Shown: positions 1-64,000 of the stretch, piece after piece
Layout of the letters: every line of letters starts with the position of its first letter
Numbering within the stretch: the stretch's first letter is position 1
From: a bacterium
GTDB taxonomy: Bacteria; Verrucomicrobiota; Verrucomicrobiia; Limisphaerales; UBA11358
Assembly: GCA_021780905.1 (NCBI GenBank)
Contig: JAJXXW010000048.1
Location: 62,001 to 126,000 of the forward strand
Direction: 5' to 3'
DNA length: 64,000 nt
Program-made: the position numbers and the translations under genes
Notes under the pieces: generated by a model
What the model was told of the DNA's origin: nothing
What the model saw: only the letters and a program-made list of their open reading frames with translations
Databases searched by the model: none

Positions 1-546
1 CGCTTCGACGGCGGCTTGCGCGGCGCGGATGGCGTCCTCGCGTCCACCGAGCTTCGCGGTCGCCAAATCGGCGATGAGCTGGTTGACCTGGGCTTGATCC
101 GCATCCCGCTGGGCGCGGGCCTGATCCAGTTCCTCCTTGGAAATCACGGCATTGCCGCCGAGCCGCTCCCGCCGCGCCAGTTCATCGGCGGACAATTTCA
201 AATTCGCCCGCGCCCGCGCCAACTGGGCTGCCAGCGATGCAATTTCCGTCGGGCGCTTGCCTTTGGTCAAGTCGTCCCGTTGCGCCTGCGCCTGCGCGAG
301 ATTTTTTTCGGCCTGCGCGAGCGCGGCGGCCTCGGACTGCCGCTCCAGTTCAAACAGCAGTTGCCCGGCTTTCACCGAATCGCCGCGCGCCACAGCGAGC
401 TGGGCAAGCGCGCCAGCCAACGGCGCGGCGACATAAACATATTCGCCCTCGATGTAGCCCTGGAAGCTGCCGGCGGAATTTTTGGAGCAGCCGGCCCCAA
501 GCACCATGAGTTGGGCGAGGAGGGCGAGGTGTAAAAAAGATTTCAT
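1..546 (-). CDS. HlyD-family periplasmic adaptor (membrane fusion) lipoprotein, 3' end off window
   Basis: Partial gene: 182 codons are visible from the ATG at 544-546 to the window edge without a stop. The first 20 residues form a lipoprotein signal ending in the lipobox LGAGC, so the mature protein should be anchored by Cys20. Next come a biotinyl-lipoyl-like strand region (QGYIEGEYVYVAAPLAG, then VARGDSVKAGQLLFELE) and a long Ala/Gln/Arg-rich alpha-helical hairpin (AQAEKNLAQAQAQRDDL through KEELDQARAQRDADQAQVNQL). This is the standard layout of HlyD/AcrA-type adaptors, which bridge an inner-membrane ABC or RND pump to an outer-membrane channel. The pump genes would lie beyond the left edge, so the substrate cannot be judged. 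Confidence 0.85.
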   Translation of the reverse strand, partial: MKSFLHLALLAQLMVLGAGCSKNSAGSFQGYIEGEYVYVAAPLAGALAQLAVARGDSVKAGQLLFELERQSEAAALAQAEKNLAQAQAQRDDLTKGKRPTEIASLAAQLARARANLKLSADELARRERLGGNAVISKEELDQARAQRDADQAQVNQLIADLATAKLGGREDAIRAAQAAVEA

Positions 547-588
547 ACGACCGTGGCATGAGCCTAGCACGACGCCTGAAATTTACGA

Positions 589-816
589 GTGAAAGCTGGC
601 GGCGCGGGCATTCCGCCCGTAGAACTTTTGGTTCACGCCGGTTTGTGTCCGTCCAAAGGCCAGGCGCGAAAAGACATCGAAGGCGGCGGCGTGAACATCA
701 ATAACGTTCGCGAAGCGAAGGCTGACCGCGTGGTGACTTCCGCCGATTTGCTTTTTGGAAAACACCTCCTGCTGCGCAAAGGCAAAAAAAATTATGTCGT
801 TGTGACGGCGAAATAA
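589..816 (+). pseudogene. orphan S4 RNA-binding domain, C-terminal remnant of tyrosyl-tRNA synthetase
   Basis: The 75-residue reading frame has the look of the C-terminal S4 domain of TyrS: PVELLVHAGLCPSKGQARKD, then IEGGGVNINNVR, then DLLFGKHLLLRKGKKNY. It opens with a GTG, and an in-frame stop lies only 12 bases upstream (577), so the Rossmann catalytic domain is missing. Free-standing S4 proteins exist, but the sequence is closest in style to a TyrS tail, and it sits among other gene fragments. I read it as a remnant left by a deletion or rearrangement; a functional stand-alone S4 protein is the alternative. A full tyrS must exist elsewhere in the genome. Confidence 0.6.
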
Positions 817-820
817 AATC

Positions 821-887
821 CGTAGGAGCTGACGTGAGGAAGCTCCGAAAAAATGGAAAAGTAGAGACTCGTCACCTTGTCTCCTAC
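821..887. repeat. inverted pair of a 24-base palindromic intergenic repeat (copies 1 and 2)
   Basis: Copy 1 (821-846) reads GTAGGAGCTGACGTGAGG and onward on plus. Copy 2 (864-887) is the same motif on minus, ending TTGTCTCCTAC. The two face each other across 17 bases and could fold into a hairpin just after the tyrS remnant. Two further copies lie at 1369-1443. Copy 2 differs from the reverse complement of copy 3 at one base in 24. Confidence 0.7.
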
Positions 888-894
888 AGCTGAT

Positions 895-1150
895 TCAGTA
901 AACCAAAACCAATACCGCCGCCACCTGTGCCGACTTCGCCACCTCCTCAAACGACTCATCCTTCGTGTTCGGCTCTTTCAGTTTGGCATCCACCTCCGGC
1001 ACCGATTCCAGGAAGCTCAAGAGCAAACTGCTCTTCACCGCGTAATTCACTTGGTGGCAGTCCGCAAGGACTCCGGCAGCGACCCGGTGGCCGCCAGCGC
1101 CGCCGACGCATCCAGTTTGGCCGCCACGATGTCCATCTCAATTTTCACGG
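895..1150 (-). pseudogene. C-terminal fragment of a trypsin-like serine protease family protein
   Basis: On the minus strand the piece after a frameshift near 1055 reads VNYAVKSSLLLSFLESVPEV followed by DAKLKEPNTKDESFEEVAKS and ends at a TGA (895-897). The piece before it reads AKLDASAALAATGSLPES. Together they match, from memory of the family, the conserved C-terminal end of trypsin-like peptidase proteins common in Verrucomicrobiota (ALAATGSLPENVNYAVKSS-type sequence). The catalytic domain is absent, a frameshift separates the two parts, and a palindrome cluster lies directly upstream. It is a dead fragment. The assignment rests on motif recognition only. Confidence 0.55.
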
Positions 1151-1196
1151 AAGCTGCCCTTGGCCACCCAGCTGGGACTTGGCTGTCTGGGTGGAA

Positions 1197-1293
1197 CGGG
1201 CGACCCGCCCGTTGCGGTCGGCAACTTGCCGGCCGGCAGCCCGCCACAACCTTGTCCGGCAGGTTGCCGGACAACACAGGCCAGTGGCCTGTG
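1197..1293. repeat. cluster of four adjacent perfect hairpin palindromes
   Basis: Four short perfect inverted repeats follow one another: CGGGCG-ACC-CGCCCG (1197-1211), CGGCAA-C-TTGCCG (1219-1231), a 10-base arm pair TTGTCCGGCA/TGCCGGACAA (1252-1274) and CACAGGCCA/TGGCCTGTG (1275-1293). Spacing is a few bases to about twenty. None is followed by a T-tract, so they do not look like terminators. They resemble REP/BIME-type repetitive extragenic palindromes. Confidence 0.7.
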
Positions 1294-1368
1294 CCACCCA
1301 CCACCCCAAACTGCCATTGGCCGGGTCTTTGCAGACGGCCACCATGGCGCACGGCCACTGTCATTTTT

Positions 1369-1443
1369 GTAGGAGACGAGGTGACGAGTCTCTCACTAAA
1401 AACTTGGGACGGAATATCTGAGACTCCTCACGTCGTCACCTAC
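1369..1443. repeat. inverted pair of the 24-base palindromic repeat (copies 3 and 4)
   Basis: Copy 3 (1369-1392, plus) begins GTAGGAGACGAGGTGACG. Copy 4 (1420-1443, minus) ends ACGTCGTCACCTAC. They face each other across 27 bases, in the same arrangement as copies 1 and 2 at 821-887. Confidence 0.7.
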
Positions 1444-1511
1444 GGGTTTGGAACGGGGGAGCGCGCCCGTCCCGGTGGCCGTTTTCGCCGTCGCGCCAAA
1501 AACCGTTTGCA

Positions 1512-1569
1512 AATCCCAACGGGATTCAAATCCATCAGCCCAGGGTTGGCGCGTTGCGCCTACCCTGGG
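1512..1569. repeat. palindrome plus 8-bp stem/15-nt loop hairpin, left half of a repeat array
   Basis: A small palindrome AATCCC-AAC-GGGATT (1512-1526) is followed by a hairpin with stem CCCAGGGT (1539-1546) and ACCCTGGG (1562-1569) around a 15-base loop. The unit recurs with the same geometry at 2797-2854 on the other side of the IS element. Confidence 0.75.
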
Positions 1570-1600
1570 TTACGTTCCCCAAAATGTTTTCAACGCTGAA

Positions 1601-2768
1601 GGAGACCTCTGCAAAAAGGGTGTTTTCAAAAAGCGTGCGATTGCGGGAGAAAGGCGCGGGGCAACAAACGGTGGGACGAAGCGCGAATCCATTTTGGTTT
1701 TCCTTTTTCGTGCGTGGTTTGGGCGGTTTGGTTGGCGGCCCCTCACGCGGTGTGCCCTTCCAGCAACTTCGCCAGCCGTTTGAGGTTGTAGGCGACAGCT
1801 TTGAGCGTCAATTCCAGTTGATTTTTCGCCAGTCCCAGATACCGCACCCGTCGATAGCCTTGCCAGTGTTTTAGATGCGCGAAGATCCGCTCGATGTGCC
1901 GCCGCACTTGGCGCTTTCGGTGGTTGTTCGCAGGGTCACGCGGTGTCAACTGGCTGTGGTGGGCCTCCTGTTTCAAGATGCCGTTGCGGATGCCGTGCGT
2001 CCGCAGCCACGCACGGTTGGCTTTGCTATCTTACGCTTTGTCCGCATACACGGCGCGCGTGTCGGCAGGCGCGATCTGCGGTAGCACTTCGCCGTCGTCG
2101 GTTTTGGCCGCGGTGATGACGGCGGCCCGGATCAACTGATGCGCCCCGTCGCTGGCGACGGGCGCTGTGTAGCCGTAAAAGGTGCCTCCGCCTTTGCGGG
2201 TGTAGCTGGCGGCAGCATCGGGAGCGATGCCGCTGGCCGCCGCTGCGGCGGCGGGCCGTTGCCGGCTCGATGCCACCAGCGTCGCATCCACCAGGGTGGT
2301 GCGCTTGACCAGCTAGCCGCGCGCTTCGAGTTGCGTGTTGAGCAGGGCCAGGAGTTGTGCATGCAGGCCGCACTCAATGAGCCGCTGCCGGAAGCGGCAG
2401 ATCGTCGTCTCGTCGGGCACGGCTTCGTGCGCATCCAGTTGGAGGAACTTCTGAAAGCTCAGGCGGTCGTTGATCTGAATTTCAGCCTGCCGGTCGCTCA
2501 GGCCGTAGAGCTGCTGCAGGATCATCACGCGCAGCAGCACGCCAACGCGGGTGGCGGGACGTCCGCCGTGACTGTAGGTGGCCGCCACGCGTGCCTCCGC
2601 CTCGCTAAAATCCACTGCGCGGGCGATGGTTTCGCGCACACGGTTGCTCGCGCCACGCGGCTGCACGGCCAGATCAAAAAACGTCGCTTGCTTGTCGCGC
2701 GGTGTTTGCATGAACGTCAGATTATTACTTGCCAATCATCGTTCAAAAAAACTTTTGCAGAGATTTCT
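1601..2768 (-). mobile_element. degenerate IS5-family insertion sequence
   Basis: The element contains a DDE transposase gene with two nonsense codons. Its ends are imperfect inverted repeats: GGAGACCTCTGCAAAA at 1601 and, on the opposite strand, AGAAATCTCTGCAAAA ending at 2768 (13 of 16 alike). The nonamer CTGAAGGAG occurs at 1596-1604 and again at 2767-2775, consistent with a target duplication overlapping the ends; exact boundaries are uncertain by a few bases. Removing the element rejoins a CAAC...GTTG palindrome within a repeat array, so the target was a repeat. Confidence 0.8.
1743..2711 (-). pseudogene. IS5-family transposase, inactivated by two stop codons
   Basis: The reading frame runs without a shift from the ATG at 2709-2711 (MQTPRDKQATFF) to the stop at 1743 but is broken by TAG at 2313-2315 and by TAA at 2031-2033. 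The TAA sits in YADKA-stop-DSKANRAWLR, where a Tyr is expected. The N-terminal part holds the usual IS5/IS4 helix-turn-helix and DDE start (SFQKFLQLDAHEAVPDETT, CRFRQRL), the middle part LVDATLVASSR, and the C-terminus HIERIFAHLKHWQGYRRVRY. Catalytic Asp and Glu motifs are recognisable, but no full-length product is possible. Each piece on its own would lack part of the catalytic triad. Confidence 0.85.
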
Positions 2769-2796
2769 GAAGGAGTTGTTTTCATTTTGCCGTTGA

Positions 2797-2854
2797 CCCA
2801 GCGTAGTCGCTGCGCTCCAACGCTGGGCTGAATGACACAACTCCGTTGGAGTTG
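2797..2854. repeat. hairpin plus palindrome, right half of the repeat array
   Basis: Stem CCCAGCGT (2797-2804) pairs with ACGCTGGG (2820-2827) around a 15-base loop. The palindrome CAACTCC-GTT-GGAGTTG (2838-2854) follows. Stem and loop lengths equal those of the unit at 1539-1569, although the bases differ, which points to a structural repeat family. Confidence 0.75.
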
Positions 2855-3358
2855 ATCTTTACAGACGGTCACCAATGGCTCGACGAACTTAAGAACGACA
2901 TCACGCGCGAAACCCCCGCGAGCTTCGAGCCGAGCATTGATTACGTCGTCACAAAAATCCCCCGGTTCGCGTTTGAAAAATTTCCGCAAGCCGACCCGAC
3001 CCTGACGACTCAAATGAAATCCGTGGGCGAGGCAATGGCAATAGGCCGAACCTTCAAAGAATCCCTCCAGAAATGTCTCCGCTCCCTCGAAATCGGCCGC
3101 AGCGGACTCGGCGGTGACGGCAAGCCGTGGCGAATTGGAACAGAAGTTTACGGCGACCGCGACATCCTCCCGCGCGACGTCATCAGCCGCAAACTGAGCG
3201 TGCCCAACGCCGAGCGCATCTTCTTCATCCGCCACGCCCTGCGCGCCGGCTTCACCATCGAGGAGATTTTCAACCTCACGAAAATTGACCGCTGGTTCCT
3301 GGTGCAGATCAAAGAGATCGTGGATTTTGAGGAGGAACTGGCGGGGGCGATGAATTGA
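2846..3358 (+). pseudogene. carB: internal fragment of carbamoyl-phosphate synthase large subunit
   Basis: From about 2879 the frame reads [20 protein letters not shown], then [15 protein letters not shown], then [20 protein letters not shown] and [10 protein letters not shown]. This is the conserved stretch of CarB just after the first ATP-grasp domain and into the oligomerisation domain. The piece is 160 residues out of roughly 1070. Both the N-terminal ATP-grasp part and the whole second half are missing. It begins directly after a palindrome (2838-2854) and stops at 3356. The intact gene must be elsewhere. Reading-frame integrity suggests a fairly recent fragment. Confidence 0.85.
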
Positions 3359-4012
3359 AAAATAAATTACGAGGAATTAACATTTAAGATTCCGTAGCAA
3401 AGTTCAGATTACGACGACGACGAATGCTCGGCCTTTGTCATCACCTCCATTGACATTATCATGCGGCAGGCAATTGATGCAGGGCGGAATAAAATCATCG
3501 TCAACACGAAGTTGAAGCTCGGCTTGGCGCACGGATGTGTGTATTGTGCAGCCCAAGATTCCCCAGACCAGTGACCAAGCCGTCATACAAACAACGGAAG
3601 CGGGCTATCAGCAGCCCACGAATACTGCGGCCAAAATTGGCAAACACCTCCTGAAGCCCTACGGACTGTTTCTCATTCCGGCAATCATCGCGGAACGTCG
3701 TCAGGCACTTTCACCTCTCTACCGGGCCTGGCATGCGGTTCGCGCCGGCGACGCCTCCACAAACATTTTCACCGGGGAAAAATCCGGTGGCGGGGTCCCG
3801 CCCGCAGTTCGCTTTCCAATGTGATGAGTCGACCCTATGCGAATGTCATCCGGATGCACCTGCTGATTTTTTCTTCGCCTTCTGCCAGATGGTCAAAATT
3901 GATGATTGTCCGATCTACGCCGTGGTTTACTCGGTTTAATTTTCCCTGGAGTGAGTTGAAGAAACGCGACCACCGCCCCATTTCCAATAACCCATAGCAT
4001 TCCAACCGGGTG
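3359..4012. other. 654-base stretch without a recognisable gene
   Basis: Base composition is lower in GC than the flanks up to about 3600. A plus-strand frame of 95 codons (3537-3824) and a short piece containing MRQAIDAGRNKIIVNTKLKL (about 3460-3520) are open, but I recognise no family, see no convincing ribosome binding site, and neither continues a neighbouring gene. It is most likely decayed sequence, like the rest of 550-3360. Confidence 0.4.
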
Positions 4013-5023
4013 TTACCGGCTCCGGTTGCGCGCCAACTGCTTTGCCAGGCGGATCGCCGCAATCATGCTGCCGGGGTTCGCGATGCCTTTGCCCGCGATG
4101 TCGTAGGCGGTGCCGTGGTCGGGCGAGGTGCGGATGAACGGCAGGCCGAGCGTCCAGTTGATGCCGCTGTCGAACGCGACGGCCTTCAGCGGCGCGAGTC
4201 CCTGGTCGTGATACATCGCCACGACGGCGTCGAATTCCCCTTTCAACGCGTAGTGAAAAACCGTGTCGCCGCTCAACGGGCCGACGACATCGAAGCCGCG
4301 TTTTTGCATCGCTTGAACCGCTGGGCCAATCGTCGTGATTTCCTCGTCGCCAAATTCCCCGCCTTCGCCGGCGTGGGGATTCAGGCCGCAGACGGCGATT
4401 TTCGCGCGCGGCAAACCGAGGTCGCGGCAGGCTTGCGCGGCGAGTTCGATGGCCAGCGTGATTTTTTCCGCCGTCAATTTTTCGGAAACCGTTTTGAGCG
4501 CGATGTGAACCGTGGCCAGTGCCACGCGGAGCCAGCGCCCGCGTTCGTCGGTGCCGAGCAGCATCATCGCGGTGCGGTGCGTGCCAGCCAGGTCGGACAA
4601 AAATTCAGTTTGGCCGACGAATTTTCGGCCAGCAAACTGATGGCCGGCACGAACGATAGATTCCTTGTTCACCGGTGCTGTCACCAAGGCATCAATTTCG
4701 CCTCGCCGGGCGCGAGTGCCGCCATCCAGCAGCCAGCCGATGGAAGCATTGGCGGCGATCTCCGCGCCGGGGGGAAGGGTTTCCGGCAATGAGGAGGCCA
4801 GTGATTGTAAAACAAAAAACCTCCCCGCGGCGGCGTAGTTGGAGAATTTTTCCAGCGGCAGGTTCAGCGAAAGCTTTTGATTCAGCCGGGTGAGCACACC
4901 TTCGTCGCCGATGAGCAGATACTTGCAGTCGTCAGCGGCGGCCTCGGCGGCAAGCGCCTTGAGCGTCACTTCCGGCCCGACGCCGGTGACGTCGCCGAGG
5001 GAAATGCCAAGCCAGCCAGTCAT
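4013..5023 (-). CDS. pdxA: 4-hydroxythreonine-4-phosphate dehydrogenase
   Basis: Catalyses NAD-dependent oxidation of 4-phosphohydroxy-L-threonine in DXP-dependent pyridoxal phosphate synthesis, in the cytoplasm. The 336-residue product has the family length. Visible motifs are ISLGDVTGVGPEVTLKAL at the N-terminus, the substrate-loop FVGQTEFLSDLAGTHRTAMM, the metal-binding MYHDQGLAPLKAVAFDSGIN with its His-Asp pair, and the C-terminal IRTSPDHGTAYDIAGKG. The start at 5023 gives the normal N-terminus. The gene follows the SurA-like gene by 90 bp on the same strand, the surA-pdxA order known from proteobacteria, so co-transcription is likely. Confidence 0.95.
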   Translation of the reverse strand: MTGWLGISLGDVTGVGPEVTLKALAAEAAADDCKYLLIGDEGVLTRLNQKLSLNLPLEKFSNYAAAGRFFVLQSLASSLPETLPPGAEIAANASIGWLLDGGTRARRGEIDALVTAPVNKESIVRAGHQFAGRKFVGQTEFLSDLAGTHRTAMMLLGTDERGRWLRVALATVHIALKTVSEKLTAEKITLAIELAAQACRDLGLPRAKIAVCGLNPHAGEGGEFGDEEITTIGPAVQAMQKRGFDVVGPLSGDTVFHYALKGEFDAVVAMYHDQGLAPLKAVAFDSGINWTLGLPFIRTSPDHGTAYDIAGKGIANPGSMIAAIRLAKQLARNRSR

Positions 5024-5112
5024 AAAAAGTCAGCCTTGTGAATCCTGAATTGCGGAATGAATTTCCCGCGGCCCGGACAGGCTTCGGCGCTCGGAACTCT
5101 TGGTTCGCAATT

Positions 5113-6069
5113 TCAGAAGTAGCGGATGAAGGTTTTTTTCTTGAGGCCCTCGATCCAGTCCTTCTGCAATCGGGCCTGTTCCTTGAGCCGCAGATTATTT
5201 TCGATGCCGGTGGCGACTTCGGTCAGCGGCCGGACGTGGCTGGGATGCTTGTCCTCGACCAGCATCAGGTAGCAGGTGTCCGGCGTGTCCACCAAGTCGC
5301 TCACCACGCCGGGGGTGAGGGCGAAGGCGACGTCAGCCAGTTCCTTGCGCAGGACGGAGCGCTGCACCCAGCCCCAGTCGCCGCCCTGGTGCTGCTGGGA
5401 GCCTTGCGAATAGATGGCGGCCATCTCGGCGAACGGCGCGCCTTCCTTGATTTTAGACTGGATTTCGCGCGCCAGCCGCAAGGTGTTGGTGTCGTCCGGC
5501 GCAGTCTTGGGCAGGACGATCATGCGCAGCTTGATTTCTTCCTCGGCGCGAAATTCATCCGGGTGGGCAAGGTAATAATTTTCAATCTTGTAGGGCGAGA
5601 TGAAAATTTCTTTCTGCACGTTCTGGTTGCGCAGGGCGGATTCGATGTATTGCTCGCGCACCTGCCGGCTGAACTGCTCCACGGTCAGGCCCTGCGCCTG
5701 CAGCGTCTTCATGAACGTGATGCGGTCGCCGAACCGGTCGCGGATGCGCTCCTGCACCAGTTCGTCCACGACGGAATCCGGCAGCTTGTAGCCATCGGTG
5801 TCGAAGCTGCGCAGAATCAAATCATTTTCAATGAGCTGCTCCAAACTGTCGTTAAGCGTCTCGTCAAGCTTCTGCTGGAAAACGTCCGGCTGCGCGGCGT
5901 ATTGGCGGCGGAGCGCGTCGGCGGCGGGCCGGGAATAATCCTCCACCTCTGAAAAAGTGACGACGCGGCTGCTGACCACGCCCTTGACGCCGTCAATCAC
6001 CACCGGTTCAGCCACGGCACACAGGCTGGCACCTGCCGCCAGACCGAGAATGAAATAAAACGGCTTCAT
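5113..6069 (-). CDS. surA: SurA-like periplasmic chaperone / peptidyl-prolyl isomerase
   Basis: Outer-membrane protein chaperone candidate, 318 residues. The N-terminal signal peptide ends near CAVAEP. A SurA N-domain follows (VIDGVKGVVSSRVVTFSEVE through SLEQLIENDLILRSF), then a single parvulin domain (EEEIKLRMIVLPK, AREIQSKIKEGAPFAEMA, GGDWGWVQRSVLRKELADVA, YLMLVEDKH). E. coli SurA has two parvulin domains and is longer (428 residues); one domain is usual in other phyla. Its place before pdxA supports the name. Substrates are unknown. A second parvulin protein is encoded at 20800-21921. Confidence 0.85.
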   Translation of the reverse strand: MKPFYFILGLAAGASLCAVAEPVVIDGVKGVVSSRVVTFSEVEDYSRPAADALRRQYAAQPDVFQQKLDETLNDSLEQLIENDLILRSFDTDGYKLPDSVVDELVQERIRDRFGDRITFMKTLQAQGLTVEQFSRQVREQYIESALRNQNVQKEIFISPYKIENYYLAHPDEFRAEEEIKLRMIVLPKTAPDDTNTLRLAREIQSKIKEGAPFAEMAAIYSQGSQQHQGGDWGWVQRSVLRKELADVAFALTPGVVSDLVDTPDTCYLMLVEDKHPSHVRPLTEVATGIENNLRLKEQARLQKDWIEGLKKKTFIRYF

Positions 6070-6116
6070 CAGATTTTCCGCATGATAACAAGCCCGTTCG
6101 CACGGTCAAGCGCCGC

Positions 6117-6293
6117 TCACGGCTGCGGCCGGGCGAGCCGCCACATCAAGAACGCCAGAATCAAACCGCCGGCGAATGCCACACAAATCGTCCAGCGCAT
6201 CAGCACCTGCTGCTTGCGCCGGTAATTGCTTCCGCCCTGCCCCGGCAGCAGGTAAAAGCGTTCACGTGGTTTTTTGGGCTTGAGGCGGAACAC
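6117..6293 (-). CDS. small basic single-pass membrane protein, unknown function
   Basis: I place the start at the GTG at 6291-6293, giving 58 residues: a basic N-terminal part (FRLKPKKPRERFYLLPGQGG, then NYRRKQQVLMRW) and one C-terminal transmembrane helix (TICVAFAGGLILAFLMWRL). A GGGAGG sequence lies just before this GTG, rather close. The frame is open back to an ATG at 6372-6374, but that codon overlaps the start codon of the divergent gene at 6373, which would leave no room for promoters. The product is probably a short inner-membrane protein with a cytoplasmic tail. It lies between surA and a divergent hydrolase. Confidence 0.5.
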   Translation of the reverse strand: MFRLKPKKPRERFYLLPGQGGSNYRRKQQVLMRWTICVAFAGGLILAFLMWRLARPQP

Positions 6294-6372
6294 GCCCTCC
6301 CTTCTACCACGAACCCGGTTGCACCTCAAGCCGCGCCTTGCGGTTGGAAAATTTTTAGCTACCGTCTCGCTC

Positions 6373-7194
6373 ATGCAACTTGAAGATCATATCGGCGACA
6401 TCGTCCGCAAGGCCTGCGTGATGAATAACATTTCCAGCGCCGCAGCCGCCGGCGCGGCGGGGCTTTCAGAGGAAAAATTCAAAAATTTTGCCAAAACCGG
6501 CCAGTCCGCCGAAAAAATTAACCTGGCCGCCGTCGCCAAACTGACCGGCCTGAACCCGGCCAAACTCGAAGCCATTGCCGGCGGCTGGCTGCCCGCGCCC
6601 AAGGATTTATCCGCCTGGCGCGAACTCCGCGTCATTACAACGGCGGACGCCGGCCTGAATGTGAATTGTTATCTGGTCTGGGATGAAGTCCAGCGCGACG
6701 CCGCGCTGTTTGACACCGGGCTGGACGCGCAGCCGGTGCTGGATATGATTGCGGCCGAAGGCCTGACGCTGCGGCACATTTTTATCACGCACTCGCACTG
6801 GGACCACGTTGAGGCGCTGCCGAAAATCCGCGCCGCCTGGCCAAAGGCGCGCGTGCATACCAGTTCGAAAACCGCGCCGGTGGATCAGCGCAACAAGACT
6901 TCAGAAATAATCCACCTGGGCGGCTTGCGCATCACGCACCGGGAAACCCCCGGCCACGCGGACGACGGCGTGACTTATCTGATTGGCAACTGGCAGGAAG
7001 ACGCGCCGCATGTCGCCATCGTCGGCGACACGCTTTTCGCCGGTTCCATGGGCAACGGCAATGGCGCGTGGGAACTGGCGAAACAAACAATTCGTGAGCA
7101 GATTTTATCGCTGCCGCCGGAAACCCTGCTCTGTCCCGGCCACGGGCCGTTGACCACGGTCGCGGAGGAAAAGGCGCACAACCCGTTCTTCTGA
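6373..7194 (+). CDS. metallo-beta-lactamase-fold hydrolase with N-terminal helical (HTH-like) domain
   Basis: 273 residues. The C-terminal two thirds are a metallo-beta-lactamase fold hydrolase of the glyoxalase II/YcbL type: metal motif THSHWDHVEALPK (HxHxDH), later TPGHADDGVTYLIG, VGDTLFAGSMG and LCPGHGPLTTV. The first 75 residues (MQLEDHIGDIVRKACVMNN ... AAVAKLTGLNPAKLEAI) form a small helical domain resembling an XRE-type helix-turn-helix, unusual for this enzyme class. The ATG at 6373 is chosen because upstream codons overlap the opposite gene and lack family character. Likely a cytoplasmic thioester or phosphoester hydrolase; the substrate is unknown. Confidence 0.8.
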   Translation: MQLEDHIGDIVRKACVMNNISSAAAAGAAGLSEEKFKNFAKTGQSAEKINLAAVAKLTGLNPAKLEAIAGGWLPAPKDLSAWRELRVITTADAGLNVNCYLVWDEVQRDAALFDTGLDAQPVLDMIAAEGLTLRHIFITHSHWDHVEALPKIRAAWPKARVHTSSKTAPVDQRNKTSEIIHLGGLRITHRETPGHADDGVTYLIGNWQEDAPHVAIVGDTLFAGSMGNGNGAWELAKQTIREQILSLPPETLLCPGHGPLTTVAEEKAHNPFF

Positions 7195-7267
7195 TTTCTG
7201 CCTGACAACAAACACGCAAGGCGGGCACCCGCTTGTGTGTCCGGGCCGCCAGCTTCAACTTCCCGCT

Positions 7268-8962
7268 TCAGTGCGCCGGGGCGGTGGCTGGCGCAGCCTC
7301 ACCCATATCACGCGCAAACAGGCTTTTCCAGCTCAAGCCGTAAAGCATGATGGCCGCAAAGCAGACGAGCGGAATGATGAAGCCAAATTGCATGCCGTGC
7401 TTGTCGGCGATCCAGCCCATCAATATCGGGGCGATGGCGCCACCGACGATGGACATGACGATGAAGGCGGAGCCTTTCTTGGTGTTTTCGCCGAGGCCGC
7501 GAATGCCCAGGGCGAAGATGGTTGGAAACATGATGGACATGAAGAAATAGCAGGCGATCAGCGCGAGGGCGGAAACGAAGCCCAGGCCCGCCACCACCAA
7601 TCCCAGCATGACGACGTTCAGCAGGGCATAGGTGGCCAGCGCCAGATGCGGCTTCATGATCCGCATGAGGAAGCTGCCGGAGAAACGACCGACCATGAAC
7701 AGCACCATGCCGCCGAGCGACAGCAGCAACGCGGCTTTTTGTTCCGGCCACTTGTTGACCTCCACCACATAGTTGATGAAAAAGCTGTTGATGCCGGTCT
7801 GCGCGGCGACGTAAAGAAACTGCGCGACGACGGCGAGCAGGAAATGCGGCTGCGACCACAGGGAACGTTCCCCCGAAGATTTGTCCTGATGCTTGGCGGC
7901 GGCGGCGGCGTGTTCCGGGGTGTGAATGTCGGGAATTTTATTGAACGCGAACAAAACCAAAATCAGCGTCACCACCACGCCCAGGCCGATATACGGCGTG
8001 GCGAGCTGGGCGTTGCTCAAGTTGACCGTTTCACCGGAGGAGAAAATCAGCATGCCGCCGACGAACGGCCCAAGAATCCAGCCCAGCGCGTTGTTGGTCT
8101 GCGCGAGATTGATGCGGCTGGCGCCGGTTTCCGGCGGGCCGAGCACGGTGGTGTAGGGATTGGCAATCGTCTCCAGGCAGGTCAGTCCCAGCGCAATGAC
8201 AAACAGACCGAGCAAAAACGAGGCGAAGGCCGTCACCTGCGAAGCTTTGTCGAGCGCGACAATGGCCACCGAGGCCGTCGCACAATCCTTTTCAAAATTT
8301 TTGGTGCCGATGGCGTTCTCCAGATCGCCAACCGCCGCGCGGGCAGCCGCCAATTTGTCCGCCGAAGCCACCTCGGGAGCCGCCGCTTCCAGTGCGGCGG
8401 CCGCCTTATTTAAATAAACGGACGCTGCCGCACTGGCTTTGGCTGTGGCATCCGCCGAGGCCGGGGCATTTTTTTGCGCGGTGGCGAGCTTGGCCGTGGC
8501 CGTGGCGATGTCATTGCGGGCTTCCAGCAGCTTCGCCTTCGCGCCCGCCGAAGTCACCACGGTAAGATTGAAGCGGCTCGCGACCCACGAGGCTGTGCCG
8601 GTCCATTGGTCGCTTTTGGTGGCAGGCACAAACCAGAATGCGCCCAACGCAAACAGCATCAGCCCCACAATGATGCCGGCCTTATAGCCGAATTTGCGGG
8701 CGATCAATCCTGCCGGCAACGCCATCAAAAAATAACCGCCATACACCGCCGCCTGCACGCAGCCGGACTGCGCCTTGGTGACTTCCAGGGAATTTTGGAA
8801 ATGCTTGTTCAGCACGTCCAGCAGCGCATGGGCAAACCCCCACAGCAAAAACAAACTGCAAATCAGCACAAAAACGAAGGCGTAGTTTTTGCCGTCCGCC
8901 GTGCGGAACAGTCCCGCGCGCTTGGAGTCCGGGGAACTCGATGTCTGGACAGGTGTAGTCAT
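7268..8962 (-). CDS. FHS-family MFS sugar permease (L-fucose permease type) with large periplasmic insert
   Basis: Inner-membrane proton-sugar symporter candidate. FucP hallmarks are clear: LFLLWGFAHALLDVLNKHFQ in helix 1, AAVYGGYFLMALPAGLIARK in helix 2, GLTCLETIANPYTTVLGP in helix 4, and NLAQTNNALGWILGPFVGG in helix 5. FHS transporters are usually 410-440 residues; this one is 564. The excess is mostly an Ala-rich block at about residues 114-240 (for example LLEARNDIATATAKLATAQ) between helices 3 and 4, a loop predicted to face the periplasm. The Asp of helix 1 (ALLDV) matches the FucP proton-relay aspartate position. Substrate (fucose, glucose, galactose or other) cannot be set from sequence. 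No sugar catabolic gene adjoins it. Confidence 0.85.
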   Translation of the reverse strand: MTTPVQTSSSPDSKRAGLFRTADGKNYAFVFVLICSLFLLWGFAHALLDVLNKHFQNSLEVTKAQSGCVQAAVYGGYFLMALPAGLIARKFGYKAGIIVGLMLFALGAFWFVPATKSDQWTGTASWVASRFNLTVVTSAGAKAKLLEARNDIATATAKLATAQKNAPASADATAKASAAASVYLNKAAAALEAAAPEVASADKLAAARAAVGDLENAIGTKNFEKDCATASVAIVALDKASQVTAFASFLLGLFVIALGLTCLETIANPYTTVLGPPETGASRINLAQTNNALGWILGPFVGGMLIFSSGETVNLSNAQLATPYIGLGVVVTLILVLFAFNKIPDIHTPEHAAAAAKHQDKSSGERSLWSQPHFLLAVVAQFLYVAAQTGINSFFINYVVEVNKWPEQKAALLLSLGGMVLFMVGRFSGSFLMRIMKPHLALATYALLNVVMLGLVVAGLGFVSALALIACYFFMSIMFPTIFALGIRGLGENTKKGSAFIVMSIVGGAIAPILMGWIADKHGMQFGFIIPLVCFAAIMLYGLSWKSLFARDMGEAAPATAPAH

Positions 8963-9083
8963 AAAATGGAGGTGAAATGTTCCGCACGAGTGTTAGAAAA
9001 TACCGGCACAGGTCAAGTGCGGATTGTTCGCCGGCCCAAGCTAGCGGGTTGCCGCCGCCCGCCGCAGCGGTTACGATGCCGCC

Positions 9084-9995
9084 ATGTCCGACGACTACCG
9101 GCAATTGCTCGACGCGACGATTCAGCACCTCGACGGTCTGAAATCGCGCGGCATCCGCCATGTCGCCGTTGCGCCGGAAACCCTGCGCGCACTGGCGCTG
9201 CCGCCGAAATTTCCAACGGCCAATTTCCCATCGCCCATTTCAAAGGCACCGGTCGCTCCGGTTGCCCAAACCGAACCTGTCCTTTCCATGCCGCCAAAAA
9301 AATCCGTCGCGCCGGTTGTCGCGCCGAAAATTGTCGCTTCAATCCCCCAAGTTGAAATCACCAGCGCCTCACCGGCAAAAGCCGCCGCGTTCACCGCGCT
9401 GCGCGAACGTGCGCTGACGTGCGTGAAATGCCCGCACCTCGCGGCGTCGCGCACGACGGTGGTGTTTGGTGTCGGCAGCATTGACGCGCAACTCATGTTC
9501 GTCGGCGAGGCGCCGGGCGCGGATGAAGACGAGCAAGGCGAACCGTTCGTCGGTCGCGCGGGACAATTGCTGACGAAAATCATCCAGGCCACCGGCCTTT
9601 CGCGGGCGGATGTCTATATCGCCAATATTTTGAAATGCCGGCCCGACACGCCCGGCCAAAGCGCGGGCAACCGGCCGCCCACGCCGGAGGAGCGCGCGAC
9701 GTGCCTGCCGTATTTGCAGGAGCAGATTGATTTGATCCAGCCCAAGGCCATCGTGGCGCTGGGCGCGACGGCGGTGGATGGATTGCTCGGAAAAACTCTG
9801 GGCATCACGAAACTGCGCGGCAACTGGCAGACGTATCGCGGCATTCCGCTCATGCCGACGTATCATCCGGCGTATCTGCTGCGCAACCAGTCGTTGAGCG
9901 AGAAGCGCAAGGTCTGGGAAGATATTTTGAAGGTGATGGAGAAACTCGAAATGCCCATCAGCCCCAAGCAGCGAAATTTCTTTTTGCCGGCGTGA
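9084..9995 (+). CDS. udg: family 4 (Fe-S) uracil-DNA glycosylase
   Basis: Removes uracil from DNA in base excision repair. The catalytic domain occupies about residues 95-300: CVKCPH (two cluster cysteines), the active-site loop [28 protein letters not shown] and ERATCLPYL (the other two cluster cysteines), and the second catalytic loop [10 protein letters not shown]. Families 4 and 5 share the cluster; the GEAPG loop with Glu and the spacing favour family 4. The first 95 residues are a family-atypical extension: a short helical start ([20 protein letters not shown]) then a Pro/Val-rich linker that contains simple-sequence filler near 9208-9241. The N-terminal part may mediate partner binding; that is inference. 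Confidence 0.9.
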
Positions 9996-10041
9996 GTCCC
10001 GCCCCGCGCCGATGAAAACCGGTTCGGCGGGAAGCGGAGTT

Positions 10042-10722
10042 TCAGCGTGGACAAATCGCCCGCGCCGAAAGCTGCGCCAGGTCCGGCACGGTCCAGTCGG
10101 CCCCGTGGTTTTTTAACTCCTCAAACGGCGCGCCGCCCGTCGCCACCGCCAGCGTCTTCGCGCCGATGAATTTGCCGCACTTCACATCGAACGGCGTGTC
10201 GCCGATCACCACGATTTCCTGCGGCTGCAAATGCGCATCCAGCACGCGCCGGCCGCGCGCCAGCGCCGCCACGGCGATGTGGTTGCGCTCCTCGTGGTCG
10301 TCCGCAAACCCGCCCGTCACGAAACAGTCCCACAGTCCGAAGTGGCGCAGCTTGATTTCCGCGCCGAGCCGGATGTTGCCGGTGAGCAGGCCGAGCATCG
10401 GCGGCTGCGGCAGCGCCAGCAGTTCCCCGATGAAATTCCTCACGGCGACGCATTCGCGGCCGGCACTGTGGCCCAAAATGTGTTCCAGCCAGAAAACGTA
10501 GTTCTCGAAAAACTGCCGGAAATTGTCCCGCGATTCCGGCACGCCGTGGAGCTTGAAGAACTCGCGCACGAGGCTCACGTCGGTGCGCCCGGCGAACTTC
10601 ATTTTTTCCGCGCCGTGCTTGAGGCCGAAGATGTGCGCAAACGTCTGCGCAAACGCCTTGGTGCCCGCGTGTCCGGTGTGGACGAGCGTGCCGTCAATGT
10701 CGAAGAGAACAAGCCGGACCAT
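10042..10722 (-). CDS. HAD-superfamily phosphatase (phosphoglycolate phosphatase-like)
   Basis: 226 residues. Motif I is LFDIDGTLVHTG near the N-terminus. A cap of helices follows (TKAFAQTFAHIFGLKHGAEK, FKLHGVPESRDNF), then motif II (GLLTGNIRLGAEIKL), the motif III region, and motif IV (VVIGDTPFDVKCG). The LLTGN and GDTP patterns fit the Gph/PGP-like subfamily I HAD phosphatases. The substrate is not determinable. The gene is convergent with the uracil-DNA glycosylase gene (46 bp apart) and lies 63 bp after the EEP gene on the same strand. Confidence 0.8.
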   Translation of the reverse strand: MVRLVLFDIDGTLVHTGHAGTKAFAQTFAHIFGLKHGAEKMKFAGRTDVSLVREFFKLHGVPESRDNFRQFFENYVFWLEHILGHSAGRECVAVRNFIGELLALPQPPMLGLLTGNIRLGAEIKLRHFGLWDCFVTGGFADDHEERNHIAVAALARGRRVLDAHLQPQEIVVIGDTPFDVKCGKFIGAKTLAVATGGAPFEELKNHGADWTVPDLAQLSARAICPR

Positions 10723-10785
10723 GTGGCGCGCAGGATAGCGGAAAAATCTTCACCGGCGAGATTTTTGATGCGGGACCAGATGGCT

Positions 10786-11901
10786 TCACGGCACCCGGTA
10801 GATACGGAAAAATTTCACCGGATCGCTGACCTGGTTCGTCGTGAAAACAAAATTCGTGCCGGTGGAAAAAAGGTTGGTCGCGAGCGGCGTCCATTGCGCG
10901 AGATCGCCGGAGGTTTCCACGCTGAAAACACGGTTCGTCGCCGATTCCCATTTGAGCCAAACGGTTTGATTGGTCCGGCAGAACGCGAGCAGGCGGAACG
11001 GCGTGTTGAACGGATTCGCAAACGTCATCACCACGGGCAGATGGTCGGACGCGGTGAGGTCGTCGTTGCTGAAAAGATTGGATGAAAAATTGGTGAGCAA
11101 ATCGGTGCGGAACACCTGGCTGCTGACGAGGTTCGAGAACAGCGCGCCGCACGGCATGATGTAATCAAACCGCGCGTCCAGCGTGGTCTGGATCGAAATC
11201 GTCAGGTTCGTGCCGGTTACGGGATTGACGGGCGAGGTAAGCCGCAGGCCGGTCGGCGCGCTGGTCAGCGTCTGGATCGGCAGGTAGCCGGCGGAGGTCG
11301 GACGGGCGATGTCCTCGTTCATGTCGCCGGTGAGAAAATACGGCGCGGCATTGCCCGGCAAAAAAACGGTGACGAGAAAATTGGAAATGGCGGCGGCCTC
11401 GGCGGCGCGGCGCAGCGCGTCGGTGGTGGTGGAGCCGGATTTCAAATGCGTGGTGAAGACGTGCAGCGGCTGGGAGAAACCCGGCACGGCGATTTCCGCC
11501 TCGAACAAATCCCGCGTGAACGAGCCGTTGTAGCCGAAGTAGGCGAGGTTCGATCGGCTCATCCAGCTCGTCGAGCGGTTGATGGGAAAGCGGCTGGCAA
11601 TCGTGCTGCGGATGTAGCCATCAGTGCCGGAATTGGTCGCCAGATAAAATCCCGGCATGAACACCTTCACCCAGTTCGCCATCTGCCAGGTGTTGGTGAG
11701 GGGAATTTCCTGAAACGTGATGATGTCCGGGTTCAGATACTGGATTTCGCGACCGATGGCCTTTACCTGCGCGGAGTTGGTGCTCCAGTCCGCCACGCCG
11801 TTGCCGGAGACGTTGTAGTCCAGCACGGTGATCTGCGGCACCGCCAGGGCACGGCCCGCAGAAATACAAATCAACGCTGACAGAAAAATTCGTCGCATCA
11901 T
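10786..11901 (-). CDS. secreted endonuclease/exonuclease/phosphatase-family protein
   Basis: 371 residues with a signal peptide (RRIFLSALICISAGRALA). The EEP fold is supported by LDYNVSGNG, NPDIITFQEIPLTNT (catalytic Glu), VFTTHLKSG, YFLTGDMNEDIARP (Asp/Asn pair) and the final TASDHLPVVMTF (Asp-His). The last ~75 residues (TPFRLLAFCRTNQTVWLKWE, then VETSGDLAQWTPLATNLF) are a beta-rich accessory domain of a sort often appended to secreted Verrucomicrobiota proteins, perhaps for surface retention. It could be an extracellular DNase or a phosphodiesterase. Single gene, minus strand. Confidence 0.8.
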   Translation of the reverse strand: MMRRIFLSALICISAGRALAVPQITVLDYNVSGNGVADWSTNSAQVKAIGREIQYLNPDIITFQEIPLTNTWQMANWVKVFMPGFYLATNSGTDGYIRSTIASRFPINRSTSWMSRSNLAYFGYNGSFTRDLFEAEIAVPGFSQPLHVFTTHLKSGSTTTDALRRAAEAAAISNFLVTVFLPGNAAPYFLTGDMNEDIARPTSAGYLPIQTLTSAPTGLRLTSPVNPVTGTNLTISIQTTLDARFDYIMPCGALFSNLVSSQVFRTDLLTNFSSNLFSNDDLTASDHLPVVMTFANPFNTPFRLLAFCRTNQTVWLKWESATNRVFSVETSGDLAQWTPLATNLFSTGTNFVFTTNQVSDPVKFFRIYRVP

Positions 11902-11919
11902 CGGGAATGCGGAAATTGG

Positions 11920-12600
11920 TTATCGCTTTTGATGGTAGCCCGCCTGTGAATATTTTTCCTGCACCAATTTTGTCGAATGTTCCAACAATCTTGCGTCCGG
12001 CGCAAAATCCGTCCACGCCACGGAAAAGTTTTTCACCGCAACGGCGCGCATCGCTTGATCAAAATTCTTGCGCGCCAGCGAAATTGGCGGCGGCTGCACG
12101 GAGCCTTGAATCAGCAGGCCCAGCTTGTTCCGCCGCTGCGCCGCGCCGGCGATTTTTTTGCCGCGCCACAGCAGATCGAATTTTTCGTGGCCGATGAAAC
12201 ACTGTCCCGGCAGCGACTTTTGGCAGCACGGCGCGAGTTCGGTCTCAATTTTCAGCTCCGCAAATGTCTGCCGCAACCAGTCGTGAATGCGGCGGTAACT
12301 TTCCTCGGCCTTGAGCGAATGCCATTCGTGCCCTGGCGGCACGGCAAAGCTGTAGGTCCAGTCCGCGTCATGCGGCACGATGCCGCCGCCGGTCGGACGC
12401 CGGATCAGCGGCCGCAGTTTCGTCGCGGCGGCGACCTCGGCGTATTTTTGAAAATAACCAAACGTTGCCGCCGGTTCGGTCCAGCCGTAAAACCGCAGCA
12501 CCGGTGCGCCGAGGCGCGCGGCATTTTCCAGCAGCGCCTCGTCCAGCGCCATGTTGAACGCGGCGTCGCACTGGCCGGAGTTGAGCAAAAACCAGTTCAT
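11920..12600 (-). CDS. lipoate-protein ligase / octanoyltransferase (LplA-LipM family)
   Basis: 226 residues, BPL/LplA fold. Motifs: NMALDEALLENAARLG, RRPTGGGIVPHDADWTYSF (glycine-rich substrate loop) and GKKIAGAAQRRNKLGLLIQG with the family lysine. It lacks the C-terminal accessory domain of E. coli LplA, and a Cys precedes the FIGHEKFDLLW segment, at about the position of the catalytic Cys of LipM. Octanoyltransfer from ACP to lipoyl domains is therefore as likely as lipoate ligation. Start ATG at 12598-12600 overlaps the stop of nth by four bases (ATGA), so the two are translationally coupled. Confidence 0.8.
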   Translation of the reverse strand: MNWFLLNSGQCDAAFNMALDEALLENAARLGAPVLRFYGWTEPAATFGYFQKYAEVAAATKLRPLIRRPTGGGIVPHDADWTYSFAVPPGHEWHSLKAEESYRRIHDWLRQTFAELKIETELAPCCQKSLPGQCFIGHEKFDLLWRGKKIAGAAQRRNKLGLLIQGSVQPPPISLARKNFDQAMRAVAVKNFSVAWTDFAPDARLLEHSTKLVQEKYSQAGYHQKR

Positions 12601-13253
12601 TTCTTTACACCGATTTGTGGGCACAGGTTGCTGATTTCGCAGTTCGCACAATCCGGCTTGCGCGCGGCGCAGCGACGGCGGCCATGCCAGATGAGCCAGT
12701 GGCTGAACAGACACCAATCGTCTTGCGGCACCAGCTTCATCAACTCCTGCTCCAGTTTCACCGCGTCGGTTCCATTCACCAGGCCGAGCCGATTCGCAAG
12801 CCGCGTGACGTGCGTGTCCACGACCACGCCGACGTTGATGCCGAACGCATTGCCGAGAACCACGTTCGCCGTCTTGCGCCCGACCCCGGCGAGCGCGTGC
12901 AGTTCCTCCATCGTGTGCGGCACTTCGCCGTGAAATTTTTCCACGAGCGCAGCGCAGCAAGCCTGGATGTTCTTCGCCTTGTTGCGGAAAAAGCCGGTGG
13001 ACTTGACGGCTGCCTCGATTTCCGCCACCGGGGCATCTGCAAAATCTTTCGCGCTGCGATATTTTTTAAACAGCTCCGCCGTGACCAGGTTGACGCGCTT
13101 GTCGGTGCATTGCGCGGAGAGAATCGTGGCGATGAGCAATTGCAGCGGGCTGGAAAAATTCAGTTCGCAGTGCGCGTTCGGATAGGTCCGCTTGAGCGCG
13201 GAGATGATTTTCTGCGTGCGTTCGATTTTGGCGGCGACGGTTTCGCGTGGCAT
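12597..13253 (-). CDS. nth: endonuclease III (DNA glycosylase/AP lyase)
   Basis: 218 residues, normal for Nth. Removes oxidised pyrimidines and cleaves at AP sites. The helix-hairpin-helix reads LHALAGVGRKTANVVLG with the catalytic Lys, followed by VVDTHVTRLANRLG with the catalytic Asp. The C-terminal Fe-S loop has the exact C-X6-C-X2-C-X5-C spacing (CAARKPDCANCEISNLC). Its stop overlaps the start of the lipoyl/octanoyl transferase gene. A terminator-like hairpin for the preceding minus-strand gene separates it from 13338-13601. Confidence 0.95.
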   Translation of the reverse strand: MPRETVAAKIERTQKIISALKRTYPNAHCELNFSSPLQLLIATILSAQCTDKRVNLVTAELFKKYRSAKDFADAPVAEIEAAVKSTGFFRNKAKNIQACCAALVEKFHGEVPHTMEELHALAGVGRKTANVVLGNAFGINVGVVVDTHVTRLANRLGLVNGTDAVKLEQELMKLVPQDDWCLFSHWLIWHGRRRCAARKPDCANCEISNLCPQIGVKK

Positions 13254-13280
13254 CGAGCTGATGTTCTCACATCGCCGGAA

Positions 13281-13308
13281 AATAAAAAGCCCGGACGCGG
13301 GTCCGGGC
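13281..13308 (-). terminator. rho-independent terminator after 13338-13601
   Basis: Perfect 8-bp stem GCCCGGAC (13289-13296) and GTCCGGGC (13301-13308) with a GCGG loop. On the minus strand it is followed by TTTTTATT. It lies 30 bases beyond the stop of the small secreted protein gene. Confidence 0.8.
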
Positions 13309-13337
13309 GGTGCGCAACAACTACCGGGATGGCAGGG

Positions 13338-13601
13338 TCAGTTTTTGGCCATGCTTCGGGTGAGGCCAATCGTAAAGCCTGATTCGGTCTTGACAACCTC
13401 GACCGAGAACCCGTTTTTGCCGGCCCAGTCTTTGAGAAGCTTGACGCGCTCTTCGCTGGGCGTGGACACTTTGGCCTGTCCCGTTTCGGTCATTTTCTGG
13501 ACAGCCGCGAGCCATTTTTGATCAGCGGCACTTGGCTCGGCTGCGACCATGGTGCAAGCGACCAGCAGGATGCCGGCGATGGTAAGAAGGTGTTTTTTCA
13601 T
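13338..13601 (-). CDS. small secreted protein, unknown function
   Basis: 87 residues from the ATG at 13599-13601. An upstream in-frame codon at 13649 is possible but would bury the signal peptide. The N-terminus MKKHLLTIAGILLVACTMVA is a signal sequence; the Cys may be a lipobox (VACT) or simply lie within the hydrophobic core, with cleavage after MVAAEP. The mature part (~65 residues) is soluble and helical then beta (DQKWLAAVQKMTETGQ ... KNGFSVEVVKTESGFTIGL). I do not recognise the family. The gene stands alone between two matching terminators (13281-13308 and 13702-13731). Confidence 0.65.
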   Translation of the reverse strand: MKKHLLTIAGILLVACTMVAAEPSAADQKWLAAVQKMTETGQAKVSTPSEERVKLLKDWAGKNGFSVEVVKTESGFTIGLTRSMAKN

Positions 13602-13701
13602 GGCTGTGCTTTTATTTGGTTGCCACATCAGCGTGGCGACTGGAATCAAGCAGGTTCAATGCCACCGATGAACGGGCGTAAAACCCGGCCTGCCGCGCCC
13701 A

Positions 13702-13731
13702 TCAAAAAAGCCCGGACGCGAACGTCCGGGC
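13702..13731 (-). terminator. rho-independent terminator after 13750-16050
   Basis: Perfect 9-bp stem GCCCGGACG (13710-13718) and CGTCCGGGC (13723-13731) with a CGAA tetraloop, followed on minus by TTTTTTGAT. The stem is almost the same sequence as the terminator at 13289-13308. Confidence 0.85.
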
Positions 13732-13749
13732 CGTGGATTTCAGGAGTTG

Positions 13750-16050
13750 TTATTTCGACACCGGCGCGTTGGTTGTCGAACTAGGGGTGGCGGCCAGGGC
13801 TTTAGCGGCGTCGGCGTCAGCTTTATCCTTTTTGGATTTTTCCAATTTGTCCTTTTCGATTTGCTCGCGGACGGACAGCGGCGGCGTGGCATAATGTTGT
13901 ATCGCCGGATATTTTTCCGTCCAGTTGTAGAGCCGGCCGTCTTTGTCGTTCAGGAACGCCCAGACAAACCAAAGCACGAATGCGACCAGCAACAACTTGG
14001 GCCAGAGCGAAGGCTTCTCGGCATACTTATCCGCCGCGCCGAAAGTGGAACCCGGAGGCAGAGCGGCCACGCCCGTCAGCGCACCGCCAAACGGCACGTT
14101 CATTCTCGCTTTGGCGTTCACCGCCCAGCCGTTGGCGTCGAGGATCGGGCCGAGGTTGCGCTTGCGCAGCTTGAGCCACGCAATCGCCATGGATGGCGCG
14201 GAAATCACCAGCAAGATGCCCGCGACGACCAGCGGAACCTGCCACGTTTCAAATTTGCCGAGGAAACCCAAGATGCCGGCGAACGCCGCCGCCAAGGTGC
14301 CCAAGGCCAAACTGAGCAGGGCGATGACGCTTGGATCAAACGCCGGTTTGGCCGGCGCCGCCGGCGCCGCCGGCGTGGCCGGGGCGACGGGCGCATTGGC
14401 CGTGGCGGTCAATTGCGCATTGGCGTTGGCGTCCGCAGCGGCGGCCTGCTTGGCCGCGCGCTCCTCGATCATGCGGACCAGTTTTTTGTAGGGCGACCAG
14501 AACGCCTGACGGATGCTGATGGGATTGTCCACAATCTTGGTGATGGTGGCATCCCAGTCGCGGCCCTTGCGGTCGTAGAAAATTCCGTTGCGACCGACGA
14601 TGAGATTGTCGGAATCACCGCCGGTGAAGGCGGCGACGATGGACAATTTTTCGCCGGTGCCTTTGCGCACGCAATCGCAATAGGCGAGATAGGTTCCAGC
14701 CATGCCCGCCATGGCCGCGTGCCGGCCGGCGTCATCCACCGAGAGGCACAAGTCGCAACTGCGCTGGTCGAGATACAGCGTCCCCGCCTGGAAAATCGCC
14801 TTGTCCTTGCGGCCGTAAAAATCGCCGAAGTTGACGAAATTGCGGCAGAGCCTGGCAATATCGCGATGATAATGAATCAGGCGGTGCAGCCCGATGACGG
14901 CCAGCGAATTTCCCTCTTCGGCTTTGTCTTTCGCAATCAGCGCGGTCAAGGTTTCCTTCGCCGGGGTGCCGAGAATTTCCCGCGCGCGGGCCAGGCCGAT
15001 TTTTTCCACCGAGCCGCCGGTCTTGCTCGCGTTCCACGCATCAAACGCGGCGAGTTTGCCGGTGAGCGCGTTCCAATCCGCCTCGGTCAGCACGGTTTTG
15101 GCTCCGAGCAACGGCGTGATGGCTTGTGTCTGCAATGCAGCTATCGCGCCGGCCCAGGCCGGATTGATGCCTTGCGTGAGCGGCAGCGGCGTCGTGGCCC
15201 CGACTTGCGCCAGCGGCAGGCCGGCGATGTCCGCATGATTACTCGTCAGGTCTTTCGCCCCCAGCGCGGCGTAATCTTTCTCATCGCGGTTCAGCGCGTT
15301 GACGGAGCGCGGGTCAAACGCGGCGAGGCGGCCGCGCGCAAAATAATCTTCCACCTTGGCTTTCACCGCCCGGACGGCGGCGGCGGCGGCTTCGGTGTTC
15401 AAACCGAGCGGCAGCACCGAGGCATCGCCTTCCGCTTTTTTCCACCATTCGGAATACGCGGCGGCATCGGCGAAAAATTGATCCACCTTGGCCTGGCTGA
15501 CGCCGGGTTTGCCGCTCGTGTCCGGGTCGGCACCGAGACAATTGATGATGTCGGCAATGACGGCCTTCGTCGCGTCGTCGCTGGCGGAATCGGCGGGCAC
15601 AATGCCGTCCCCGTTGAACGGTTTCGCGGCAAAAGTCTGCGCGGCGGCGGCGGCTTCCTCAAAGGTGACTTCGGCGGCATCGCCTTTGCCCAACACCTGG
15701 CGCGCGAAATTGGCGATCAATTTGCCTTCGGGCGTGGCGTCATTGATGGCTGAGGGTTTGATGGTCGGACTGCCTTTGAGCAGGTCGTCGGGATTTTTGA
15801 GCAGGCTGGCGGCCCACTTGGTGGCCGCGATGAGTTCCGGCGCGCGGACGCGACCGTCCTTGTCCGTGTCAATCAAGGCCAGCGTGGTCTTGTCAAACTC
15901 AACGCCTGTGGTGGGACAGGCCAGCGCGACCCAGAGCTTCTGGTCGAGCTGGTCGAGGTTCATCAGGTCAGCGCCCGAGCTGAGAACGACTTGGTTGAAT
16001 CCGCCGGCGCGGAAAAAGCGCCAGTTGTAGCGGCTGGTTGGAGTTGTCAT
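13750..16050 (-). CDS. large membrane-anchored protein with EF-hand-like loop, unknown function
   Basis: 766 residues, no named family recognised. The N-terminal part has a canonical EF-hand-type calcium loop, DTDKDGRVRAPE (about residues 61-72), and a weaker one, NGDGIVPAD, near 145. The long middle part is soluble and helical. A conserved-looking core around 430-530 has paired cysteines (RSCDLCLSVDD, TYLAYCDCVRKGTG) and WDATITKIVDNPISIRQAF. An Ala/Pro-rich linker leads to two hydrophobic hairpin segments (about 575-635) and one more helix (LLLVAFVLWFVWAFL, about 695), then a charged Lys/Asp tail. Signal peptide absent, so the large N-terminal part is probably cytoplasmic. Own terminator downstream; a lipoprotein gene precedes it. 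Confidence 0.75.
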   Translation of the reverse strand: MTTPTSRYNWRFFRAGGFNQVVLSSGADLMNLDQLDQKLWVALACPTTGVEFDKTTLALIDTDKDGRVRAPELIAATKWAASLLKNPDDLLKGSPTIKPSAINDATPEGKLIANFARQVLGKGDAAEVTFEEAAAAAQTFAAKPFNGDGIVPADSASDDATKAVIADIINCLGADPDTSGKPGVSQAKVDQFFADAAAYSEWWKKAEGDASVLPLGLNTEAAAAAVRAVKAKVEDYFARGRLAAFDPRSVNALNRDEKDYAALGAKDLTSNHADIAGLPLAQVGATTPLPLTQGINPAWAGAIAALQTQAITPLLGAKTVLTEADWNALTGKLAAFDAWNASKTGGSVEKIGLARAREILGTPAKETLTALIAKDKAEEGNSLAVIGLHRLIHYHRDIARLCRNFVNFGDFYGRKDKAIFQAGTLYLDQRSCDLCLSVDDAGRHAAMAGMAGTYLAYCDCVRKGTGEKLSIVAAFTGGDSDNLIVGRNGIFYDRKGRDWDATITKIVDNPISIRQAFWSPYKKLVRMIEERAAKQAAAADANANAQLTATANAPVAPATPAAPAAPAKPAFDPSVIALLSLALGTLAAAFAGILGFLGKFETWQVPLVVAGILLVISAPSMAIAWLKLRKRNLGPILDANGWAVNAKARMNVPFGGALTGVAALPPGSTFGAADKYAEKPSLWPKLLLVAFVLWFVWAFLNDKDGRLYNWTEKYPAIQHYATPPLSVREQIEKDKLEKSKKDKADADAAKALAATPSSTTNAPVSK

Positions 16051-16069
16051 GGTTTTGATTTTGATGCTG

Positions 16070-16117
16070 ATTAAATTTTACCAGCCAGGCAACCGCGCGG
16101 AAAGCCCGGCTGCCTGG
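16070..16117 (-). terminator. possible terminator between 16141-16530 and 13750-16050
   Basis: CCAGGCA (16085-16091) pairs with TGCCTGG (16111-16117), extended by CCG/CGG inside. On minus the stem is followed after five bases by AAAATTTAAT rather than a clean T-run, so efficiency is doubtful. Confidence 0.4.
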
Positions 16118-16140
16118 CAATATGATGGAAGGCGTGCCGA

Positions 16141-16530
16141 TTACTTGCCGAGCAGATTTTTGGCGGCGTCCACGGCCCCGGTGCCGCTCGACAACAGCTT
16201 TTGCACCTGCGCCTTGAGGTCGTCCACCGTCTTCTGCTGGTCCGGCGTGAGCGCCAGTCCGGACATTTTGTTGAGCGCGTCCAGCGCCTCGGGGTATTTC
16301 TGGTCCGCAATAAGGGTTTTGGCCTGGGTGATCAACTCGTCGGCCTGGTCCTTGACGGCGCTGACGGTATTTGTCACCGCCGCTGCGGCCTCGGCGACTA
16401 CCGGTTTGGCGTCCGGCACCACCGCGTTGGTGGTGGCGGGGGGATTGTCCGGGCTGCTCTTGTTGCACGCCGCGAATGAAACGGCGATCAAGCACATGAC
16501 CGCTCCGTTGAGGATGGTTTTGTTTTTCAT
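16141..16530 (-). CDS. small Ala-rich lipoprotein, unknown function
   Basis: 129 residues. The signal MKNKTILNGAVMCLIAVSFA ends at AAC, giving a lipidated Cys22. After a Pro/Thr/Val-rich linker comes a helical region (DELITQAKTLIADQKYPEAL, DALNKMSGLALTPDQQKTVD, DLKAQVQKLLSS) that resembles one or two TPR-like helical hairpins. Probably a periplasmic outer- or inner-membrane-anchored protein. A palindrome pair lies about 45-75 bases upstream of the start (16572-16607). It precedes the EF-hand membrane protein by 90 bp and may share its transcript. Confidence 0.7.
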   Translation of the reverse strand: MKNKTILNGAVMCLIAVSFAACNKSSPDNPPATTNAVVPDAKPVVAEAAAAVTNTVSAVKDQADELITQAKTLIADQKYPEALDALNKMSGLALTPDQQKTVDDLKAQVQKLLSSGTGAVDAAKNLLGK

Positions 16531-16571
16531 GGTAGTTTTGGCTCGCTTGGTTGTGCCGGAAAAGCCCGGCG

Positions 16572-16607
16572 TTGTTTAACGACAACCTGCTTTTACCGGT
16601 AAAAGCC
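16572..16607. promoter_or_regulatory. paired palindromes upstream of the lipoprotein gene (possible operator)
   Basis: GTTGT-N6-ACAAC (16572-16587) is followed at once by the perfect 18-base palindrome GCTTTTACCGGTAAAAGC (16590-16607). They lie 42-77 bases upstream of the minus-strand start at 16530. Such symmetric sites often bind dimeric regulators; no regulator is identified. Confidence 0.35.
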
Positions 16608-16661
16608 TGGTGCCGCAAGCGCAAACAGGCCCGAGCACAAACCGCCGGTGTGCGCGGAAAT

Positions 16662-16796
16662 TCATTTCAGATTCGCCGTCAAAAATTCCATGACCCGCTG
16701 CGCCCAGTCTGTCCTGGCGAAAGCGTGCCGGTCCTCATGCGCCGCGCTGGCGACCAGCGCCTGTGATTCCGCCGGCGTGCCCCAAACCGCAGCGCG
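16662..16796 (-). pseudogene. C-terminal remnant of an unidentified enzyme, perhaps an alpha/beta hydrolase
   Basis: The minus-strand frame WGTPAESQALVASAAHEDRH, then AFARTDWAQRVMEFLTANLK and a stop (16662) looks like the last 45 residues of a hydrolase: a His-containing turn and a final amphipathic helix. An in-frame stop at about 16798 and no start leave it without a body. The region to 16924 holds nothing else recognisable. Confidence 0.3.
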
Positions 16797-16924
16797 ACGG
16801 CCTTACCTTTGCCACGAAAGGACGCAAAGAACTTTCTCCTTTTGGGTTTTATGCTTTCTGTTGCGGCAAACAAAATCGTCGGACTCTTGCGACGCCGGCG
16901 AGATTTCAATTCAACTGCGAGCGG

Positions 16925-18163
16925 CTAAACCAGCTCTGACTCTTCTACTTTCAGCGGTGGCTGGCCGCAAGGCTTGCCGTCGGCGCTTTCGGGATACTCG
17001 AAGATTTTGCCCTCGAAATTCCGGATGAGCACGCGGCCCGCGTTGCGGCACAGGACGTATTCGGGATTGATCGGCACCTTGCCGCCGCCGCCGGGCGCGT
17101 CAATGACGTATTGCGGCACGGCGTAACCGGTCGTGTGGCCACGCAGTTTTTCCATGATCTCCAGGCCTTTCGCCACGCTGGCGCGCAGGTGCGCCGAGCC
17201 GGCGATGAGATCGCACTGGTAGAGGTAATACGGCTTCACGCGACACATCAAAAGTTTCTGCATCAGCGCCTTCATCACCTCCGCGTCATCGTTGACGTGC
17301 TTGAGCAGAACGCTCTGGTTGCCGAGCGGAATGCCGGCATCGGCAAGGCGGGCGAGCGCGTCGTGCACTTCCGTCGTCAGCTCGCGCGGATGATTCGTGT
17401 GAACGCTGACGAACAGCGGATGAAACTGCTTGAGCATCGCGCACAGTTCCGGCGTAACGCGCTGCGGTAGAAAAATCGGAATGCGCGTGCCGATGCGCAA
17501 AAATTCGACGTGCGGAATCGCGCGCAGACGGCTCAAAAGATTTTCCAGTTTTTCGTCGCTCAACAGCAGCGGATCGCCGCCGCTCAACAGCACGTCGCGG
17601 ATTTCGGGATGCGCGGCGATGTAGGCCATCTGCTTGTCGAATTCGGGATGAAAATCGTAGCCAGTGGCATTGCTCACCAGCCGCGAGCGCGTGCAGTAGC
17701 GGCAGTAACTCGCACAACGATCCGTCACCAAAAACAGCACGCGGTCGGGATAGCGATGCACCAGTCCTGGCACCGGCGAGTGGGAATCCTCGCCGCACGG
17801 GTCGGCCATTTCCCACGACGCGGTGCTGGTTTCCTCGATGCGCGGGACAACCTGTCGGCGGATGGGACAATTTTCGTCCGCCGGGTCAATGAGGTTGAAA
17901 AAATACGGCGTGACGCCCAGCGCGAGCTTGTGATTGGCGAGTTTGGCACCGGCCAATTCCTCTGGGGTAAGCGCGGGCAGGAATTTCTGCAACTGCTCGA
18001 CCGTCGTGATACGGTGCTTCATCTGCCAGCGCCAGTCGTTCCAGTCGGCGTCCGGAACGTCGCGCCAGAAGCCGCGCCCGGCGGAGTGGAATTTTTTCAA
18101 TGCTTGAAACGGTCGGCGCGAAGGCGGCTCCCCGCTGTCCTTGGATGAGTTTTCAGCCTGCAT
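16925..18163 (-). CDS. kamA: lysine 2,3-aminomutase (radical SAM, PLP)
   Basis: 412 residues, the usual LAM length. Converts L-lysine to L-beta-lysine. The radical-SAM cluster motif is CASYCRYC (Cys150, 154, 157). The PLP lysine lies in VIDAPGGGGKVPI. Two aspartates that bind substrate lysine in the clostridial enzyme appear conserved: YQCDLIAGSAHL and VIDAPGGGGK, which argues against glutamate 2,3-aminomutase. No beta-lysine acetyltransferase (ablB) or catabolic gene adjoins it, so an osmolyte role is not supported by context; a role in EF-P modification or lysine use remains possible. A good sigma-70 promoter lies 12-39 bases upstream of the start. Confidence 0.9.
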   Translation of the reverse strand: MQAENSSKDSGEPPSRRPFQALKKFHSAGRGFWRDVPDADWNDWRWQMKHRITTVEQLQKFLPALTPEELAGAKLANHKLALGVTPYFFNLIDPADENCPIRRQVVPRIEETSTASWEMADPCGEDSHSPVPGLVHRYPDRVLFLVTDRCASYCRYCTRSRLVSNATGYDFHPEFDKQMAYIAAHPEIRDVLLSGGDPLLLSDEKLENLLSRLRAIPHVEFLRIGTRIPIFLPQRVTPELCAMLKQFHPLFVSVHTNHPRELTTEVHDALARLADAGIPLGNQSVLLKHVNDDAEVMKALMQKLLMCRVKPYYLYQCDLIAGSAHLRASVAKGLEIMEKLRGHTTGYAVPQYVIDAPGGGGKVPINPEYVLCRNAGRVLIRNFEGKIFEYPESADGKPCGQPPLKVEESELV

Positions 18164-18174
18164 TTTCAGTAGGC

Positions 18175-18202
18175 ACTATAATTTCGATTCGGTTTCTGTC
18201 AA
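18175..18202 (-). promoter_or_regulatory. sigma-70-type promoter of kamA
   Basis: On minus, TTGACA (18197-18202), 16-base spacer, TATAGT (18175-18180). The ATG of kamA is at 18161-18163, so the leader would be very short (about 5-6 bases), with no room for a Shine-Dalgarno site. Confidence 0.65.
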
Positions 18203-18309
18203 GTGGGGCCGGGCACGGGGCCAGGCCCCAATTCTGATCCGGCGCTTGATGGCAACCGCATCCAACCGGATTAAGACCGGACAGCGATGGCGCTTCGGAC
18301 GCCGCGGGT

Positions 18310-19632
18310 TTACTGCGGGGCGGCGGAAATGCAGGCTTCCACCGCGCGCCGGCGCGCATCCAGTGCATCCAGTTGTTTCACCAAGGTTTTGGGGCTGGGC
18401 GCCGGGCGGCGCGAATTCCGTTTCCGCTCATCGAGAAAATCGGCCAGGGCCTGGCGGTAGCCGGCGGAAATTTCGGCGAGCGGCGGCGAAAGGCGGAACT
18501 GGATCAATTCCAGATCGCGCAGCCGGGTCTGCAAAATCTCGCTTTGCCGGGCCGGATCAAAATCCTGGAGGACGGCCTGGAGCGAAATTTCCGCATAGAC
18601 GGGCAGGGCGTTGGAGGCCGAACGGATGTTCACCGGCACGACCAGCGCGGTTTCCAACTGGTCGCGGCTGGCCGCCGGCGACCATTGCGGACCCGGCGCA
18701 AGCATGGCGAAGGCGACCACGCGGAGCGACCACCATTTTTCCACGTCCAACGGGCTGCGAAAGTCCCCCCGAAACGCCTCGAAGAAGGCGGACTGCCAGT
18801 TCGCGTGCGCCGGCAGTGCCACCAGCAGCGCCCGCACCTTGGACGGCCCGTGGTCGAGCAAAAGCAGATCGTGGACGAACAATTGCGCGCTGGCGGCATA
18901 AACGCCGCCATCATCGCCGTTCAACTGCGCGCCGGTCGGCCAGCTCAACTGCTCGAACGTCAGCGCGGCGGCGGTTTGCAGCCGGGTCCGCACACCGGCC
19001 AGCGGATCCAGGCCGCGCCGGTTTTCGGCCAGCCGCGTCTGCGGAATGCCGTTCACCAATTTTTTGGGCGCGCCAAGAAGGACTCGGGTTTCCGCCGCCG
19101 CCCGAACCTGGCCGGCAAAACCTTCCACCAGCCACGCCGGCGGATTGGCTGAGGGGCCGTTGACGGGCGCGGCGCGGTTGGCCAGTTCCAGCAGTAGCAC
19201 GGCGCCTAAAGCCCGGGCGCAGCGGGGGCGCGTGATCACATCCGGCAGCTCCACCCGGTAGATCCAGCGTTGCAAAAACGGCTGCGCGACGAGCCGGACC
19301 GGTTCTTCCAGCGAGCGGGCCGGGCGGACGACAAGAAAAATCCGGCCGCTCCAGGGGCCGCTGGCCGGCAGTCCCAGTTGCGACCACAGGGCCGCCTTGA
19401 AACGCTCGGCCGAGACGGCGAGCAGCGACGGCTCCAGGCGGAGAATTTCGGCATTGGTGCCCGGATCCGGTCGGGTAAGAAATGGCTGGGGGTCCGGTGC
19501 CACGGAGACCACAAACTGGCCGGAAGCGCTGTGCGTGGCCGGAGACGGCAGCCAAGCATTTTCGCCCCGGGCGGCGGCGAGGCAGCACAGCAGGCCGCCC
19601 GCCAGCGCACAGACCGGGCGCGAACGGTTCAT
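18310..19632 (-). CDS. secreted protein, unknown function (peptidase MA-like layout)
   Basis: 440 residues from the ATG at 19630-19632, which overlaps the fmdB stop by four bases. The signal peptide is SRPVCALAGGLLCCLAAARG. The mature protein is soluble. A segment ANPPAWLVEGFAGQVRAAA resembles the family of collagenase/peptidase-MA-like proteins, where a helix with a Glu follows a basal strand, but the metal-binding HExxH is not seen (WLVEGFAG lacks the His pair). I therefore do not call it a peptidase. The C-terminal ~80 residues are helical and charged (LADFLDERKRN, LVKQLDALDARRRAVEAC). Translationally coupled to fmdB. Confidence 0.65.
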   Translation of the reverse strand: MNRSRPVCALAGGLLCCLAAARGENAWLPSPATHSASGQFVVSVAPDPQPFLTRPDPGTNAEILRLEPSLLAVSAERFKAALWSQLGLPASGPWSGRIFLVVRPARSLEEPVRLVAQPFLQRWIYRVELPDVITRPRCARALGAVLLLELANRAAPVNGPSANPPAWLVEGFAGQVRAAAETRVLLGAPKKLVNGIPQTRLAENRRGLDPLAGVRTRLQTAAALTFEQLSWPTGAQLNGDDGGVYAASAQLFVHDLLLLDHGPSKVRALLVALPAHANWQSAFFEAFRGDFRSPLDVEKWWSLRVVAFAMLAPGPQWSPAASRDQLETALVVPVNIRSASNALPVYAEISLQAVLQDFDPARQSEILQTRLRDLELIQFRLSPPLAEISAGYRQALADFLDERKRNSRRPAPSPKTLVKQLDALDARRRAVEACISAAPQ

Positions 19633-19928
19633 TTCTTGGCGGTTGGGGCCGCCGGCTTGGCTTCCGGTTTGGTCTCGGACTTGGCCGGGGCGGAGTCCTT
19701 TTTGGCGGCCTGCTTGTAGCCTTCGCTGCGGTAGTCGGTGATGTAGAAGCCGCCGCCCTTGAAGAGCAGGCCGGCACCCGCGCCGATTTTTTTGGTGACC
19801 CGGCCGCGCCCCCATTTTTTTCGGACGCAAAGCTCCGGCGGACAGACTTTCAGCGGCGGGGCGGAAATGGCGTGGCTGGCCTCGAAATCCTGGCCGCATT
19901 TTTCACAATGATACTCGTAAGTGGGCAT
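19629..19928 (-). CDS. fmdB: FmdB-family zinc-ribbon protein
   Basis: 99 residues. The N-terminal MPTYEYHCEKCGQDFEAS is the hallmark FmdB/CxxC_CxxC_SSSS start, with a first CxxC at residues 8-11. A second Cys pair (CPPELC, residues 29-34) is spaced CX4C rather than CX2C. Then GLLFKGGGFYITDYRSEGY, also typical of the family, and a Lys/Ala/Pro-rich tail. Molecular role is unknown; proposed as a regulator in some bacteria. It precedes the secreted protein gene with a four-base overlap. Confidence 0.85.
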   Translation of the reverse strand: MPTYEYHCEKCGQDFEASHAISAPPLKVCPPELCVRKKWGRGRVTKKIGAGAGLLFKGGGFYITDYRSEGYKQAAKKDSAPAKSETKPEAKPAAPTAKK

Positions 19929-19966
19929 GGCAAAAGTCGGCGCGACCGCAACCCCGGTGCCGACGC

Positions 19967-20755
19967 TTAGTGCGCCGCCGGCGCGTTGGTCGGCGCGACC
20001 AGCGGCGAAATCATGCGGACCGAGCCATCGGAACCGACCTCGACATTCAGGCCGTAGTTCGGCGCGGCCGGCGGGGGAGGTTCGTTGGTGACCGTCACGG
20101 ACCGGTCCATGAGCAGTTGCGCGCCCTTCTTCTGGCTGTTGTCGTTCTTCATGAACTGGAGCCGGCGGGCGACGAACAGTTCGGTCTTGATCTTTTTGAC
20201 CTGCTGGCGCAGCTCGTCGAGGTCGTTGAACTTGTGTTCAATCTCGGCTTTCTGGGCGAGTTGTTTCTGTAGTTCCTGCTGGAGATACTGGTTGTTTTTC
20301 TCGGTGGTGTTCAGTTTTGCCTGCGTGTCCTGAATCATTGCATCCAGCTTGGCGATGGTGTTGGTCAAGTCGCTGGCGCGCTGGTCCAGCGCATGGTTCT
20401 CCGCCTCCAGATCATTGATGCGCGCGGTCAGATTGGTGATCGTGTCCTGGTCCCGGGTCTGTGTGCTGGCCAGCGCGGTCCGGCTCTCGGCCAGCGTGGC
20501 GGCGGTGGCGGCCAACTGGTTGGAAAGTTGCGCGCCCTGCTGCTGGCTCAAGGCCAGATCGTTCGTAAGCGCCAAATTCACCTGGTTCAAATCGTTGATT
20601 TTCAGGGTGGCGTTCACCACCTGGTTGGAAAAATCCACGATGGTGCTGAGGTCGGCGGCCCGCTGCGCCTCGCCCTGTTTCTTGACGGCCAGCAGCCCGA
20701 TGACCAGGCCCACACAGGCAATCGCCAGAACCACGATGATGATTTTTGCCTTCAT
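19967..20755 (-). CDS. membrane-anchored long coiled-coil protein, unknown function
   Basis: 262 residues. One N-terminal transmembrane helix (IIIVVLAIACVGLVIGLLAV) is followed by about 170 residues of predicted coiled coil with heptad-like Leu/Ile and many Gln/Asn/Asp (for example NLTARINDLEAENHALDQRA, LQQELQKQLAQKAEIEHKF). A Pro-rich segment and a short tail (YGLNVEVGSDGSVRMISPLV) end it. The N-terminus is short before the helix, so the coiled coil probably reaches into the periplasm. The layout is shared by many structural spacer proteins; no family name is justified. It lies between fmdB and a parvulin gene, same strand, gaps 38 and 44 bp. Confidence 0.65.
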   Translation of the reverse strand: MKAKIIIVVLAIACVGLVIGLLAVKKQGEAQRAADLSTIVDFSNQVVNATLKINDLNQVNLALTNDLALSQQQGAQLSNQLAATAATLAESRTALASTQTRDQDTITNLTARINDLEAENHALDQRASDLTNTIAKLDAMIQDTQAKLNTTEKNNQYLQQELQKQLAQKAEIEHKFNDLDELRQQVKKIKTELFVARRLQFMKNDNSQKKGAQLLMDRSVTVTNEPPPPAAPNYGLNVEVGSDGSVRMISPLVAPTNAPAAH

Positions 20756-20799
20756 GCGTTTGATGTCTTCTGCCGGCGCACCGGAATTGTCAAGCCTTC

Positions 20800-21921
20800 T
20801 TATTTGGCCGGATCGGCCAGGTTATTCGTGCCGGCGGCCTCCGCCTGGGCGCGGACGCTGGCGTCCAGCGCCTCGAGGGCGGGGTCGGTGATTTCCACCT
20901 GCAAATCCGTGCGCAGTTTTTTGATGTAGTCTGGAGCCAGTTTCTTGATCTGCTCCGCCTCCACCTCGTTCTTGCAAAGATCGGCCACCGTCTTGTTGAC
21001 CTGCGGCAACTGATCGTTGAAACCATACGATTTGGCTGCCGTCCGGCCCATGGACTTGATGATATGGTAGCCGAACGGCGAGGTGACGACATCGCTGACC
21101 TGGCCGTTGGTCATGGAAAACGCGGCGGCTTCAAATTCCGGGACCATCTGGCCGCGCGGAAATTCCGGCAGTTCGCCGCCGTTGTCCTTCGAGCCAGGGT
21201 CCTCGGAATACTGCCGGGCCAGCGTCGCAAAGTCGGCGCCGCCTTTGATCTGTCTGAGCAAATCGTCAATCTGCTTGCGCTTGGCGGCCACGGTGTTGGT
21301 CGGCAGCGGCGTGCGCGTGGCCGGGTCAACGGTCATCAGCAAAATGTGCCGGACATGGGCCGTTTCCGGCTGTTCAAATTCAGCCGTGTGCTTTGCGTAA
21401 AACGCCTGTGCTTGCGCGTCGGTGACGTTGATGTTCAGTTCGCGCTTGAGCGTGGCCTTCGCGACCGCTTCCTGCGTGGCCTTGGCGCGCAGCTCGTCTT
21501 CCGTCATGCCCACCGCCTTGAGCTGGCGCAGAAACGCCTCGCGCGACCCAAACCGCTTGGCCAGGTTCGTGTATTGCAAATCCGCCTCTGCCGCGCCAGC
21601 CAGGCGGTCCGCCGCAGTCGCCTGTTGCAGCAGGCATTGGATGGTGATCAACTGGTTCAGGATCGCGATCGTGAATTCCTGCGGCAACTGCTGGCCCTGG
21701 GCGGCGGCGTTGGCCTTCGCGCCGGTCATCACCTCGTCCAGCGCGCTCTGCTTGATGGTAAAACCCTTGCCCTTGACGATGACCGGGTCGCCGAACAGTG
21801 CCGTCATCGTCGCTTCGGGACTGGCGTTGGTGCCGGCCGGCGCGACCGCAGGGGCCGTGGTGGCCCGGGCGGCAATCACACCCGCGAACAGCGCGGCGGA
21901 CAGAATCAGTTGCAATTTCAT
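20800..21921 (-). CDS. secreted parvulin-type peptidyl-prolyl isomerase (PrsA/SurA-like)
   Basis: 373 residues with a signal peptide (LILSAALFAGVIAARATTAP). A SurA-like N-domain follows (VIVKGKGFTIKQSALDEVMT ... FTIAILNQLITIQCLLQQA), then the linker helix KATLKRELNINVTDAQAQAF, then a full parvulin domain: VRHILLMTVDP, FATLARQYSEDPGSKDNGGE, LPEFPRGQMVPEFEAAAF, TSPFGYHIIKSM. It has the length and layout of PrsA-like foldases acting in the periplasm. The C-terminus is helical and acidic. It begins an apparent run of four minus-strand genes down to 18310. Confidence 0.85.
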   Translation of the reverse strand: MKLQLILSAALFAGVIAARATTAPAVAPAGTNASPEATMTALFGDPVIVKGKGFTIKQSALDEVMTGAKANAAAQGQQLPQEFTIAILNQLITIQCLLQQATAADRLAGAAEADLQYTNLAKRFGSREAFLRQLKAVGMTEDELRAKATQEAVAKATLKRELNINVTDAQAQAFYAKHTAEFEQPETAHVRHILLMTVDPATRTPLPTNTVAAKRKQIDDLLRQIKGGADFATLARQYSEDPGSKDNGGELPEFPRGQMVPEFEAAAFSMTNGQVSDVVTSPFGYHIIKSMGRTAAKSYGFNDQLPQVNKTVADLCKNEVEAEQIKKLAPDYIKKLRTDLQVEITDPALEALDASVRAQAEAAGTNNLADPAK

Positions 21922-21971
21922 TAAATTATTATGGTTGGACTGTCAGATTTTGTTTCGGTTCAAAAACAGAA

Positions 21972-23570
21972 CTACAATCTTACCACTTTTACATTGCTGA
22001 TGTCATGGTCTTTTTTCAGCTCGGCCAGCAGCGCCGGCGGTGGTGCGCTGTCGAGGCTCAAAACCGTCAGCGCCAGTCCGCCCACGGTGTCGCGGCCCAG
22101 GCTCATGCTCGCGATGTTGACCTGGTGCCGGCCGAGCAGCGTGCCGAGGTGGCCGACGATGCCCGGCTTGTCCGTGTTGTTCAACAACAGCAGATTGCCG
22201 GTGACGGGAATCTCCACCGACTGGCTGAACAGCCGCACGATGCGCGGGTTGTTCGGCGAACCGAAGAACGTGCCGCCGGCCGAAATCAGTTTCTTCCCGG
22301 CCCCCAAAACCTGGACGTGAACCCATTCGTTGAACGTCACCGGCTCGTCGGATTTCTTCTCCTCGACGGTGAGGCCGATGCTCTGGGCCACGCTGCGGAC
22401 GTTGACGTTGTTGACATCCTTCAAATTGCTGGTGGACAAAAACCCGCGCACGACCGCGCGGGTGACCGGATCAATGTTCGGCAGCAGCCGCGCGTGGCCG
22501 CCGTAGGTGATGTGCAGCTTGTCGGCGCCGGCGGGCGCAAGTTGCGCGAGCAATTTACCCAGCGCCTCGCCGAGCGGCAGATACGGCTTGACCTGCTCGT
22601 AAGTCTTCGCGTCGAGATACGGCAGGTTCACCGCGTTGCGGACTTCGCCGGTGAGCAGGTAGCCCGCGATGACTTCGGCCACTTCAATCCCGCATTTTTC
22701 CTGCGCCTCTTCCGTGCTCGCGCCAAGGTGCGGCGTGAGAATCAAATTCGGCTGCTGGCGATACGGATGATCGGCGGGCAGCGGCTCGACGGCGAATACA
22801 TCCAGTGCCGCGCCGGCCACCTTGCCGGACTCAAGCGCCGCGATGAGATCGGCCTCCGCAATGATTTCGCCCCGCGCGCAATTCACAATTTTCACGCCCG
22901 GCTTCATCTTGGCGAAGGCCGCCGCGTTCAACATTTCCTTGGTTTCCTTCGTCACCGGCATGTGGACGGTGATGAAATCGGCCCCGCGATAGACGTGGTC
23001 CACTTCCGGCGCGAACTCCGCGCCGATGGCTTTCGCGCGGTCTTCGGTCAAATACGGATCGTAAGCCACGACGCGCATGCCGAACGCGATGGCGCGCTTG
23101 GCCACTTCCGTGCCGATCCGGCCCATGCCCAGCACGCCGAGCGTCTTGCCTTGCAATTCCACACCTTGAAAAATTTTCCGGTCCCACTTGCCCGCGACCA
23201 TCGTGGCGTGGGCCTGCGGCACCTTGCGCGCCAGTGAGAGCAGCATCGTGAACGTCAATTCCGCCGTCGTCACCGTGTTGCCGCCGGGCGTGTTCATCAC
23301 CACCGTGCCGTTTTGCGTGGCAGCCTCGATGTCCACGTTGTCCACGCCCACGCCGGCGCGGCCGACCACGCGCAACGCCTTCGCCGCCGCGATGATTTTT
23401 TTCGTGACCTTGGTTTCCGAGCGCACGACGAGCGCCGTCGCGTCGGCCACCAGCGGAATCAATTCCGCTTCCGCAAGCCGTTTCGGCAGGACGACGACGT
23501 TGAATTCGGGCCGCTGTTGGAGCAGGGCGATGCCTTTGGGCGAGATGGGGTCACAGATAATGATCTTCAT
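21972..23570 (-). CDS. serA: D-3-phosphoglycerate dehydrogenase
   Basis: 532 residues from the ATG at 23568-23570 (a codon nine bases upstream is also in frame). First step of serine synthesis, cytoplasmic. The long type: catalytic/NAD domain with LGVLGMGRIGTEVAKRAIAF (NAD loop), NCARGEIIAEADLIAAL (Arg), DVFAVEPLPADHP (Glu), LTPHLGASTEEAQ (His); then the allosteric substrate-binding domain (LGEALGKLLAQL ... VNNVNVRSVAQSIGLTV); and a C-terminal ACT domain (LLLLNNTDKPGIVGHLGTLL, HQVNIASMSLGRD) for serine feedback. Complete and normal. Confidence 0.95.
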   Translation of the reverse strand: MKIIICDPISPKGIALLQQRPEFNVVVLPKRLAEAELIPLVADATALVVRSETKVTKKIIAAAKALRVVGRAGVGVDNVDIEAATQNGTVVMNTPGGNTVTTAELTFTMLLSLARKVPQAHATMVAGKWDRKIFQGVELQGKTLGVLGMGRIGTEVAKRAIAFGMRVVAYDPYLTEDRAKAIGAEFAPEVDHVYRGADFITVHMPVTKETKEMLNAAAFAKMKPGVKIVNCARGEIIAEADLIAALESGKVAGAALDVFAVEPLPADHPYRQQPNLILTPHLGASTEEAQEKCGIEVAEVIAGYLLTGEVRNAVNLPYLDAKTYEQVKPYLPLGEALGKLLAQLAPAGADKLHITYGGHARLLPNIDPVTRAVVRGFLSTSNLKDVNNVNVRSVAQSIGLTVEEKKSDEPVTFNEWVHVQVLGAGKKLISAGGTFFGSPNNPRIVRLFSQSVEIPVTGNLLLLNNTDKPGIVGHLGTLLGRHQVNIASMSLGRDTVGGLALTVLSLDSAPPPALLAELKKDHDISNVKVVRL

Positions 23571-23754
23571 AATTGCCAAATTGGACGGGCAGTTTAAGTT
23601 GCAATGCGGAGTTGGTCAAACAACGATTCTGAGAGAATGGCGGTGCTCCGGGCCGGGGAGACGTTGACGGCCATTGGCCGAAATAAAAGCGCGATCCCGC
23701 CGGCTTGAGCACCCGGACATTGCACGCGCCGGCAACTTCGTTTAGCTTCGTGGG

Positions 23755-24522
23755 ATGTCATTTTTCGGCAAACCCGGTCTGGCGGCGCTGGCGGCAACGG
23801 CTTTCCTGGCGGCGAACGGCTGTCTGCCGTCCGATTCCGGCGGACTGGACGAGGAAAAGGAGCCGCATTATGTCCTCGGCAAAAGCCGCGTCAATGCGAT
23901 GGATTATGCCGGCGCGGTGGAGGCGTTCGCGGAATCGCTCGAGGCCAATCCGCGTTCGGCGGCGGCACATTTCCAGCTCGCCATGCTTTTTGACCAGAAG
24001 GAATCCGACCCGGCGGCGGCGATTTATCATTATCAGCAATATCTCCGGCTGAGTCCCAAGGCCGACAACGCCGAGGTCATCCGGCAGCGCATTTACAGTT
24101 GCAAGCAGCAGCTCGCCGCCGACGTGCTGCCGTTGCCGAGCGCGCCCGCCGCCCAGAAACAACTGGAGGAACTGGCCGAGAAAAACCACCAGCTCCAGGA
24201 CGAGGTGGACAAATGGCGCTCGTATTACGCCGCGCAGCAGGCGGCCCCGAAAAGCCAGCCCCCGGCCGCGCCCGGCGGCAGCCCGACCCCGGATGACGTT
24301 TCAGCGGCGCCCACGCTCACCCAGCCCGGTGCAGCCGTCCCGGTGGCAAGGACGCCGGCCCCGAAACCGGCCCGGCCGCGCGCGCACACGGTCGCCGCCG
24401 GCGAAACGCTGGCCGCCATCGCGCGCAAAGCCGGCGTCAGCCTCGCGGCGTTACAGGCGGCCAACCCCGGCATCGCGCCGAAAAAACTTCACGTCGGCCA
24501 GGTGGTCAACCTGCCCCAATAA
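23755..24522 (+). CDS. TPR and LysM domain lipoprotein
   Basis: 255 residues. Lipoprotein signal with lipobox AANGC (Cys23). Two TPR-like units follow (VLGKSRVNAMDYAGAVEAFA, HFQLAMLFDQKESDPAAAIY), then a short coiled coil (LEELAEKNHQLQDEVDKW), a Pro/Ala-rich linker, and one C-terminal LysM domain (HTVAAGETLAAIARKAGVSL, LQAANPGIAPKKLHVGQVVN). LysM binds peptidoglycan N-acetylglucosamine chains, so the protein probably links membrane and wall. First of three plus-strand genes that end with the ABC ATPase; only 9 bp separate it from the next. Confidence 0.8.
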   Translation: MSFFGKPGLAALAATAFLAANGCLPSDSGGLDEEKEPHYVLGKSRVNAMDYAGAVEAFAESLEANPRSAAAHFQLAMLFDQKESDPAAAIYHYQQYLRLSPKADNAEVIRQRIYSCKQQLAADVLPLPSAPAAQKQLEELAEKNHQLQDEVDKWRSYYAAQQAAPKSQPPAAPGGSPTPDDVSAAPTLTQPGAAVPVARTPAPKPARPRAHTVAAGETLAAIARKAGVSLAALQAANPGIAPKKLHVGQVVNLPQ

Positions 24523-24531
24523 ATTTTTCCC

Positions 24532-25320
24532 GTGCTCACCCGCCTGACTTTTTTCGCCATTGCCGCCTTCTGGCTGACGATGAACGGGCTGTTGTGGCGG
24601 GCGGAATATGGTTCGCACCAGGACGAGACGCCGGTGCCCATCGAACTGGTCTGGCGCAAACTCCTGACGGCGCCGGACGCGTCGTCGTTGAGCGTCTATC
24701 AAAACCGTGACCGCATGGGCTACTGCGAATTTTCCACCAGCATCGGTCAGGAAATGGCCGCGCTGGACGCCGACCGGCCGCCGCCCGAGGGCCTGGCCGC
24801 GCGGGCCGGCTACCAGGTTCACCTGTCCGGCAACATCGCGCTGGGGGATTTCACCAACCGGCTGAAATTTGACGGGCATTTGAATTTTGCCAACACCCGC
24901 GCGTGGCGGGAGGTGAGTCTGCGCATCACCGCGCACGGGACGGCGGTGGAAATCCATTCGTTCGCCACCAACCCGTCGGTGCATCTGAAAATTACCAGCG
25001 ACGGCGGCGTGGTGGAGCGGGACCTGGCATTTGCGGACCTGCAAAATCCCAACGCCCTGTTGCGCGGCCTGGTCGGGAATGTCGCTGACACGCTGCTCGG
25101 CCTGCCGAGTCTGGCCACCCCCACGGCGGCACCGCTCCCGCCGTGGCGGGCGATCCGCACTCGCGTGAAAATCGGCACGGAATGGGTGCCGGTCTATCAG
25201 GTGGAAACCGAATTGCTCGGCGCGAATTTTTCGGCGGATATCAGCACGCTCGGCGAAATCTTGCGGGTGGGGCTGCCGGGCGGCATCAGCGCCCGGATTG
25301 ACGAATGGGGCAAACCATGA
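24532..25320 (+). CDS. membrane-anchored protein, unknown function
   Basis: 262 residues from a GTG at 24532. One N-terminal transmembrane helix (LTFFAIAAFWLTMNGLLW) then a beta-rich extracytoplasmic part (AARAGYQVHLSGNIALGDFT, GHLNFANTRAWREVSLRITA). I recognise no family. It is sandwiched between the LysM lipoprotein (9 bp upstream) and the ABC ATPase (4-base ATGA overlap downstream), so it may be a periplasmic component working with that ATPase. Confidence 0.65.
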   Translation: MLTRLTFFAIAAFWLTMNGLLWRAEYGSHQDETPVPIELVWRKLLTAPDASSLSVYQNRDRMGYCEFSTSIGQEMAALDADRPPPEGLAARAGYQVHLSGNIALGDFTNRLKFDGHLNFANTRAWREVSLRITAHGTAVEIHSFATNPSVHLKITSDGGVVERDLAFADLQNPNALLRGLVGNVADTLLGLPSLATPTAAPLPPWRAIRTRVKIGTEWVPVYQVETELLGANFSADISTLGEILRVGLPGGISARIDEWGKP

Positions 25321-26051
25321 TTGAACTCGACCGGCTCGTAAAAAATTTTGGCGACCTCGTGGCCGTCAACCAGGTTTCCCTCCGGCTCGCGCGCGGCGAA
25401 TTTTTCGCCATGCTCGGCCCGAACGCCGCCGGCAAGACCACGACCATCAAGCTGCTGGCCGGCCTGATCAAGCCGACTTCCGGGACCGCGCGCATCTGCG
25501 GCTTTGACATCCAGACGCAGCCGCTCGAGGCGCGTCGGCGCCTCGCCTACGTGCCGGATTTTCCGTTCCTTTACGACAAGCTGACGGCGTGGGAATTTTT
25601 CCGTTTCACCGGCCAGTTGTTCCAGCTCGATGCCGCGCGCATCGAAAAAAATGCGCGGGAGCTGGTCCGCCGGTTTCACCTGTCCGAATTTGTGGACCGT
25701 CCGATCGAAGGGCTTTCGCACGGCACGCGCCAGCGCATCGCCATCGTGTCCGCGCTGCTGCACGACCCGGAGGTGTTTGTGATTGACGAGCCGATGGTCG
25801 GCCTCGACCCGCAGCACGCCCGCGTGGTGAAGGACGTTTTGAAGGAGCGTTCGCTGGCCGGCATGACGGTGCTGGTCTCGACACACCAATTGAGCATCGC
25901 CGAGGAAATGGCCGACCGCATCGGCATCATCAACGGCGGCAAGCTCATCGCCGTCGGCACGCGCGAGGAATTGCGGCGGCAAAGCGGCGCCACCGGCGAG
26001 CTGGAGGAAATTTTCCTGTCGCTCACGGCCCCCGCGACCGGCGCCCAATAA
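25317..26051 (+). CDS. ABC transporter ATP-binding protein without adjacent permease
   Basis: 244 residues from the ATG at 25317, overlapping the previous stop. Walker A GPNAAGKTT, Q-loop region RRLAYVPDFPFLYDKLTAWE, signature LSHGTRQRIA (LSxGxxQR), Walker B VFVIDEPMVGLD, H-loop VLVSTHQLS. It is of the ABC-2 / gliding-type class (closest in style to YbhF/GldA/CcmA ATPases). No permease gene follows; the next gene is convergent. The permease may be elsewhere, or the ATPase may serve another system. Confidence 0.85.
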   Translation: MIELDRLVKNFGDLVAVNQVSLRLARGEFFAMLGPNAAGKTTTIKLLAGLIKPTSGTARICGFDIQTQPLEARRRLAYVPDFPFLYDKLTAWEFFRFTGQLFQLDAARIEKNARELVRRFHLSEFVDRPIEGLSHGTRQRIAIVSALLHDPEVFVIDEPMVGLDPQHARVVKDVLKERSLAGMTVLVSTHQLSIAEEMADRIGIINGGKLIAVGTREELRRQSGATGELEEIFLSLTAPATGAQ

Positions 26052-26112
26052 AAGATTTGGTGGGGTCGCGGATCGCTCCGGTCAGTCGGGCCGCCGGGTC
26101 TACGGCGTGGCC

Positions 26113-26146
26113 GGCGGCAGCGTCAGGTAGGCGGCAGCGTCAGGTA
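26113..26146. repeat. 17-bp perfect tandem duplication at the 3' end of the DUF4340 gene
   Basis: GGCGGCAGCGTCAGGTA occurs at 26113-26129 and again at 26130-26146. On minus the second copy shifts the frame, so the protein ends AAYLTLPPT. With one copy it would end AAYLTLPPATP at the TAG at 26101-26103 on minus. Confidence 0.85.
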
Positions 26147-27901
26147 GGCGGCGACGAACTGGTAGAGCGCCGGCGGAAACACGAACGCCCAGCGCTCGCC
26201 ATCGAGCGTCACGGCAGCCAGCGCCGTCCGGCCCTGCGCCAGTTCCGCGCCGAAATCGAGGCCCAGTTTTTCGCCGGACTTGAGTTCGATGGTGAGGGAG
26301 AGGTTGTCGGGTTTCAGCCCGTATTTTTCCGGCTCGGTCACGTGGCGCGCCACCCAGCCGGCGGCAATGAGTTCGCCGAGGCGATGCACCGTTTCCTCAA
26401 GGGCGGGCGGATTGATGATGCCCTGCGATGTGGGGCCGAACGACCATTTGTTGTTGCCGGTGCGGACCAGCTCGCGCGTCTGCCCGTTCTGCCGCAGCGT
26501 GACCCGCGCGACATTGGTTTCGGAAAAACTCCAGACGCAGCGGTCGCGGAATTCCCAGCCGTGCTCCGGCAACTGGGCCACGTCCGCCGGCTTGAGCGCG
26601 TAGATGAAATCCTCGTCGCCGCGCTTGACCAGCACGCGGTTCGTCTCGGTGTTGCCAAACAACAGTTGCACCAGCACGCTGTTGGTGTCGCCCGCCGCGC
26701 CGCGCAGGATGATCTGCCGCGCCGGCGGCGTGAAGCCGAAGCCCTGCAAATCCGTCGCCGTGACGACGTCCTTCACAAATTCGGACACCCGCAGGCTGGC
26801 GAGCAGCTTGAGGTAAGCCTGCACGGTTTCCAGGTCGGCGGGAAATTTTTCCCCCGCCACCGCCCAGCGGCCGGGGCCGCGCTGTTGCAGCGTGAAATTT
26901 CCCATTGCGCCGCGCACCTCGATTTCCGCGACCGGCGCGGTGGGCGTGAGCAGGTGCGGGTCGCGGAAATCATTCACCGATCCGCGCCACGCCAGGAACG
27001 TGTCTTTGCCCGCCGTCACGACGGCGTTCCAGCCTTCGCGCTGCGCATACACCAGCGCGGGATTATCCGGCGGACTCATTCCGACGTGAATTGCGGCGGT
27101 GAAGTTGTTGCCGCGACCGAGCCACACGTCGAGGTCGGCCGGCTGCAGGCCGTAGCCGCTCAAATCCGTGCGCCGGTCGTCGGTGACGAATTGCACGACG
27201 TGGCCGGCCAGAAGCTGTTCCAGGGCGGCGGCCAGCCGCGCGCCGTCCGCCCGCGCCGCCAGCGGCCGGATCATCCGCCACAACTGGTTGGTCGGGTCGC
27301 GGCGGAATTCCATGGCCTTCGTGCCGTTGGTGATGACCAGCCAGTCCACCGGGCCGGCGGCCACCAGCGCCGTGTCGCGCCATTCATCCGCCGAGTGCGG
27401 AAGCCGTTGCAGCCAGCCGGCGTCCGTGACGAACGCGCCGTCCAGCCCGACGACGCGGATGAACACCTGGTCGCCCGGCGCGGTTTTTTTGCCAACCAGC
27501 AGATGCCAGGTTTGTCCGCCGGCGGCCAGGTCAATCGCGAACTGCGGGTTTTCAAAGCCAAAATCCGCGTCGGCGTTTTCATGGCCGCGGAGATCGGCGG
27601 CGGTCAGCCGCGTGGCGGGCGCGAGTTTTTCCAGCGCGCCCGCGAGCGCCTCGATCGCGGCGGTCTGCGCCGGATACGCCAGCGGTTTCACCAACTGCCA
27701 GGCGCCGTTGGTGCGGACGGCGGTGATTTCCCGCGCACCGGCCGGACTGATTTGGACTGCGGTCAGGGCGGCGGCGCGCAGGCCGGGAAGCAGCGGCGCG
27801 ATCGCCGGCGGGCCGGCCGGCAGAAATTTCTGGCACAGCCAGATACCGGCGGCCAGCGCGACCGCGAACACGAACCAGACGAATGTGGCTTTGGATTTCA
27901 T
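26123..27901 (-). CDS. DUF4340-domain membrane-anchored protein of a Gld-type ABC system
   Basis: 592 residues. One N-terminal transmembrane helix (ATFVWFVFAVALAAGIWLCQ) then a large periplasmic part with repeated DUF4340-like units: WQLVKPLAYPAQTAAIEALA, WRMIRPLAARADGARLAAAL, WAVAGEKFPADLETVQAYLK, WSFGPTSQGIINPPALEETV. Each pairs a short beta element with a helix ending in a Leu, as in the family. DUF4340 genes regularly follow gldG-like genes in Bacteroidota and Verrucomicrobiota. The start overlaps the end of the GldG-like gene by four bases. The last residues were altered by a 17-bp duplication. Confidence 0.8.
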   Translation of the reverse strand: MKSKATFVWFVFAVALAAGIWLCQKFLPAGPPAIAPLLPGLRAAALTAVQISPAGAREITAVRTNGAWQLVKPLAYPAQTAAIEALAGALEKLAPATRLTAADLRGHENADADFGFENPQFAIDLAAGGQTWHLLVGKKTAPGDQVFIRVVGLDGAFVTDAGWLQRLPHSADEWRDTALVAAGPVDWLVITNGTKAMEFRRDPTNQLWRMIRPLAARADGARLAAALEQLLAGHVVQFVTDDRRTDLSGYGLQPADLDVWLGRGNNFTAAIHVGMSPPDNPALVYAQREGWNAVVTAGKDTFLAWRGSVNDFRDPHLLTPTAPVAEIEVRGAMGNFTLQQRGPGRWAVAGEKFPADLETVQAYLKLLASLRVSEFVKDVVTATDLQGFGFTPPARQIILRGAAGDTNSVLVQLLFGNTETNRVLVKRGDEDFIYALKPADVAQLPEHGWEFRDRCVWSFSETNVARVTLRQNGQTRELVRTGNNKWSFGPTSQGIINPPALEETVHRLGELIAAGWVARHVTEPEKYGLKPDNLSLTIELKSGEKLGLDFGAELAQGRTALAAVTLDGERWAFVFPPALYQFVAAYLTLPPT

Positions 27902-29370
27902 TTCCTGCGCACGAGCCAGACTAGCCAGCCGAAAAACAGCACGCCGCCGGGCAGCGCACCGAGCAGCAGCCAGCGGAGCTGCTGCTGCTGTTGTTCGGTC
28001 AACAGGAGGCGGAATTCCGTGACGGACCGCGGGCCGATGCCGGCAATCAACTGCGGCCGGTCCAGCAGCCAGTTGGCCGCGCCGTTCAGAAAATCGCGGT
28101 TGCCGGCGCCTTCGATGTAATAATTGCCAAGGAAAACCGAGTCGCCGGCCACGACGAGCCGCGTGTTGCCGCGCGGCGGGGCGACGCCCGGCGCGGGCTT
28201 CTGCTCGGCGGCGGCGATGAGCGAATAACTGCGGGGCGGATCGCTACGGTCGCCGGTGAGCATCGCGCCGGGGCTGGTCCGGGCCAGTTCCGTGACTTCC
28301 GGCGTGTTGGCCGGCGGATTCGGCCCGTTGATTTTTTCCACCGGGCGCGGCAGCACCATCTGGAGCGATAACTCCGCCAGCGAACTCACCACCGGATGAT
28401 CGGCAAACGTGCGCACGACCACGTCCTGGCCGGTGACGGTGTTTTTCGGGTCCTGCACGATGTCGGCGGGAACATGGATGCCCCAGCGCTGCAACACCGG
28501 CTCCAGCCCCGTGGGATGTTTGAGCGAGGCGTAATTGAACAGCAGCAGGAGCCGGCCGCCTTCGGTGAGGTATTGGGAAATTTTTTGCAGTTCCAGGTCC
28601 GTGAACGCCGCCGCCGGCGCGGCGATGATCAGGAGATTGCAATCCATCGGCACAACGCGGGGACCGAGCAGCTCCAGGTTCGTCACGGCGATGTAATTTT
28701 GCTGGAGCGCCGAGCAAAATTTCTGGTAGCCGAAATCGCCGGTGTCCGTCAGCGACGGCTCGCCGTGGCCCTGCAAATAATAGGCCTTGAGCGGCTGCGC
28801 GTTTTGCAGCGCCAGCAGCATCGCGGTGAAAATCCGCTCGCCGGAAAACGTGACCGGCTTGCGGCGGAACTCGCGCTCCTTTTCGTTCGGCACCTGCTCC
28901 AGTGTGTATTGCGTGATCGCGTCGCCGGAGACCATTTTCACCCGGCCGGCGCAGTCGAAGATGACGAGGTTCTTGTCCTCGGCGCTGGCGAGCTGGTATT
29001 GCGCCTTCACTTTTTCCGCCTCGCCGGGATCCTGCACATAGTCCACGGTGCGGATGGAAATGTTTTGGTTCACCGCGCGGTATTCGTTCAGCAGTGCCAC
29101 GATGTCGGGATAAAATTCCTCTTTGCCGGTGTCGAAGAAGAGCGTCACTTTCACCGCGTTCGTGATCGAGTGCAGCGCCGCGACGGTGCGCGAGGAAAGC
29201 TGCACGCGGGTCTGCGAACTGAGGAAAAACCGGTGGTAAAATTTCCCGCCGAGGAGGTTCACCATCACCACCACGGCCAGCACCAGCACCGTGCGCACCG
29301 CCACGTCCAAGCCGATCTGCCAGCGGCGGGCGGCCGAGAAACTGGGACGGGATTTCGGGGCTTCGCTCAT
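27898..29370 (-). CDS. GldG-like ABC-type auxiliary membrane protein
   Basis: 490 residues. N-terminal transmembrane helix (VAVRTVLVLAVVVMVNLLGG), a large periplasmic part with the GldG/ABC-aux features (AALHSITNAVKVTLFFDTGK, YYLQGHGEPSLTDTG, MDCNLLIIAAPAAAFTDLEL, YLTEGGRLLLLFNYAS, RLVVAGDSVFLGNYYI) and a C-terminal transmembrane helix (LGALPGGVLFFGWLVWLV). In Flavobacterium GldA, GldF and GldG form an ABC transporter needed for gliding; in this phylum the set is widespread and its cargo unknown. 1 bp from the permease gene, overlaps the DUF4340 gene. Confidence 0.85.
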   Translation of the reverse strand: MSEAPKSRPSFSAARRWQIGLDVAVRTVLVLAVVVMVNLLGGKFYHRFFLSSQTRVQLSSRTVAALHSITNAVKVTLFFDTGKEEFYPDIVALLNEYRAVNQNISIRTVDYVQDPGEAEKVKAQYQLASAEDKNLVIFDCAGRVKMVSGDAITQYTLEQVPNEKEREFRRKPVTFSGERIFTAMLLALQNAQPLKAYYLQGHGEPSLTDTGDFGYQKFCSALQQNYIAVTNLELLGPRVVPMDCNLLIIAAPAAAFTDLELQKISQYLTEGGRLLLLFNYASLKHPTGLEPVLQRWGIHVPADIVQDPKNTVTGQDVVVRTFADHPVVSSLAELSLQMVLPRPVEKINGPNPPANTPEVTELARTSPGAMLTGDRSDPPRSYSLIAAAEQKPAPGVAPPRGNTRLVVAGDSVFLGNYYIEGAGNRDFLNGAANWLLDRPQLIAGIGPRSVTEFRLLLTEQQQQQLRWLLLGALPGGVLFFGWLVWLVRRK

Positions 29371-29371
29371 G

Positions 29372-30115
29372 TCATTTCCACCGGCGGCTTTCCACCACGC
29401 GCAGCGTCAGGAACAAAAACAAAAACGCGGCGCTCACATAAAAAATCACCGTGCGCGTGTCCACCACGCCGCGCGTGAAATCCTCCATGTGCTTGAACAG
29501 GTTGAAAAAATTCAGCGCCACCCACGCCGACGCCGAGGGTAGCGCCTGGGCCATGTAGGCGAGAATGAATAAAAGGACGCCCGCCGCGAGGCTGATGACG
29601 GCGGCGACCATCTGGCTTTTGGTCAGCGCGGACGCCAGGCAGCCGATGGCCACGAACAGGCAGCCGCTCAAAAAAATTCCGAGATACATCCCGCCGACCA
29701 CGCCAGGATCGAGTTTGGGCTGGTTGGTGAAATGCTGGATGATGACCAGCCCGGCCAGCGTCGGCAGCCACGTCATCATGTAGAAAATGATCGCCGCCGT
29801 GAACTTGGCCGCCACCACTTGCAAATCGCCCACCGCGGTCGTCATCAGCGTTTCCAACGTCCCGCTGGCCTTCTCCAGCGCGAACAGGCGCATCGTGATC
29901 GCCGGCGCCATCAGGATCACCAGCAGCCAATACAAGAAGCTGTTGAAAAACAACTGCGTGACCGGCAGCGCAAACGGCTTCGTGCCCATGTTATGAATCA
30001 GCATTACAAACGTCGCGCCGACGATCAGCGACACCGCCGCAATGATGACGTAGCCCGTCAGCGACAGAAAAAACGTCCCCAGCTCGCGGCGCAGCAGCGC
30101 CCAGAAGATTTTCAT
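29372..30115 (-). CDS. GldF-like ABC-2 permease
   Basis: 247 residues from the ATG at 30113-30115, which overlaps the ATPase stop by four bases. Six transmembrane helices are visible (for example SLTGYVIIAAVSLIVGATFV, SFLYWLLVILMAPAITMRLF, VVGGMYLGIFLSGCLFVAIG, AVISLAAGVLLFILAYMAQA, TVIFYVSAAFLFLFLTLRVV). MRLFALEKASGTLETLMTTA is the coupling element typical of ABC-2 permeases of the GldF/NatB type. Works with the ATPase at 30112-31059. Confidence 0.85.
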   Translation of the reverse strand: MKIFWALLRRELGTFFLSLTGYVIIAAVSLIVGATFVMLIHNMGTKPFALPVTQLFFNSFLYWLLVILMAPAITMRLFALEKASGTLETLMTTAVGDLQVVAAKFTAAIIFYMMTWLPTLAGLVIIQHFTNQPKLDPGVVGGMYLGIFLSGCLFVAIGCLASALTKSQMVAAVISLAAGVLLFILAYMAQALPSASAWVALNFFNLFKHMEDFTRGVVDTRTVIFYVSAAFLFLFLTLRVVESRRWK

Positions 30116-31059
30116 TCGCCCTCCTCCGTGGTTGGCCGCGTGACCTGAATATAAATATCCTCCAGCGTGTGCCGGCTGCGCGTCAGCTCCCGCAGCGCCC
30201 AGCCGTTTTCCTGCACCAGCGAAAACACCGTCGGCCGCAGGTCCCAGCCCGGCAGCGGCGTCAGCGCGCAACGTAAATATTTGCCTTCACCCGGCGAGAC
30301 CTCGAATGCCGCCACGCCCGGCTGGCCATCCCAAGCCGCGCGCAGGGCCGCCTCCGGCGCGGCGATTTCCGCGATGACCTGGCTGCCGCCGGCCATCCGC
30401 CGCTGCAAATTTTCCGGCGTGTCCGACGCCAGCACGCGGCCATCGAACATGATGAGCACGCGCCCGCACATCATTTCCACCTCGGGCAGAATGTGCGTCG
30501 AGATCAGGACCGTGTGGTTGCCGGCGAGACTTTTGATCAAAGCGCGGACGGAACGAATCTGGTGCGGGTCCAGGCCGATGGTCGGCTCGTCCAAAATGAT
30601 CAGTTCCGGCTCATGCACCAGCGCGTCCGCCAGGCCGACCCGCTGCTTGTAGCCCTTGGAAAGCTGGCCGATGATGCGGCGACCGACGTCGGCAAGACCG
30701 CACTGTTCCATCACCGTCGTCACCCGTTCGCGGGATTTTTTCCAACTAAGGCCCTTGAGCCGGGCGCGAAATTTCAGATATTCGCGGACGCGCATTTCAG
30801 CATGGAGTGGGTTGTTTTCCGGCATGTAGCCGATGCGCCGCCGCGCCTCCTCCGCATCGTGGAACACGTCGAACCCGGCCACGCGCACCGTGCCGCTCGT
30901 CGCCGGCAGGAAGCCGGACATCACGCGCATGGTCGTGCTCTTGCCCGCGCCGTTGGGGCCGAGCAGGCCGACAATCTCGCCGCGCGCGACCGTGAACGAA
31001 ATATCGTCCACCGCCGTGCGGCCCGCGTAGCGCTTGGTCAAATTGGAAACTTCAATCAT
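30112..31059 (-). CDS. GldA-like ABC transporter ATP-binding protein
   Basis: 315 residues from the ATG at 31057-31059. Walker A GLLGPNGAGKSTTMRV, Q-loop IGYMPENNPLHAEM, signature QLSKGYKQRVGLADAL, Walker B LIILDEPTIGLDPHQ, H-loop TVLISTHILPEVEMM. The ~80-residue C-terminal extension ending TRSRHTLEDIYIQVTRP is standard in GldA/NatA-type ATPases. First gene of a four-gene operon (ATPase, permease, GldG-like, DUF4340). A TATACT hexamer at 31090-31095 on minus is a candidate -10 element, with no clear -35. Confidence 0.9.
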   Translation of the reverse strand: MIEVSNLTKRYAGRTAVDDISFTVARGEIVGLLGPNGAGKSTTMRVMSGFLPATSGTVRVAGFDVFHDAEEARRRIGYMPENNPLHAEMRVREYLKFRARLKGLSWKKSRERVTTVMEQCGLADVGRRIIGQLSKGYKQRVGLADALVHEPELIILDEPTIGLDPHQIRSVRALIKSLAGNHTVLISTHILPEVEMMCGRVLIMFDGRVLASDTPENLQRRMAGGSQVIAEIAAPEAALRAAWDGQPGVAAFEVSPGEGKYLRCALTPLPGWDLRPTVFSLVQENGWALRELTRSRHTLEDIYIQVTRPTTEEGE

Positions 31060-31236
31060 CACTTGCGTGCACAATAAAATCTGATCGCCAGTATAGCGGA
31101 AAAATTTCGTTTGCGGCGAACAAAAACTTTGCGGTGCCAACCTTTAACAGGCAACGGGCAGCGAGGTTGCGTTCAAAATTAATCTGGTTTTGTCCGTGCG
31201 GCGTTGGCAGGTTTGAGCCATCAGCCGAAACCATCC

Positions 31237-31935
31237 ATGAAAACCTTGCTTGCCATTTTTGTTTTGACGCTAGTTGGCGGCCTGCGCTTGTCAGCCGAGG
31301 AAAAAATGGTTTTATTAAAAACCGCTCTGCCGGATCCTTATTTCGGAAGCTGGATTGTTCCGCTTTCCGACACCAACCTCGCTACTCAACCGGAAAACAT
31401 TCGGCACTGGCCGGAATTTTATGTCCCGATCGGCACAACCAATCTGGCGTTGCACAAACCCGTAACGGCCAGCTGCGAAGCGATAACCGGCAGGCCGGAA
31501 ATGGTGACGGATGGAGACAAATCAGGTGACGATGATGGTTGTTTGGAATTGGCGGACGGTCCGCAGTGGGTGCAGATTGATTTGCAAGCATCAGCACAAA
31601 TCTATGCGGTGGTCGTCTGGCATTTCTATCAAGAGCCGCGCGTTTATCGCAGTGTAATCGTGGCGGTTTCAAATGATTCAGAGTTCAGGCAGGACGTGAA
31701 AATTATTTTTAACAACGGCACCGAAAATATGCTCGGTCTCGGAAAAGGTAGTGACCGCAATTATTTTGAAAGCTTCTTGGGAAAACTGATTGACGCCAAA
31801 GGAGTCAAAGGCCGTTATGTCCGGCTTTATAGCCGTGGAAACTTCGGTAATTTAAGCAGCGGAAAATTTGCCAATAAGTTGAATCACTACGTTGAGGTGG
31901 AAGTCTTCGGGAAGGAACTAAAAGCCTCCAAATGA
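31237..31935 (+). CDS. secreted protein with F5/8 type C (discoidin-like) domain
   Basis: 232 residues from the ATG at 31237, which is followed by a signal peptide (MKTLLAIFVLTLVGGLRLSA). The body is a galactose-binding-like jelly roll: NLALHKPVTASCEAITGRPE, MVTDGDKSGDDDGCLELADG, PQWVQIDLQASAQIYAVVVW, RYVRLYSRGNF, HYVEVEVFGKEL. Such domains bind carbohydrate or lipid surfaces. No catalytic domain is attached. Codon use is visibly poorer in GC than in neighbours, hinting at transfer. Its stop overlaps the next start by four bases. Confidence 0.8.
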   Translation: MKTLLAIFVLTLVGGLRLSAEEKMVLLKTALPDPYFGSWIVPLSDTNLATQPENIRHWPEFYVPIGTTNLALHKPVTASCEAITGRPEMVTDGDKSGDDDGCLELADGPQWVQIDLQASAQIYAVVVWHFYQEPRVYRSVIVAVSNDSEFRQDVKIIFNNGTENMLGLGKGSDRNYFESFLGKLIDAKGVKGRYVRLYSRGNFGNLSSGKFANKLNHYVEVEVFGKELKASK

Positions 31936-33446
31936 CTTCCCGCGCGGACAATTTCTACGCCGCCTGGCGCGAACGCTGCCGCGCCGTCAACGTCCTGCGT
32001 GATGGCGGTTCCACGCCGCCGGAAAAGTTGCTCCAAGCCGTCTGGCAGCATCAGCGCCTCCAGCGCGACCGCCTGAAAACCACCGATGGCCGCAGCCTTC
32101 GCGTGTTGCATCCGGGATTCATCAGCGTTGCCGGCGGGCCGGACTTTCGCGGCGCGGTGCTTCAGTTTGGCGAGGAAAAGCCCGTGGCGGGTGATGTGGA
32201 GGTGGATTTGCAATCCGGCGGCTGGCGCGCACACGGCCACGATAAAAATCCCCATTTCAAAAATGTCATCCTGCACGTCGTCTGGGAAACGGCGAAACCC
32301 AACACCGCCGTTCCCGCCGTCCTGGCATTGAAAAGTTTTTTGGATGCGCCGGTGGTCGAACTCGCACTGGCGCTCCAAAACGAGTCCGGCCTGCCGGAAA
32401 GTCTGCGCGGCAAATGTTCCGCGCCCCTGCGCGAACTTTCCCCGGCCCAGCTTACGGAACTGCTGCGCGCCGCCGCCCGGATCCGCTTCCAAACCAAGGC
32501 TGCCGCCCTGCTCGCCCGCGCCAAACACGCCGGCTGGGAACAGACGCTGTGGGAAAACCTGTTCCGCGCGCTCGGCTACAAAAACAATGTCTGGCCGATG
32601 CTGAATCTGGCGGAGCGCAAATCCGCCTGGCAGCGTGGCGTCCAGTCTGTGTTTGAAATCCAGGCGCGGCTGCTCGGCGTCAGCGGCCTGCTGCCGGACG
32701 ATTTGACGCGGGCGCAAAAATCGTCCGACACATTTTTGCGGCGGGCATGGGATTTGTGGTGGCGCGACCGGGATGAATGGGAAGGCTGCCGCCAGCCGCG
32801 CGCCGCGTGGAAATTGCACGGCCTGCGCCCGGCGAATCATCCGCAGCGGCGGCTCGCGCTGGTGGCGCACTGGCTGGCGTCGGAAAATCTGATCGCAAAA
32901 ATTGAAGCCTGGGGCTTGGCTATTGCGGGCAGGGCGGGCAATCCGCCGGCCGGCGGCGGCGCGCATGGAGTGACACGCCATGCCAGTCCGAGGCTGGTGG
33001 AATCGCTCCACGAAATTTTCCGAGTCGAACACGACGAATTCTGGTCGTGGCACTGGACGTTCAAATCCGCGCGGCTGCCGCAGCCGCAGCCGTTGCTGGG
33101 CGCGGCGCGGACGACGGATCTGGCGGTGAACGTCGTCCTGCCGTGGCTCTGGGTCCGCGCCAGGGAGGGCGGCAACGAAAAACTGCAGGCGGAAATCGAG
33201 CGCCGGTTTTTGGCCTGGCCGGCGGCGGAGGACAATGCGGTTTTGAAACTGGCGCGCCAGCGGCTGCTCGGAACTTCCCGCCGGCGGGTCTTGAAGGGCG
33301 CGGCGGCCCAGCAAGGCTTGATGCAGATCATCCGCGATTTTTGCGAGCACACGAACGCGGTGTGCGCCGACTGCCGGTTTCCGGAGCTGGTCCAGTGCCT
33401 CAAGTCCGAAGCCCCCAGCCAGCCGGCGGCCAGCTTTGGCCTTTAG
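31932..33446 (+). CDS. DUF2851 family protein
   Basis: 504 residues. Recognised by WQHQRLQRDRLKTTDGRSLR, VLHPGFISVAGGPDFRGAVL, VAGDVEVDLQSGGWRAHGHD, KNPHFKNVILHVVWE, and LFRALGYKNNVWPMLNLAE. The C-terminal part (MQIIRDFCEHTNAVCADCRF) carries a Cys pair. The family occurs in Bacteroidota and Verrucomicrobiota; its function is not known. Cytoplasmic, no signal or transmembrane segments. Coupled to the preceding F5/8C gene by ATGA overlap, which is odd for a secreted and a cytoplasmic protein. Confidence 0.85.
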   Translation: MTSRADNFYAAWRERCRAVNVLRDGGSTPPEKLLQAVWQHQRLQRDRLKTTDGRSLRVLHPGFISVAGGPDFRGAVLQFGEEKPVAGDVEVDLQSGGWRAHGHDKNPHFKNVILHVVWETAKPNTAVPAVLALKSFLDAPVVELALALQNESGLPESLRGKCSAPLRELSPAQLTELLRAAARIRFQTKAAALLARAKHAGWEQTLWENLFRALGYKNNVWPMLNLAERKSAWQRGVQSVFEIQARLLGVSGLLPDDLTRAQKSSDTFLRRAWDLWWRDRDEWEGCRQPRAAWKLHGLRPANHPQRRLALVAHWLASENLIAKIEAWGLAIAGRAGNPPAGGGAHGVTRHASPRLVESLHEIFRVEHDEFWSWHWTFKSARLPQPQPLLGAARTTDLAVNVVLPWLWVRAREGGNEKLQAEIERRFLAWPAAEDNAVLKLARQRLLGTSRRRVLKGAAAQQGLMQIIRDFCEHTNAVCADCRFPELVQCLKSEAPSQPAASFGL

Positions 33447-33462
33447 CCTTGGGAGATTGGAC

Positions 33463-34215
33463 TTACTGGATTTCCAGATCGGCGAACGGGTTTTGCAAAC
33501 CGCCGGACGGCGGCTGGTTGGCAACGGGGACATTTGTCTTTTCCGGCGCGGGCGGCTGGACCGGTTTTGGGGGGTGCTTTTTTTCCGGCAGGGAACCGGA
33601 TTCATGAGCATCTTCTTCTTCCGGCAGGGGCAGTTCCGCATCCGCCTGGCGCGGATTTTTGGCGCGCTTGCTGCGCGGGTGCGGGCTGATCATCAGGTTG
33701 ATGGCGCGGCCGACAAGCTTGGGCTGGAAATCGGGATGGCCGAACGGCGCGATCTCGGCGATGAACTTGTTGATGACCTCGAAGCCGATTTCGGTGTGCG
33801 CCATTTCGCGGCCGCGAAATTTCAGGGCGACCTTCACTTTCATGTCTTCGCAGAGGAAATTGATGGCGTGCTGCACCTTGATGCCGAGGTCGTGCGGGTC
33901 AATGCGCGGGCTGAGCTGCACTTCCTTGACGGTTGAGGCGTGCTGGTGCTTGCGGGATTCCTTTTCCTTCTTGGCCAGCTCGTAGCGAAATTTGCCGATC
34001 TCGATAATGCGGCAGACGGGCGGGACGGCGTTCGCCGAAATCTCCACCAGGTCCACGCCGTGCTGGCGGGCCAGGGCGAGCGCGTCGTTCAAGAGAAACA
34101 CGCCGAGCTGCTTGCCGTCGGGTCCGATGACGCGGACTTCGCGGGCGCGAATCTTGCCGTTGACGCGCATCTGCGAGGCGGGGGAGGAGTTGCGCGGGGG
34201 AAAAGGGCGGCTCAA
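33463..34215 (-). CDS. infC: translation initiation factor IF-3 with long C-terminal extension
   Basis: 250 residues from a proposed TTG at 34213-34215, chosen because AGAGGG lies four bases before it and the N-terminus (SRPFPPRNSSPASQ) has the basic leader usual before the IF-3 N-domain; an ATG at 34168-34170 is the alternative. infC often begins with a rare start codon and is autoregulated through it. Motifs: MRVNGKIRAREVRVIGPDGK, LVEISANAVPPVCRI, GKFRYELAKKEKESRK (linker helix), VKVALKFRGREMAHTEIG, PKLVGRAINLMISP. About 70 Pro/Glu-rich residues beyond the usual end (ELPLPEEEDAHESG and on) are unusual. rpmI/rplT do not follow. Confidence 0.9.
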   Translation of the reverse strand: MSRPFPPRNSSPASQMRVNGKIRAREVRVIGPDGKQLGVFLLNDALALARQHGVDLVEISANAVPPVCRIIEIGKFRYELAKKEKESRKHQHASTVKEVQLSPRIDPHDLGIKVQHAINFLCEDMKVKVALKFRGREMAHTEIGFEVINKFIAEIAPFGHPDFQPKLVGRAINLMISPHPRSKRAKNPRQADAELPLPEEEDAHESGSLPEKKHPPKPVQPPAPEKTNVPVANQPPSGGLQNPFADLEIQ

Positions 34216-34360
34216 GCTACCCTCTCGGTTTGGAGCTGATTGGTGATGTGCATCAAAACAATCGTCTGACGTATTCTTATGATGCCGATTTTTTACGCCA
34301 TGCCGGCGGCGGCCGCAAGCAAATAATGCGATTTGTCGGCGGGCCGGAGCCGGTTGCAGT

Positions 34361-34873
34361 TCAATGGTGCCGGAACAGCCGGGCTCGGTTTTGGTAAAGA
34401 TACCAAACGATAAACACATTCAGGGCGAGCACGACCGCCAGCCCGATTTTCGGATGGGCAAACAGCGCGGGATGGTTTTCGCCGGGCGGCGCGTGTTTGC
34501 GGATCAGCTCGTAAATTTCAATCGGAATGAAAAAGGCGGATTCGCCGATGGCCAGCCAGATCGCCCATTTCGCGCGCAGCCCCAGCCCCGTGCCGCCGAC
34601 CAGCAGAAAGCAGCCGTAGAGCAACGGCACCAGCGCGGCCTTTTTGACGTTGGCGGGCGTGATGGTTTCCAGGCGCTCGCCGATGGCGTTGAAAAACCGG
34701 CTTTCCGGGTCGAGATGGACCCAGCGCAAAAACCGCCCGAACAAATCCGGCAGGTCACGGCCCGCCAGCGAATAAACGCCGAACGCCACCAGCAACAGGA
34801 GCAGCCCCTTGATGATCTTGATCGCGACGATCAGATAGAGCGTCGGGGCGCGTTTGGGTTTTACTTCGGGCAT
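34361..34873 (-). CDS. DUF2127 integral membrane protein
   Basis: 170 residues from the ATG at 34871-34873. Four transmembrane helices: TLYLIVAIKIIKGLLLLLVA, ALVPLLYGCFLLVGGTGLGL, WAIWLAIGESAFFIPIEIYE, IGLAVVLALNVFIVWYLY. The pattern (KIIKGLLLL at the start, YG...GTGLGLRAKWAIWLA, FIPIEIYEL, NVFIVWYL at the end) matches DUF2127, a family with no known function. Divergent from mnmA. Confidence 0.8.
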   Translation of the reverse strand: MPEVKPKRAPTLYLIVAIKIIKGLLLLLVAFGVYSLAGRDLPDLFGRFLRWVHLDPESRFFNAIGERLETITPANVKKAALVPLLYGCFLLVGGTGLGLRAKWAIWLAIGESAFFIPIEIYELIRKHAPPGENHPALFAHPKIGLAVVLALNVFIVWYLYQNRARLFRHH

Positions 34874-35062
34874 GGTTTGTGTTTCCGATCGGTGGCGGCG
34901 AAAAATATTTTTGCTACGAACAGTGAGCATAACCTTTTCCACCGAAATTTGAATCATAAAATCATGGGCGCCGCAGGGAAATTTCCGGCCTGGCGCCCAA
35001 ACCCTCGGCCATGCGCGGCGATTCCCCCAAAGCAATCCATTTTACACGCCGCCCGCGCGTGG

Positions 35063-35068
35063 TATGAT
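35063..35068 (+). promoter_or_regulatory. possible -10 element of mnmA
   Basis: TATGAT ends only 8 bases before the GTG start of mnmA, with no clear -35 hexamer. If real, the transcript would be leaderless or nearly so. Confidence 0.35.
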
Positions 35069-35076
35069 GTCCGTCT

Positions 35077-36162
35077 GTGAATGCACCCAAGCGTCAGCGC
35101 GTCGTCTGCGGCATGAGCGGTGGAGTGGACTCCTCCGCCACGGCGGCGCTGTTGCTGGAGCAAGGCTACGACGTCGTCGGCATCACCCTGAAACTCTGGC
35201 CGCAGGATTGCGTGAACCGCGCCGAGGACAAATGCTGCGGCCCGCAGGCCGTCACCGACGCCCGCGCCGTCTGCCACCAGCTCGACATCCCGTATTACCT
35301 CATTGACGAGTCGGCGGAATTCCAGAAGCACGTCATCCAGTATTTCGCCGACGAATACAAGGCCGGCCGCACGCCGAATCCCTGCGTGATGTGCAATCAG
35401 AATTTGAAGTTCGGCCGGCTCATTGACCGCGCGGATCAACTCGGCGCGGATTACATCGCCACCGGACATTTCGCGCGTGTCGAACAGGTCCCTAGCGCGG
35501 GCCGCTACCTGCTCAAGCGCGGACGCGATTTGCGGAAGGACCAGAGTTATTTTCTGTTTTCGCTCCGGCAGGATCAACTGGCCCGCGCGCTTTTTCCGCT
35601 CGGCGAAAAGACCAAGAGCGACACGCGCGCAGTCGCCCGGCACTGCCAGCTCAAAACCGCCGACAAGGAGGAGAGCATGGAAATCTGCTTCGTCCCCGAC
35701 AACAATTACGGCGGCTTCCTCCAATCCGCGAACCTCGTGCACAAGCATCGCGGCGACATCGTGGATTTGCACGGCCACGTCCTCGGCCAGCATGACGGCA
35801 TTGCGTTTTACACCATCGGCCAGCGCAAAGGCCTGGGCATCACGACGAGCAAGCCGGTGTATGTCGTGGAGTTGGATGCGGCAAACAACCGCGTGGTGGT
35901 CGGCGATGACTCGGCACTGGACCGCGATGAATTCACCGCGACCAATTGTAACTGGCATCCGTTTGATCATCTGACCGCGCCCATCGCAGTGACGGCGAAA
36001 ATCCGTTACAACCATCCCGGCACGCCGGCGACGGTGACGCCGGCCGGCAACGGTTCGGTGAAGGTAAAATTGCATTCCCCCCAGCGCGCCATCACGCCGG
36101 GCCAAGCGGCGGTTTTTTATCAGGACGATCTCGTGGTCGGCGGCGGCTGGATTGCCCGTTAA
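35077..36162 (+). CDS. mnmA: tRNA-specific 2-thiouridylase
   Basis: 361 residues from a GTG at 35077. Thiolates U34 of tRNA Lys, Glu and Gln. ATP-pyrophosphatase loop GMSGGVDSSATAALL near the N-terminus; first catalytic Cys in TPNPCVMCNQNLKFG; KDQSYFLFSLRQDQL; second catalytic Cys in KEESMEICFVPDNNYG; C-terminal beta domain with FYTIGQRKGLGI and TPGQAAVFYQDDLVVGGGWI. Length and motifs are complete. No Shine-Dalgarno site is evident, and a TATGAT hexamer lies just upstream. Convergent with the arginyltransferase-like gene. Confidence 0.95.
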   Translation: MNAPKRQRVVCGMSGGVDSSATAALLLEQGYDVVGITLKLWPQDCVNRAEDKCCGPQAVTDARAVCHQLDIPYYLIDESAEFQKHVIQYFADEYKAGRTPNPCVMCNQNLKFGRLIDRADQLGADYIATGHFARVEQVPSAGRYLLKRGRDLRKDQSYFLFSLRQDQLARALFPLGEKTKSDTRAVARHCQLKTADKEESMEICFVPDNNYGGFLQSANLVHKHRGDIVDLHGHVLGQHDGIAFYTIGQRKGLGITTSKPVYVVELDAANNRVVVGDDSALDRDEFTATNCNWHPFDHLTAPIAVTAKIRYNHPGTPATVTPAGNGSVKVKLHSPQRAITPGQAAVFYQDDLVVGGGWIAR

Positions 36163-36176
36163 GCGGGCCGGCACCC

Positions 36177-36980
36177 TTATTTCACCTTCACGCGAAAGGC
36201 GCTCGCCTCGGTGATTTTTCCCAGATCGGCCTGGTAAAACTTCGCGCGGTATTCTTCCGTTTCCAAAAGATGCTGCGGCAAATCCTTCTTATCGCGGCGG
36301 ATGATGAACTTGAGTTCATCCAAATCGCCCGACCAGCGGAAGCCGTTGAAAAATTCCGCGCCCGCGAACTGCGTCTTGTAGAGTGCCGTCTGCGAGTAGC
36401 AGGTGCCGAGGTAAAGCTGCCGCACGCCGCGCTCGGCGAACAGCGCCACCGCCGACGTCATCATGAACATGCCGAGGTTGCGCGCGTAATAATTTAGGTC
36501 ATAAAACGCGTAATAGTAAAACGCCAGCGCCCGGCCCTCGAGGTAGAGCGTGGCGACGCCGATTTCCCGGCCGGTTTCCGGGTCGGTAAAAACGAGCAGG
36601 TGGGAAATGATCGGCGCGGCAAATAGCGCATCCAGCCGCTCGCAGCTCATCACGTCCTTGCCGAACTTGATGTCGGCGTAGGTCTTGAAAAACGTCCGCC
36701 GCTCCGGCGTGTAATCAAATTTTTCCCTCGGCACCAGCTCCACGCCAATGCCCTTGCCTTTGCGCAAAATCCGGCGGTTCTCGGACGACGGCGAAAACTT
36801 CGCCAGACGCACGCGCACCTGGCGGCACAAATAAAACCGATCCAGGTAACGTGACGACGGCAGGAAGCCGGCGTCAAAAACATCCGCCGGCGTTTCGCCC
36901 GCCTCCGGCATGGCCCAGACGGCATACGGAAACTGGTAGTTTTCGTAGTCGGCATTTTGTTCGGAGAACAGGAGTTTCAC
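36177..36980 (-). CDS. arginyl/leucyl-tRNA-protein transferase-like (GNAT-fold) protein
   Basis: 267 residues if it starts at the GTG at 36978-36980; the frame is open to a TTG at 37016, but neither start has a good ribosome binding site. GFLPSSRYLDRFYLCRQVRV and RLAKFSPSSENRRILRKGKG resemble the core of bacterial Bpt/ATE enzymes, which attach Leu or Arg to N-degron proteins. YYYAFYDLNYYARNLGMFMM and YLGTCYSQTALYKTQFAGAE fit the GNAT C-terminal half, as does LDELKFIIRRDKK. The N-terminal Cys cluster typical of ATE/Bpt is not apparent, so specificity may differ. Cytoplasmic; convergent with mnmA. Confidence 0.6.
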   Translation of the reverse strand: MKLLFSEQNADYENYQFPYAVWAMPEAGETPADVFDAGFLPSSRYLDRFYLCRQVRVRLAKFSPSSENRRILRKGKGIGVELVPREKFDYTPERRTFFKTYADIKFGKDVMSCERLDALFAAPIISHLLVFTDPETGREIGVATLYLEGRALAFYYYAFYDLNYYARNLGMFMMTSAVALFAERGVRQLYLGTCYSQTALYKTQFAGAEFFNGFRWSGDLDELKFIIRRDKKDLPQHLLETEEYRAKFYQADLGKITEASAFRVKVK

Positions 36981-37194
36981 GGTTTGTTTCGGTTGACGGC
37001 AGGCATCGTCGGCCAATTGGATACAGAACGCCAGAAATAATTGCCCCGGACGAACTGCGCACCCGCGTGAGGGGCGGAATTGTTGCGGCCGGCGGGTGAG
37101 GATTTCACTCCTCCGAAGAGTTCGTTTGAACTATTTGGAACTACAAATAGGCCGCGCCGGCGGCGTTCGAATTCGCGCAATCTCCGGTTTCAAT

Positions 37195-38577
37195 TCACGC
37201 GCCAATCTGCTTCTGAATCAAGCCGCAGATTTTCTCCGACCAAGTTTTCAAAACCTTTTCGTCGTGGCCTTCCACGAGCAGCCGCGCCTTCGGCTCGGTG
37301 CCGGAGTAGCGCAACAGCAGCCGTCCGCCCTGCGCGGCCAGTTCTTTTTCCGCCGCCGCCACCAGTTGGTTCACGCCGTCGAGCTGGTCGAATGGCGTTT
37401 TCTCGCGCACCTTTACGTTGGTCACGAGCTGCGGAAAGCGCGTCCAGCATTTCGCGAGCTGCGAGAGCGGCCGGCCTTTGGCCTTCAGGATGCACAGGAT
37501 TTGCAGCGCGGCCACCAGCCCGTCGCCGGTCGTGCCGTGATCTCGGAAAATCAGGTGCCCGCTCTGCTCGCCGCCGAAGTTGAAGCCGCCACGCAGCATT
37601 TCATCAATCACGTTTTTGTCGCCGACGGCGGTGCGGAGCATGTGACCGCCGGCCCGGGTGATGGCCGCCTCCAAACCGGCGTTGCTCATCACCGTGCTCA
37701 CCAGGGTGTTTTGGGCCAAGGTTTTTTCCGCCAGCATCTCCAGCGCGGCGATGGCCATGATGTCGTCGCCGTCAATCAGCGCGCCGGTTTCGTCGCAGAG
37801 CAGGACGCGGTCGGCGTCGCCGTCGTGCGCGATGCCCAAGTGGGCGCGGTGCTCCACAACTTTCTGGCACAGGGCCTCCGGGTGCATGGAGCCGCAGCCG
37901 GCATTGATGTTTTTGCCGTCGGGCGCGCTGCCGTAGACGATGACTTCCGCGCCGAGTTCGCGCAGGACGCAGGGCGTGGCTTTGTAGGCCGCACCGTGGC
38001 CGCAATCCACGACCACGCGCAGACCTTCGAGCGTCTGGCCTTTCGGGAACGAGGATTTGGCAAACTCAATGTAGCGCCCCAGCGCGTCGTCCACGCGGAC
38101 CGCGCGGCCGATCTGCTCGGAACTCGGCCGGACTTTTTCAATCGCGCCGGAGAAGACCAGGTTTTCGATTTCACCCTCGATTTTGTCATCCAGCTTGTAG
38201 CCGTCCGCGCGGAAAAACTTGATGCCGTTGTCGGCATAGGGATTGTGCGAGGCGGTGATGACGATGCCGGCATCCGCGCGCAGACTGCGCGTGACGTAGG
38301 CCACGCCGGGCGTCGGCAGCGGCCCGATGAACAGCACGTCCACGCCCATTGAGAGGATGCCGGAGGAGATGGCGTTCTCCAGCATATAGCCGGAAAGCCG
38401 CGTGTCCTTGCCGATGACAATTTTATGTTTGCCCCGACTGCGCGACTGCGCCTCAAGGTTTTTGAAAACGTGCGCCGCGGCGCGACCGAGCTTGAGCGCG
38501 GTTTCCGCCGTGACGGGTTCGACGTTCGCCGTGCCGCGCACGCCGTCGGTGCCGAAGATTTTTTTGGGGGGACTCAT
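37195..38577 (-). CDS. glmM: phosphoglucosamine mutase
   Basis: 460 residues from the ATG at 38575-38577. Interconverts glucosamine-6-P and glucosamine-1-P for UDP-GlcNAc and thus wall and LPS synthesis. KKIFGTDGVRGTAN at the N-terminus; phosphoserine loop TASHNPYADNGIKFF; metal loop HDGDADRVLLCDETG; sugar loop GGEQSGHLIFRDHGTTG; phosphate loop RYSGTEPKARLLVEG. Last gene of folP-cdaA-cdaR-glmM. In Firmicutes GlmM binds and inhibits CdaA, and the gene order here is the same, so a similar control is plausible. Confidence 0.95.
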   Translation of the reverse strand: MSPPKKIFGTDGVRGTANVEPVTAETALKLGRAAAHVFKNLEAQSRSRGKHKIVIGKDTRLSGYMLENAISSGILSMGVDVLFIGPLPTPGVAYVTRSLRADAGIVITASHNPYADNGIKFFRADGYKLDDKIEGEIENLVFSGAIEKVRPSSEQIGRAVRVDDALGRYIEFAKSSFPKGQTLEGLRVVVDCGHGAAYKATPCVLRELGAEVIVYGSAPDGKNINAGCGSMHPEALCQKVVEHRAHLGIAHDGDADRVLLCDETGALIDGDDIMAIAALEMLAEKTLAQNTLVSTVMSNAGLEAAITRAGGHMLRTAVGDKNVIDEMLRGGFNFGGEQSGHLIFRDHGTTGDGLVAALQILCILKAKGRPLSQLAKCWTRFPQLVTNVKVREKTPFDQLDGVNQLVAAAEKELAAQGGRLLLRYSGTEPKARLLVEGHDEKVLKTWSEKICGLIQKQIGA

Positions 38578-38590
38578 GGTAAAAATTTGC

Positions 38591-39016
38591 TCAACGCCCG
38601 GGCGGCACAATGATGCCGACGTTGGCCGGTTCGACGCTCACCACCGTCACGCCGGACGGCACGGAGACATTCACGCTGCGTTTTAGATCGGTGGCGGAAT
38701 CAATGCCGGTCAAATCCACCGTGACGCGAATCTGGTTGGCCGACAGCGTGGCGATGGCCTCACGCGAGCCGGTGACGGTGACTTTGACGGATTCCGGCGT
38801 GACGCGGTAAAGGTGCACGTCCGCCGCGGCGGCGACGATGAGCACGGGCAAATTGCCATAAGTCACGGGGCTGCCGCCGGCGCTTTCGATGGGGGTGGCG
38901 GATTCCAGCAGGATTTTGTGGACGGTCAGCCAGATGGCGATGGCGAGCACCAGCGAAAAAAGTTTCCAGCCGAAATCATCGACGAGCCAGATGCGAAAGG
39001 CGGTGAGGAATTTCAT
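38591..39016 (-). CDS. cdaR: YbbR-domain protein, CdaA regulator (CdaR-like)
   Basis: 141 residues from the ATG at 39014-39016, overlapping the cdaA stop by four bases. One N-terminal transmembrane helix (WKLFSLVLAIAIWLTVHKIL) then a single YbbR-like beta domain outside the membrane (VHLYRVTPESVKVTVTGSRE, IRVTVDLTGIDSATDLKRSV, VVSVEPANVGIIVPP). Firmicute CdaR has four YbbR domains; this is a short form. It should bind and modulate CdaA at the membrane. Confidence 0.85.
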   Translation of the reverse strand: MKFLTAFRIWLVDDFGWKLFSLVLAIAIWLTVHKILLESATPIESAGGSPVTYGNLPVLIVAAAADVHLYRVTPESVKVTVTGSREAIATLSANQIRVTVDLTGIDSATDLKRSVNVSVPSGVTVVSVEPANVGIIVPPGR

Positions 39017-39882
39017 TTGCCGATGGGTTTGGCGGGCGGGCGCGGCTCGCGTTTGGTGATGACCGCCGGGCCGGCCGGCTTGTGATGGTCGGTGAAACGC
39101 GCCCGCAGCCATTTGACGATGTGGTTGGTGCGCGCCGGCCGCAGGAGGACGGAGACGAGGAACGCGCGCAGTTCCTCCAGCGTCACGCCGCGCACGAGCT
39201 GGCCCTTGTAGGCGTGCGAAATCATGCCGCTCTCCTCGGACACCACGATGATGACGGCGTCGGTTTCCTCGCTCAAGCCGATGGCCGCGCGATGGCGCGT
39301 GCCGAGCGACTTGTTCAGGTCGGAACGCTGCGTCAGCGGAAAAATGCAGGCGGCGTAGGCGATGCGGTCGCCCTTGATGATGACGCCGCCGTCATGGATG
39401 GCGTTGTTCGGAAAAAAAATCGCCTCCAGCATTTCCGGCGTCGCCTCGCAGTCCACCTTGATGCCCGCCTCGACGGCTTCCTGCAACTGGATGGACTGTT
39501 CGATGGCGATGAGCGCGCCGATTTTCACCTCGGCGAGCCGCTCGGCCGTCTGGATGATGACCTCGATGCTTTCGCGCTGCTCGCTGGTGCTGGCGAACAG
39601 CGGCAGGTTGCCCAGTTCGCCGAGGATGCGGCGCAGTTCCGGCTGGAAAATCACCAGCGCCCCCAGCGCGATGAACACGGACGCGCTGCCGAGGATCCAG
39701 CGCAGCACCTTCAAATCCAGAATCGTCGTCACCGCCGTCAGCGCCAGCAGCACGACCACGAAGCCGATGACCACCGGCCAGCCGCGCGTGCCGCGCACGA
39801 AGCGGAAGGCATAATAGATCAGCACCGCGAGGATTAAAATCTCCACGGCGGGCCGCCAGCCATTTTGCAAATCAGGCCACAT
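39013..39882 (-). CDS. cdaA: diadenylate cyclase CdaA
   Basis: 289 residues. Makes cyclic di-AMP from two ATP. Three N-terminal transmembrane helices (EILILAVLIYYAFRFV, PVVIGFVVVLLALTAVTTIL, VFIALGALVIFQPELRR) are followed by the DAC domain: NNAIHDGGVIIKGDRIAYAA, with DGG in place of the usual DGA, and KSLGTRHRAAIGLSEETDAV with the RHR motif intact, then VVSEESGMISHAYKGQLVR. About 50 residues extend past the DAC domain (LLRPARTNHIVKWLRARFTD and a basic tail). Overlaps folP by 11 bases at its start and cdaR by 4 at its end. Confidence 0.95.
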   Translation of the reverse strand: MWPDLQNGWRPAVEILILAVLIYYAFRFVRGTRGWPVVIGFVVVLLALTAVTTILDLKVLRWILGSASVFIALGALVIFQPELRRILGELGNLPLFASTSEQRESIEVIIQTAERLAEVKIGALIAIEQSIQLQEAVEAGIKVDCEATPEMLEAIFFPNNAIHDGGVIIKGDRIAYAACIFPLTQRSDLNKSLGTRHRAAIGLSEETDAVIIVVSEESGMISHAYKGQLVRGVTLEELRAFLVSVLLRPARTNHIVKWLRARFTDHHKPAGPAVITKREPRPPAKPIGK

Positions 39883-40744
39883 TTTTCTTCCGGGAACAAA
39901 TTGCTTCCGCCATGCGCACCGCCTGCACCGTTTCCGCCACGTCGTGCGTGCGGATCAGGTTCACGCCCGCCGCCACCGCCAGCGCCGTGCAGGCGAGCGA
40001 CGCCGGCAGGCGGCCCGCCACGTCCGCGCCCAGCAGTTGCCCGATGAACGACTTGCGCGAGACGCCGACGAGCAGCGGCCGCCGCCAGCGGGCAAAGGAC
40101 GGAAGGCCGGCGAGCAGCGCCAGATTATGTGCCAGATTTTTGCCGAAGCCAATGCCAACATCCAGCACCACCTGTTCCATCGGCACGCCGGCATCGTTCA
40201 GCAGCCGGCCCAGCTGCTCGGAAAAAAAACCGCTCACGTCGCGCACCACGTCGCGATACACCGGATGTTCCTGCATGGTCGCCGGCGGGCCCTGGGCGTG
40301 CATCAGAATGTAACCGGCTTTTTTTTCGGCCACGATTTTCCACATGGCAAAATCCCCGGTGCGCAGGGCCGCGCCGGTGTCGTTGACGATGCTGGCGCCG
40401 GCGTCCAGCGCGGCGCGGGCGACGGCGGGCTTGGCCGTGTCAATCGAGACCGGCACCCGGATGCGCCCGGAAAGTTTTTCGAGAACGGGAATGACGCGGC
40501 GCAGCTCCTCCGCCTCGCTGACCGGCGCGGCGCCGGGCCGTGTGGATTCGCCGCCCAAATCAACGATGTCCGCGCCTTGCGCCACCAGTTCCAGCGCCCG
40601 GTCCGCCGCCGCCGCCGGCTCCAGAAATCTGCCGCCGTCGGAAAACGAATCCGGCGTCACGTTCACGACGCCCAGGACGAGCGCCGGACGCGGAAAAACG
40701 AATTCATACTGCCGGGCGGTGAAAAGCATGACCGCGCCCATCAT
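39872..40744 (-). CDS. folP: dihydropteroate synthase
   Basis: 290 residues from the ATG at 40742-40744 (further ATGs at 40741 and 40729 are possible). Condenses pABA with the pterin pyrophosphate in folate synthesis. LGVVNVTPDSFSDGG, ADIVDLGGESTRPGAAP, VPVSIDTAKPAVARAAL, ASIVNDTGAAL, VVLDVGIGFGKNLAHN, LLVGVSRKSFIGQLLG and LIRTHDVAETVQAVRM are all present. First gene of folP-cdaA-cdaR-glmM; the folP and glmM pairing around the c-di-AMP genes is a recurrent bacterial order. Confidence 0.95.
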   Translation of the reverse strand: MMGAVMLFTARQYEFVFPRPALVLGVVNVTPDSFSDGGRFLEPAAAADRALELVAQGADIVDLGGESTRPGAAPVSEAEELRRVIPVLEKLSGRIRVPVSIDTAKPAVARAALDAGASIVNDTGAALRTGDFAMWKIVAEKKAGYILMHAQGPPATMQEHPVYRDVVRDVSGFFSEQLGRLLNDAGVPMEQVVLDVGIGFGKNLAHNLALLAGLPSFARWRRPLLVGVSRKSFIGQLLGADVAGRLPASLACTALAVAAGVNLIRTHDVAETVQAVRMAEAICSRKKNVA

Positions 40745-40768
40745 TGCCGAGTGGCGACAGGGCCGCAA

Positions 40769-41028
40769 CCCTAACCCGGATATTTCATAGTGGTATTTGA
40801 TTTTGGGAAAAGGCGGTGCGGAGGCATTTCAGCATACACAGGCTTCTTTTGGAGAAGACGGTCAAATAAAAATTGGGGGCAGGCTGAATGATAAAATGGT
40901 GTGCCCGCTTGCCACTGCTGCAAGATGGCGAGCTTCTGCTCGGTGGAAACACGGCTGCGTCGGCCGCGTTTAACAGGTGGGTTTTGGTTCATTTGCATAA
41001 GGTTATTCAGGCCTTTCAAACTGTCCAA
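40769..41028 (-). pseudogene. transposase fragment joined to an IS end
   Basis: On minus, the N-terminal 45 residues (NQNPPVKRGRRSRVSTEQKL, then AILQQWQAGT) look like the helix-turn-helix start of an OrfA-type transposase. The frame then loses family character and runs into a 25-base sequence (40769-40793) that reappears at 47437-47461 with two changes and resembles the terminus of an IS1380-type element. It is a chimera of two IS scraps 24 bp upstream of the folP start. From 41029 to 41140 I see nothing. Confidence 0.5.
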
Positions 41029-41140
41029 ATCTCAACTGGGGCAGACCATTACCGGGCGGTGATGCAGTAACGTATTTTCTCCGCGCCTTTGTGCCTAAGC
41101 GTTGAAAAATTTTATTGCGTGAGACGGAAAATTATTTTCC

Positions 41141-41213
41141 TCACGGCACAGGCAGTTCATCAAAGATTTTCTGGATGACCGTTTCGCTGGTTTTTTCCCC
41201 GGCCTCGGCTTCG
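41141..41213. repeat. partial duplicate of the moxR 3' end (copy A)
   Basis: 73 bases that match 41787-41859 at 69 positions. Read on minus, it would encode the MoxR tail SETVIQKIFDELPVP with a stop. It flanks the toxin-antitoxin pair on the side away from moxR. Confidence 0.9.
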
Positions 41214-41219
41214 CGCTTG
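41205..41219. other. 15-base junction string shared with the second toxin-antitoxin cassette
   Basis: TCGGCTTCGCGCTTG here is identical to 49145-49159. The first 9 bases also belong to the moxR copy; the last 6 do not. The antitoxin ATG follows 32 bases later. Confidence 0.6.
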
Positions 41220-41251
41220 TCAAAATTCAGGTCGTGAGCGAGACTTGCCCC

Positions 41252-41485
41252 ATGCCGATAACGCTTGATCAAATTGTCGAAGAAACCCGCGAGATGCCAG
41301 GTGAAGTCGTGGCGGAATTAATTGACCGCATCATGGTCGCGCGGCACGGCGGCATGGAGCCATCCGTGGCGGAATCGTGGAAAACCGAAACTGACCGTCG
41401 TATTGCGGAAATCGAATCAAGGAAAGTCAAGGGTGTTCCGCTGGAAGAATCGCTGGCGCGCGCGCGCAAAATCGCCGGACTGTGA
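41252..41485 (+). CDS. antitoxin, addiction-module component (TIGR02574-like)
   Basis: 77 residues from the ATG at 41252; a GTG at 41234 is in frame. ITLDQIVEETREMPGEVVAE then LIDRIM and AESWKTETDRRIAEIESRKV with KGVPLEESLARARK is the layout of the small helical addiction-module proteins paired with ParE/RelE toxins. Should neutralise the toxin of 41482-41775 and may repress the operon. The start of the toxin gene overlaps its stop (GTGA). Confidence 0.75.
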   Translation: MPITLDQIVEETREMPGEVVAELIDRIMVARHGGMEPSVAESWKTETDRRIAEIESRKVKGVPLEESLARARKIAGL

Positions 41486-41775
41486 AGCATTTGCTTCATC
41501 CCGAAGCGGACGAGGAATTTGCCGGAGCGGTTGGCTATTATTCCGCGATTTCTCCCGAACTTGGCGTGCGTTTTTACCGCGAGATGGAGCGGTTGTTTCT
41601 CGAAGTTTGCGCCGACCCGGAACGCTTCCGTAAATTTGATCCGCCCGCGCGCCGGCATTTGAGCCGCGATTTTCCTTACGCGATAATCTTCATGGAAAAG
41701 CCAGGACACGTCTGGATTGTTGCCGTGATGCACATGAAACGGCGTCCCGGTTATTGGCGCGGTCGGCTGGCCTGA
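41482..41775 (+). CDS. RelE/ParE-family toxin
   Basis: 97 residues from a GTG. HPEADEEFAGAVGYYSAISP, ELGVRFYREMERLFLEVCAD, PERFRKFDPPARRHLSRDFP and YAIIFMEKPGHVWIVAVMHM are the usual ParE/RelE helix-hairpin and sheet, ending in KRRPGYWRGRL. Whether the target is gyrase (ParE) or the ribosome (RelE) cannot be told from sequence. Only 11 bp separate it from the moxR stop on the other strand. Confidence 0.8.
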   Translation: MKHLLHPEADEEFAGAVGYYSAISPELGVRFYREMERLFLEVCADPERFRKFDPPARRHLSRDFPYAIIFMEKPGHVWIVAVMHMKRRPGYWRGRLA

Positions 41776-41786
41776 TTTCGCCAATT

Positions 41787-41859
41787 TCACGGCACGGGCA
41801 GTTCATCAAAGATTTTCTGGATGACCGTTTCGCTGGTTTTTTCCTCAGCTTCGGCTTCG
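41787..41859. repeat. moxR 3' end, copy B of the 73-bp duplication
   Basis: Functional copy, inside moxR. Four differences from copy A at 41141-41213. Confidence 0.9.
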
Positions 41860-42776
41860 TAGGTGATGGCCACGCGGTGGCGCAACACGTCCATGCCGAT
41901 GCTCTTCACATCCTGCGGCGTGACGTAGCCGCGGCCTTTCAGGAACGCATACGCCTTGGCCGCCAGCGTCAGCGCGATGGTCGCGCGCGGCGACGCGCCG
42001 AGCTGGATGAAATCCTTCACCGCGATCTTGTAATGGTCCGGGTCGCGCGTGGCGCAGACGAGGTCCACGATGTAATCCTTCACCTTGTCGTCCACGTAAA
42101 GGTCATTGATGATTTCGCGCGCCTTGAGAATTTGCTGTGGCGTGACGACCGCGCTGCAAGTCGGCTGACCAGAAGTTTTCGCCATCGTCTCCAGAATCTG
42201 CCGTTCTTCCGCGCGGCTCGGATAACCGATTTTTAATTTCAACATGAACCGGTCAACCTGCGCCTCCGGCAACGGATAGGTGCCTTCCTGCTCGATGGGA
42301 TTTTGCGTGGCGAGGACGAGGAATGGTTCGTCGAGCTTGTAGGTCTGGTCGCCGATGGTGACCTGTTTTTCCTGCATGGCTTCGAGCAGCGCGCTCTGCA
42401 CCTTGGCGGGCGCGCGGTTGATTTCGTCGGCGAGGACAAGGTTGGCGAAGACCGGCCCTTTGCGCGTGCTGAAGCCGCCGGATTGCGGATTATAAATCTG
42501 CGTGCCGATGACGTCGGCGGGCAGCATGTCCGGCGTGAATTGCAGGCGCGAAAATTTGACGTGCATACAATTCGCCAGCGATTTTACGGCGAGCGTCTTG
42601 GCGAGGCCGGGCACGCCTTCAAGGAGGACGTGGCCGTTGGCCAGCAGGCCGATGACCAGCCGTTCGGTGAGATATTGCTGGCCGACGATGACCTTGCCGA
42701 GTTCGTTAAAGATCGGATGCGTGAAGGCGCTGGCTTCCTTGACCGCTTCGTTGATGGCGTTGATTCCTGTGCTCAT
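41787..42776 (-). CDS. MoxR-type AAA+ ATPase
   Basis: 329 residues. A chaperone-like ATPase that works with VWA-domain proteins. NGHVLLEGVPGLAKTLAVKS (Walker A), NLVLADEINRAPAKVQSALL (Walker B), EGTYPLPEAQVDRFMLKL (sensor/Arg finger region), ASPRATIALTLAAKAYAFLK (sensor 2) and the tail ETVIQKIFDELPVP. The 3' end carries the 73-bp segment duplicated at 41141-41213. batE lies upstream on the same strand behind a 135-bp gap with a palindromic repeat, so moxR may have its own promoter. Confidence 0.9.
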   Translation of the reverse strand: MSTGINAINEAVKEASAFTHPIFNELGKVIVGQQYLTERLVIGLLANGHVLLEGVPGLAKTLAVKSLANCMHVKFSRLQFTPDMLPADVIGTQIYNPQSGGFSTRKGPVFANLVLADEINRAPAKVQSALLEAMQEKQVTIGDQTYKLDEPFLVLATQNPIEQEGTYPLPEAQVDRFMLKLKIGYPSRAEERQILETMAKTSGQPTCSAVVTPQQILKAREIINDLYVDDKVKDYIVDLVCATRDPDHYKIAVKDFIQLGASPRATIALTLAAKAYAFLKGRGYVTPQDVKSIGMDVLRHRVAITYEAEAEEKTSETVIQKIFDELPVP

Positions 42777-42838
42777 GTTTTAATTAATTTTCCGTGGACG
42801 GTTTTCTGACAAAATGTTTTTGGCGATGTTCAAATCTT

Positions 42839-42908
42839 CTGTAGCGGCGCTCTGTGAGCGCCTGTCTTGCTGACGGCCACTATCTGCGGTCATAGACCTC
42901 CGCTACCA
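42839..42908. repeat. nested palindromic repeat between batE and moxR
   Basis: Outer arms GTAGCG (42841-42846) and CGCTAC (42901-42906) enclose a perfect hairpin GGCGCTC-TGT-GAGCGCC (42846-42862). The rest repeats the theme imperfectly (CTGCGGTCATAGACCTCCG). It looks like a mobile intergenic palindrome rather than a terminator. Confidence 0.65.
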
Positions 42909-42911
42909 CCG

Positions 42912-43652
42912 TCACGCTCCCGGCAACACTTCCGCCTGCTTCCGACTCAACCAGCCAATCTTGCCGGCATTGTTCGCGACCTGCACCCAGTCGTCGTGGC
43001 GTTGCAATACTATTAGCTCCGCGCCGTCGCGGGCGGTGAACACGCCCTGCGCCTCATCAAACGGCCCGCTGCGGGCGGTGACCTCGGCAACCGTCACCAC
43101 GGCGACGGCGGAATTGAAATGATTCGCCGCCTGCAACGCCAGCACCGCGCCGGAGAAAATCATCAGCGCCATGACAATGCGCGTCGCCGCGCGCAGCCTC
43201 GGCGCCAGCGCAGGTTTGATTTGGCAGACAATAAACAGCACAAACATCGCCCACAAGAACACCGCAGTGAGGATCGCGCCTTCGTTCAGCGTCAGCGTGC
43301 CCACCCATTTCTGCCATGAACTTTCGCGCAGTGTTGCGCCTTGGACTTGGTTGCGGACAAACGCAAGATTCGCACGCAATTCGGCATCGCGCGGCGCGAG
43401 CAATTTCGCCTGCCGATACGCGGCGATCGCCTGGCCCAGATGGCCGGCCTTGAATTCCGCGTTGCCGTAATTGAACAGCAGCGCCGGCGATTGCGCGCCG
43501 GACTGGATGATTTTTTCGTAAGCGTTCGCGGCGTCGGAAAACCTTCCTTCGGCGTAAAGTTTGTTCGCCGCCGAGAAATCCGCTGGGACGTCCGCCGCCA
43601 GAATTTTTTCGGCGCAGAACAGCGCGATCAAAATGACTGGCCAGTTTTTCAT
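42912..43652 (-). CDS. BatE-like TPR and SH3-domain membrane protein
   Basis: 246 residues with a signal peptide (VILIALFCAEKILAADVPAD). TPR units follow (AANKLYAEGRFSDAANAYEK, LFNYGNAEFKAGHLGQAIAA), then two transmembrane helices (AILTAVFLWAMFVLFIVCQI, IVMALMIFSGAVLALQAANH) and a C-terminal bacterial SH3 domain (VTVAEVTARSGPFDEAQGVF, GAELIVLQRHDDWVQVAN, GKIGWLSRKQAEVL). This layout is BatE. Its start overlaps the batD stop by four bases. Confidence 0.85.
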   Translation of the reverse strand: MKNWPVILIALFCAEKILAADVPADFSAANKLYAEGRFSDAANAYEKIIQSGAQSPALLFNYGNAEFKAGHLGQAIAAYRQAKLLAPRDAELRANLAFVRNQVQGATLRESSWQKWVGTLTLNEGAILTAVFLWAMFVLFIVCQIKPALAPRLRAATRIVMALMIFSGAVLALQAANHFNSAVAVVTVAEVTARSGPFDEAQGVFTARDGAELIVLQRHDDWVQVANNAGKIGWLSRKQAEVLPGA

Positions 43653-45430
43653 GACTTCAAGTTCTGGAGTTCGCCGAGCAATTTTTCAAACTGCGTTGCC
43701 ACAGAATTTAATTCGCTGCTGCCGCGCACCGGCGCGTAGCGGGCTTGATTGCAAAGCTGGAATTGCTCGCGCAAGGCCGCGCGCGTGACGGCGGGCGCAT
43801 TTCGCAAAATGGAATTGTCCTCGACGACATTTTCCGTGATGGCAGTCGCTGGACAGTCCAACCGCTCGCCAAGCTGCTCTTGCAAAAGCCGGAACAGCGT
43901 CGCGAAAAATTCATCCGGCTGGTTGGCGGCGGCATATTTCTTCAATTCATCTTTGCCGCTGGTGACGAGCGCGGCGACCGCGCGCTGGCGGCGCAGGCGC
44001 GGATTGTTGGCCAGATGGTCCGCGCGCCGGCGCCAGATGAAGGCGGCGAGAAACGCCAGCACCGGCACCGATTGCGCGGCGAGAAACGCCGGCTTGGTGA
44101 TCAGCGGCTCGACGGAGTCTCGCCCCAGCGGCAATTGCGCGAGCGTTCCGAGATTTTCCTTGATGGGCAAGATGTCCTGCGCCGGTTTCTCCTCGGCTTT
44201 GGCTGCGGCCAGCACCGGCAGCGGCGTCGCGCCGGCGGCTTTGACGGTGAGCGGCACGGCGGGCTGCGTGAGCGTGTGGTATTGGCCGTCGTCGGGATTA
44301 AAAAATGAGAACGTCAGCGCCGGCAGTTCGTGCACGTCCGCATTTTCCGGCGAAATGATCTGCTCGAAGGTTTTTGTGCCCTGAAAACCGAACGGATCGG
44401 TCGTCTCCAGCTTGGCGGTCGGCGGATAGGTCTTGAAATTTTTCCAGGCCACCTGTTCCGGCAGCGTCAGGGCGTCCAGCGCGCCGCGGCCGGAAATCTG
44501 CACCCGCACGGTGATGGGGTCGCCCACGGTCACGGTCGTCGGGCCAGCAGTCACGGCCATGTCAAACTGCCCGACCGCGCCGGTGAAATTCGCCGGCCGG
44601 TTTCGGACCGGCAAAGGCAGGGCTTGGACCACGACCGGATCTGTCGCGAGGGTGACTTGCCTTTGTTCGCCTTGGTTGAAAAATTGCCGGAAGAACGGGT
44701 CGCCGCCCTGGTTCTGGCCGGGCAGCACCACCACCGCGCTGGCGGTGAACGGTCCGAGCGTGAGCGCACCGGCGCGCACCGCCGTCAGCGGCACCGCGAG
44801 CGGAATGACCGTGTAAACCCGGTTGCCGACCTGCACCCGGCGGCGCTGGTTTTGCATCTCCGTGGTCTTGCCGGCGCTGAAGCCGTCGGTTGGCGAACTG
44901 GTCAACTGGAAGTTGCCGAAGTTCTGCACGTCGTCGCGCAGATAAAGTTCCAGCCGCCCGACCTCCGCCGCGCCGAGGTAAATTTCAGGTTTCGGGAAGG
45001 TGAATTTCAGGAACGCGACCTCGCTGCCGGAATTGACGGCGGCCGCCGGCGGCGCGCTGGCGGCGGTGACGGTCAGTTTGAGCGGCGCGGTGGCCAGCTG
45101 CCGGCCGTTCACGTCGGCCGTCAGCGCGGGGATGGTGAAATCTCCGGTGCGTTGCGGCGTGACGGAAAAGCTCACGGTGACGGTGGAACTCATCGCGCCG
45201 TTGATCCAGCTCATATTTTGCGCGGTGCCGGCCTGCGTGATCTGCAGCCCGGGCACGCTCGGCGCGGGGACCCGGTCCGGCGAGCCGCCCTCGAAGGCCA
45301 GCGAGAGGGTGGCGCTTTCGCCAAGCGTGAGCGTGTCGCGGTCGAGCGACGCGGTGAACGTAGCCGCCCAAGCCCCGCCGGGGAGCAGCCAGGCCAGCAG
45401 CAAGGCCAATGTTTTCAAGGTAAACCGCAT
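43649..45430 (-). CDS. BatD-family protein
   Basis: 593 residues from the ATG at 45428-45430. Signal peptide LKTLALLLAWLLPGGAWA. Tandem beta-sandwich domains typical of BatD: ASLDRDTLTLGESATLSLAF, TGDFTIPALTADVNGRQLAT, VGDPITVRVQISGRGALDAL, FKTYPPTAKLETTDPFGFQG; a transmembrane helix (FLAAQSVPVLAFLAAFIW) near 475; then a cytoplasmic helical tail (FFATLFRLLQEQLGERLDCP). The Bat genes are linked to oxidative-stress tolerance and cell envelope functions with MoxR and VWA proteins. batA/batB/DUF58 genes are not in the window. Confidence 0.85.
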   Translation of the reverse strand: MRFTLKTLALLLAWLLPGGAWAATFTASLDRDTLTLGESATLSLAFEGGSPDRVPAPSVPGLQITQAGTAQNMSWINGAMSSTVTVSFSVTPQRTGDFTIPALTADVNGRQLATAPLKLTVTAASAPPAAAVNSGSEVAFLKFTFPKPEIYLGAAEVGRLELYLRDDVQNFGNFQLTSSPTDGFSAGKTTEMQNQRRRVQVGNRVYTVIPLAVPLTAVRAGALTLGPFTASAVVVLPGQNQGGDPFFRQFFNQGEQRQVTLATDPVVVQALPLPVRNRPANFTGAVGQFDMAVTAGPTTVTVGDPITVRVQISGRGALDALTLPEQVAWKNFKTYPPTAKLETTDPFGFQGTKTFEQIISPENADVHELPALTFSFFNPDDGQYHTLTQPAVPLTVKAAGATPLPVLAAAKAEEKPAQDILPIKENLGTLAQLPLGRDSVEPLITKPAFLAAQSVPVLAFLAAFIWRRRADHLANNPRLRRQRAVAALVTSGKDELKKYAAANQPDEFFATLFRLLQEQLGERLDCPATAITENVVEDNSILRNAPAVTRAALREQFQLCNQARYAPVRGSSELNSVATQFEKLLGELQNLKS

Positions 45431-45466
45431 TTTAATTCCGTCTTTTCTGACAGGCACGGGCCGGAA

Positions 45467-45820
45467 ATGTTCACGATTTTTCAGTCCGATGGAAGCGCAA
45501 AATCGTTTGCGGCGCGGCGCCGGGAGACGCATCATGCCCCGATTACCAGCGCCAAAAAAATTTCCATTTTCGCCGCCGTGATTTTATTTGCGGCCAGCCT
45601 GCCGGCGCAGGCGTCCACCCACACCTTCGCCGTCGGCACGGATGATTTTCTGCCCGACGGCCAGCGGCTGCAAATCCGCTGCGGCGAGTTCCACGCCGCC
45701 CGCGTGCCGAGGGAATATTGGCGGCACCGGTTGCAAATGGCCAAGGCAATGGGCTTGAACACGGTCTGCGCGTATCTCTTCTGGAATCTGCACGAGCCGA
45801 CGCCGGGCGAATACACCTGA
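45467..45820 (+). pseudogene. GH35 beta-galactosidase, N-terminal fragment
   Basis: 117 codons. After an internal signal peptide (KKISIFAAVILFAASLPAQA) the sequence DDFLPDGQRLQIRCGEFHAA, then RVPREYWRHRLQMAKAMGLN and TVCAYLFWNLHEPTPGEY is the conserved start of GH35 beta-galactosidases, which usually have about 600 or more residues. The frame stops right after GEYT, where a transposase fragment begins (45822). The active-site Glu residues lie further on and are lost. Divergent from batD. A secreted glycoside hydrolase was disrupted here. Confidence 0.85.
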
Positions 45821-45821
45821 A

Positions 45822-46040
45822 CCGGCCTGGCAGACGGCCGTCGAACAAATCAAACCGCTGGCTTCCAGTCCCACGCTCTGCCGGCTGGAGAACCGCGCCG
45901 ATCGCGCCGCCGCCGGGGCGCTGCACGGGGTTCTGGTGGACCAGTTCATCGCGTCCTTCCGCACGGCGCCCACCAAGCTGATCCTCGACTTCGACGCCAC
46001 CAATGATCGCGTGCCTGGCCGGCAGGAAGGCGCGCACTGG
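45822..46040 (+). mobile_element. IS1380-family transposase fragment
   Basis: The plus-strand frame AWQTAVEQIKPLASSPTLCR, then LENRADRAAAGALHGVLVDQ, FIASFRTAPTKLILDFDATN and DRVPGRQEGAHW matches the IS1380 transposase region with the first catalytic Asp (DFDATND). It lacks both ends and is followed by an unrelated minus-strand IS remnant at 46068. The start of this piece cuts the GH35 gene. Confidence 0.8.
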
Positions 46041-46067
46041 GCGTTTTGGCCGGTCGCCGGCGGCGTT

Positions 46068-46470
46068 TTAGGTCGCCGTGAGCCGCGCCATCCCCAGCAG
46101 GTTGTATGTCACCGCCACGAGGTAGCCCTAGGCCTGCGTTCGTTCCGGTCCCCGATACCGGCTCCGCCGGAATCCGCCCACCGTCCGGATCGGTCGTGCT
46201 TTGTGTGTGTCGTTGCGCTGCGATTCCCCGCGAAAGTTGATCGCGGGATTGCCGGGATCTTCGTCCTTGGCCGCCGCCACCCGGGTCTGGTCCGCCCCGT
46301 CCTAGCGGACGAACCTCTTCAGGCTCGCCCACGCTTCGATCAACGTGCCGTCGGCAGTGAAATGGTCGTCGCTGATCCAGCCGCCCTGCAGGCTCAAGGC
46401 ATACACTTCCAGCAAAAAGAGTTTGGCGGCGGCGGCGGAAAGCACGCGCTCGTAGTTCTTGGCAAAAATC
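46068..46470 (-). pseudogene. IS5-type transposase remnant
   Basis: On minus: IFAKNYERVLSAAAAKLFLL, EVYALSLQGGWISDDHFTAD, GTLIEAWASLKRFVR then a TAG (46302-46304), VAAAKDEDPGNPAINFRGES, QRNDTHKA, another stop (TAG near 46130), and the C-terminal YLVAVTYNLLGMARLTAT before the stop at 46068. ISDEHFTVDGTLIEAWAS is a hallmark of this transposase group. Much of the catalytic core between the two parts is deleted. Different from the IS5-family element at 1601-2768. Confidence 0.75.
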
Positions 46471-46580
46471 GGCCGCCGGCAAAAACAGGCGGGGATTTTG
46501 TTTGCGGCCGCGACGACTTTGATTAAAGTGACCCGGTAAAGTCAATCATCCTTGGCGGGGACGACCGGTGCCATGAAACA

Positions 46581-47339
46581 ATGTCAGCCAGCGCATCACT
46601 AAAAAAGCCCGGCCATCCGGTGGCAAACACCACCGCCGGCGGGCATGACCTACAGGAAAATCTTCGCCGGCTGGACCGGCTCGCCAACCTCGGCCTCATC
46701 TCCGCCGGCCTCGCCCACGAAATCAAGAACGGCCTGGTCCCCATCAAAACCTACGTTGAGCTGCTGCTGGAGGAGGACGAGTCCTCGGAGATGGCGGCGG
46801 TGGTGCGCCGGGAATTGAAGCGTATCGAAGCCCTGGCGACGCAGATGCTGCGGCTGTCCGCCCCTCGGTCCGCCACGCTGGCTAAGGTGCCGATCCATGA
46901 GGTGCTCGACCATTCGCTCCGGCTGCTGGAGCACCAGTTGCACGGCCGGATGATTGTTCTGAAACGCGACTACCGCGCCGCGCCCGACACGGTGCTGGGC
47001 GATGCCGCGCAGTTGCAACAGGCCTTCCTCAACCTGGTGCTGAACGGTCTGGAGGCCATCGGCAGCCACGGCGAACTGACGGTGCGGACGGAGTTGGTCG
47101 CCAACGGGTCCGGCCGGCGCGGCTTGCGAATTTTTTTTTCGGACAGCGGGCCGGGCATCACGGCGGAACATCGGATGCGGCTGTTCGAGCCGTTCTTCAC
47201 CACCAAGCAAAACGGCACCGGCCTGGGGCTGGCGATCTGCCGGCGCGTCGCCGAGGATCATCAGGGCGACATCGAAGTCGTCAGCGAACCGGGCGGCGGT
47301 GCGACCTTCATCGTGTCGCTGGCACCGTGCGCGGAATAG
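46581..47339 (+). CDS. short histidine kinase (HisKA plus HATPase only)
   Basis: 252 residues, no sensor or transmembrane part. H-box SAGLAHEIKNGLVPIKTYVE with His46, where the usual HE-x-x-NP reads HEIKNG; N-box LQQAFLNLVLNGLEAIGS; G-boxes FFSDSGPGI and NGTGLGLAICRRV; F-box LFEPFFTTK. Probably cytoplasmic, receiving its signal through a partner. No response regulator adjoins it, and it is flanked on both sides by IS debris, so it may be a survivor of a larger locus. Sequence after the stop to 47436 holds nothing recognisable. Confidence 0.8.
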   Translation: MSASASLKKPGHPVANTTAGGHDLQENLRRLDRLANLGLISAGLAHEIKNGLVPIKTYVELLLEEDESSEMAAVVRRELKRIEALATQMLRLSAPRSATLAKVPIHEVLDHSLRLLEHQLHGRMIVLKRDYRAAPDTVLGDAAQLQQAFLNLVLNGLEAIGSHGELTVRTELVANGSGRRGLRIFFSDSGPGITAEHRMRLFEPFFTTKQNGTGLGLAICRRVAEDHQGDIEVVSEPGGGATFIVSLAPCAE

Positions 47340-47436
47340 TCCTGCGGCAGCCGAGCAGCAGGCCGCAAGTGCGATCCGGTCAGCGCCGTGCTGACCAGCG
47401 CCAATGACGCGCCGCATATTCATGCCTTCAGCCGCG

Positions 47437-47461
47437 CCCTAGCCCGGATATTTCATGGTGG
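47437..47461. repeat. 25-base IS-end motif, second copy
   Basis: Begins CCCTAGCCCGGATATTTCAT; 23 of 25 bases equal 40769-40793, in the same orientation. Read on minus, both close an open frame with TMKYPG-stop or PTMKYPG-stop. It resembles, from memory, IS1380-type termini. Confidence 0.6.
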
Positions 47462-48068
47462 GATTCACTGCTGTCCCGTTTAAAAAACCAGTAAACATTG
47501 ATGATTGTGACAGTCGATTGACTGGGATGGTGAGCGTCTGCTTAAATTTCATCCCGTGTGGCTTGGCAACCGGATCGCACAGGCGCAGCAAATTAAAACA
47601 GAACAAAGACAGATGGATTTCCAAGTGGTCGCGCAGTTTTCCCCAAAGCCCACTGTCGATGTCCAGTTTTTGCTGCCCACGCGACCGCTCGAATAAATCC
47701 CGCCACGCAATCACTTCATGCAGCCATTTCCAATCCGGCGCAGTTTGATTGTGTGGCGACAATTCCAAATACTTTGGCAATGGCGCAAGCTGCTCCTGAC
47801 ATTGGGCAAATTCTTTTTGAGCGGCAAATGCCGCCGTGACTGAATTCGCTCGGTTGCCTACCTGCTTTTCAAAACTTTGAAGAAATTTTTGAATACGTTG
47901 CTTAGCCGCGTCATAAAATTTTAACGCAGATTCCAAGTCATCCGTTTCTTGTCCAACTGGCAGAACCAATTTGTCCAATTCCGCAAGCGTGGCTTGCACG
48001 CTGGCGAGCAAATTGGCATTTACAGGTTCCCAGAATGTCTGCCAATGGGCATTGCCTACCTCGAACAA
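47439..48068 (-). CDS. hypothetical protein, 3' end probably replaced by an IS end
   Basis: 209 codons from a TTG; not recognised. Helical and rich in Gln, Lys and Phe (AKQRIQKFLQSFEKQVGNRA, AAQKEFAQCQEQLAPLPKYL, VIAWRDLFERSRGQQKLDID). The last six residues lie in the IS-end motif, so the natural C-terminus is lost. Base composition is clearly poorer in GC than the core genes. It follows the frameshifted gene 48075-48953 with overlap, and the two likely came together from outside. Confidence 0.4.
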   Translation of the reverse strand: MFEVGNAHWQTFWEPVNANLLASVQATLAELDKLVLPVGQETDDLESALKFYDAAKQRIQKFLQSFEKQVGNRANSVTAAFAAQKEFAQCQEQLAPLPKYLELSPHNQTAPDWKWLHEVIAWRDLFERSRGQQKLDIDSGLWGKLRDHLEIHLSLFCFNLLRLCDPVAKPHGMKFKQTLTIPVNRLSQSSMFTGFLNGTAVNPTMKYPG

Positions 48069-48074
48069 GTCATT

Positions 48075-48953
48075 TCACTCACGCACTTGCTCGACAATGG
48101 CGGCAACTTTTTTCCAGAGCTTGAAATTCTTCCCGCGAAAGATAGCTTTCGATGTGGTCGAAACTCTCATGCGCCACCGCGAGATAAGCCGAGGTCAACT
48201 GTTTCAGAACAACGTGCGTCTCTGCCGCTGTCCGCAGCGAACCAACGGTGCGAAAAGTTGCGACGGCATGAAGTGTGGCTTCCTGCCACTTTTTGAAACC
48301 GCGTGTTGGCATGGTCGGGAAAACCTGACGCAGCGCGTATTTACATTTGCGGTCGTTCACGAAATTTAGGCAATAGCTGACAGCATTAAAGCCATGTTCG
48401 GCCTTTGCCTCAACGTGTTGCCAATGCGTTGTTGCCACACTTTCAAGCGCGACAAAATGCAAAGACAACGGACAATTCTTGGCATGAGTGGCCCACGCTT
48501 GAAAATGCGCTTTCCATCCGGCAACCGTGAGAACTAGCGTCGTGTCCTGCTTCCACCAAATGCGCGGAATCGTTGTTCCGAAAGACGCTATGGACAGAAC
48601 GGCTTGCAGTTGCGCGCGACGGGTTTTGACCATCGGTGAATAAACCAAGCCAATTTGCTCGCAGAGTCGGCGGTAGTATTTTGGCCCGCTTCGATTTCGG
48701 CTTGCCTGTCTTTGTTATAATCCTCTCGCTTTGATAAATCTTCCCACGACTTTGCTTTCTCCGTCGCGAGCAAGGCGTCTGCTTCGTGTTTTGCGTCAGC
48801 CGAATAAATTTCCGCTAGCGGGACGGGATGGCGGGCAGCAACCAGTTTTTCACGGCGCTGCCACTGTGAATTCAAATGCTCCACTTCTTTCAAACTGACT
48901 TGCTCGTCGGACAATAGCGTTCTGTTTTGCGGGAGTTCCAGATTTGCCTTCAC
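48075..48953 (-). pseudogene. frameshifted gene of unknown function
   Basis: Three pieces of one gene appear on minus. The first (start 48953) reads KANLELPQNRTLLSDEQVSL ... DLSKREDYNKDRQAEIEAGQ. A shift near 48690 joins it to YYRRLCEQIGLVYSPMVKTR ... LSREEFQALEK in another frame. A run of six A (minus strand, near 48110-48115) then shifts the end; with five A the protein would finish VAAIVEQVRE. No family is recognised. GC is low for this window. The two shifts make an intact product unlikely unless the sequence has homopolymer errors. Confidence 0.5.
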
Positions 48954-48984
48954 GATTCGCGGGCGTTAAAAAATTTTCCGCGCC

Positions 48985-49149
48985 CGTCTATTCGTTTGCG
49001 AACGGGGCATGATTTATTTATTCTTTGCGACTTAAATGGATCAATCTCGCTACATTGCAACGCACATTGCCGGCTTGCCCAAGTCCGGCATCCGCGACTT
49101 TTTTGACATCGTCGCCAAGATGAAGGACGCCATCTCGCTCGGCGTCGGC
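48985..49149. repeat. partial duplicate of the aminotransferase 5' region (copy A)
   Basis: 165 bases matching 49770-49934 with 12 differences. It includes about 50 bases upstream of the start codon and the first 38 codons (MDQSRYIATHIAGLPKSGI ... ISLGVG). The coding frame then leaves the aminotransferase at the shared junction string. Confidence 0.9.
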
Positions 49150-49159
49150 TTCGCGCTTG
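49145..49159. other. 15-base junction string shared with the first toxin-antitoxin cassette
   Basis: TCGGCTTCGCGCTTG, identical to 41205-41219. Only its first 5 bases belong to the aminotransferase copy. The antitoxin ATG follows 31 bases later. Confidence 0.6.
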
Positions 49160-49190
49160 CAGCGGGAATCGGCCGGTGTAACCTTCTAGC

Positions 49191-49376
49191 ATGAGCGATA
49201 AACAACTGGTCTTGGATTCGATTGAGCGTTTGCCGGACAACGCCAGCCTGGATGCCATCGCCGAGCGGGTGGAGTTTCTGGCGGCCATCCGCAAAGGACT
49301 CGACCAAATCGAGCGCGGCCAGACGATTCCGCACGACGAAGTCAAACGGCAACTGGCGACATGGCTTTCCAAATAA
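49191..49376 (+). CDS. small antitoxin of a RelE/ParE pair
   Basis: 61 residues: SDKQLVLDSIERLPDNASLD, AIAERVEFLAAIRKGLDQIE and RGQTIPHDEVKRQLATWLSK. A helical protein whose C-terminal PHDEVKRQLATW motif is the usual toxin-binding end in ParD-like/RHH-type antitoxins. It overlaps the toxin gene by 16 bases. No resemblance to the antitoxin at 41252. Confidence 0.75.
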   Translation: MSDKQLVLDSIERLPDNASLDAIAERVEFLAAIRKGLDQIERGQTIPHDEVKRQLATWLSK

Positions 49377-49675
49377 TCTGGTCGGAGCAGGCGCGGGACG
49401 ATTTGCAGTCCATCGTGCTGTTTATCGCCCAGGACAATCCGCCAGTCGCGGAATCTTTCGGCTATCAGCTCATGTCCAAGGTGGACGTGCTGGCGCAGTT
49501 CCCACAGTTCGGCCGGGTCGTGCCGGAAGAAAACGACGAGACGATCCGCGAAATTATTTTTCGCCCTTATCGCATCATTTACAAAGTCCTGGCGGAAAAA
49601 CAAATTGTCGGCATTGCCCGCGTCTGGCATGGCGCACGCGGCGAACCGGAAATCCCGGATCGGTTGAATTTTTAA
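49361..49675 (+). CDS. RelE/ParE-family toxin
   Basis: 104 residues: FQIIWSEQARDDLQSIVLFI, AQDNPPVAESFGYQLMSKVD, LAQFPQFGRVVPEENDETIR, EIIFRPYRIIYKVLAEKQIV and GIARVWHGARGEPEIPDRL. This is a ParE/RelE plasmid-stabilisation type toxin with the basic strand RPYRIIYKV and the terminal VWHGARG seen in the family. Coupled to the antitoxin by overlap. It shares little sequence with the toxin at 41482-41775, so the two cassettes carry different modules. Confidence 0.85.
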   Translation: MAFQIIWSEQARDDLQSIVLFIAQDNPPVAESFGYQLMSKVDVLAQFPQFGRVVPEENDETIREIIFRPYRIIYKVLAEKQIVGIARVWHGARGEPEIPDRLNF

Positions 49676-49721
49676 GCGCTCCCGTTTTCCGCTGGCGTCG
49701 TAGGATTTCATTCTGCATTCG

Positions 49722-49770
49722 TCATGCGTTTTCCCGCAAGGGCAGTTCATCGAAGGTTTCCAGCACAGCC
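49722..49770 (-). pseudogene. possible 3' end of a MoxR-like gene
   Basis: On minus, AVLETFDELPLRENA then TGA (49722-49724). It resembles the MoxR tail VIQKIFDELPVP of this window. No more of the gene is present. If correct, the second cassette also carries a moxR tail on its right side. Confidence 0.3.
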
Positions 49771-49934
49771 GTGTATTGGTTTGCGAACACGGCATGGTTT
49801 ATTTATTCTTTACGGCTTAAATGGATCAATCTCGCTACATTGCGACGCACGTTGCCGGCCTGCCCAAGTCAGGCATCCGGGACTTTTTTGACATCGTCGC
49901 CAAGATGAAGGACGCCATCTCGCTCGGCGTCGGC
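49770..49934. repeat. aminotransferase 5' region, copy B of the 165-bp duplication
   Basis: Functional copy: upstream region and first codons of 49821-50996. 12 differences from 48985-49149. Confidence 0.9.
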
Positions 49935-50996
49935 GAACCGGATTTTGACACGCCCTGGCACATCCGCGAGGCCGGCATCTACGCGCTCGAAAAGGGCAAG
50001 ACGCATTACACGTCCAACCTCGGCCTCATCGAACTGCGCCGCGCCATCAGCAAATACGTCGGGCAGAATTTCAACGTCAGCTACGCGCCGGAAAACGAAG
50101 TCATCATCACCGTCGGCGTCAGCGAGGGTCTCGACCTCGCCTGCCGCGCGCTCATCAATCCCGGCGATAAGGTGATGTATCACCAGCCGTGCTACGTCAG
50201 CTATTCGCCCAGCATCACGCTTGCCCACGGCATCCCCGTGCCCGTGCCGACGTTCGCCAAGGACGGCTTCGCGCTCACCGTGGACGCGCTCCGCGCCGCG
50301 TGGCAACCGGGCTGCAAAATTCTCATGCTCAACCTGCCGTGCAATCCCACCGGCGGCACGTGCGACCGCGTGCAGATTGAAGCCATCGCGAAATTCGCGG
50401 TGGAAAAAGACCTGATCATGTTGAGCGACGAAATTTATTCCGAGCTGACGTTCGAAGGCGTTCACACCAGCATCGCGAGTCTGCCCGGCATGAAGGAACG
50501 CACGGTTTTCCTGCACGGATTTTCCAAGGCGTTCTCGATGACCGGCTGGCGCATCGGTTACGCGTGCGGACCGGCGACGCTCATCGAGGCGATGATGAAG
50601 GTGCATCAATACTCGATGCTTTGCGCGTCCATCATCGCGCAGGAAGCGGCCATCGAGGCGCTCGAGCGCGGCGAGGACGCGATGAAAAAAATGCGCGACC
50701 AGTATCATCGCCGCCGCGATTTCATCGTGCGCCGGTTCAATGAAATCGGATTGAAGTGCCACCTGCCGCGCGGTTCGTTCTACGCGTTCCCCGACATCAG
50801 CAAGACCGGCATGAACGAAAAAGATTTCGCCATCGGCCTGTTGCAAACCGAGAAAGTGGCGATCGTTCCCGGTTCAGCCTTCGGCGAGAATGGCAAAGGT
50901 TTCTGCCGCGCGTGTTTCGCGACGAGTTACGAGCAGCTCATCGAGGCGAGCAACCGCATCGAGCGGCACGTGCAGAATCTGGCACCGAAGCTTTGA
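49821..50996 (+). CDS. class I/II aminotransferase (aspartate aminotransferase-like)
   Basis: 391 residues. PLP enzyme, cytoplasmic. Substrate loop ISLGVGEPDFDTPWHI; TSNLGLIELRRAISKYVG; VSEGLDLACRALINPGDKV; NLPCNPTGGTCD (Asn and Pro of the active site); LSDEIYSELTFEG (Asp and Tyr); PLP Lys in FLHGFSKAFSMTGWRIGYAC; C-terminal Arg region GFCRACFATSYEQLIEASN. Subgroup is aspartate/aromatic/alanine type; the exact amino acid is unclear. The 5' region is duplicated at 48985-49149. AT-rich upstream TTTATTTATTCTTTACGG precedes the start. Confidence 0.9.
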   Translation: MDQSRYIATHVAGLPKSGIRDFFDIVAKMKDAISLGVGEPDFDTPWHIREAGIYALEKGKTHYTSNLGLIELRRAISKYVGQNFNVSYAPENEVIITVGVSEGLDLACRALINPGDKVMYHQPCYVSYSPSITLAHGIPVPVPTFAKDGFALTVDALRAAWQPGCKILMLNLPCNPTGGTCDRVQIEAIAKFAVEKDLIMLSDEIYSELTFEGVHTSIASLPGMKERTVFLHGFSKAFSMTGWRIGYACGPATLIEAMMKVHQYSMLCASIIAQEAAIEALERGEDAMKKMRDQYHRRRDFIVRRFNEIGLKCHLPRGSFYAFPDISKTGMNEKDFAIGLLQTEKVAIVPGSAFGENGKGFCRACFATSYEQLIEASNRIERHVQNLAPKL

Positions 50997-51184
50997 TATG
51001 CAGGGGACGCGTGAAGACCTATTGTTAAAACAAAAGATCAGCGTCTCGTTGCCGCGACTCCTGCAAAGCAAGTGGAGCCACGAGCTGTTTACTTCTTGAT
51101 GCTGGAGTTTTCTTTTATTTAAAAACTAATAACATCCTTTCGGGTAAATCTGTCTTTTATTTTCGGAATTGTTAAGCTGAACGC

Positions 51185-52261
51185 GTGAACGAGCTCACCA
51201 TCGGTTTTTTGGGCGCGCTGCTGGCCACCAACCAGCCGCAGGCCGTCAGCAACGTCATCCAGCAGCAGACCGGGCTGGCGGTGCCGGTCGAAGCGGACCC
51301 GGTGGAACGCGAGCTGCGCGAGGTCATGATGGCCGATGATGCCGCACAGGACGAAGTCAACCAGTGGCTCCACGACTTCGATTCGCAGCCTCACCCCAAC
51401 CGGACGGCGGACGCGGCGGCACTGAACCGGCGCATCGTCGCGCGTTATGACCGGGTGCGCGCGGCCTACAATATTTTTCTTCAGCACCATCCCGAAAACG
51501 CGCACGGCTGCCTGGCCTACGGCAGTTTTCTCAATGACATCGGCGACGAGGAGGGGGCGCATCTGCAATACGAAAACTCGAAGCAATTGGACCCGAAAAA
51601 TCCCGCCGTCTGGAACAACTTGGCCAATTACTACGGCGAACACGGCCCGGTGACCAAGGCCTTTGAATACTACGCGCAGGCGATCAAGCTCAACCCCAAC
51701 GAGCCGGTGTATTACCAGAATTTTGCGACGACGGTCTATCTGTTCCGCAAGGATGCGCGGGAATTTTTTCATCTCAACGAGCAGCAGGTGTTCGACCAGG
51801 CGCTCGACCTTTACCGGCAGGCGATGCGGCTGGCGCCCAATGATTTTGTGCTCGCGACCGATTACGCCGAGAGCTACTACGGCATCCGCCCGCTGCGCGC
51901 CCAGGATGCGCTCGCCTCCTGGACCAACGCGATGCAGGTCGCGCACACCGACGCCGAGCGGCAGGGCGTCGAACTGCATCTGGCCCGCGTGAAAATCGCC
52001 GCCGGAATGTTTGCCGAGGCGCAGGCGCATCTCGACGCGGTGACGAACGCGGCGTTTCTCGGTTTGAAGCAACAACTCATTCGCTCGCTGGCGAACCACG
52101 AACATCCGGATACTCATCCGGCAGCCACGGCGGCAAACAACCTGCTCAAGATGGTGCCGCCGCTGGACACGCCAAAGGTTTCCGCCGGGACCAACCTGAC
52201 CCTAGTGTTGACAAACCTGCTGGCGGTGCCACCGCCGTTGCGGCTGCAAGAGGCACCGTGA
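51185..52261 (+). CDS. TPR-repeat protein, unknown function
   Basis: 358 residues from a GTG at 51185. After a short N-terminal helix it has several TPR units: AYNIFLQHHPENAHGCLAYG, SFLNDIGDEEGAHLQYENSK, NNLANYYGEHGPVTKAFEYY, AIKLNPNEPVYYQNFATTVY, ALDLYRQAMRLAPNDFVLAT, YAESYYGIRPLRAQDALASW. TPR arrays mediate protein contacts. It has no clear signal peptide (N-terminus IGFLGALLATNQPQ is only mildly hydrophobic), and lies 48 bp before hisI. No specific role can be given. Confidence 0.75.
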   Translation: MNELTIGFLGALLATNQPQAVSNVIQQQTGLAVPVEADPVERELREVMMADDAAQDEVNQWLHDFDSQPHPNRTADAAALNRRIVARYDRVRAAYNIFLQHHPENAHGCLAYGSFLNDIGDEEGAHLQYENSKQLDPKNPAVWNNLANYYGEHGPVTKAFEYYAQAIKLNPNEPVYYQNFATTVYLFRKDAREFFHLNEQQVFDQALDLYRQAMRLAPNDFVLATDYAESYYGIRPLRAQDALASWTNAMQVAHTDAERQGVELHLARVKIAAGMFAEAQAHLDAVTNAAFLGLKQQLIRSLANHEHPDTHPAATAANNLLKMVPPLDTPKVSAGTNLTLVLTNLLAVPPPLRLQEAP

Positions 52262-52309
52262 ATCTGGCAAATTCCGCTTTGTGCCTTCGTCGGCGTTTTG
52301 CTGAAATAA

Positions 52310-52702
52310 ATGAATATGAACTTCTACGACCAACTAAAATTTGACGCGCAAGGTTTGATCCCCGCGATCATCCAGGAACAAAAGACCGGCCGCGTGGTGA
52401 TGATGGCCTGGATGAACCGCGCGTCGCTCGAAAGCACCGTCGCCACCGGCAAGACGCATTTCTGGAGCCGCTCGCGCCAGAAGTTCTGGATGAAGGGCGA
52501 GGAAAGCGGCAACACACAAACCGTCAAGGACATCGCTTTTGACTGCGACGGCGACTGCCTGCTCATCCAGGTGGAGCAAAAAGGCCCGGCCTGCCACGAG
52601 GGTTACAATTCCTGTTTCTACCGGTCGGCGGAAAGCGGCGGTTTCAAAATCACCGAGGCCAGGCTGCTCACGCCGGAGCAGATGTATAAAAGGAAAACGT
52701 AA
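52310..52702 (+). CDS. hisI: phosphoribosyl-AMP cyclohydrolase
   Basis: 130 residues, monofunctional (no HisE domain). Third step of histidine synthesis. [60 protein letters not shown] with the metal-binding DCDGDC, and [15 protein letters not shown] with the zinc Cys. A second ATG lies six bases after the first. Not near other his genes. Confidence 0.95.
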
Positions 52703-52778
52703 CGCGCGAAATTCTTGCAGACCGTGACAGTAAATCACCCGCCGCAAATCTTTTGTTACTTCATTCCCGCTTCGGAAA

Positions 52779-54419
52779 ATGCTTTCATGGCGCATGGTTC
52801 CGTGCGTCATTTTCGAAGACGAGCACCTGCTGGTGGTTCACAAGCCCGCCGGCTGGAACACGCACGCGCCGGCACCGTTCGCGGGCGAGGGCATTTATGA
52901 CTGGCTGAAAAACCGCGAGCCGTGCTGGGCCACGCTCGCCATCATCCACCGGCTCGACAAGGAAACCAGCGGCGTAATGGTTTTTGGCAAGACGCCACTC
53001 GCCAACCAATCGCTCACGGAACAATTCACGGCGCGCCGCGTCCGCAAAAAATATCTTCTGCTCACCGACCGCCCGGTTCCACAAAACGAATTCACCGTGA
53101 AAACCGCGTTGCTCCGCGTTGGCGAAAAATATGCCAGCCGGCCCGGCGGCGAACCGGCGGAAACCCAATTCGTGCCCGCGGCGGACATCAAACTCAAAAC
53201 TAAAAATTCAAAATTGAAAATGGTCTGCGCCGAGCCGCTGACCGGCCGCACGCACCAAATCCGCGTCCATGCGGCGGAAACAGGCTTCCCGATCCTTGGC
53301 GACACGCTTTACGGCGGCACGCCCGCGGCGCGCGTCCATCTGCACGCGGCGGAGATTGAGTTCGCGCATCCGGCGACCGGCCGGCCGGTGCGGTTTGGGG
53401 TGCCGGTGGATTTTGAACTGGAACCGCGCCTTGCCTTGCGCACCGCCGTCATTGATCCGGCAAGCACCAACGCTTTCCGGGTGATTCACGGCGCGAGCGA
53501 CGGCTGGCCGGGCTGGTTCGTGGAAAAGCTCGGCGACTTTCTGCTTTCGCAAGCCGAAGCGCCGCTGGGCATAAAGCAAAATGAAGAATTATCGCGGCTC
53601 GCACAAGTTTTCTCCGCGCGCGGCGCGTATCACAAAACCTTGTCACGCCAGGTTCGCCGCGCCACGACCGCCAACGCCTCACCGCAACTCATTTTTGGCG
53701 AGGCCGCGCCAGAACGGTTTGAGGTTTTGGAGAACGGCATCCGGTTCGAGTTGAGTTTCAACGAAGGTTATTCCGTCGGGCTATTTCTCGACCAGCGCGA
53801 CAACCGCCGGCGCCTGTTGACCGGCCATGTCGCGGCCGACTTTCCGCTTTGCCAATCGGCAATCGGCAATCGGCAATCGGAAGTCTTGAATTGTTTTGCC
53901 TACACCTGCGGCTTTTCCATCTGCGCGGCGAAGGCGGGCGCGCGAACGACGAGCCTGGATCTCTCGAAAAAATATTTGGAATGGGGCCGGCGTAATTTTG
54001 CGCGGAACGGCCTCGACCCGTCGGCGCATGATTTTATCTACGGCGACACCTTCGACTGGCTGCGGCGGCTGGCGAAAAAAGGCCGTGCGTTTGACGTCGT
54101 GGTGCTCGACCCGCCGACGTTTTCGCAATCGAAGGAGCACGGCATTTTCCGGGCGGAAAGCGATTACGGCCGGGTCGTCGCCGCCGCCCTGCCCGTCCTC
54201 AAGCCCGGCGGGGTGTTGCTCGCCGCGACGAACGCGGCCGAATTTTCGCCGGAAGATTTTCTCGCGGACATCGAATCGGCGGCGGGCGACGCGAACCGCA
54301 AAATGGTAAAGTGGCATTATGTCCCGCAGCCGCCGGATTTCCCGATCAGTCGTAACGAGCCGGCCCATTTGAAAACCGTGTGGGTGAAAATGGGCGCGGG
54401 TTTTGACGGCCGGGCTTAG
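52779..54419 (+). CDS. fusion of an RluA-type pseudouridine synthase with an RlmI-like rRNA methyltransferase
   Basis: 546 residues in one frame (an ATG at 52794 is also possible). Residues 1-215: RluA-type synthase with LLVVHKPAGWNTHAP, catalytic IHRLDKETSGVMVFGKT (Asp60), LTGRTHQIRVHAAETGFPIL and GDTLYGG. Residues 225-546: class I methyltransferase of the RlmI/RlmL type with SVGLFLDQRDNRR, LNCFAYTCGFSICAAKAGAR (SAM loop) and VVLDPPTFSQSKEHG. RlmI makes m5C in 23S rRNA; the PUA domain of RlmI seems missing, with the synthase in its place. Two in-frame low-complexity inserts are visible: an A-rich stretch (53190-53222) and four 7-base repeats (53853-53880). Confidence 0.85.
   Translation: MLSWRMVPCVIFEDEHLLVVHKPAGWNTHAPAPFAGEGIYDWLKNREPCWATLAIIHRLDKETSGVMVFGKTPLANQSLTEQFTARRVRKKYLLLTDRPVPQNEFTVKTALLRVGEKYASRPGGEPAETQFVPAADIKLKTKNSKLKMVCAEPLTGRTHQIRVHAAETGFPILGDTLYGGTPAARVHLHAAEIEFAHPATGRPVRFGVPVDFELEPRLALRTAVIDPASTNAFRVIHGASDGWPGWFVEKLGDFLLSQAEAPLGIKQNEELSRLAQVFSARGAYHKTLSRQVRRATTANASPQLIFGEAAPERFEVLENGIRFELSFNEGYSVGLFLDQRDNRRRLLTGHVAADFPLCQSAIGNRQSEVLNCFAYTCGFSICAAKAGARTTSLDLSKKYLEWGRRNFARNGLDPSAHDFIYGDTFDWLRRLAKKGRAFDVVVLDPPTFSQSKEHGIFRAESDYGRVVAAALPVLKPGGVLLAATNAAEFSPEDFLADIESAAGDANRKMVKWHYVPQPPDFPISRNEPAHLKTVWVKMGAGFDGRA
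53853..53880. repeat. four tandem copies of a 7-base unit within the fusion gene
   Basis: CAATCGG repeated four times without change, translated in frame as QSAIGNRQS between the synthase/MT core and the SAM loop. The unit length is not a multiple of three, so loss or gain of a unit would shift the frame. Confidence 0.9.
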
Positions 54420-54483
54420 CGTCCGGGCGGTTGGCCTGCACTTGTAACTTGCCGGGCCAACCCAGGGGTTTCATCATGGCCGC

Positions 54484-55260
54484 ATGCGTTTGCCCGAAAT
54501 TCCGCGCCGCCGCCGGTGGCTGCCCATCCTGGCACTGGTTTTGACCGCCGCGCGACTGCCGGCCGAAGTTTTTGATTTCGCCAGCCCCACGAATCTGACC
54601 GGCACCATTTATCAGCCCGGCTCGCAGCGGCAGAAAGTGCTGTTCACCTTCCAGCGCACGGCGCGGCGCGAGGGCGGCACCGTGCGCGTGGTGCGAAAGT
54701 ATTTTTTGCCCGACGGTGCCACCGCCGCCGTGGAAAACATCACCTACCAGTCCGGGCAACTGGCCGATTACCGGATGCAGGACTTTCAGGCCGGCATCAG
54801 CGCCCGCATCGCCGTCACCAACCACCTGCCGCCCGCGGCGTCGCCGGCCATGGCCATCAGTTTCGTGCACGGGCCGATCCCGCCGCCGGCCGGCTGGCAG
54901 AAAATGCCGCCTGACACGCTGATTGACGACAACCTGTATGCGTTTCTCCTGGCACACTGGGAAGCGCTGCAACGCGGCGAGCCGGTGAAATTCCGCTTCG
55001 TCGCGCTGGAACCGGGCAAGACCATCAACTTCCGCTTTGTCAAAACCGGCGAGGCCGTGGCGGCCGGCCGGCCCGTGGTGATTTTGAAGATGGAGCCAAC
55101 CAATTTCATCATCGCCCAGTTCGTGGATCCGCTCGTCTTCACCGTGGAAAAGGCGCCGCCGCACCGCGTGCTCTCCTACACCGGGGGCACCACGCCGCGC
55201 GTCAAGAAGGGCGGGAAATGGAAATACCTCAACGCCGAAACGGTGTTTGATTGGAACTAA
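54484..55260 (+). CDS. secreted protein, unknown function
   Basis: 258 residues. Basic N-terminus then signal RWLPILALVLTAARLPAEVF. The mature protein is beta-rich (NLTGTIYQPGSQRQKVLFTF, VRVVRKYFLPDGATAAVENI, LADYRMQDFQAGISARIAVT, GEPVKFRFVALEPGKTINFR, VVILKMEPTNFIIAQFVDPL). I do not recognise a family. It stands alone between the fusion gene and the secretion operon; the 260 bases to 55524 hold no gene. Confidence 0.7.
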   Translation: MRLPEIPRRRRWLPILALVLTAARLPAEVFDFASPTNLTGTIYQPGSQRQKVLFTFQRTARREGGTVRVVRKYFLPDGATAAVENITYQSGQLADYRMQDFQAGISARIAVTNHLPPAASPAMAISFVHGPIPPPAGWQKMPPDTLIDDNLYAFLLAHWEALQRGEPVKFRFVALEPGKTINFRFVKTGEAVAAGRPVVILKMEPTNFIIAQFVDPLVFTVEKAPPHRVLSYTGGTTPRVKKGGKWKYLNAETVFDWN

Positions 55261-55524
55261 TCCCCCCAACACCCTGGCGCTGATGCTTGGAATCACAGCT
55301 GCGAGGATTTCCACATCGCCACGTTGCCGAGCGCGGTCTGGCTGGCAAATGCGGGACTTGCCCGCTCTGGTGCGGGCTTTGAGAATCAGGCCGGTGGCCA
55401 CGGCGAACTTCGGGGTGGGGCTGCCCGCAGAAAAATTCCGCGCGGTTTCCCCGGGGTTTTAATTTGTATTATCCCCAATTTTCTGCAACTTTTCGCGGCT
55501 CGGATTGTTCAAATTAGACCTTGA

Positions 55525-57279
55525 ATGTCATTTAGCCCGGTCAGAAACCTTGTGGCGACGGTCGCGGACGCGTCCCCGGCGCAGTTCGACGACTGGCGCA
55601 AATCGTGGCGCGCAGCGGCGGACGCCGGCTCCGCCGAGCCGCTGCTCACGTTCGTCGCGCGCGAACGCGGCGTGGCCGAGGACGTCTTTGTGCAGAAGCT
55701 GGCCACCGCGCTCGGCTGGCCGTATCTCGAACTCCCGAAGCTCACGATTGAGAACGCGGTGCGCGGCAAACTCTCCACCAAGATCGCTTTCCAGTATTTT
55801 GTGCTGCCGGTCGCCATCCACAACGGCGTCTTGCAGATCGCCGTCAGCGACCCGTTTGACGCGGCGATGATGAACGCCGTCCGGTTCGACGCCAAGATGC
55901 CCGTGAGTTTCGCACTGGCGACGCGGAACGAAATCGAGAAGGCGCTGAAAAAATATTTCGGCGTCGGCGCCGAGACGCTCGACGAAATGGGCGAGGGCGA
56001 ACCGATGGAACTGGAACTGGCCTACGACAAGGAAATCACCGAAGGCGACCAGGAGGCCAGCGTCATCAAGTTCGTGAACCAGATCATCTGGGAAGCGTTC
56101 AAGGATCGCGCGACGGACATTCATTTCGAGCCGCAGGAGGACGAGCTGCGCATCCGCAACCGCGTGGACGGCATCCTGCACCAGATTCCGCTGCCGCCGA
56201 CGTTGAAGCGCTTTCAAGCCGCCATCATTTCGCGCATCAAGGTGATGAGCGGCATGAACATTTCCGAAAAGCGCCTGCCGCAGGACGGCCGCATCAACGT
56301 CCGCATCAAGGGCGAGGAAATTGACATCCGCGTTTCCACCGTGCCGACCGTTTATGGCGAAAGCGTCTCGCTCCGCCTGCTGACGCGCGGGAAAATCTTT
56401 TTGAGTTTGGACAAGCTGGGTTTTTCCAAATTGGAAGAAGATGCGATCCGCGAAATCATCATCAAGCCGCACGGAATTTTCCTCGTCACCGGCCCGACCG
56501 GTTCCGGCAAATCCACGTCGCTCTACGCGTTTCTCTCGGCGATCAACTCGGTGCATAAACGCATCATCACGATTGAGGAACCGGTCGAATACGAACTCAA
56601 GGGCATCAACCAGATCGCCGTGCGCTCGGACATCGGGCTGACGTTCGCGATGGGCTTGCGCCACATTTTGCGCCAGGACCCGAACGTCGTGATGGTCGGC
56701 GAAATCCGCGATTCCGAAACGGCAGACATCGCCATCCGCGCGTCGCTGACCGGCCACCTGGTGTTCTCCACGCTGCACACGAACGACGCGCCGAGCGCGT
56801 TCACGCGCTTGACCGACATGGGCATCGAGCCGTTTTTGATCGCGTCTTCCGTCGAGGCCGTGCAGGCGCAGCGCCTCGTCCGCACGATTTGTTCGCAGTG
56901 CAAGACCGAGCAAACGGTGGATCCCGATTATCTGCGGCGGATCGGTTTTCCCGAGGCGGACATTGGCACGGCGAAATTCTGGCACGGCGCGGGCTGCGAA
57001 AATTGCCGCCAGCAGGGGTATCAAGGGCGCAAGGGCATTTACGAGCTGCTCATCGTCACCGAGGCGCTGCGGCCGCTGATCATGAACCGCGCGCCGGCCA
57101 CCACCATTGCGCAGCGCGCCATCGACGCCGGCATGCGAACCCTGCGCGTGGACGGCTGGAACAAAGTGAAAGCCGGCGTCACCACGATTGAGGAGGTTTT
57201 GCGCGTGACGCAGATGGAAGAACACCGCGAGGCGCTCGCCGCCGGCGACGACAAAACCCAATTCATTTCCCGTTCCTGA
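55525..57279 (+). CDS. gspE: GspE/PilB-type secretion/pilus assembly ATPase
   Basis: 584 residues, normal length. Powers pseudopilus or pilus assembly at the inner membrane. N-terminal MshEN-like domain (LPVAIHNGVLQIAVSDPFDA), N2 domain (FVNQIIWEAFKDRATDIHFE), then the ATPase: GIFLVTGPTGSGKSTSLYAF (Walker A), ITIEEPVEYELKGI (Asp box), PNVVMVGEIRDSETADIAIR (Walker B), TGHLVFSTLHTNDAPSAFTR (His box), and a zinc domain with CSQC and CENC. First of a cluster of four plus-strand genes. Confidence 0.9.
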   Translation: MSFSPVRNLVATVADASPAQFDDWRKSWRAAADAGSAEPLLTFVARERGVAEDVFVQKLATALGWPYLELPKLTIENAVRGKLSTKIAFQYFVLPVAIHNGVLQIAVSDPFDAAMMNAVRFDAKMPVSFALATRNEIEKALKKYFGVGAETLDEMGEGEPMELELAYDKEITEGDQEASVIKFVNQIIWEAFKDRATDIHFEPQEDELRIRNRVDGILHQIPLPPTLKRFQAAIISRIKVMSGMNISEKRLPQDGRINVRIKGEEIDIRVSTVPTVYGESVSLRLLTRGKIFLSLDKLGFSKLEEDAIREIIIKPHGIFLVTGPTGSGKSTSLYAFLSAINSVHKRIITIEEPVEYELKGINQIAVRSDIGLTFAMGLRHILRQDPNVVMVGEIRDSETADIAIRASLTGHLVFSTLHTNDAPSAFTRLTDMGIEPFLIASSVEAVQAQRLVRTICSQCKTEQTVDPDYLRRIGFPEADIGTAKFWHGAGCENCRQQGYQGRKGIYELLIVTEALRPLIMNRAPATTIAQRAIDAGMRTLRVDGWNKVKAGVTTIEEVLRVTQMEEHREALAAGDDKTQFISRS

Positions 57280-57287
57280 ATGCATTT

Positions 57288-57383
57288 CATCCGCCCATAT
57301 ACGATTTGCGATTTACGGTTGACGCGGCGCGGACTGAATTCGCGCGGCATGGGCCCATCGTCCATCGTCCATCATCCATCGTA
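57288..57383. repeat. simple-sequence filler before the GspL/PilM-like gene
   Basis: Contains degenerate repeats: ATACGATTTGCGATTTACG at 57299-57317 and CATCGTCCATCGTCCATCAT (57357 onward). They are non-coding and fill the gap between 57279 and 57391. Confidence 0.6.
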
Positions 57384-57390
57384 AATTCCA

Positions 57391-58797
57391 ATGGCCCGCT
57401 GGAACTCCTGCAACATCCTCCACGTCGCCCCGGACGCGAAACGCGTCTGGCAATTCGACGCGAAGGGCGGCGGCTTCGTGCTGAACCGCGAGCAGCGCGT
57501 GCCGCACACCGAACCGCTGCCGGCCAAGGGCATCGCGAAACAGTGGTCGTCACTCTGGGCGCCGAAACTGAATGTCGCGTGGCTGCCGCCGGAGAGCGTT
57601 TTCCTCCGCGTCATCGAGCTGCCGGCGAGCAATTTCGAGGAGACGCTGGCGATGGTGGATCTGCAGTTGGAAAAACTCTCGCCGCTGCCGGTCGCGCAAA
57701 TCGTCTGGACGATGCACGTGGCCGGCACGCACACCGCCCCAGCCCGGGGCGACGCCGCGCCGGAGAGCTTGCAGACGGTCATCGTGGTCATTGTCGAGCG
57801 CCGCGTGGTGGAGGAATTTCTCGGGCGGCTGGAAAAGGACGGTTTTCTCGCCGACCGTCTGGAGACGCCGCTGCTCGACCAACTGGCCATGATTCCGTCC
57901 GGCGAGGACGGCGTCTGGCTGTTTCCGCTGTCGCTGGCCGGGCAGAATGCGGCGCTGACGGCGTGGCGCACCGGCGGCGTGCTGCGGGGCTTGAATTTCG
58001 TCCTGTTGCCGCCTGCCGGCGACCGAGCGAAGGATTTAAAGGACCAGATCGCCCACCTCGTCTGGGCGGGCGAATTGGAAGGCTGGCTGACGGCACCGCT
58101 GACCTGGCATCTCGTCGCCGATCCGGTGAACGCGGCGGAATGGGAAAATCTGCTGCGCACGGCGCTGGACCAGCCGGTGACGGTTTCCGCGCCGGCCGCA
58201 CCGCTGGAACTGGCGGCCAGCACGGCGCGGCGGGCGGCGGCGGCCGAAAAATCGAATCTGCTGCCGGCGGAATTTGGCGCGCGGTATCATCAACAGTTTG
58301 TGGACCGGCTGTGGTTGCGCGGCCTCGCCTACGTGGGGCTGGCGTATGCGCTGGCGCTGGTGATCTACTTTGGCGCGGTCAGCGTGCTGAATTTTCGGAC
58401 GACCCGCGTCGAGGCGCAGGTCGCGGCCATCAGCAACGATTACACCAACGCGATCCAGTTCAAGGCGCGGCTGGGCGTGCTCCAGGAGCGGCAGCAGTTG
58501 AAATACGCGGCGCTGGACTGCTGGCAACTGGTGGCGCAGCAATTGCCGGCGGGCCTCGCGCTGTCGCGGTTGAGCTTTGCGAACGGCCAAACCCTGACGC
58601 TCGGCGGGCAGGTGGCGGCGGACGACATCACGAAGATTTTTGATTTCAACGACGCGCTGCGCAAGCTGAAGGTCAACGGCCAGCCGCTGTTCAATCCCGC
58701 GAACGGCCAGCAGCTCAATTACCGCACCAGCCCGAACAACCAGGCCACCTGGAGCTTCGGCCTGGAATTACTGCGCACGGAAACGGAGCCGGAATGA
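57391..58797 (+). CDS. GspL/PilM-PilN-like inner-membrane assembly protein
   Basis: 468 residues. Actin-like cytoplasmic half (HVAPDAKRVWQFDAKGGGFV, NVAWLPPESVFLRVIELPAS, FEETLAMVDLQLEKLSPLPV, VVIVERRVVEEFLGRLEKDG) as in GspL and PilM, a transmembrane helix (AYVGLAYALALVIYFGAVSV, about residue 315), and a periplasmic PilN-like part (AISNDYTNAIQFKARLGVLQ, LALSRLSFANGQTLTLGGQV). Thus it combines PilM and PilN functions, as GspL does. It overlaps the next gene by four bases and follows gspE by 111 bp. Confidence 0.75.
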   Translation: MARWNSCNILHVAPDAKRVWQFDAKGGGFVLNREQRVPHTEPLPAKGIAKQWSSLWAPKLNVAWLPPESVFLRVIELPASNFEETLAMVDLQLEKLSPLPVAQIVWTMHVAGTHTAPARGDAAPESLQTVIVVIVERRVVEEFLGRLEKDGFLADRLETPLLDQLAMIPSGEDGVWLFPLSLAGQNAALTAWRTGGVLRGLNFVLLPPAGDRAKDLKDQIAHLVWAGELEGWLTAPLTWHLVADPVNAAEWENLLRTALDQPVTVSAPAAPLELAASTARRAAAAEKSNLLPAEFGARYHQQFVDRLWLRGLAYVGLAYALALVIYFGAVSVLNFRTTRVEAQVAAISNDYTNAIQFKARLGVLQERQQLKYAALDCWQLVAQQLPAGLALSRLSFANGQTLTLGGQVAADDITKIFDFNDALRKLKVNGQPLFNPANGQQLNYRTSPNNQATWSFGLELLRTETEPE

Positions 58798-59369
58798 AAA
58801 AATACCTCGCCCAACTGCGCCCCATGGAACGCCGGCTCGTCGTCGGCGTGGCGGTGGTGCTGGTGCTGGTGCTGAACGCGGTGTTCATCTGGCCGCACTT
58901 TTCCGACTGGGGCAACCTGCGGCACCGGCTGGATGAGGCGCGCCGGAAATTGAAATTGTATCAGACGGCCATCGCGCAGATTCCGGCGTTGACGGCGGAG
59001 GTGAAAAAATACGAGACCGCGGGCCAGTTCGTCGCGCCGGAGGATCAGGGCATCAATTTCATGCGCACCATCCAGGCGCAGTCCGCGCAGAGCGGCGTGA
59101 ACATCGTCAACACCTCGCGCCAGATCACGCACACCAACGACGCGTTTTTTGTCGAGCAGGTGGAAAACATCAACGTGCTGGCGACCGAGGATCAGTTGGT
59201 GGATTTTCTCTACAAGCTCGGCTCCGGCGCCTCGATGATCCGCGTCCGCGATCTGGAACTGCAGCCGGACGCGCCGCGCCAGCGGCTCACCGCCAACATC
59301 CGGCTCGTTGCCAGCTACCAGAAAAATCTTCCGTCCGCCGGCAAAAAATCAACCGCAAAGGCACCATGA
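58794..59369 (+). CDS. GspM/PilO-like inner-membrane protein
   Basis: 191 residues. N-terminal transmembrane helix (LVVGVAVVLVLVLNAVFIWP), coiled coil (LRHRLDEARRKLKLYQTAIA), then a ferredoxin-like periplasmic domain (INFMRTIQAQSAQSGVNIVN, ATEDQLVDFLYKLGSGASMI, VRDLELQPDAPRQRLTANIR). This is the layout of PilO and GspM, partner of the preceding protein. Coupled to both neighbours by ATGA overlaps. Confidence 0.75.
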   Translation: MKKYLAQLRPMERRLVVGVAVVLVLVLNAVFIWPHFSDWGNLRHRLDEARRKLKLYQTAIAQIPALTAEVKKYETAGQFVAPEDQGINFMRTIQAQSAQSGVNIVNTSRQITHTNDAFFVEQVENINVLATEDQLVDFLYKLGSGASMIRVRDLELQPDAPRQRLTANIRLVASYQKNLPSAGKKSTAKAP

Positions 59370-61714
59370 AAAAAATCCTTCTCGCCCTGGCCCTGGCCCT
59401 CGCTGGCCGCGAACTTTCCGCGCAACTGCCGCCCGGCTTCCCGGGCCGTCCCGGCGGCGTGCCCGGTGTGCCCGCCGCGCCCGGCACCGCCGGCCAGCCC
59501 GGCCCGCTGACGCGCAGCCACCAGCCGCTGTATCCGGTCACGCCCGCCGCGCCCGTGCCGGCGGCCACAAATGCACCCGAATCGAAGGCCGCGCCGGAGG
59601 AGATGATTCCGCCCGGCCTGATCAATTTTCAGGGTGTGGACGTCAGCCAGGTGTTGGATATTTATTCGCAGTTGGTGGGGCGCACGCTGCTGCGGGGCAA
59701 CGTGCCGGAATCAAAAATCATATTGAAAACGCAGACGCCGCTGACCAAGACCGAGGCGATTGAGGCGCTCCAGGCGGTGCTGGCGCTGAACGGCATTGCC
59801 GTGGTGAACATCGGTGAGAAGTTCGTCAAAGTCGGGCCGGTGGATCAGGCCAACACCTTCGGTGCGGAGTTTAACAACGCCAGCGCCGACAGCCTGCCCA
59901 ACCTCGGTTCCTACGTCACCCACATCGTGCAGTTGCACTATGTCAAGCCCACCGAGATGGTGCCCATCATCCAGCCGTTTGCGAAGCTGGCGAACTCGAT
60001 TCTGGCGATTGACAGCAACGGCATTCTCGTCCTGCGCGACAACGCGGAAAACGTCAAGCGCATGCTGGAAATGATTGATAAAATTGACGTGAGCGTGCCG
60101 GCGGAATACGTCTCCGAAGTCATCCCGATCCGCTACGCCAAGGTGGACGACATTGCCAGCGCCTTGAATGCGCTGGGCGGCGGCGGCGGGGCGACGGTCA
60201 GCATTGGCAGCGCCCCGGCCCCCAGCCACATCAACGGCATGTCGGGCAATTCGGGCGGGTTCGGTTCCATGGGCGGCGGCATCGGCGGCGGTATCGGCGG
60301 GAACAACTATCAGCCCGGCGGCATCGGCGGCGCGACCAGTGCCTTCGGCAACCCCGCCGGCATGGGCGTCGGCGGCGGCGGTGCCACGCCCAACGGCACC
60401 CCGAACGGCGGCACGACGTTCCAACAGCGGCTGGCCGCCATCGTCAACCGCGCGTCGGGCGCCCCGGCCGGCGGCGGCGGCGGTTCCGGCAAGGATCAAA
60501 TCCAGTTGTTTGGCCAGACCAAGATCATTCCGAACGAAAGCAGCAGTTCGCTCCTCATTTACGCCACGCGCCCGGACATGGAGGTGATCAAGGGCATCAT
60601 CGCCAAGCTGGACGTGCCGCTGGCGCAGGTGCTTGTTGAAGCCGTCATCATTGACTATGCCCTGGGTCCCAACACCGTTAATTTCGGCATCTCGGCCGCG
60701 CAGAACCCGACGGCCTTGAGCCCGGGCGGGAGCGCCGTCGGTGCCGGCGGCGTGAACGGCGCGAATTCATTTCTTAATTTTCTTACCGGCGCGGTGGGCA
60801 CCAACAGCAGCAGTTCCGGCACCTTCAATAACAATGCCTTCGCCAACAGCCTCAGCAGCGGCTTGAACTATTTCGGAAATATCGGTTCCACCTGGCAAGT
60901 GGCCCTGAATGCGGTGGCGGCGGATTCTCATGCCAGCGTCATCCAGCGGCCGCGCATCCAGACCTCGCAGGCCAAGCCCGCGCAGTTTTTCGTCGGCGAC
61001 ACCGTGCCCTATGTCACCTCCAGTTACGGCGGCTATGGGGGGTATGCCGGCAATTCCTATTCGCAGTTGTCCGTCGGCGTGGAGCTGGACGTGACGCCGT
61101 TCATCAATCCCGAAGGCATGGTCTCGATGGACATCCAGCAGGAGATTGACGATCTGAACGGCTACACGGCCATCGCCGGCGTGGGCAACGTGCCCAACAC
61201 CATCAAGCGCACGCTCAACGCCTCCATCACCGTCCGCGACCGCGACACCGTCATGCTCGGCGGGTTTATCAAGTCAAACAAGTCCACCAGCCGGTCGGGC
61301 GTGCCGCTATTGATGGATATTCCCTTCCTCGGCAACTTGTTCACCTCGCGGTCGGACAGCAAGCAGCGCGAAGAGTTGATCGTGCTGATGCGTCCCACCG
61401 TTCTGGATACGCCGGCACTGGCGGCGATCAATACCATCAAAGAAGAGCAACGACTGCCGGAGGCTTCCGCCGCCGCCGCCGAAAACTCCGCCGACGAGCG
61501 CAAACTGGCGGATGCGGAGCGCATACGCGAACAGAAGGAATTTAAAAAGACCGGTCAATACGACGGCTTTTTCAATCCGCCGCCGGAAAATACCACCACC
61601 AATGCCCCCGTCAGCACGCCCCCGAACCACGGCGACCAAGAGAAAGCCCGCGCCACGCTGGAACAAAAGATGAAGGAACTGGATGGGCAGCCGCCCGCAC
61701 CGGCCCAGCCGTAA
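59366..61714 (+). CDS. gspD: type II secretion/type IV pilus secretin
   Basis: 782 residues with a signal peptide (KKILLALALALAGRELSA) and a Pro/Gly-rich start. N-domains: GLINFQGVDVSQVLDIYSQL (N0-like), VTHIVQLHYVKPTEMVPIIQ (N1-like), VSEVIPIRYAKVDDIASALN (N2-like), then about 160 residues of Gly/Asn-rich linker. The secretin core begins with SLLIYATRPDMEVIKGIIAK and LVEAVIIDYALGP and includes the beta-barrel gate and VMLGGFIKSNKSTSRSGVPL, LMDIPFLGNLFTSRSDSKQR and EELIVLMRPTVLDTP. A coiled, acidic tail follows. Outer-membrane channel of this system; no pilotin, GspF/PilC or pilins lie in the window. Confidence 0.9.
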   Translation: MKKILLALALALAGRELSAQLPPGFPGRPGGVPGVPAAPGTAGQPGPLTRSHQPLYPVTPAAPVPAATNAPESKAAPEEMIPPGLINFQGVDVSQVLDIYSQLVGRTLLRGNVPESKIILKTQTPLTKTEAIEALQAVLALNGIAVVNIGEKFVKVGPVDQANTFGAEFNNASADSLPNLGSYVTHIVQLHYVKPTEMVPIIQPFAKLANSILAIDSNGILVLRDNAENVKRMLEMIDKIDVSVPAEYVSEVIPIRYAKVDDIASALNALGGGGGATVSIGSAPAPSHINGMSGNSGGFGSMGGGIGGGIGGNNYQPGGIGGATSAFGNPAGMGVGGGGATPNGTPNGGTTFQQRLAAIVNRASGAPAGGGGGSGKDQIQLFGQTKIIPNESSSSLLIYATRPDMEVIKGIIAKLDVPLAQVLVEAVIIDYALGPNTVNFGISAAQNPTALSPGGSAVGAGGVNGANSFLNFLTGAVGTNSSSSGTFNNNAFANSLSSGLNYFGNIGSTWQVALNAVAADSHASVIQRPRIQTSQAKPAQFFVGDTVPYVTSSYGGYGGYAGNSYSQLSVGVELDVTPFINPEGMVSMDIQQEIDDLNGYTAIAGVGNVPNTIKRTLNASITVRDRDTVMLGGFIKSNKSTSRSGVPLLMDIPFLGNLFTSRSDSKQREELIVLMRPTVLDTPALAAINTIKEEQRLPEASAAAAENSADERKLADAERIREQKEFKKTGQYDGFFNPPPENTTTNAPVSTPPNHGDQEKARATLEQKMKELDGQPPAPAQP

Positions 61715-61734
61715 CCAGGGATTGGGGGTGATGT

Positions 61735-64000
61735 TCACTTTGCCGCCGGCGCGTTGGCGGCCGGCGGCCCAAACAATTCCTCCAGGCTCCGGAGCGGATG
61801 CAGCGGCGCAAACAGGATTTTGGAGAACGGGATGTAAACCGGCTTGACCACCGGGTCGTCCAACTGGCCGGTCACATGGCATTCAAAGATTTTGCTGAAC
61901 GGCCACAGCACATCGCTCAACACCTGGCCGATCACCGGCGTGTTGCGCATCAACTGCGCCGTCACCCGCGCGTTCACCTGCCGGTTCAAATCCACCGTGC
62001 CGGCGTATTGCAGCCGCATGATGGTCGAATCAATCAGCAGCGAATCGGTGGTGATCACGCCGTTGGTGATGAGAAATTGCGCGGCGGCGTCCTTGGCGCG
62101 GCTGTTGCCCAGACCGGGCGACACGGCGTTCAGCACCGGCGACATGAAGGCGAACATCGGCACGTCCCAGAGCAGGCCGTCCTGCAGCCGCGCGTGGCCG
62201 GCGCCGTTCCACGAATGCCAGTCGGCCGAGCTGGCGTTCGTCACCGTGGCCGCGCCGCTCAACCGGCCTTCCAAATGATTCTGGTTGGTGGACAGGTCCG
62301 CCGCCAGCAGGTGCAGATTGACGTTGGTGATGTCGAGGGAAAAATTATAGTCGCAGTCATGCTCCACCGGCCGGAAATCCAGGTCGGCACAGCCGGTGCC
62401 GGTGCCGTCGTAAAGCTGCGCCGCCAGATTCGTCATGACCAGCGACTGTTGGAACCAGTGGAAGGTGCCGGTCAGATTCGTCGCCGACAGCCGGGCCCAG
62501 CGGAACGGCGCGCCCTGCAAAATTTCAAACGTCAGGTCCACCAGTTCGGCGTCCCGACCGTTGTTGATGTTGATGACCGGCACGCTGCCGTTCACCCGCA
62601 CCAGTGGCGGCGCGTAAAAATGATACGGTGCCAGCATATGCGCCGTCTTGGGGCCGATGGCGCGAGTCACCGCCTCCGGCTCCGCCAGCGCCAGGCCGTT
62701 CGTGATCCAGATGGCCTGCCGCCGGAAATCCAGCCACAGCGCGTCGGCCTTCATCCATTGCGCGCCGCCGGCCCGGCGCAGTTCCGGCGCGAAAAAGGTG
62801 ACCGCCCGGTTGGTGTAATAAAACGCGGCCGCGACGGAATCCATTTCCACACCGCGAATGGCATAGTTTGTCAGCGCCAACCGGCCGTTGGCGCGGAGGG
62901 TTTCCAGCGTCCGCAGGTTGCCGGCCAGGTCCGTCACCACCAGCAGCGGCTCGCGGCATTTCAGTTCAGACAATCCGCGGGCGGCTTGGGGCGTCGCCAG
63001 CATGGCCGCCACGGTCGCCTCGTCCAGTTGGCCGGTCAGCCGGCAGTGGAACTTGCCCGTTGCCGTGTCCGCCGCGCCACTCAGGCGCAGCCGCGTGCGT
63101 GCCTGCGCGGCCGAGAAGTTCGTCAAGTCACAGGATATGGCGAACGTCCGGTTCGTGTAAAAGTAGGCGGCCGCGACGGAATCCAACTGCCGGCCGCAGA
63201 TGGCAAAATTCGTCAGCGCCACGCGGCCGGTGGCGCACAGGGTTTCCAGCGACCGCAAATTGCCGAGCAAATCCGCCGTCAGCGCCAGCGGCTCGCGGCA
63301 TTTCAGTTCGGACAATCCTGGCACAGCTTGATTGGCCGGCAGGCACGCGGCGATGCCGGCCGGGTCCACCTGGCCGGTGAGGAGGCCCTGAAAATTTTCC
63401 GTCGCCGCGCTCAACTCGCCGCTCAAGCTCAACCGGGTCTGGCCCTCCGCCACCGTGAAATCCGGCAGCGTCCAGATCCGATCGCCGTAGCTGAAATGCG
63501 TGTGCAGCCGATCTATCGTCACGCGGCCCGCCGCCGCGTGGGCGCAGGCCAGTTCGCCGCGCAGGCGCACGGTTGGCGCAAGGTCGTGGCCCCAGTCCGC
63601 CACGGCCAGATTCGTCCACGTCGGCAGGCGCAGCGAACCTGCCAGCGTCAACTTTGGCGGCTGCGACCAGGAAAGTTCCGCCAGCCGGGCGCGGATTTTT
63701 TTGGCGAGAAACGGCTCGAGCACATCCGGGTTGAGCCGGGCGGCCCCCTGGAACTCCACCCGCCGCGTCGGCACGTCCAGCGTCGCGGCGGTTTGGAGGC
63801 TTCCGCCGCCGATCCGGGCCGAAAGATTGGTCACCGCCAGCGTGGGCGCGGCCCAGACGCCCGCGCTGGCGACGGCGTCCGCGTTGAGCTGCGCCGAGCG
63901 CAACTCGCCGAGTTGGGCCGACCACGCGAGCCGGAACGGCCGGAGGTGCGTCCAAAATCCCCAGGCCGCGTCGCTGTTGGTCGGCGCGGCGGCGGGAGCG
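61735..64000 (-). CDS. AsmA/TamB-like large envelope protein, 5' end off window
   Basis: At least 755 residues; the frame stays open to the right edge, so the start is missing. Repetitive beta-rich units (LAVTNLSARIGGGSLQTAAT, LSLSGELSAATENFQGLLTG, YFYTNRTFAISCDLTNFSAA). Two similar blocks, each with SELKCREPL and then NLRSLETLCATGRVALTNFA or NLRTLETLRANGRLALTNYA, reveal an internal duplication. The C-terminal 120 residues (LQYAGTVDLNRQVNARVTAQ, LMRNTPVIGQVLSDVLWPFS, KIFECHVTGQLDDPVVKPVY) are the AsmA_2/DUF3971-like end found in AsmA-family lipid transporters. Convergent with the secretin gene (20 bp apart). Probably a bridge between inner and outer membrane. Confidence 0.7.
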   Translation of the reverse strand, partial: APAAAPTNSDAAWGFWTHLRPFRLAWSAQLGELRSAQLNADAVASAGVWAAPTLAVTNLSARIGGGSLQTAATLDVPTRRVEFQGAARLNPDVLEPFLAKKIRARLAELSWSQPPKLTLAGSLRLPTWTNLAVADWGHDLAPTVRLRGELACAHAAAGRVTIDRLHTHFSYGDRIWTLPDFTVAEGQTRLSLSGELSAATENFQGLLTGQVDPAGIAACLPANQAVPGLSELKCREPLALTADLLGNLRSLETLCATGRVALTNFAICGRQLDSVAAAYFYTNRTFAISCDLTNFSAAQARTRLRLSGAADTATGKFHCRLTGQLDEATVAAMLATPQAARGLSELKCREPLLVVTDLAGNLRTLETLRANGRLALTNYAIRGVEMDSVAAAFYYTNRAVTFFAPELRRAGGAQWMKADALWLDFRRQAIWITNGLALAEPEAVTRAIGPKTAHMLAPYHFYAPPLVRVNGSVPVININNGRDAELVDLTFEILQGAPFRWARLSATNLTGTFHWFQQSLVMTNLAAQLYDGTGTGCADLDFRPVEHDCDYNFSLDITNVNLHLLAADLSTNQNHLEGRLSGAATVTNASSADWHSWNGAGHARLQDGLLWDVPMFAFMSPVLNAVSPGLGNSRAKDAAAQFLITNGVITTDSLLIDSTIMRLQYAGTVDLNRQVNARVTAQLMRNTPVIGQVLSDVLWPFSKIFECHVTGQLDDPVVKPVYIPFSKILFAPLHPLRSLEELFGPPAANAPAAK

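Follow-up and report, generated by a model that had tools for sequence, protein, structure and literature searches.

Related enzymes and the fused gene

Fused rRNA-modification enzymes are already known. RlmKL (YcbY) of E. coli, which makes m2G2445 and m7G2069 in 23S rRNA, carries a C-terminal m7G domain of the PF10672 type, RlmK. PMC11194073 describes it as a fused m7G2069/m2G2445 enzyme and refers to cooperative synthesis and helix unwinding. RlmKL is a precedent for an m7G domain of this superfamily working inside a fused 23S enzyme. The PF10672 fold is also found in RlmQ-like proteins (RlmQ being YwbD of B. subtilis) and in RlmI, RlmO, and Rlm2499. In m5C enzymes, the Cys of motif VI is the C5 nucleophile. 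The pseudouridine synthases (PUS) RluA, RluC, and TruC have a catalytic domain with HRLD and are not fused to a methyltransferase (MTase). Among the open-licence PMC papers listed in our literature searches, none reported a PUS-methyltransferase fusion of this kind.

Such a fusion is encoded in the window, by which we mean the whole 64-kb stretch of DNA analyzed. The following features were located, with residue numbers counted from the first start.

52779 to 54419, + strand: fused gene, a single frame of 546 aa; the stop codon is included in the end coordinate
52794, + strand: alternative ATG start, five codons further in, which would give 541 aa
52794 to 53420, + strand: RluA-type PUS domain, about residues 6-214, with HRLDKETSG and no S4
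52956 to 52958, + strand: codon of the catalytic Asp60, which is Asp in 98/98 fused proteins with a letter there
53424 to 54416, + strand: PF10672 class I SAM MTase domain, about residues 216-546, no PUA found
Residues 444-449, 484-485, and 520-521: MTase motifs DPPTFS, TN, and DF
54231 to 54233, + strand: codon of Asn485; RlmI and RlmO have Cys at that site
53853 to 53880, + strand: four tandem CAATCGG copies, in frame, just before motif I and outside the enzyme core

One gene joins a PUS to an RNA MTase, as the Pfam matches confirm. PF00849 (PseudoU_synth_2) matched residues 16-166 with 91.1 bits against a cut-off of 26.8, and PF10672 (Methyltrans_SAM) matched residues 275-525 with 91.5 bits against a cut-off of 27. 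The first-pass annotation had read the frame as an RluA-type synthase with a catalytic Asp60 fused to a PUA-less MTase of the RlmI superfamily, and both parts of this reading were borne out. No PUA family was detected in the fused protein at E <= 0.001 in the Pfam scan, and four NCBIfam whole-protein models of the RlmI type align only from model position 75-97, that is, behind the PUA region. TIGR00005 aligns from position 75, behind its S4 region, with 161.6 bits against a curated cut-off of 192.7; the S4 part of this model has no counterpart, and no S4 domain was found in the PUS half. The true start of the gene may be 52794, since many relatives start there (several of their matches begin at query residue 5 or 6) and residues 1-3 form the sole run of at least three residues with a pLDDT below 50 in the AlphaFold2 model.

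The fused protein shares DPPTFS, the Asn at the motif-VI site, and DF with RlmK. However, the partner in RlmKL is an N2-G methyltransferase, whereas the partner in the window is a PF00849 synthase, and the two MTase halves are far apart. Elsewhere in the genome, PF01170 gave weak matches only, of at most 31.4 bits (cut-off 22.3). The RlmQ-like protein of P. megaterium (L193) has PUA_3 and no PUS, in contrast to the fused protein, which has no PUA and belongs to a separate clade. RlmI, RlmO, and an Rlm2499-like protein of the same genome (L127) have a PUA region and the Cys and DHP motifs, all of which the fused protein lacks. The fused PUS is similarly distant from RluA, RluC, and TruC. A comparable arrangement of two separate genes occurs in the Peptostreptococcales C. 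difficile and Acetoanaerobium noterae, in which the gene of a PUA-less PF10672 MTase stands immediately before that of an S4-less RluA-type synthase (L191:2788-4325 and L192:2803-4343), in the opposite order to the fusion. This MTase has DPPSYGR and no Asn at the 485 site, and the PUS is on another branch. Two further clostridial loci were found with the DNA of the pair, and the neighbor was absent from both. Since the MTase type and the PUS branch are different and the neighbor is not always present, the pair lends weak support.

Distribution of the fusion

Relatives were searched in 59 genomes, 36 from the same genus (the window's own included) and 23 from the same order. Both halves were found in one ORF in 47 of the 59, each checked on the DNA; in 37 a single match spanned both halves, and in 10 the frame was matched in two pieces. 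Two genomes have the gene cut by contig ends. In one (G041), the frame runs from the PUS into the MTase before the contig end cuts it (L142/L143); in the other (G051), each half ends a separate contig (L139/L140), as would be expected if the gene were cut, although this is no proof. Two other genomes have the MTase only, one of them (G055, as opposed to G036) with a PUS remnant. Neither half was found in eight genomes, four of which have a completeness of at least 90% and four of 69-87%. Of 63 named loci, 54 encode both halves in a single ORF, including one that is broken inside the PUS half (L112). The remaining nine comprise fragments at contig ends (L114, L115, L124), MTases alone (L117-L121), and a paralogue (L125).

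The fusion was also found beyond the order, in families labeled f41 and f112-f115. In a class-wide search of 141 genomes with the PUS half, the best 30 matches were all fused, and 19 of these were genes additional to the earlier searches of relatives. Ten weaker matches, picked for a long open frame, were fused as well. In total, 99 distinct fused genes were collected; two of them are truncated at a contig end, and L112 is broken. On plasmids, 0/175 matching records cover 80% of the query, so no fused protein was found there.

The first-pass annotation had allowed that the fusion might be confined to this sequence through the loss of a stop codon. The broken frame of L112 is the sole observation that would suit such a loss or an assembly artefact. 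Fused ORFs in 47 of 59 relatives, together with the 99 distinct fused genes, rule out an assembly join or a single lost stop codon, to which we give a negligible probability. Three of the fused proteins (L071, L102, and L104), from contigs labeled Methylacidimicrobium fagopyrum and Akkermansia muciniphila, are 64-76% identical to that of the window; these labels look doubtful because of this level of identity.

Structure and predicted chemistry of the methyltransferase half

An AlphaFold2 model of the whole protein was built from a 56-row alignment (55 of 80 candidate relatives plus the window) and reached a pLDDT of 92.9 and a pTM of 0.90. Such a high pTM points to a compact protein of two domains. 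In the model, the PUS passes straight into the MTase at about residue 215, with helix 216-224 as the joint. In a structural search with the MTase half, the top match was 3vse (Z 35.0, 308 aligned, 3.2 A), an RlmQ-like protein, followed by SMU.776 (Z 32.5, 313 aligned, 4.7 A). We take 3vse and its kin (SMU.776, P. megaterium L193, and S. suis L194) to be RlmQ. Other matches were PH1915 (Z 30.4), RlmI (Z 28.5, 319 aligned, 7.1 A), TTHA1280 (Z 27.8), and RlmO (Z 26.1, 298 aligned, 3.7 A). RlmK (Z 26.6) is structurally no closer to the MTase half than RlmI.

The motifs divide the reference proteins into two sets. Cys and DHP are found in E. coli RlmI, RlmO (4dmg), TTHA1280, PH1915, and two proteins of the window's own genome (L127 and L128). 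Asn and DF are found in E. coli RlmK and in the RlmQ-like 3vse, SMU.776, L193, and L194, the RlmQ-like proteins sharing TNA(A/S) with the fused protein. In the fused proteins, the residue at the 485 site is Asn in 97/98 sequences and Ser in one, with one row gapped. D520 is present in 97/97, and position 521 is Phe in 93, Tyr in 3, and Met in 1, with two gaps. Standalone MTases, counted after leaving out rows shorter than 290 aa, have Asn in 36/40; the other four are Cys-bearing paralogues. Among the references, only RlmI, RlmK, and RlmO have a stated activity, taken from the E. coli annotation for RlmI and RlmK and from the PDB title for RlmO (m5C1942); TTHA1280, PH1915, L127, and L128 were classed with RlmI and RlmO by likeness. 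The m7G rule draws on one labeled m7G enzyme, RlmK, together with the assignment of 3vse and its kin to RlmQ.

From these motifs, we predict that the MTase half methylates N7 of guanosine and not C5 of cytosine. The label of an RlmI-like m5C enzyme without PUA, given in the first pass, is not supported, Cys being replaced by Asn and DHP by D-F/Y/M. An m5C activity is a doubtful alternative. PF10672 is common to both kinds of enzyme, the Cys rule was drawn from few labeled references, and the best NCBIfam model for this half is an m5C model, Rlm_2499C5, with 162.5 bits. However, the cut-off of that model is 650, and the three m5C models gave 120.9-162.5 bits against cut-offs of 575-712. Of these models, the RlmI (m5C1962) equivalog scored 120.9 bits against 712; the RlmKL equivalog scored 129.9 bits against 466. 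In addition, the same genome encodes the two Cys-bearing paralogues L127 and L128, which look like m5C enzymes: against the Rlm2499 model (cut-off 650) L127 scored 631.6 bits, and against the 23S C1962 model (cut-off 575) L128 scored 298.7 bits. Neither passes its cut-off, but with them the genome has other candidates for the m5C roles. The best PHROGs match of the MTase half, "DNA methyltransferase," was set aside as a family label.

Fused, RlmQ-like, and Cys-bearing MTases formed three separate clades, the fused and the RlmQ-like enzymes being on branches of their own (99/98 and 100/100), in a tree of 41 rows from which RlmK and RlmO were left out for their long branches. An earlier tree of 61 rows, built from every fourth fused row, every second standalone row, and chosen rows, placed RlmK on a very long branch (end branch 4.05). 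Given the three clades, what we claim for the fused MTase is a likeness of chemistry and not membership in RlmQ. The motifs also call for caution with other PF10672 proteins, whose m5C annotation needs a check of the Cys and DHP motifs.

The synthase half and the possible substrate

Against E. coli references, the PUS half scored 100.7 bits with RluC, 83.9 with RluA, 78.5 with TruC, and 65.4 with RluD. Paralogues from its own genome gave 88.9 bits (L131), 86.5 (L130), 75.5 (L135), 73.2 (L132), and 67.3 (L133). In structural comparisons, RluA (Z 25.8) and RluC (Z 25.1) were tied. The lead of RluC in the sequence scores is too small to fix the PUS target. No Rfam family matched in the 64-kb window, and a search of the bin turned up no 23S gene.

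We favor, with somewhat better than even confidence, a bifunctional RNA-modification enzyme that would make pseudouridine and m7G, most likely in 23S rRNA, with halves that would help to dock each other; both activities, the m7G product, and the rRNA substrate are inferred. The N-terminal half would isomerize uridine to pseudouridine with Asp60 as the catalytic residue, as in other RluA-type synthases. The SAM MTase of the C-terminal half, from the Asn/D-F branch of the RlmI superfamily, would methylate N7 of guanosine, which is the reaction of RlmK and RlmQ. In place of the lost S4 and PUA domains, each half probably assists the other in docking on the RNA. The likeliest target is 23S rRNA close to the peptidyl-transferase center, in the precursor of the large subunit. 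That the two modified sites neighbor each other, as the first reading of the fusion proposed, is a plausible guess.

A bifunctional enzyme acting on tRNA is also conceivable, although we think it improbable. The S4-less RluA relatives RluA and TruC act on tRNA, the PUS half likewise has no S4, and its model scores for TruC (78.2 bits) and RluA (75.5 bits) stand beside 105.0 bits for RluC. The sequence does not fix the substrate, and the tRNA enzymes TYW2 and Trm5 are among the weaker structural matches of the MTase half (Z 18-20). In contrast, all four labeled models that match the MTase half with more than 100 bits are 23S rRNA enzymes.

For the 23S rRNA enzyme that we prefer, a specific pair of sites can be named. 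According to the cited papers and titles in their reference lists, RluC makes pseudouridines 955, 2504, and 2580 (PMC11194073), and RlmQ forms m7G2574, a position in helix 90 (PMC12805891, PMC12672651, PMC12149560, PMC11651297). Since the RluC site 2580 is six positions from 2574, psi2580 plus m7G2574 is an attractive pair and the most specific hypothesis. One enzyme might write both marks on one A-site rRNA segment, with the synthase replacing the PUA of the RlmQ type, after a fusion that happened once in Verrucomicrobiota and was kept across several families. As a whole, this detailed version is a tentative suggestion, which we hold to be rather unlikely. Other candidates are psi2504 or a different site, m7G2069, and targets in tRNA. 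If the proposal of a bifunctional enzyme is true, two unrelated chemistries are linked on one RNA, and the mutual docking of enzymes is suggested as a route to the loss of RNA-binding domains. It would also provide a testable prediction of m7G and pseudouridine for Verrucomicrobiota.

Selection, origin, and losses

Both halves are under purifying selection. Between the window and four relatives, dN/dS was 0.13-0.23 for the PUS and 0.14-0.21 for the MTase, at a dS of 0.58-1.12; further pairs gave 0.13-0.31 among the 10 listed of 14. Over the 99 fused proteins, counting those with a letter at the position, D60 is kept in 98/98, Y92 in 98/98, and R162 in 99/99, and in the MTase half D338-Q-R340 is kept in 99/99, D444-P-P in 98/98, and T447 in 95/98. 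The His before Asp60 is replaced by Gln in 10/98. The protein that has no letter at Asp60 is L112, whose frame is broken in the PUS half.

These data bear on the possibility that one half is active and the other is mainly an RNA clamp. Each half lacks an RNA-binding domain of its own, and the PUS appears to be dispensable, as the MTase stands alone in some loci (L117-L120 and L138) and only a remnant of about 40 residues is left in another (L141). However, nearly all 99 proteins retain the catalytic motifs of the PUS and of the MTase, and the constraint on the halves is similar; we regard a clamp as unlikely, preferring an enzyme in which both halves would be active.

The PUS tree contained 30 fused PUS domains and, for comparison, 11 other members of the RluA family, including five encoded by the window's own genome. 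All 30 fused domains tested formed one branch (support 100/96), which makes a single fusion event likely. The fused MTase halves group with PUA-less standalone enzymes (99/98), and within this group standalone and fused enzymes are intermixed and poorly resolved. The best fit is a single fusion, after which the PUS half was lost more than once. Standalone MTases have 326-330 aa in L117-L120 and L138 and 332 aa in L121. Family f26 and one f31 genome also have the MTase alone, in 27 loci with ORFs of 294-417 aa. In the standalone MTase that was scanned with Pfam (L049), no PUA domain was present. At L141:5124-6425, about 40 residues of the PUS start are recognizable (hmmsearch E 9.8e-6), followed by an intact-looking MTase. 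The PUS half was apparently lost in one clade (L117-L120 and L138), in which the MTase stayed, and eroded in L141. Because of these cases, and because 8 of the 59 genomes have neither half, the coupling of PUS and MTase is not obligatory.

Neighboring genes and sequence features

A conserved operon was considered and rejected since hisI adjoins the fused gene in only 5 of 54 loci (flanks of 3 kb or less); the neighboring genes lend no support to the bifunctional reading. In the same flanks, a Cys-bearing Rlm2499-like gene was found in 3 of 54 loci. A second PF10672-type match, 33-39% identical, lies within 10 kb of the fusion in at least 13 of 59 genomes, with its type checked within fetched loci. 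In two loci (L086:4756-5994 and L223:3331-4569), a PF10672 paralogue of 412 aa, large enough to include a PUA, starts 3 bases past the stop of the fused gene; the one in L086 is Rlm2499-like and Cys-bearing. Elsewhere in the window are a ParE-type toxin gene at 49361-49675 (PF05016, 71.3 bits) and, at 55525-58797, a gene for a GspE/PilB-type ATPase (PF00437), behind which a 468-aa protein with no Pfam match at E <= 0.001 is encoded.

In-frame tandem heptamers of the CAATCGG/AATCGGA type occur in 7 of the 99 fused genes (the window, L002, L067, L087, L088, L099, and L152). In six, the repeats lie before motif I at comparable positions, and in L088 they lie in the PUS half. The threefold heptamer motif is found at only one other place in the window's genome (C77). 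An AT-rich stretch, CAAAACTAAAAATTCAAAATT, lies at 53195-53215 inside the PUS half, near the point where the matches of some relatives break (query 132-140). Similar heptameric stretches, with two mismatches, are present at three other places in the genome, and the reversed control gave one match.
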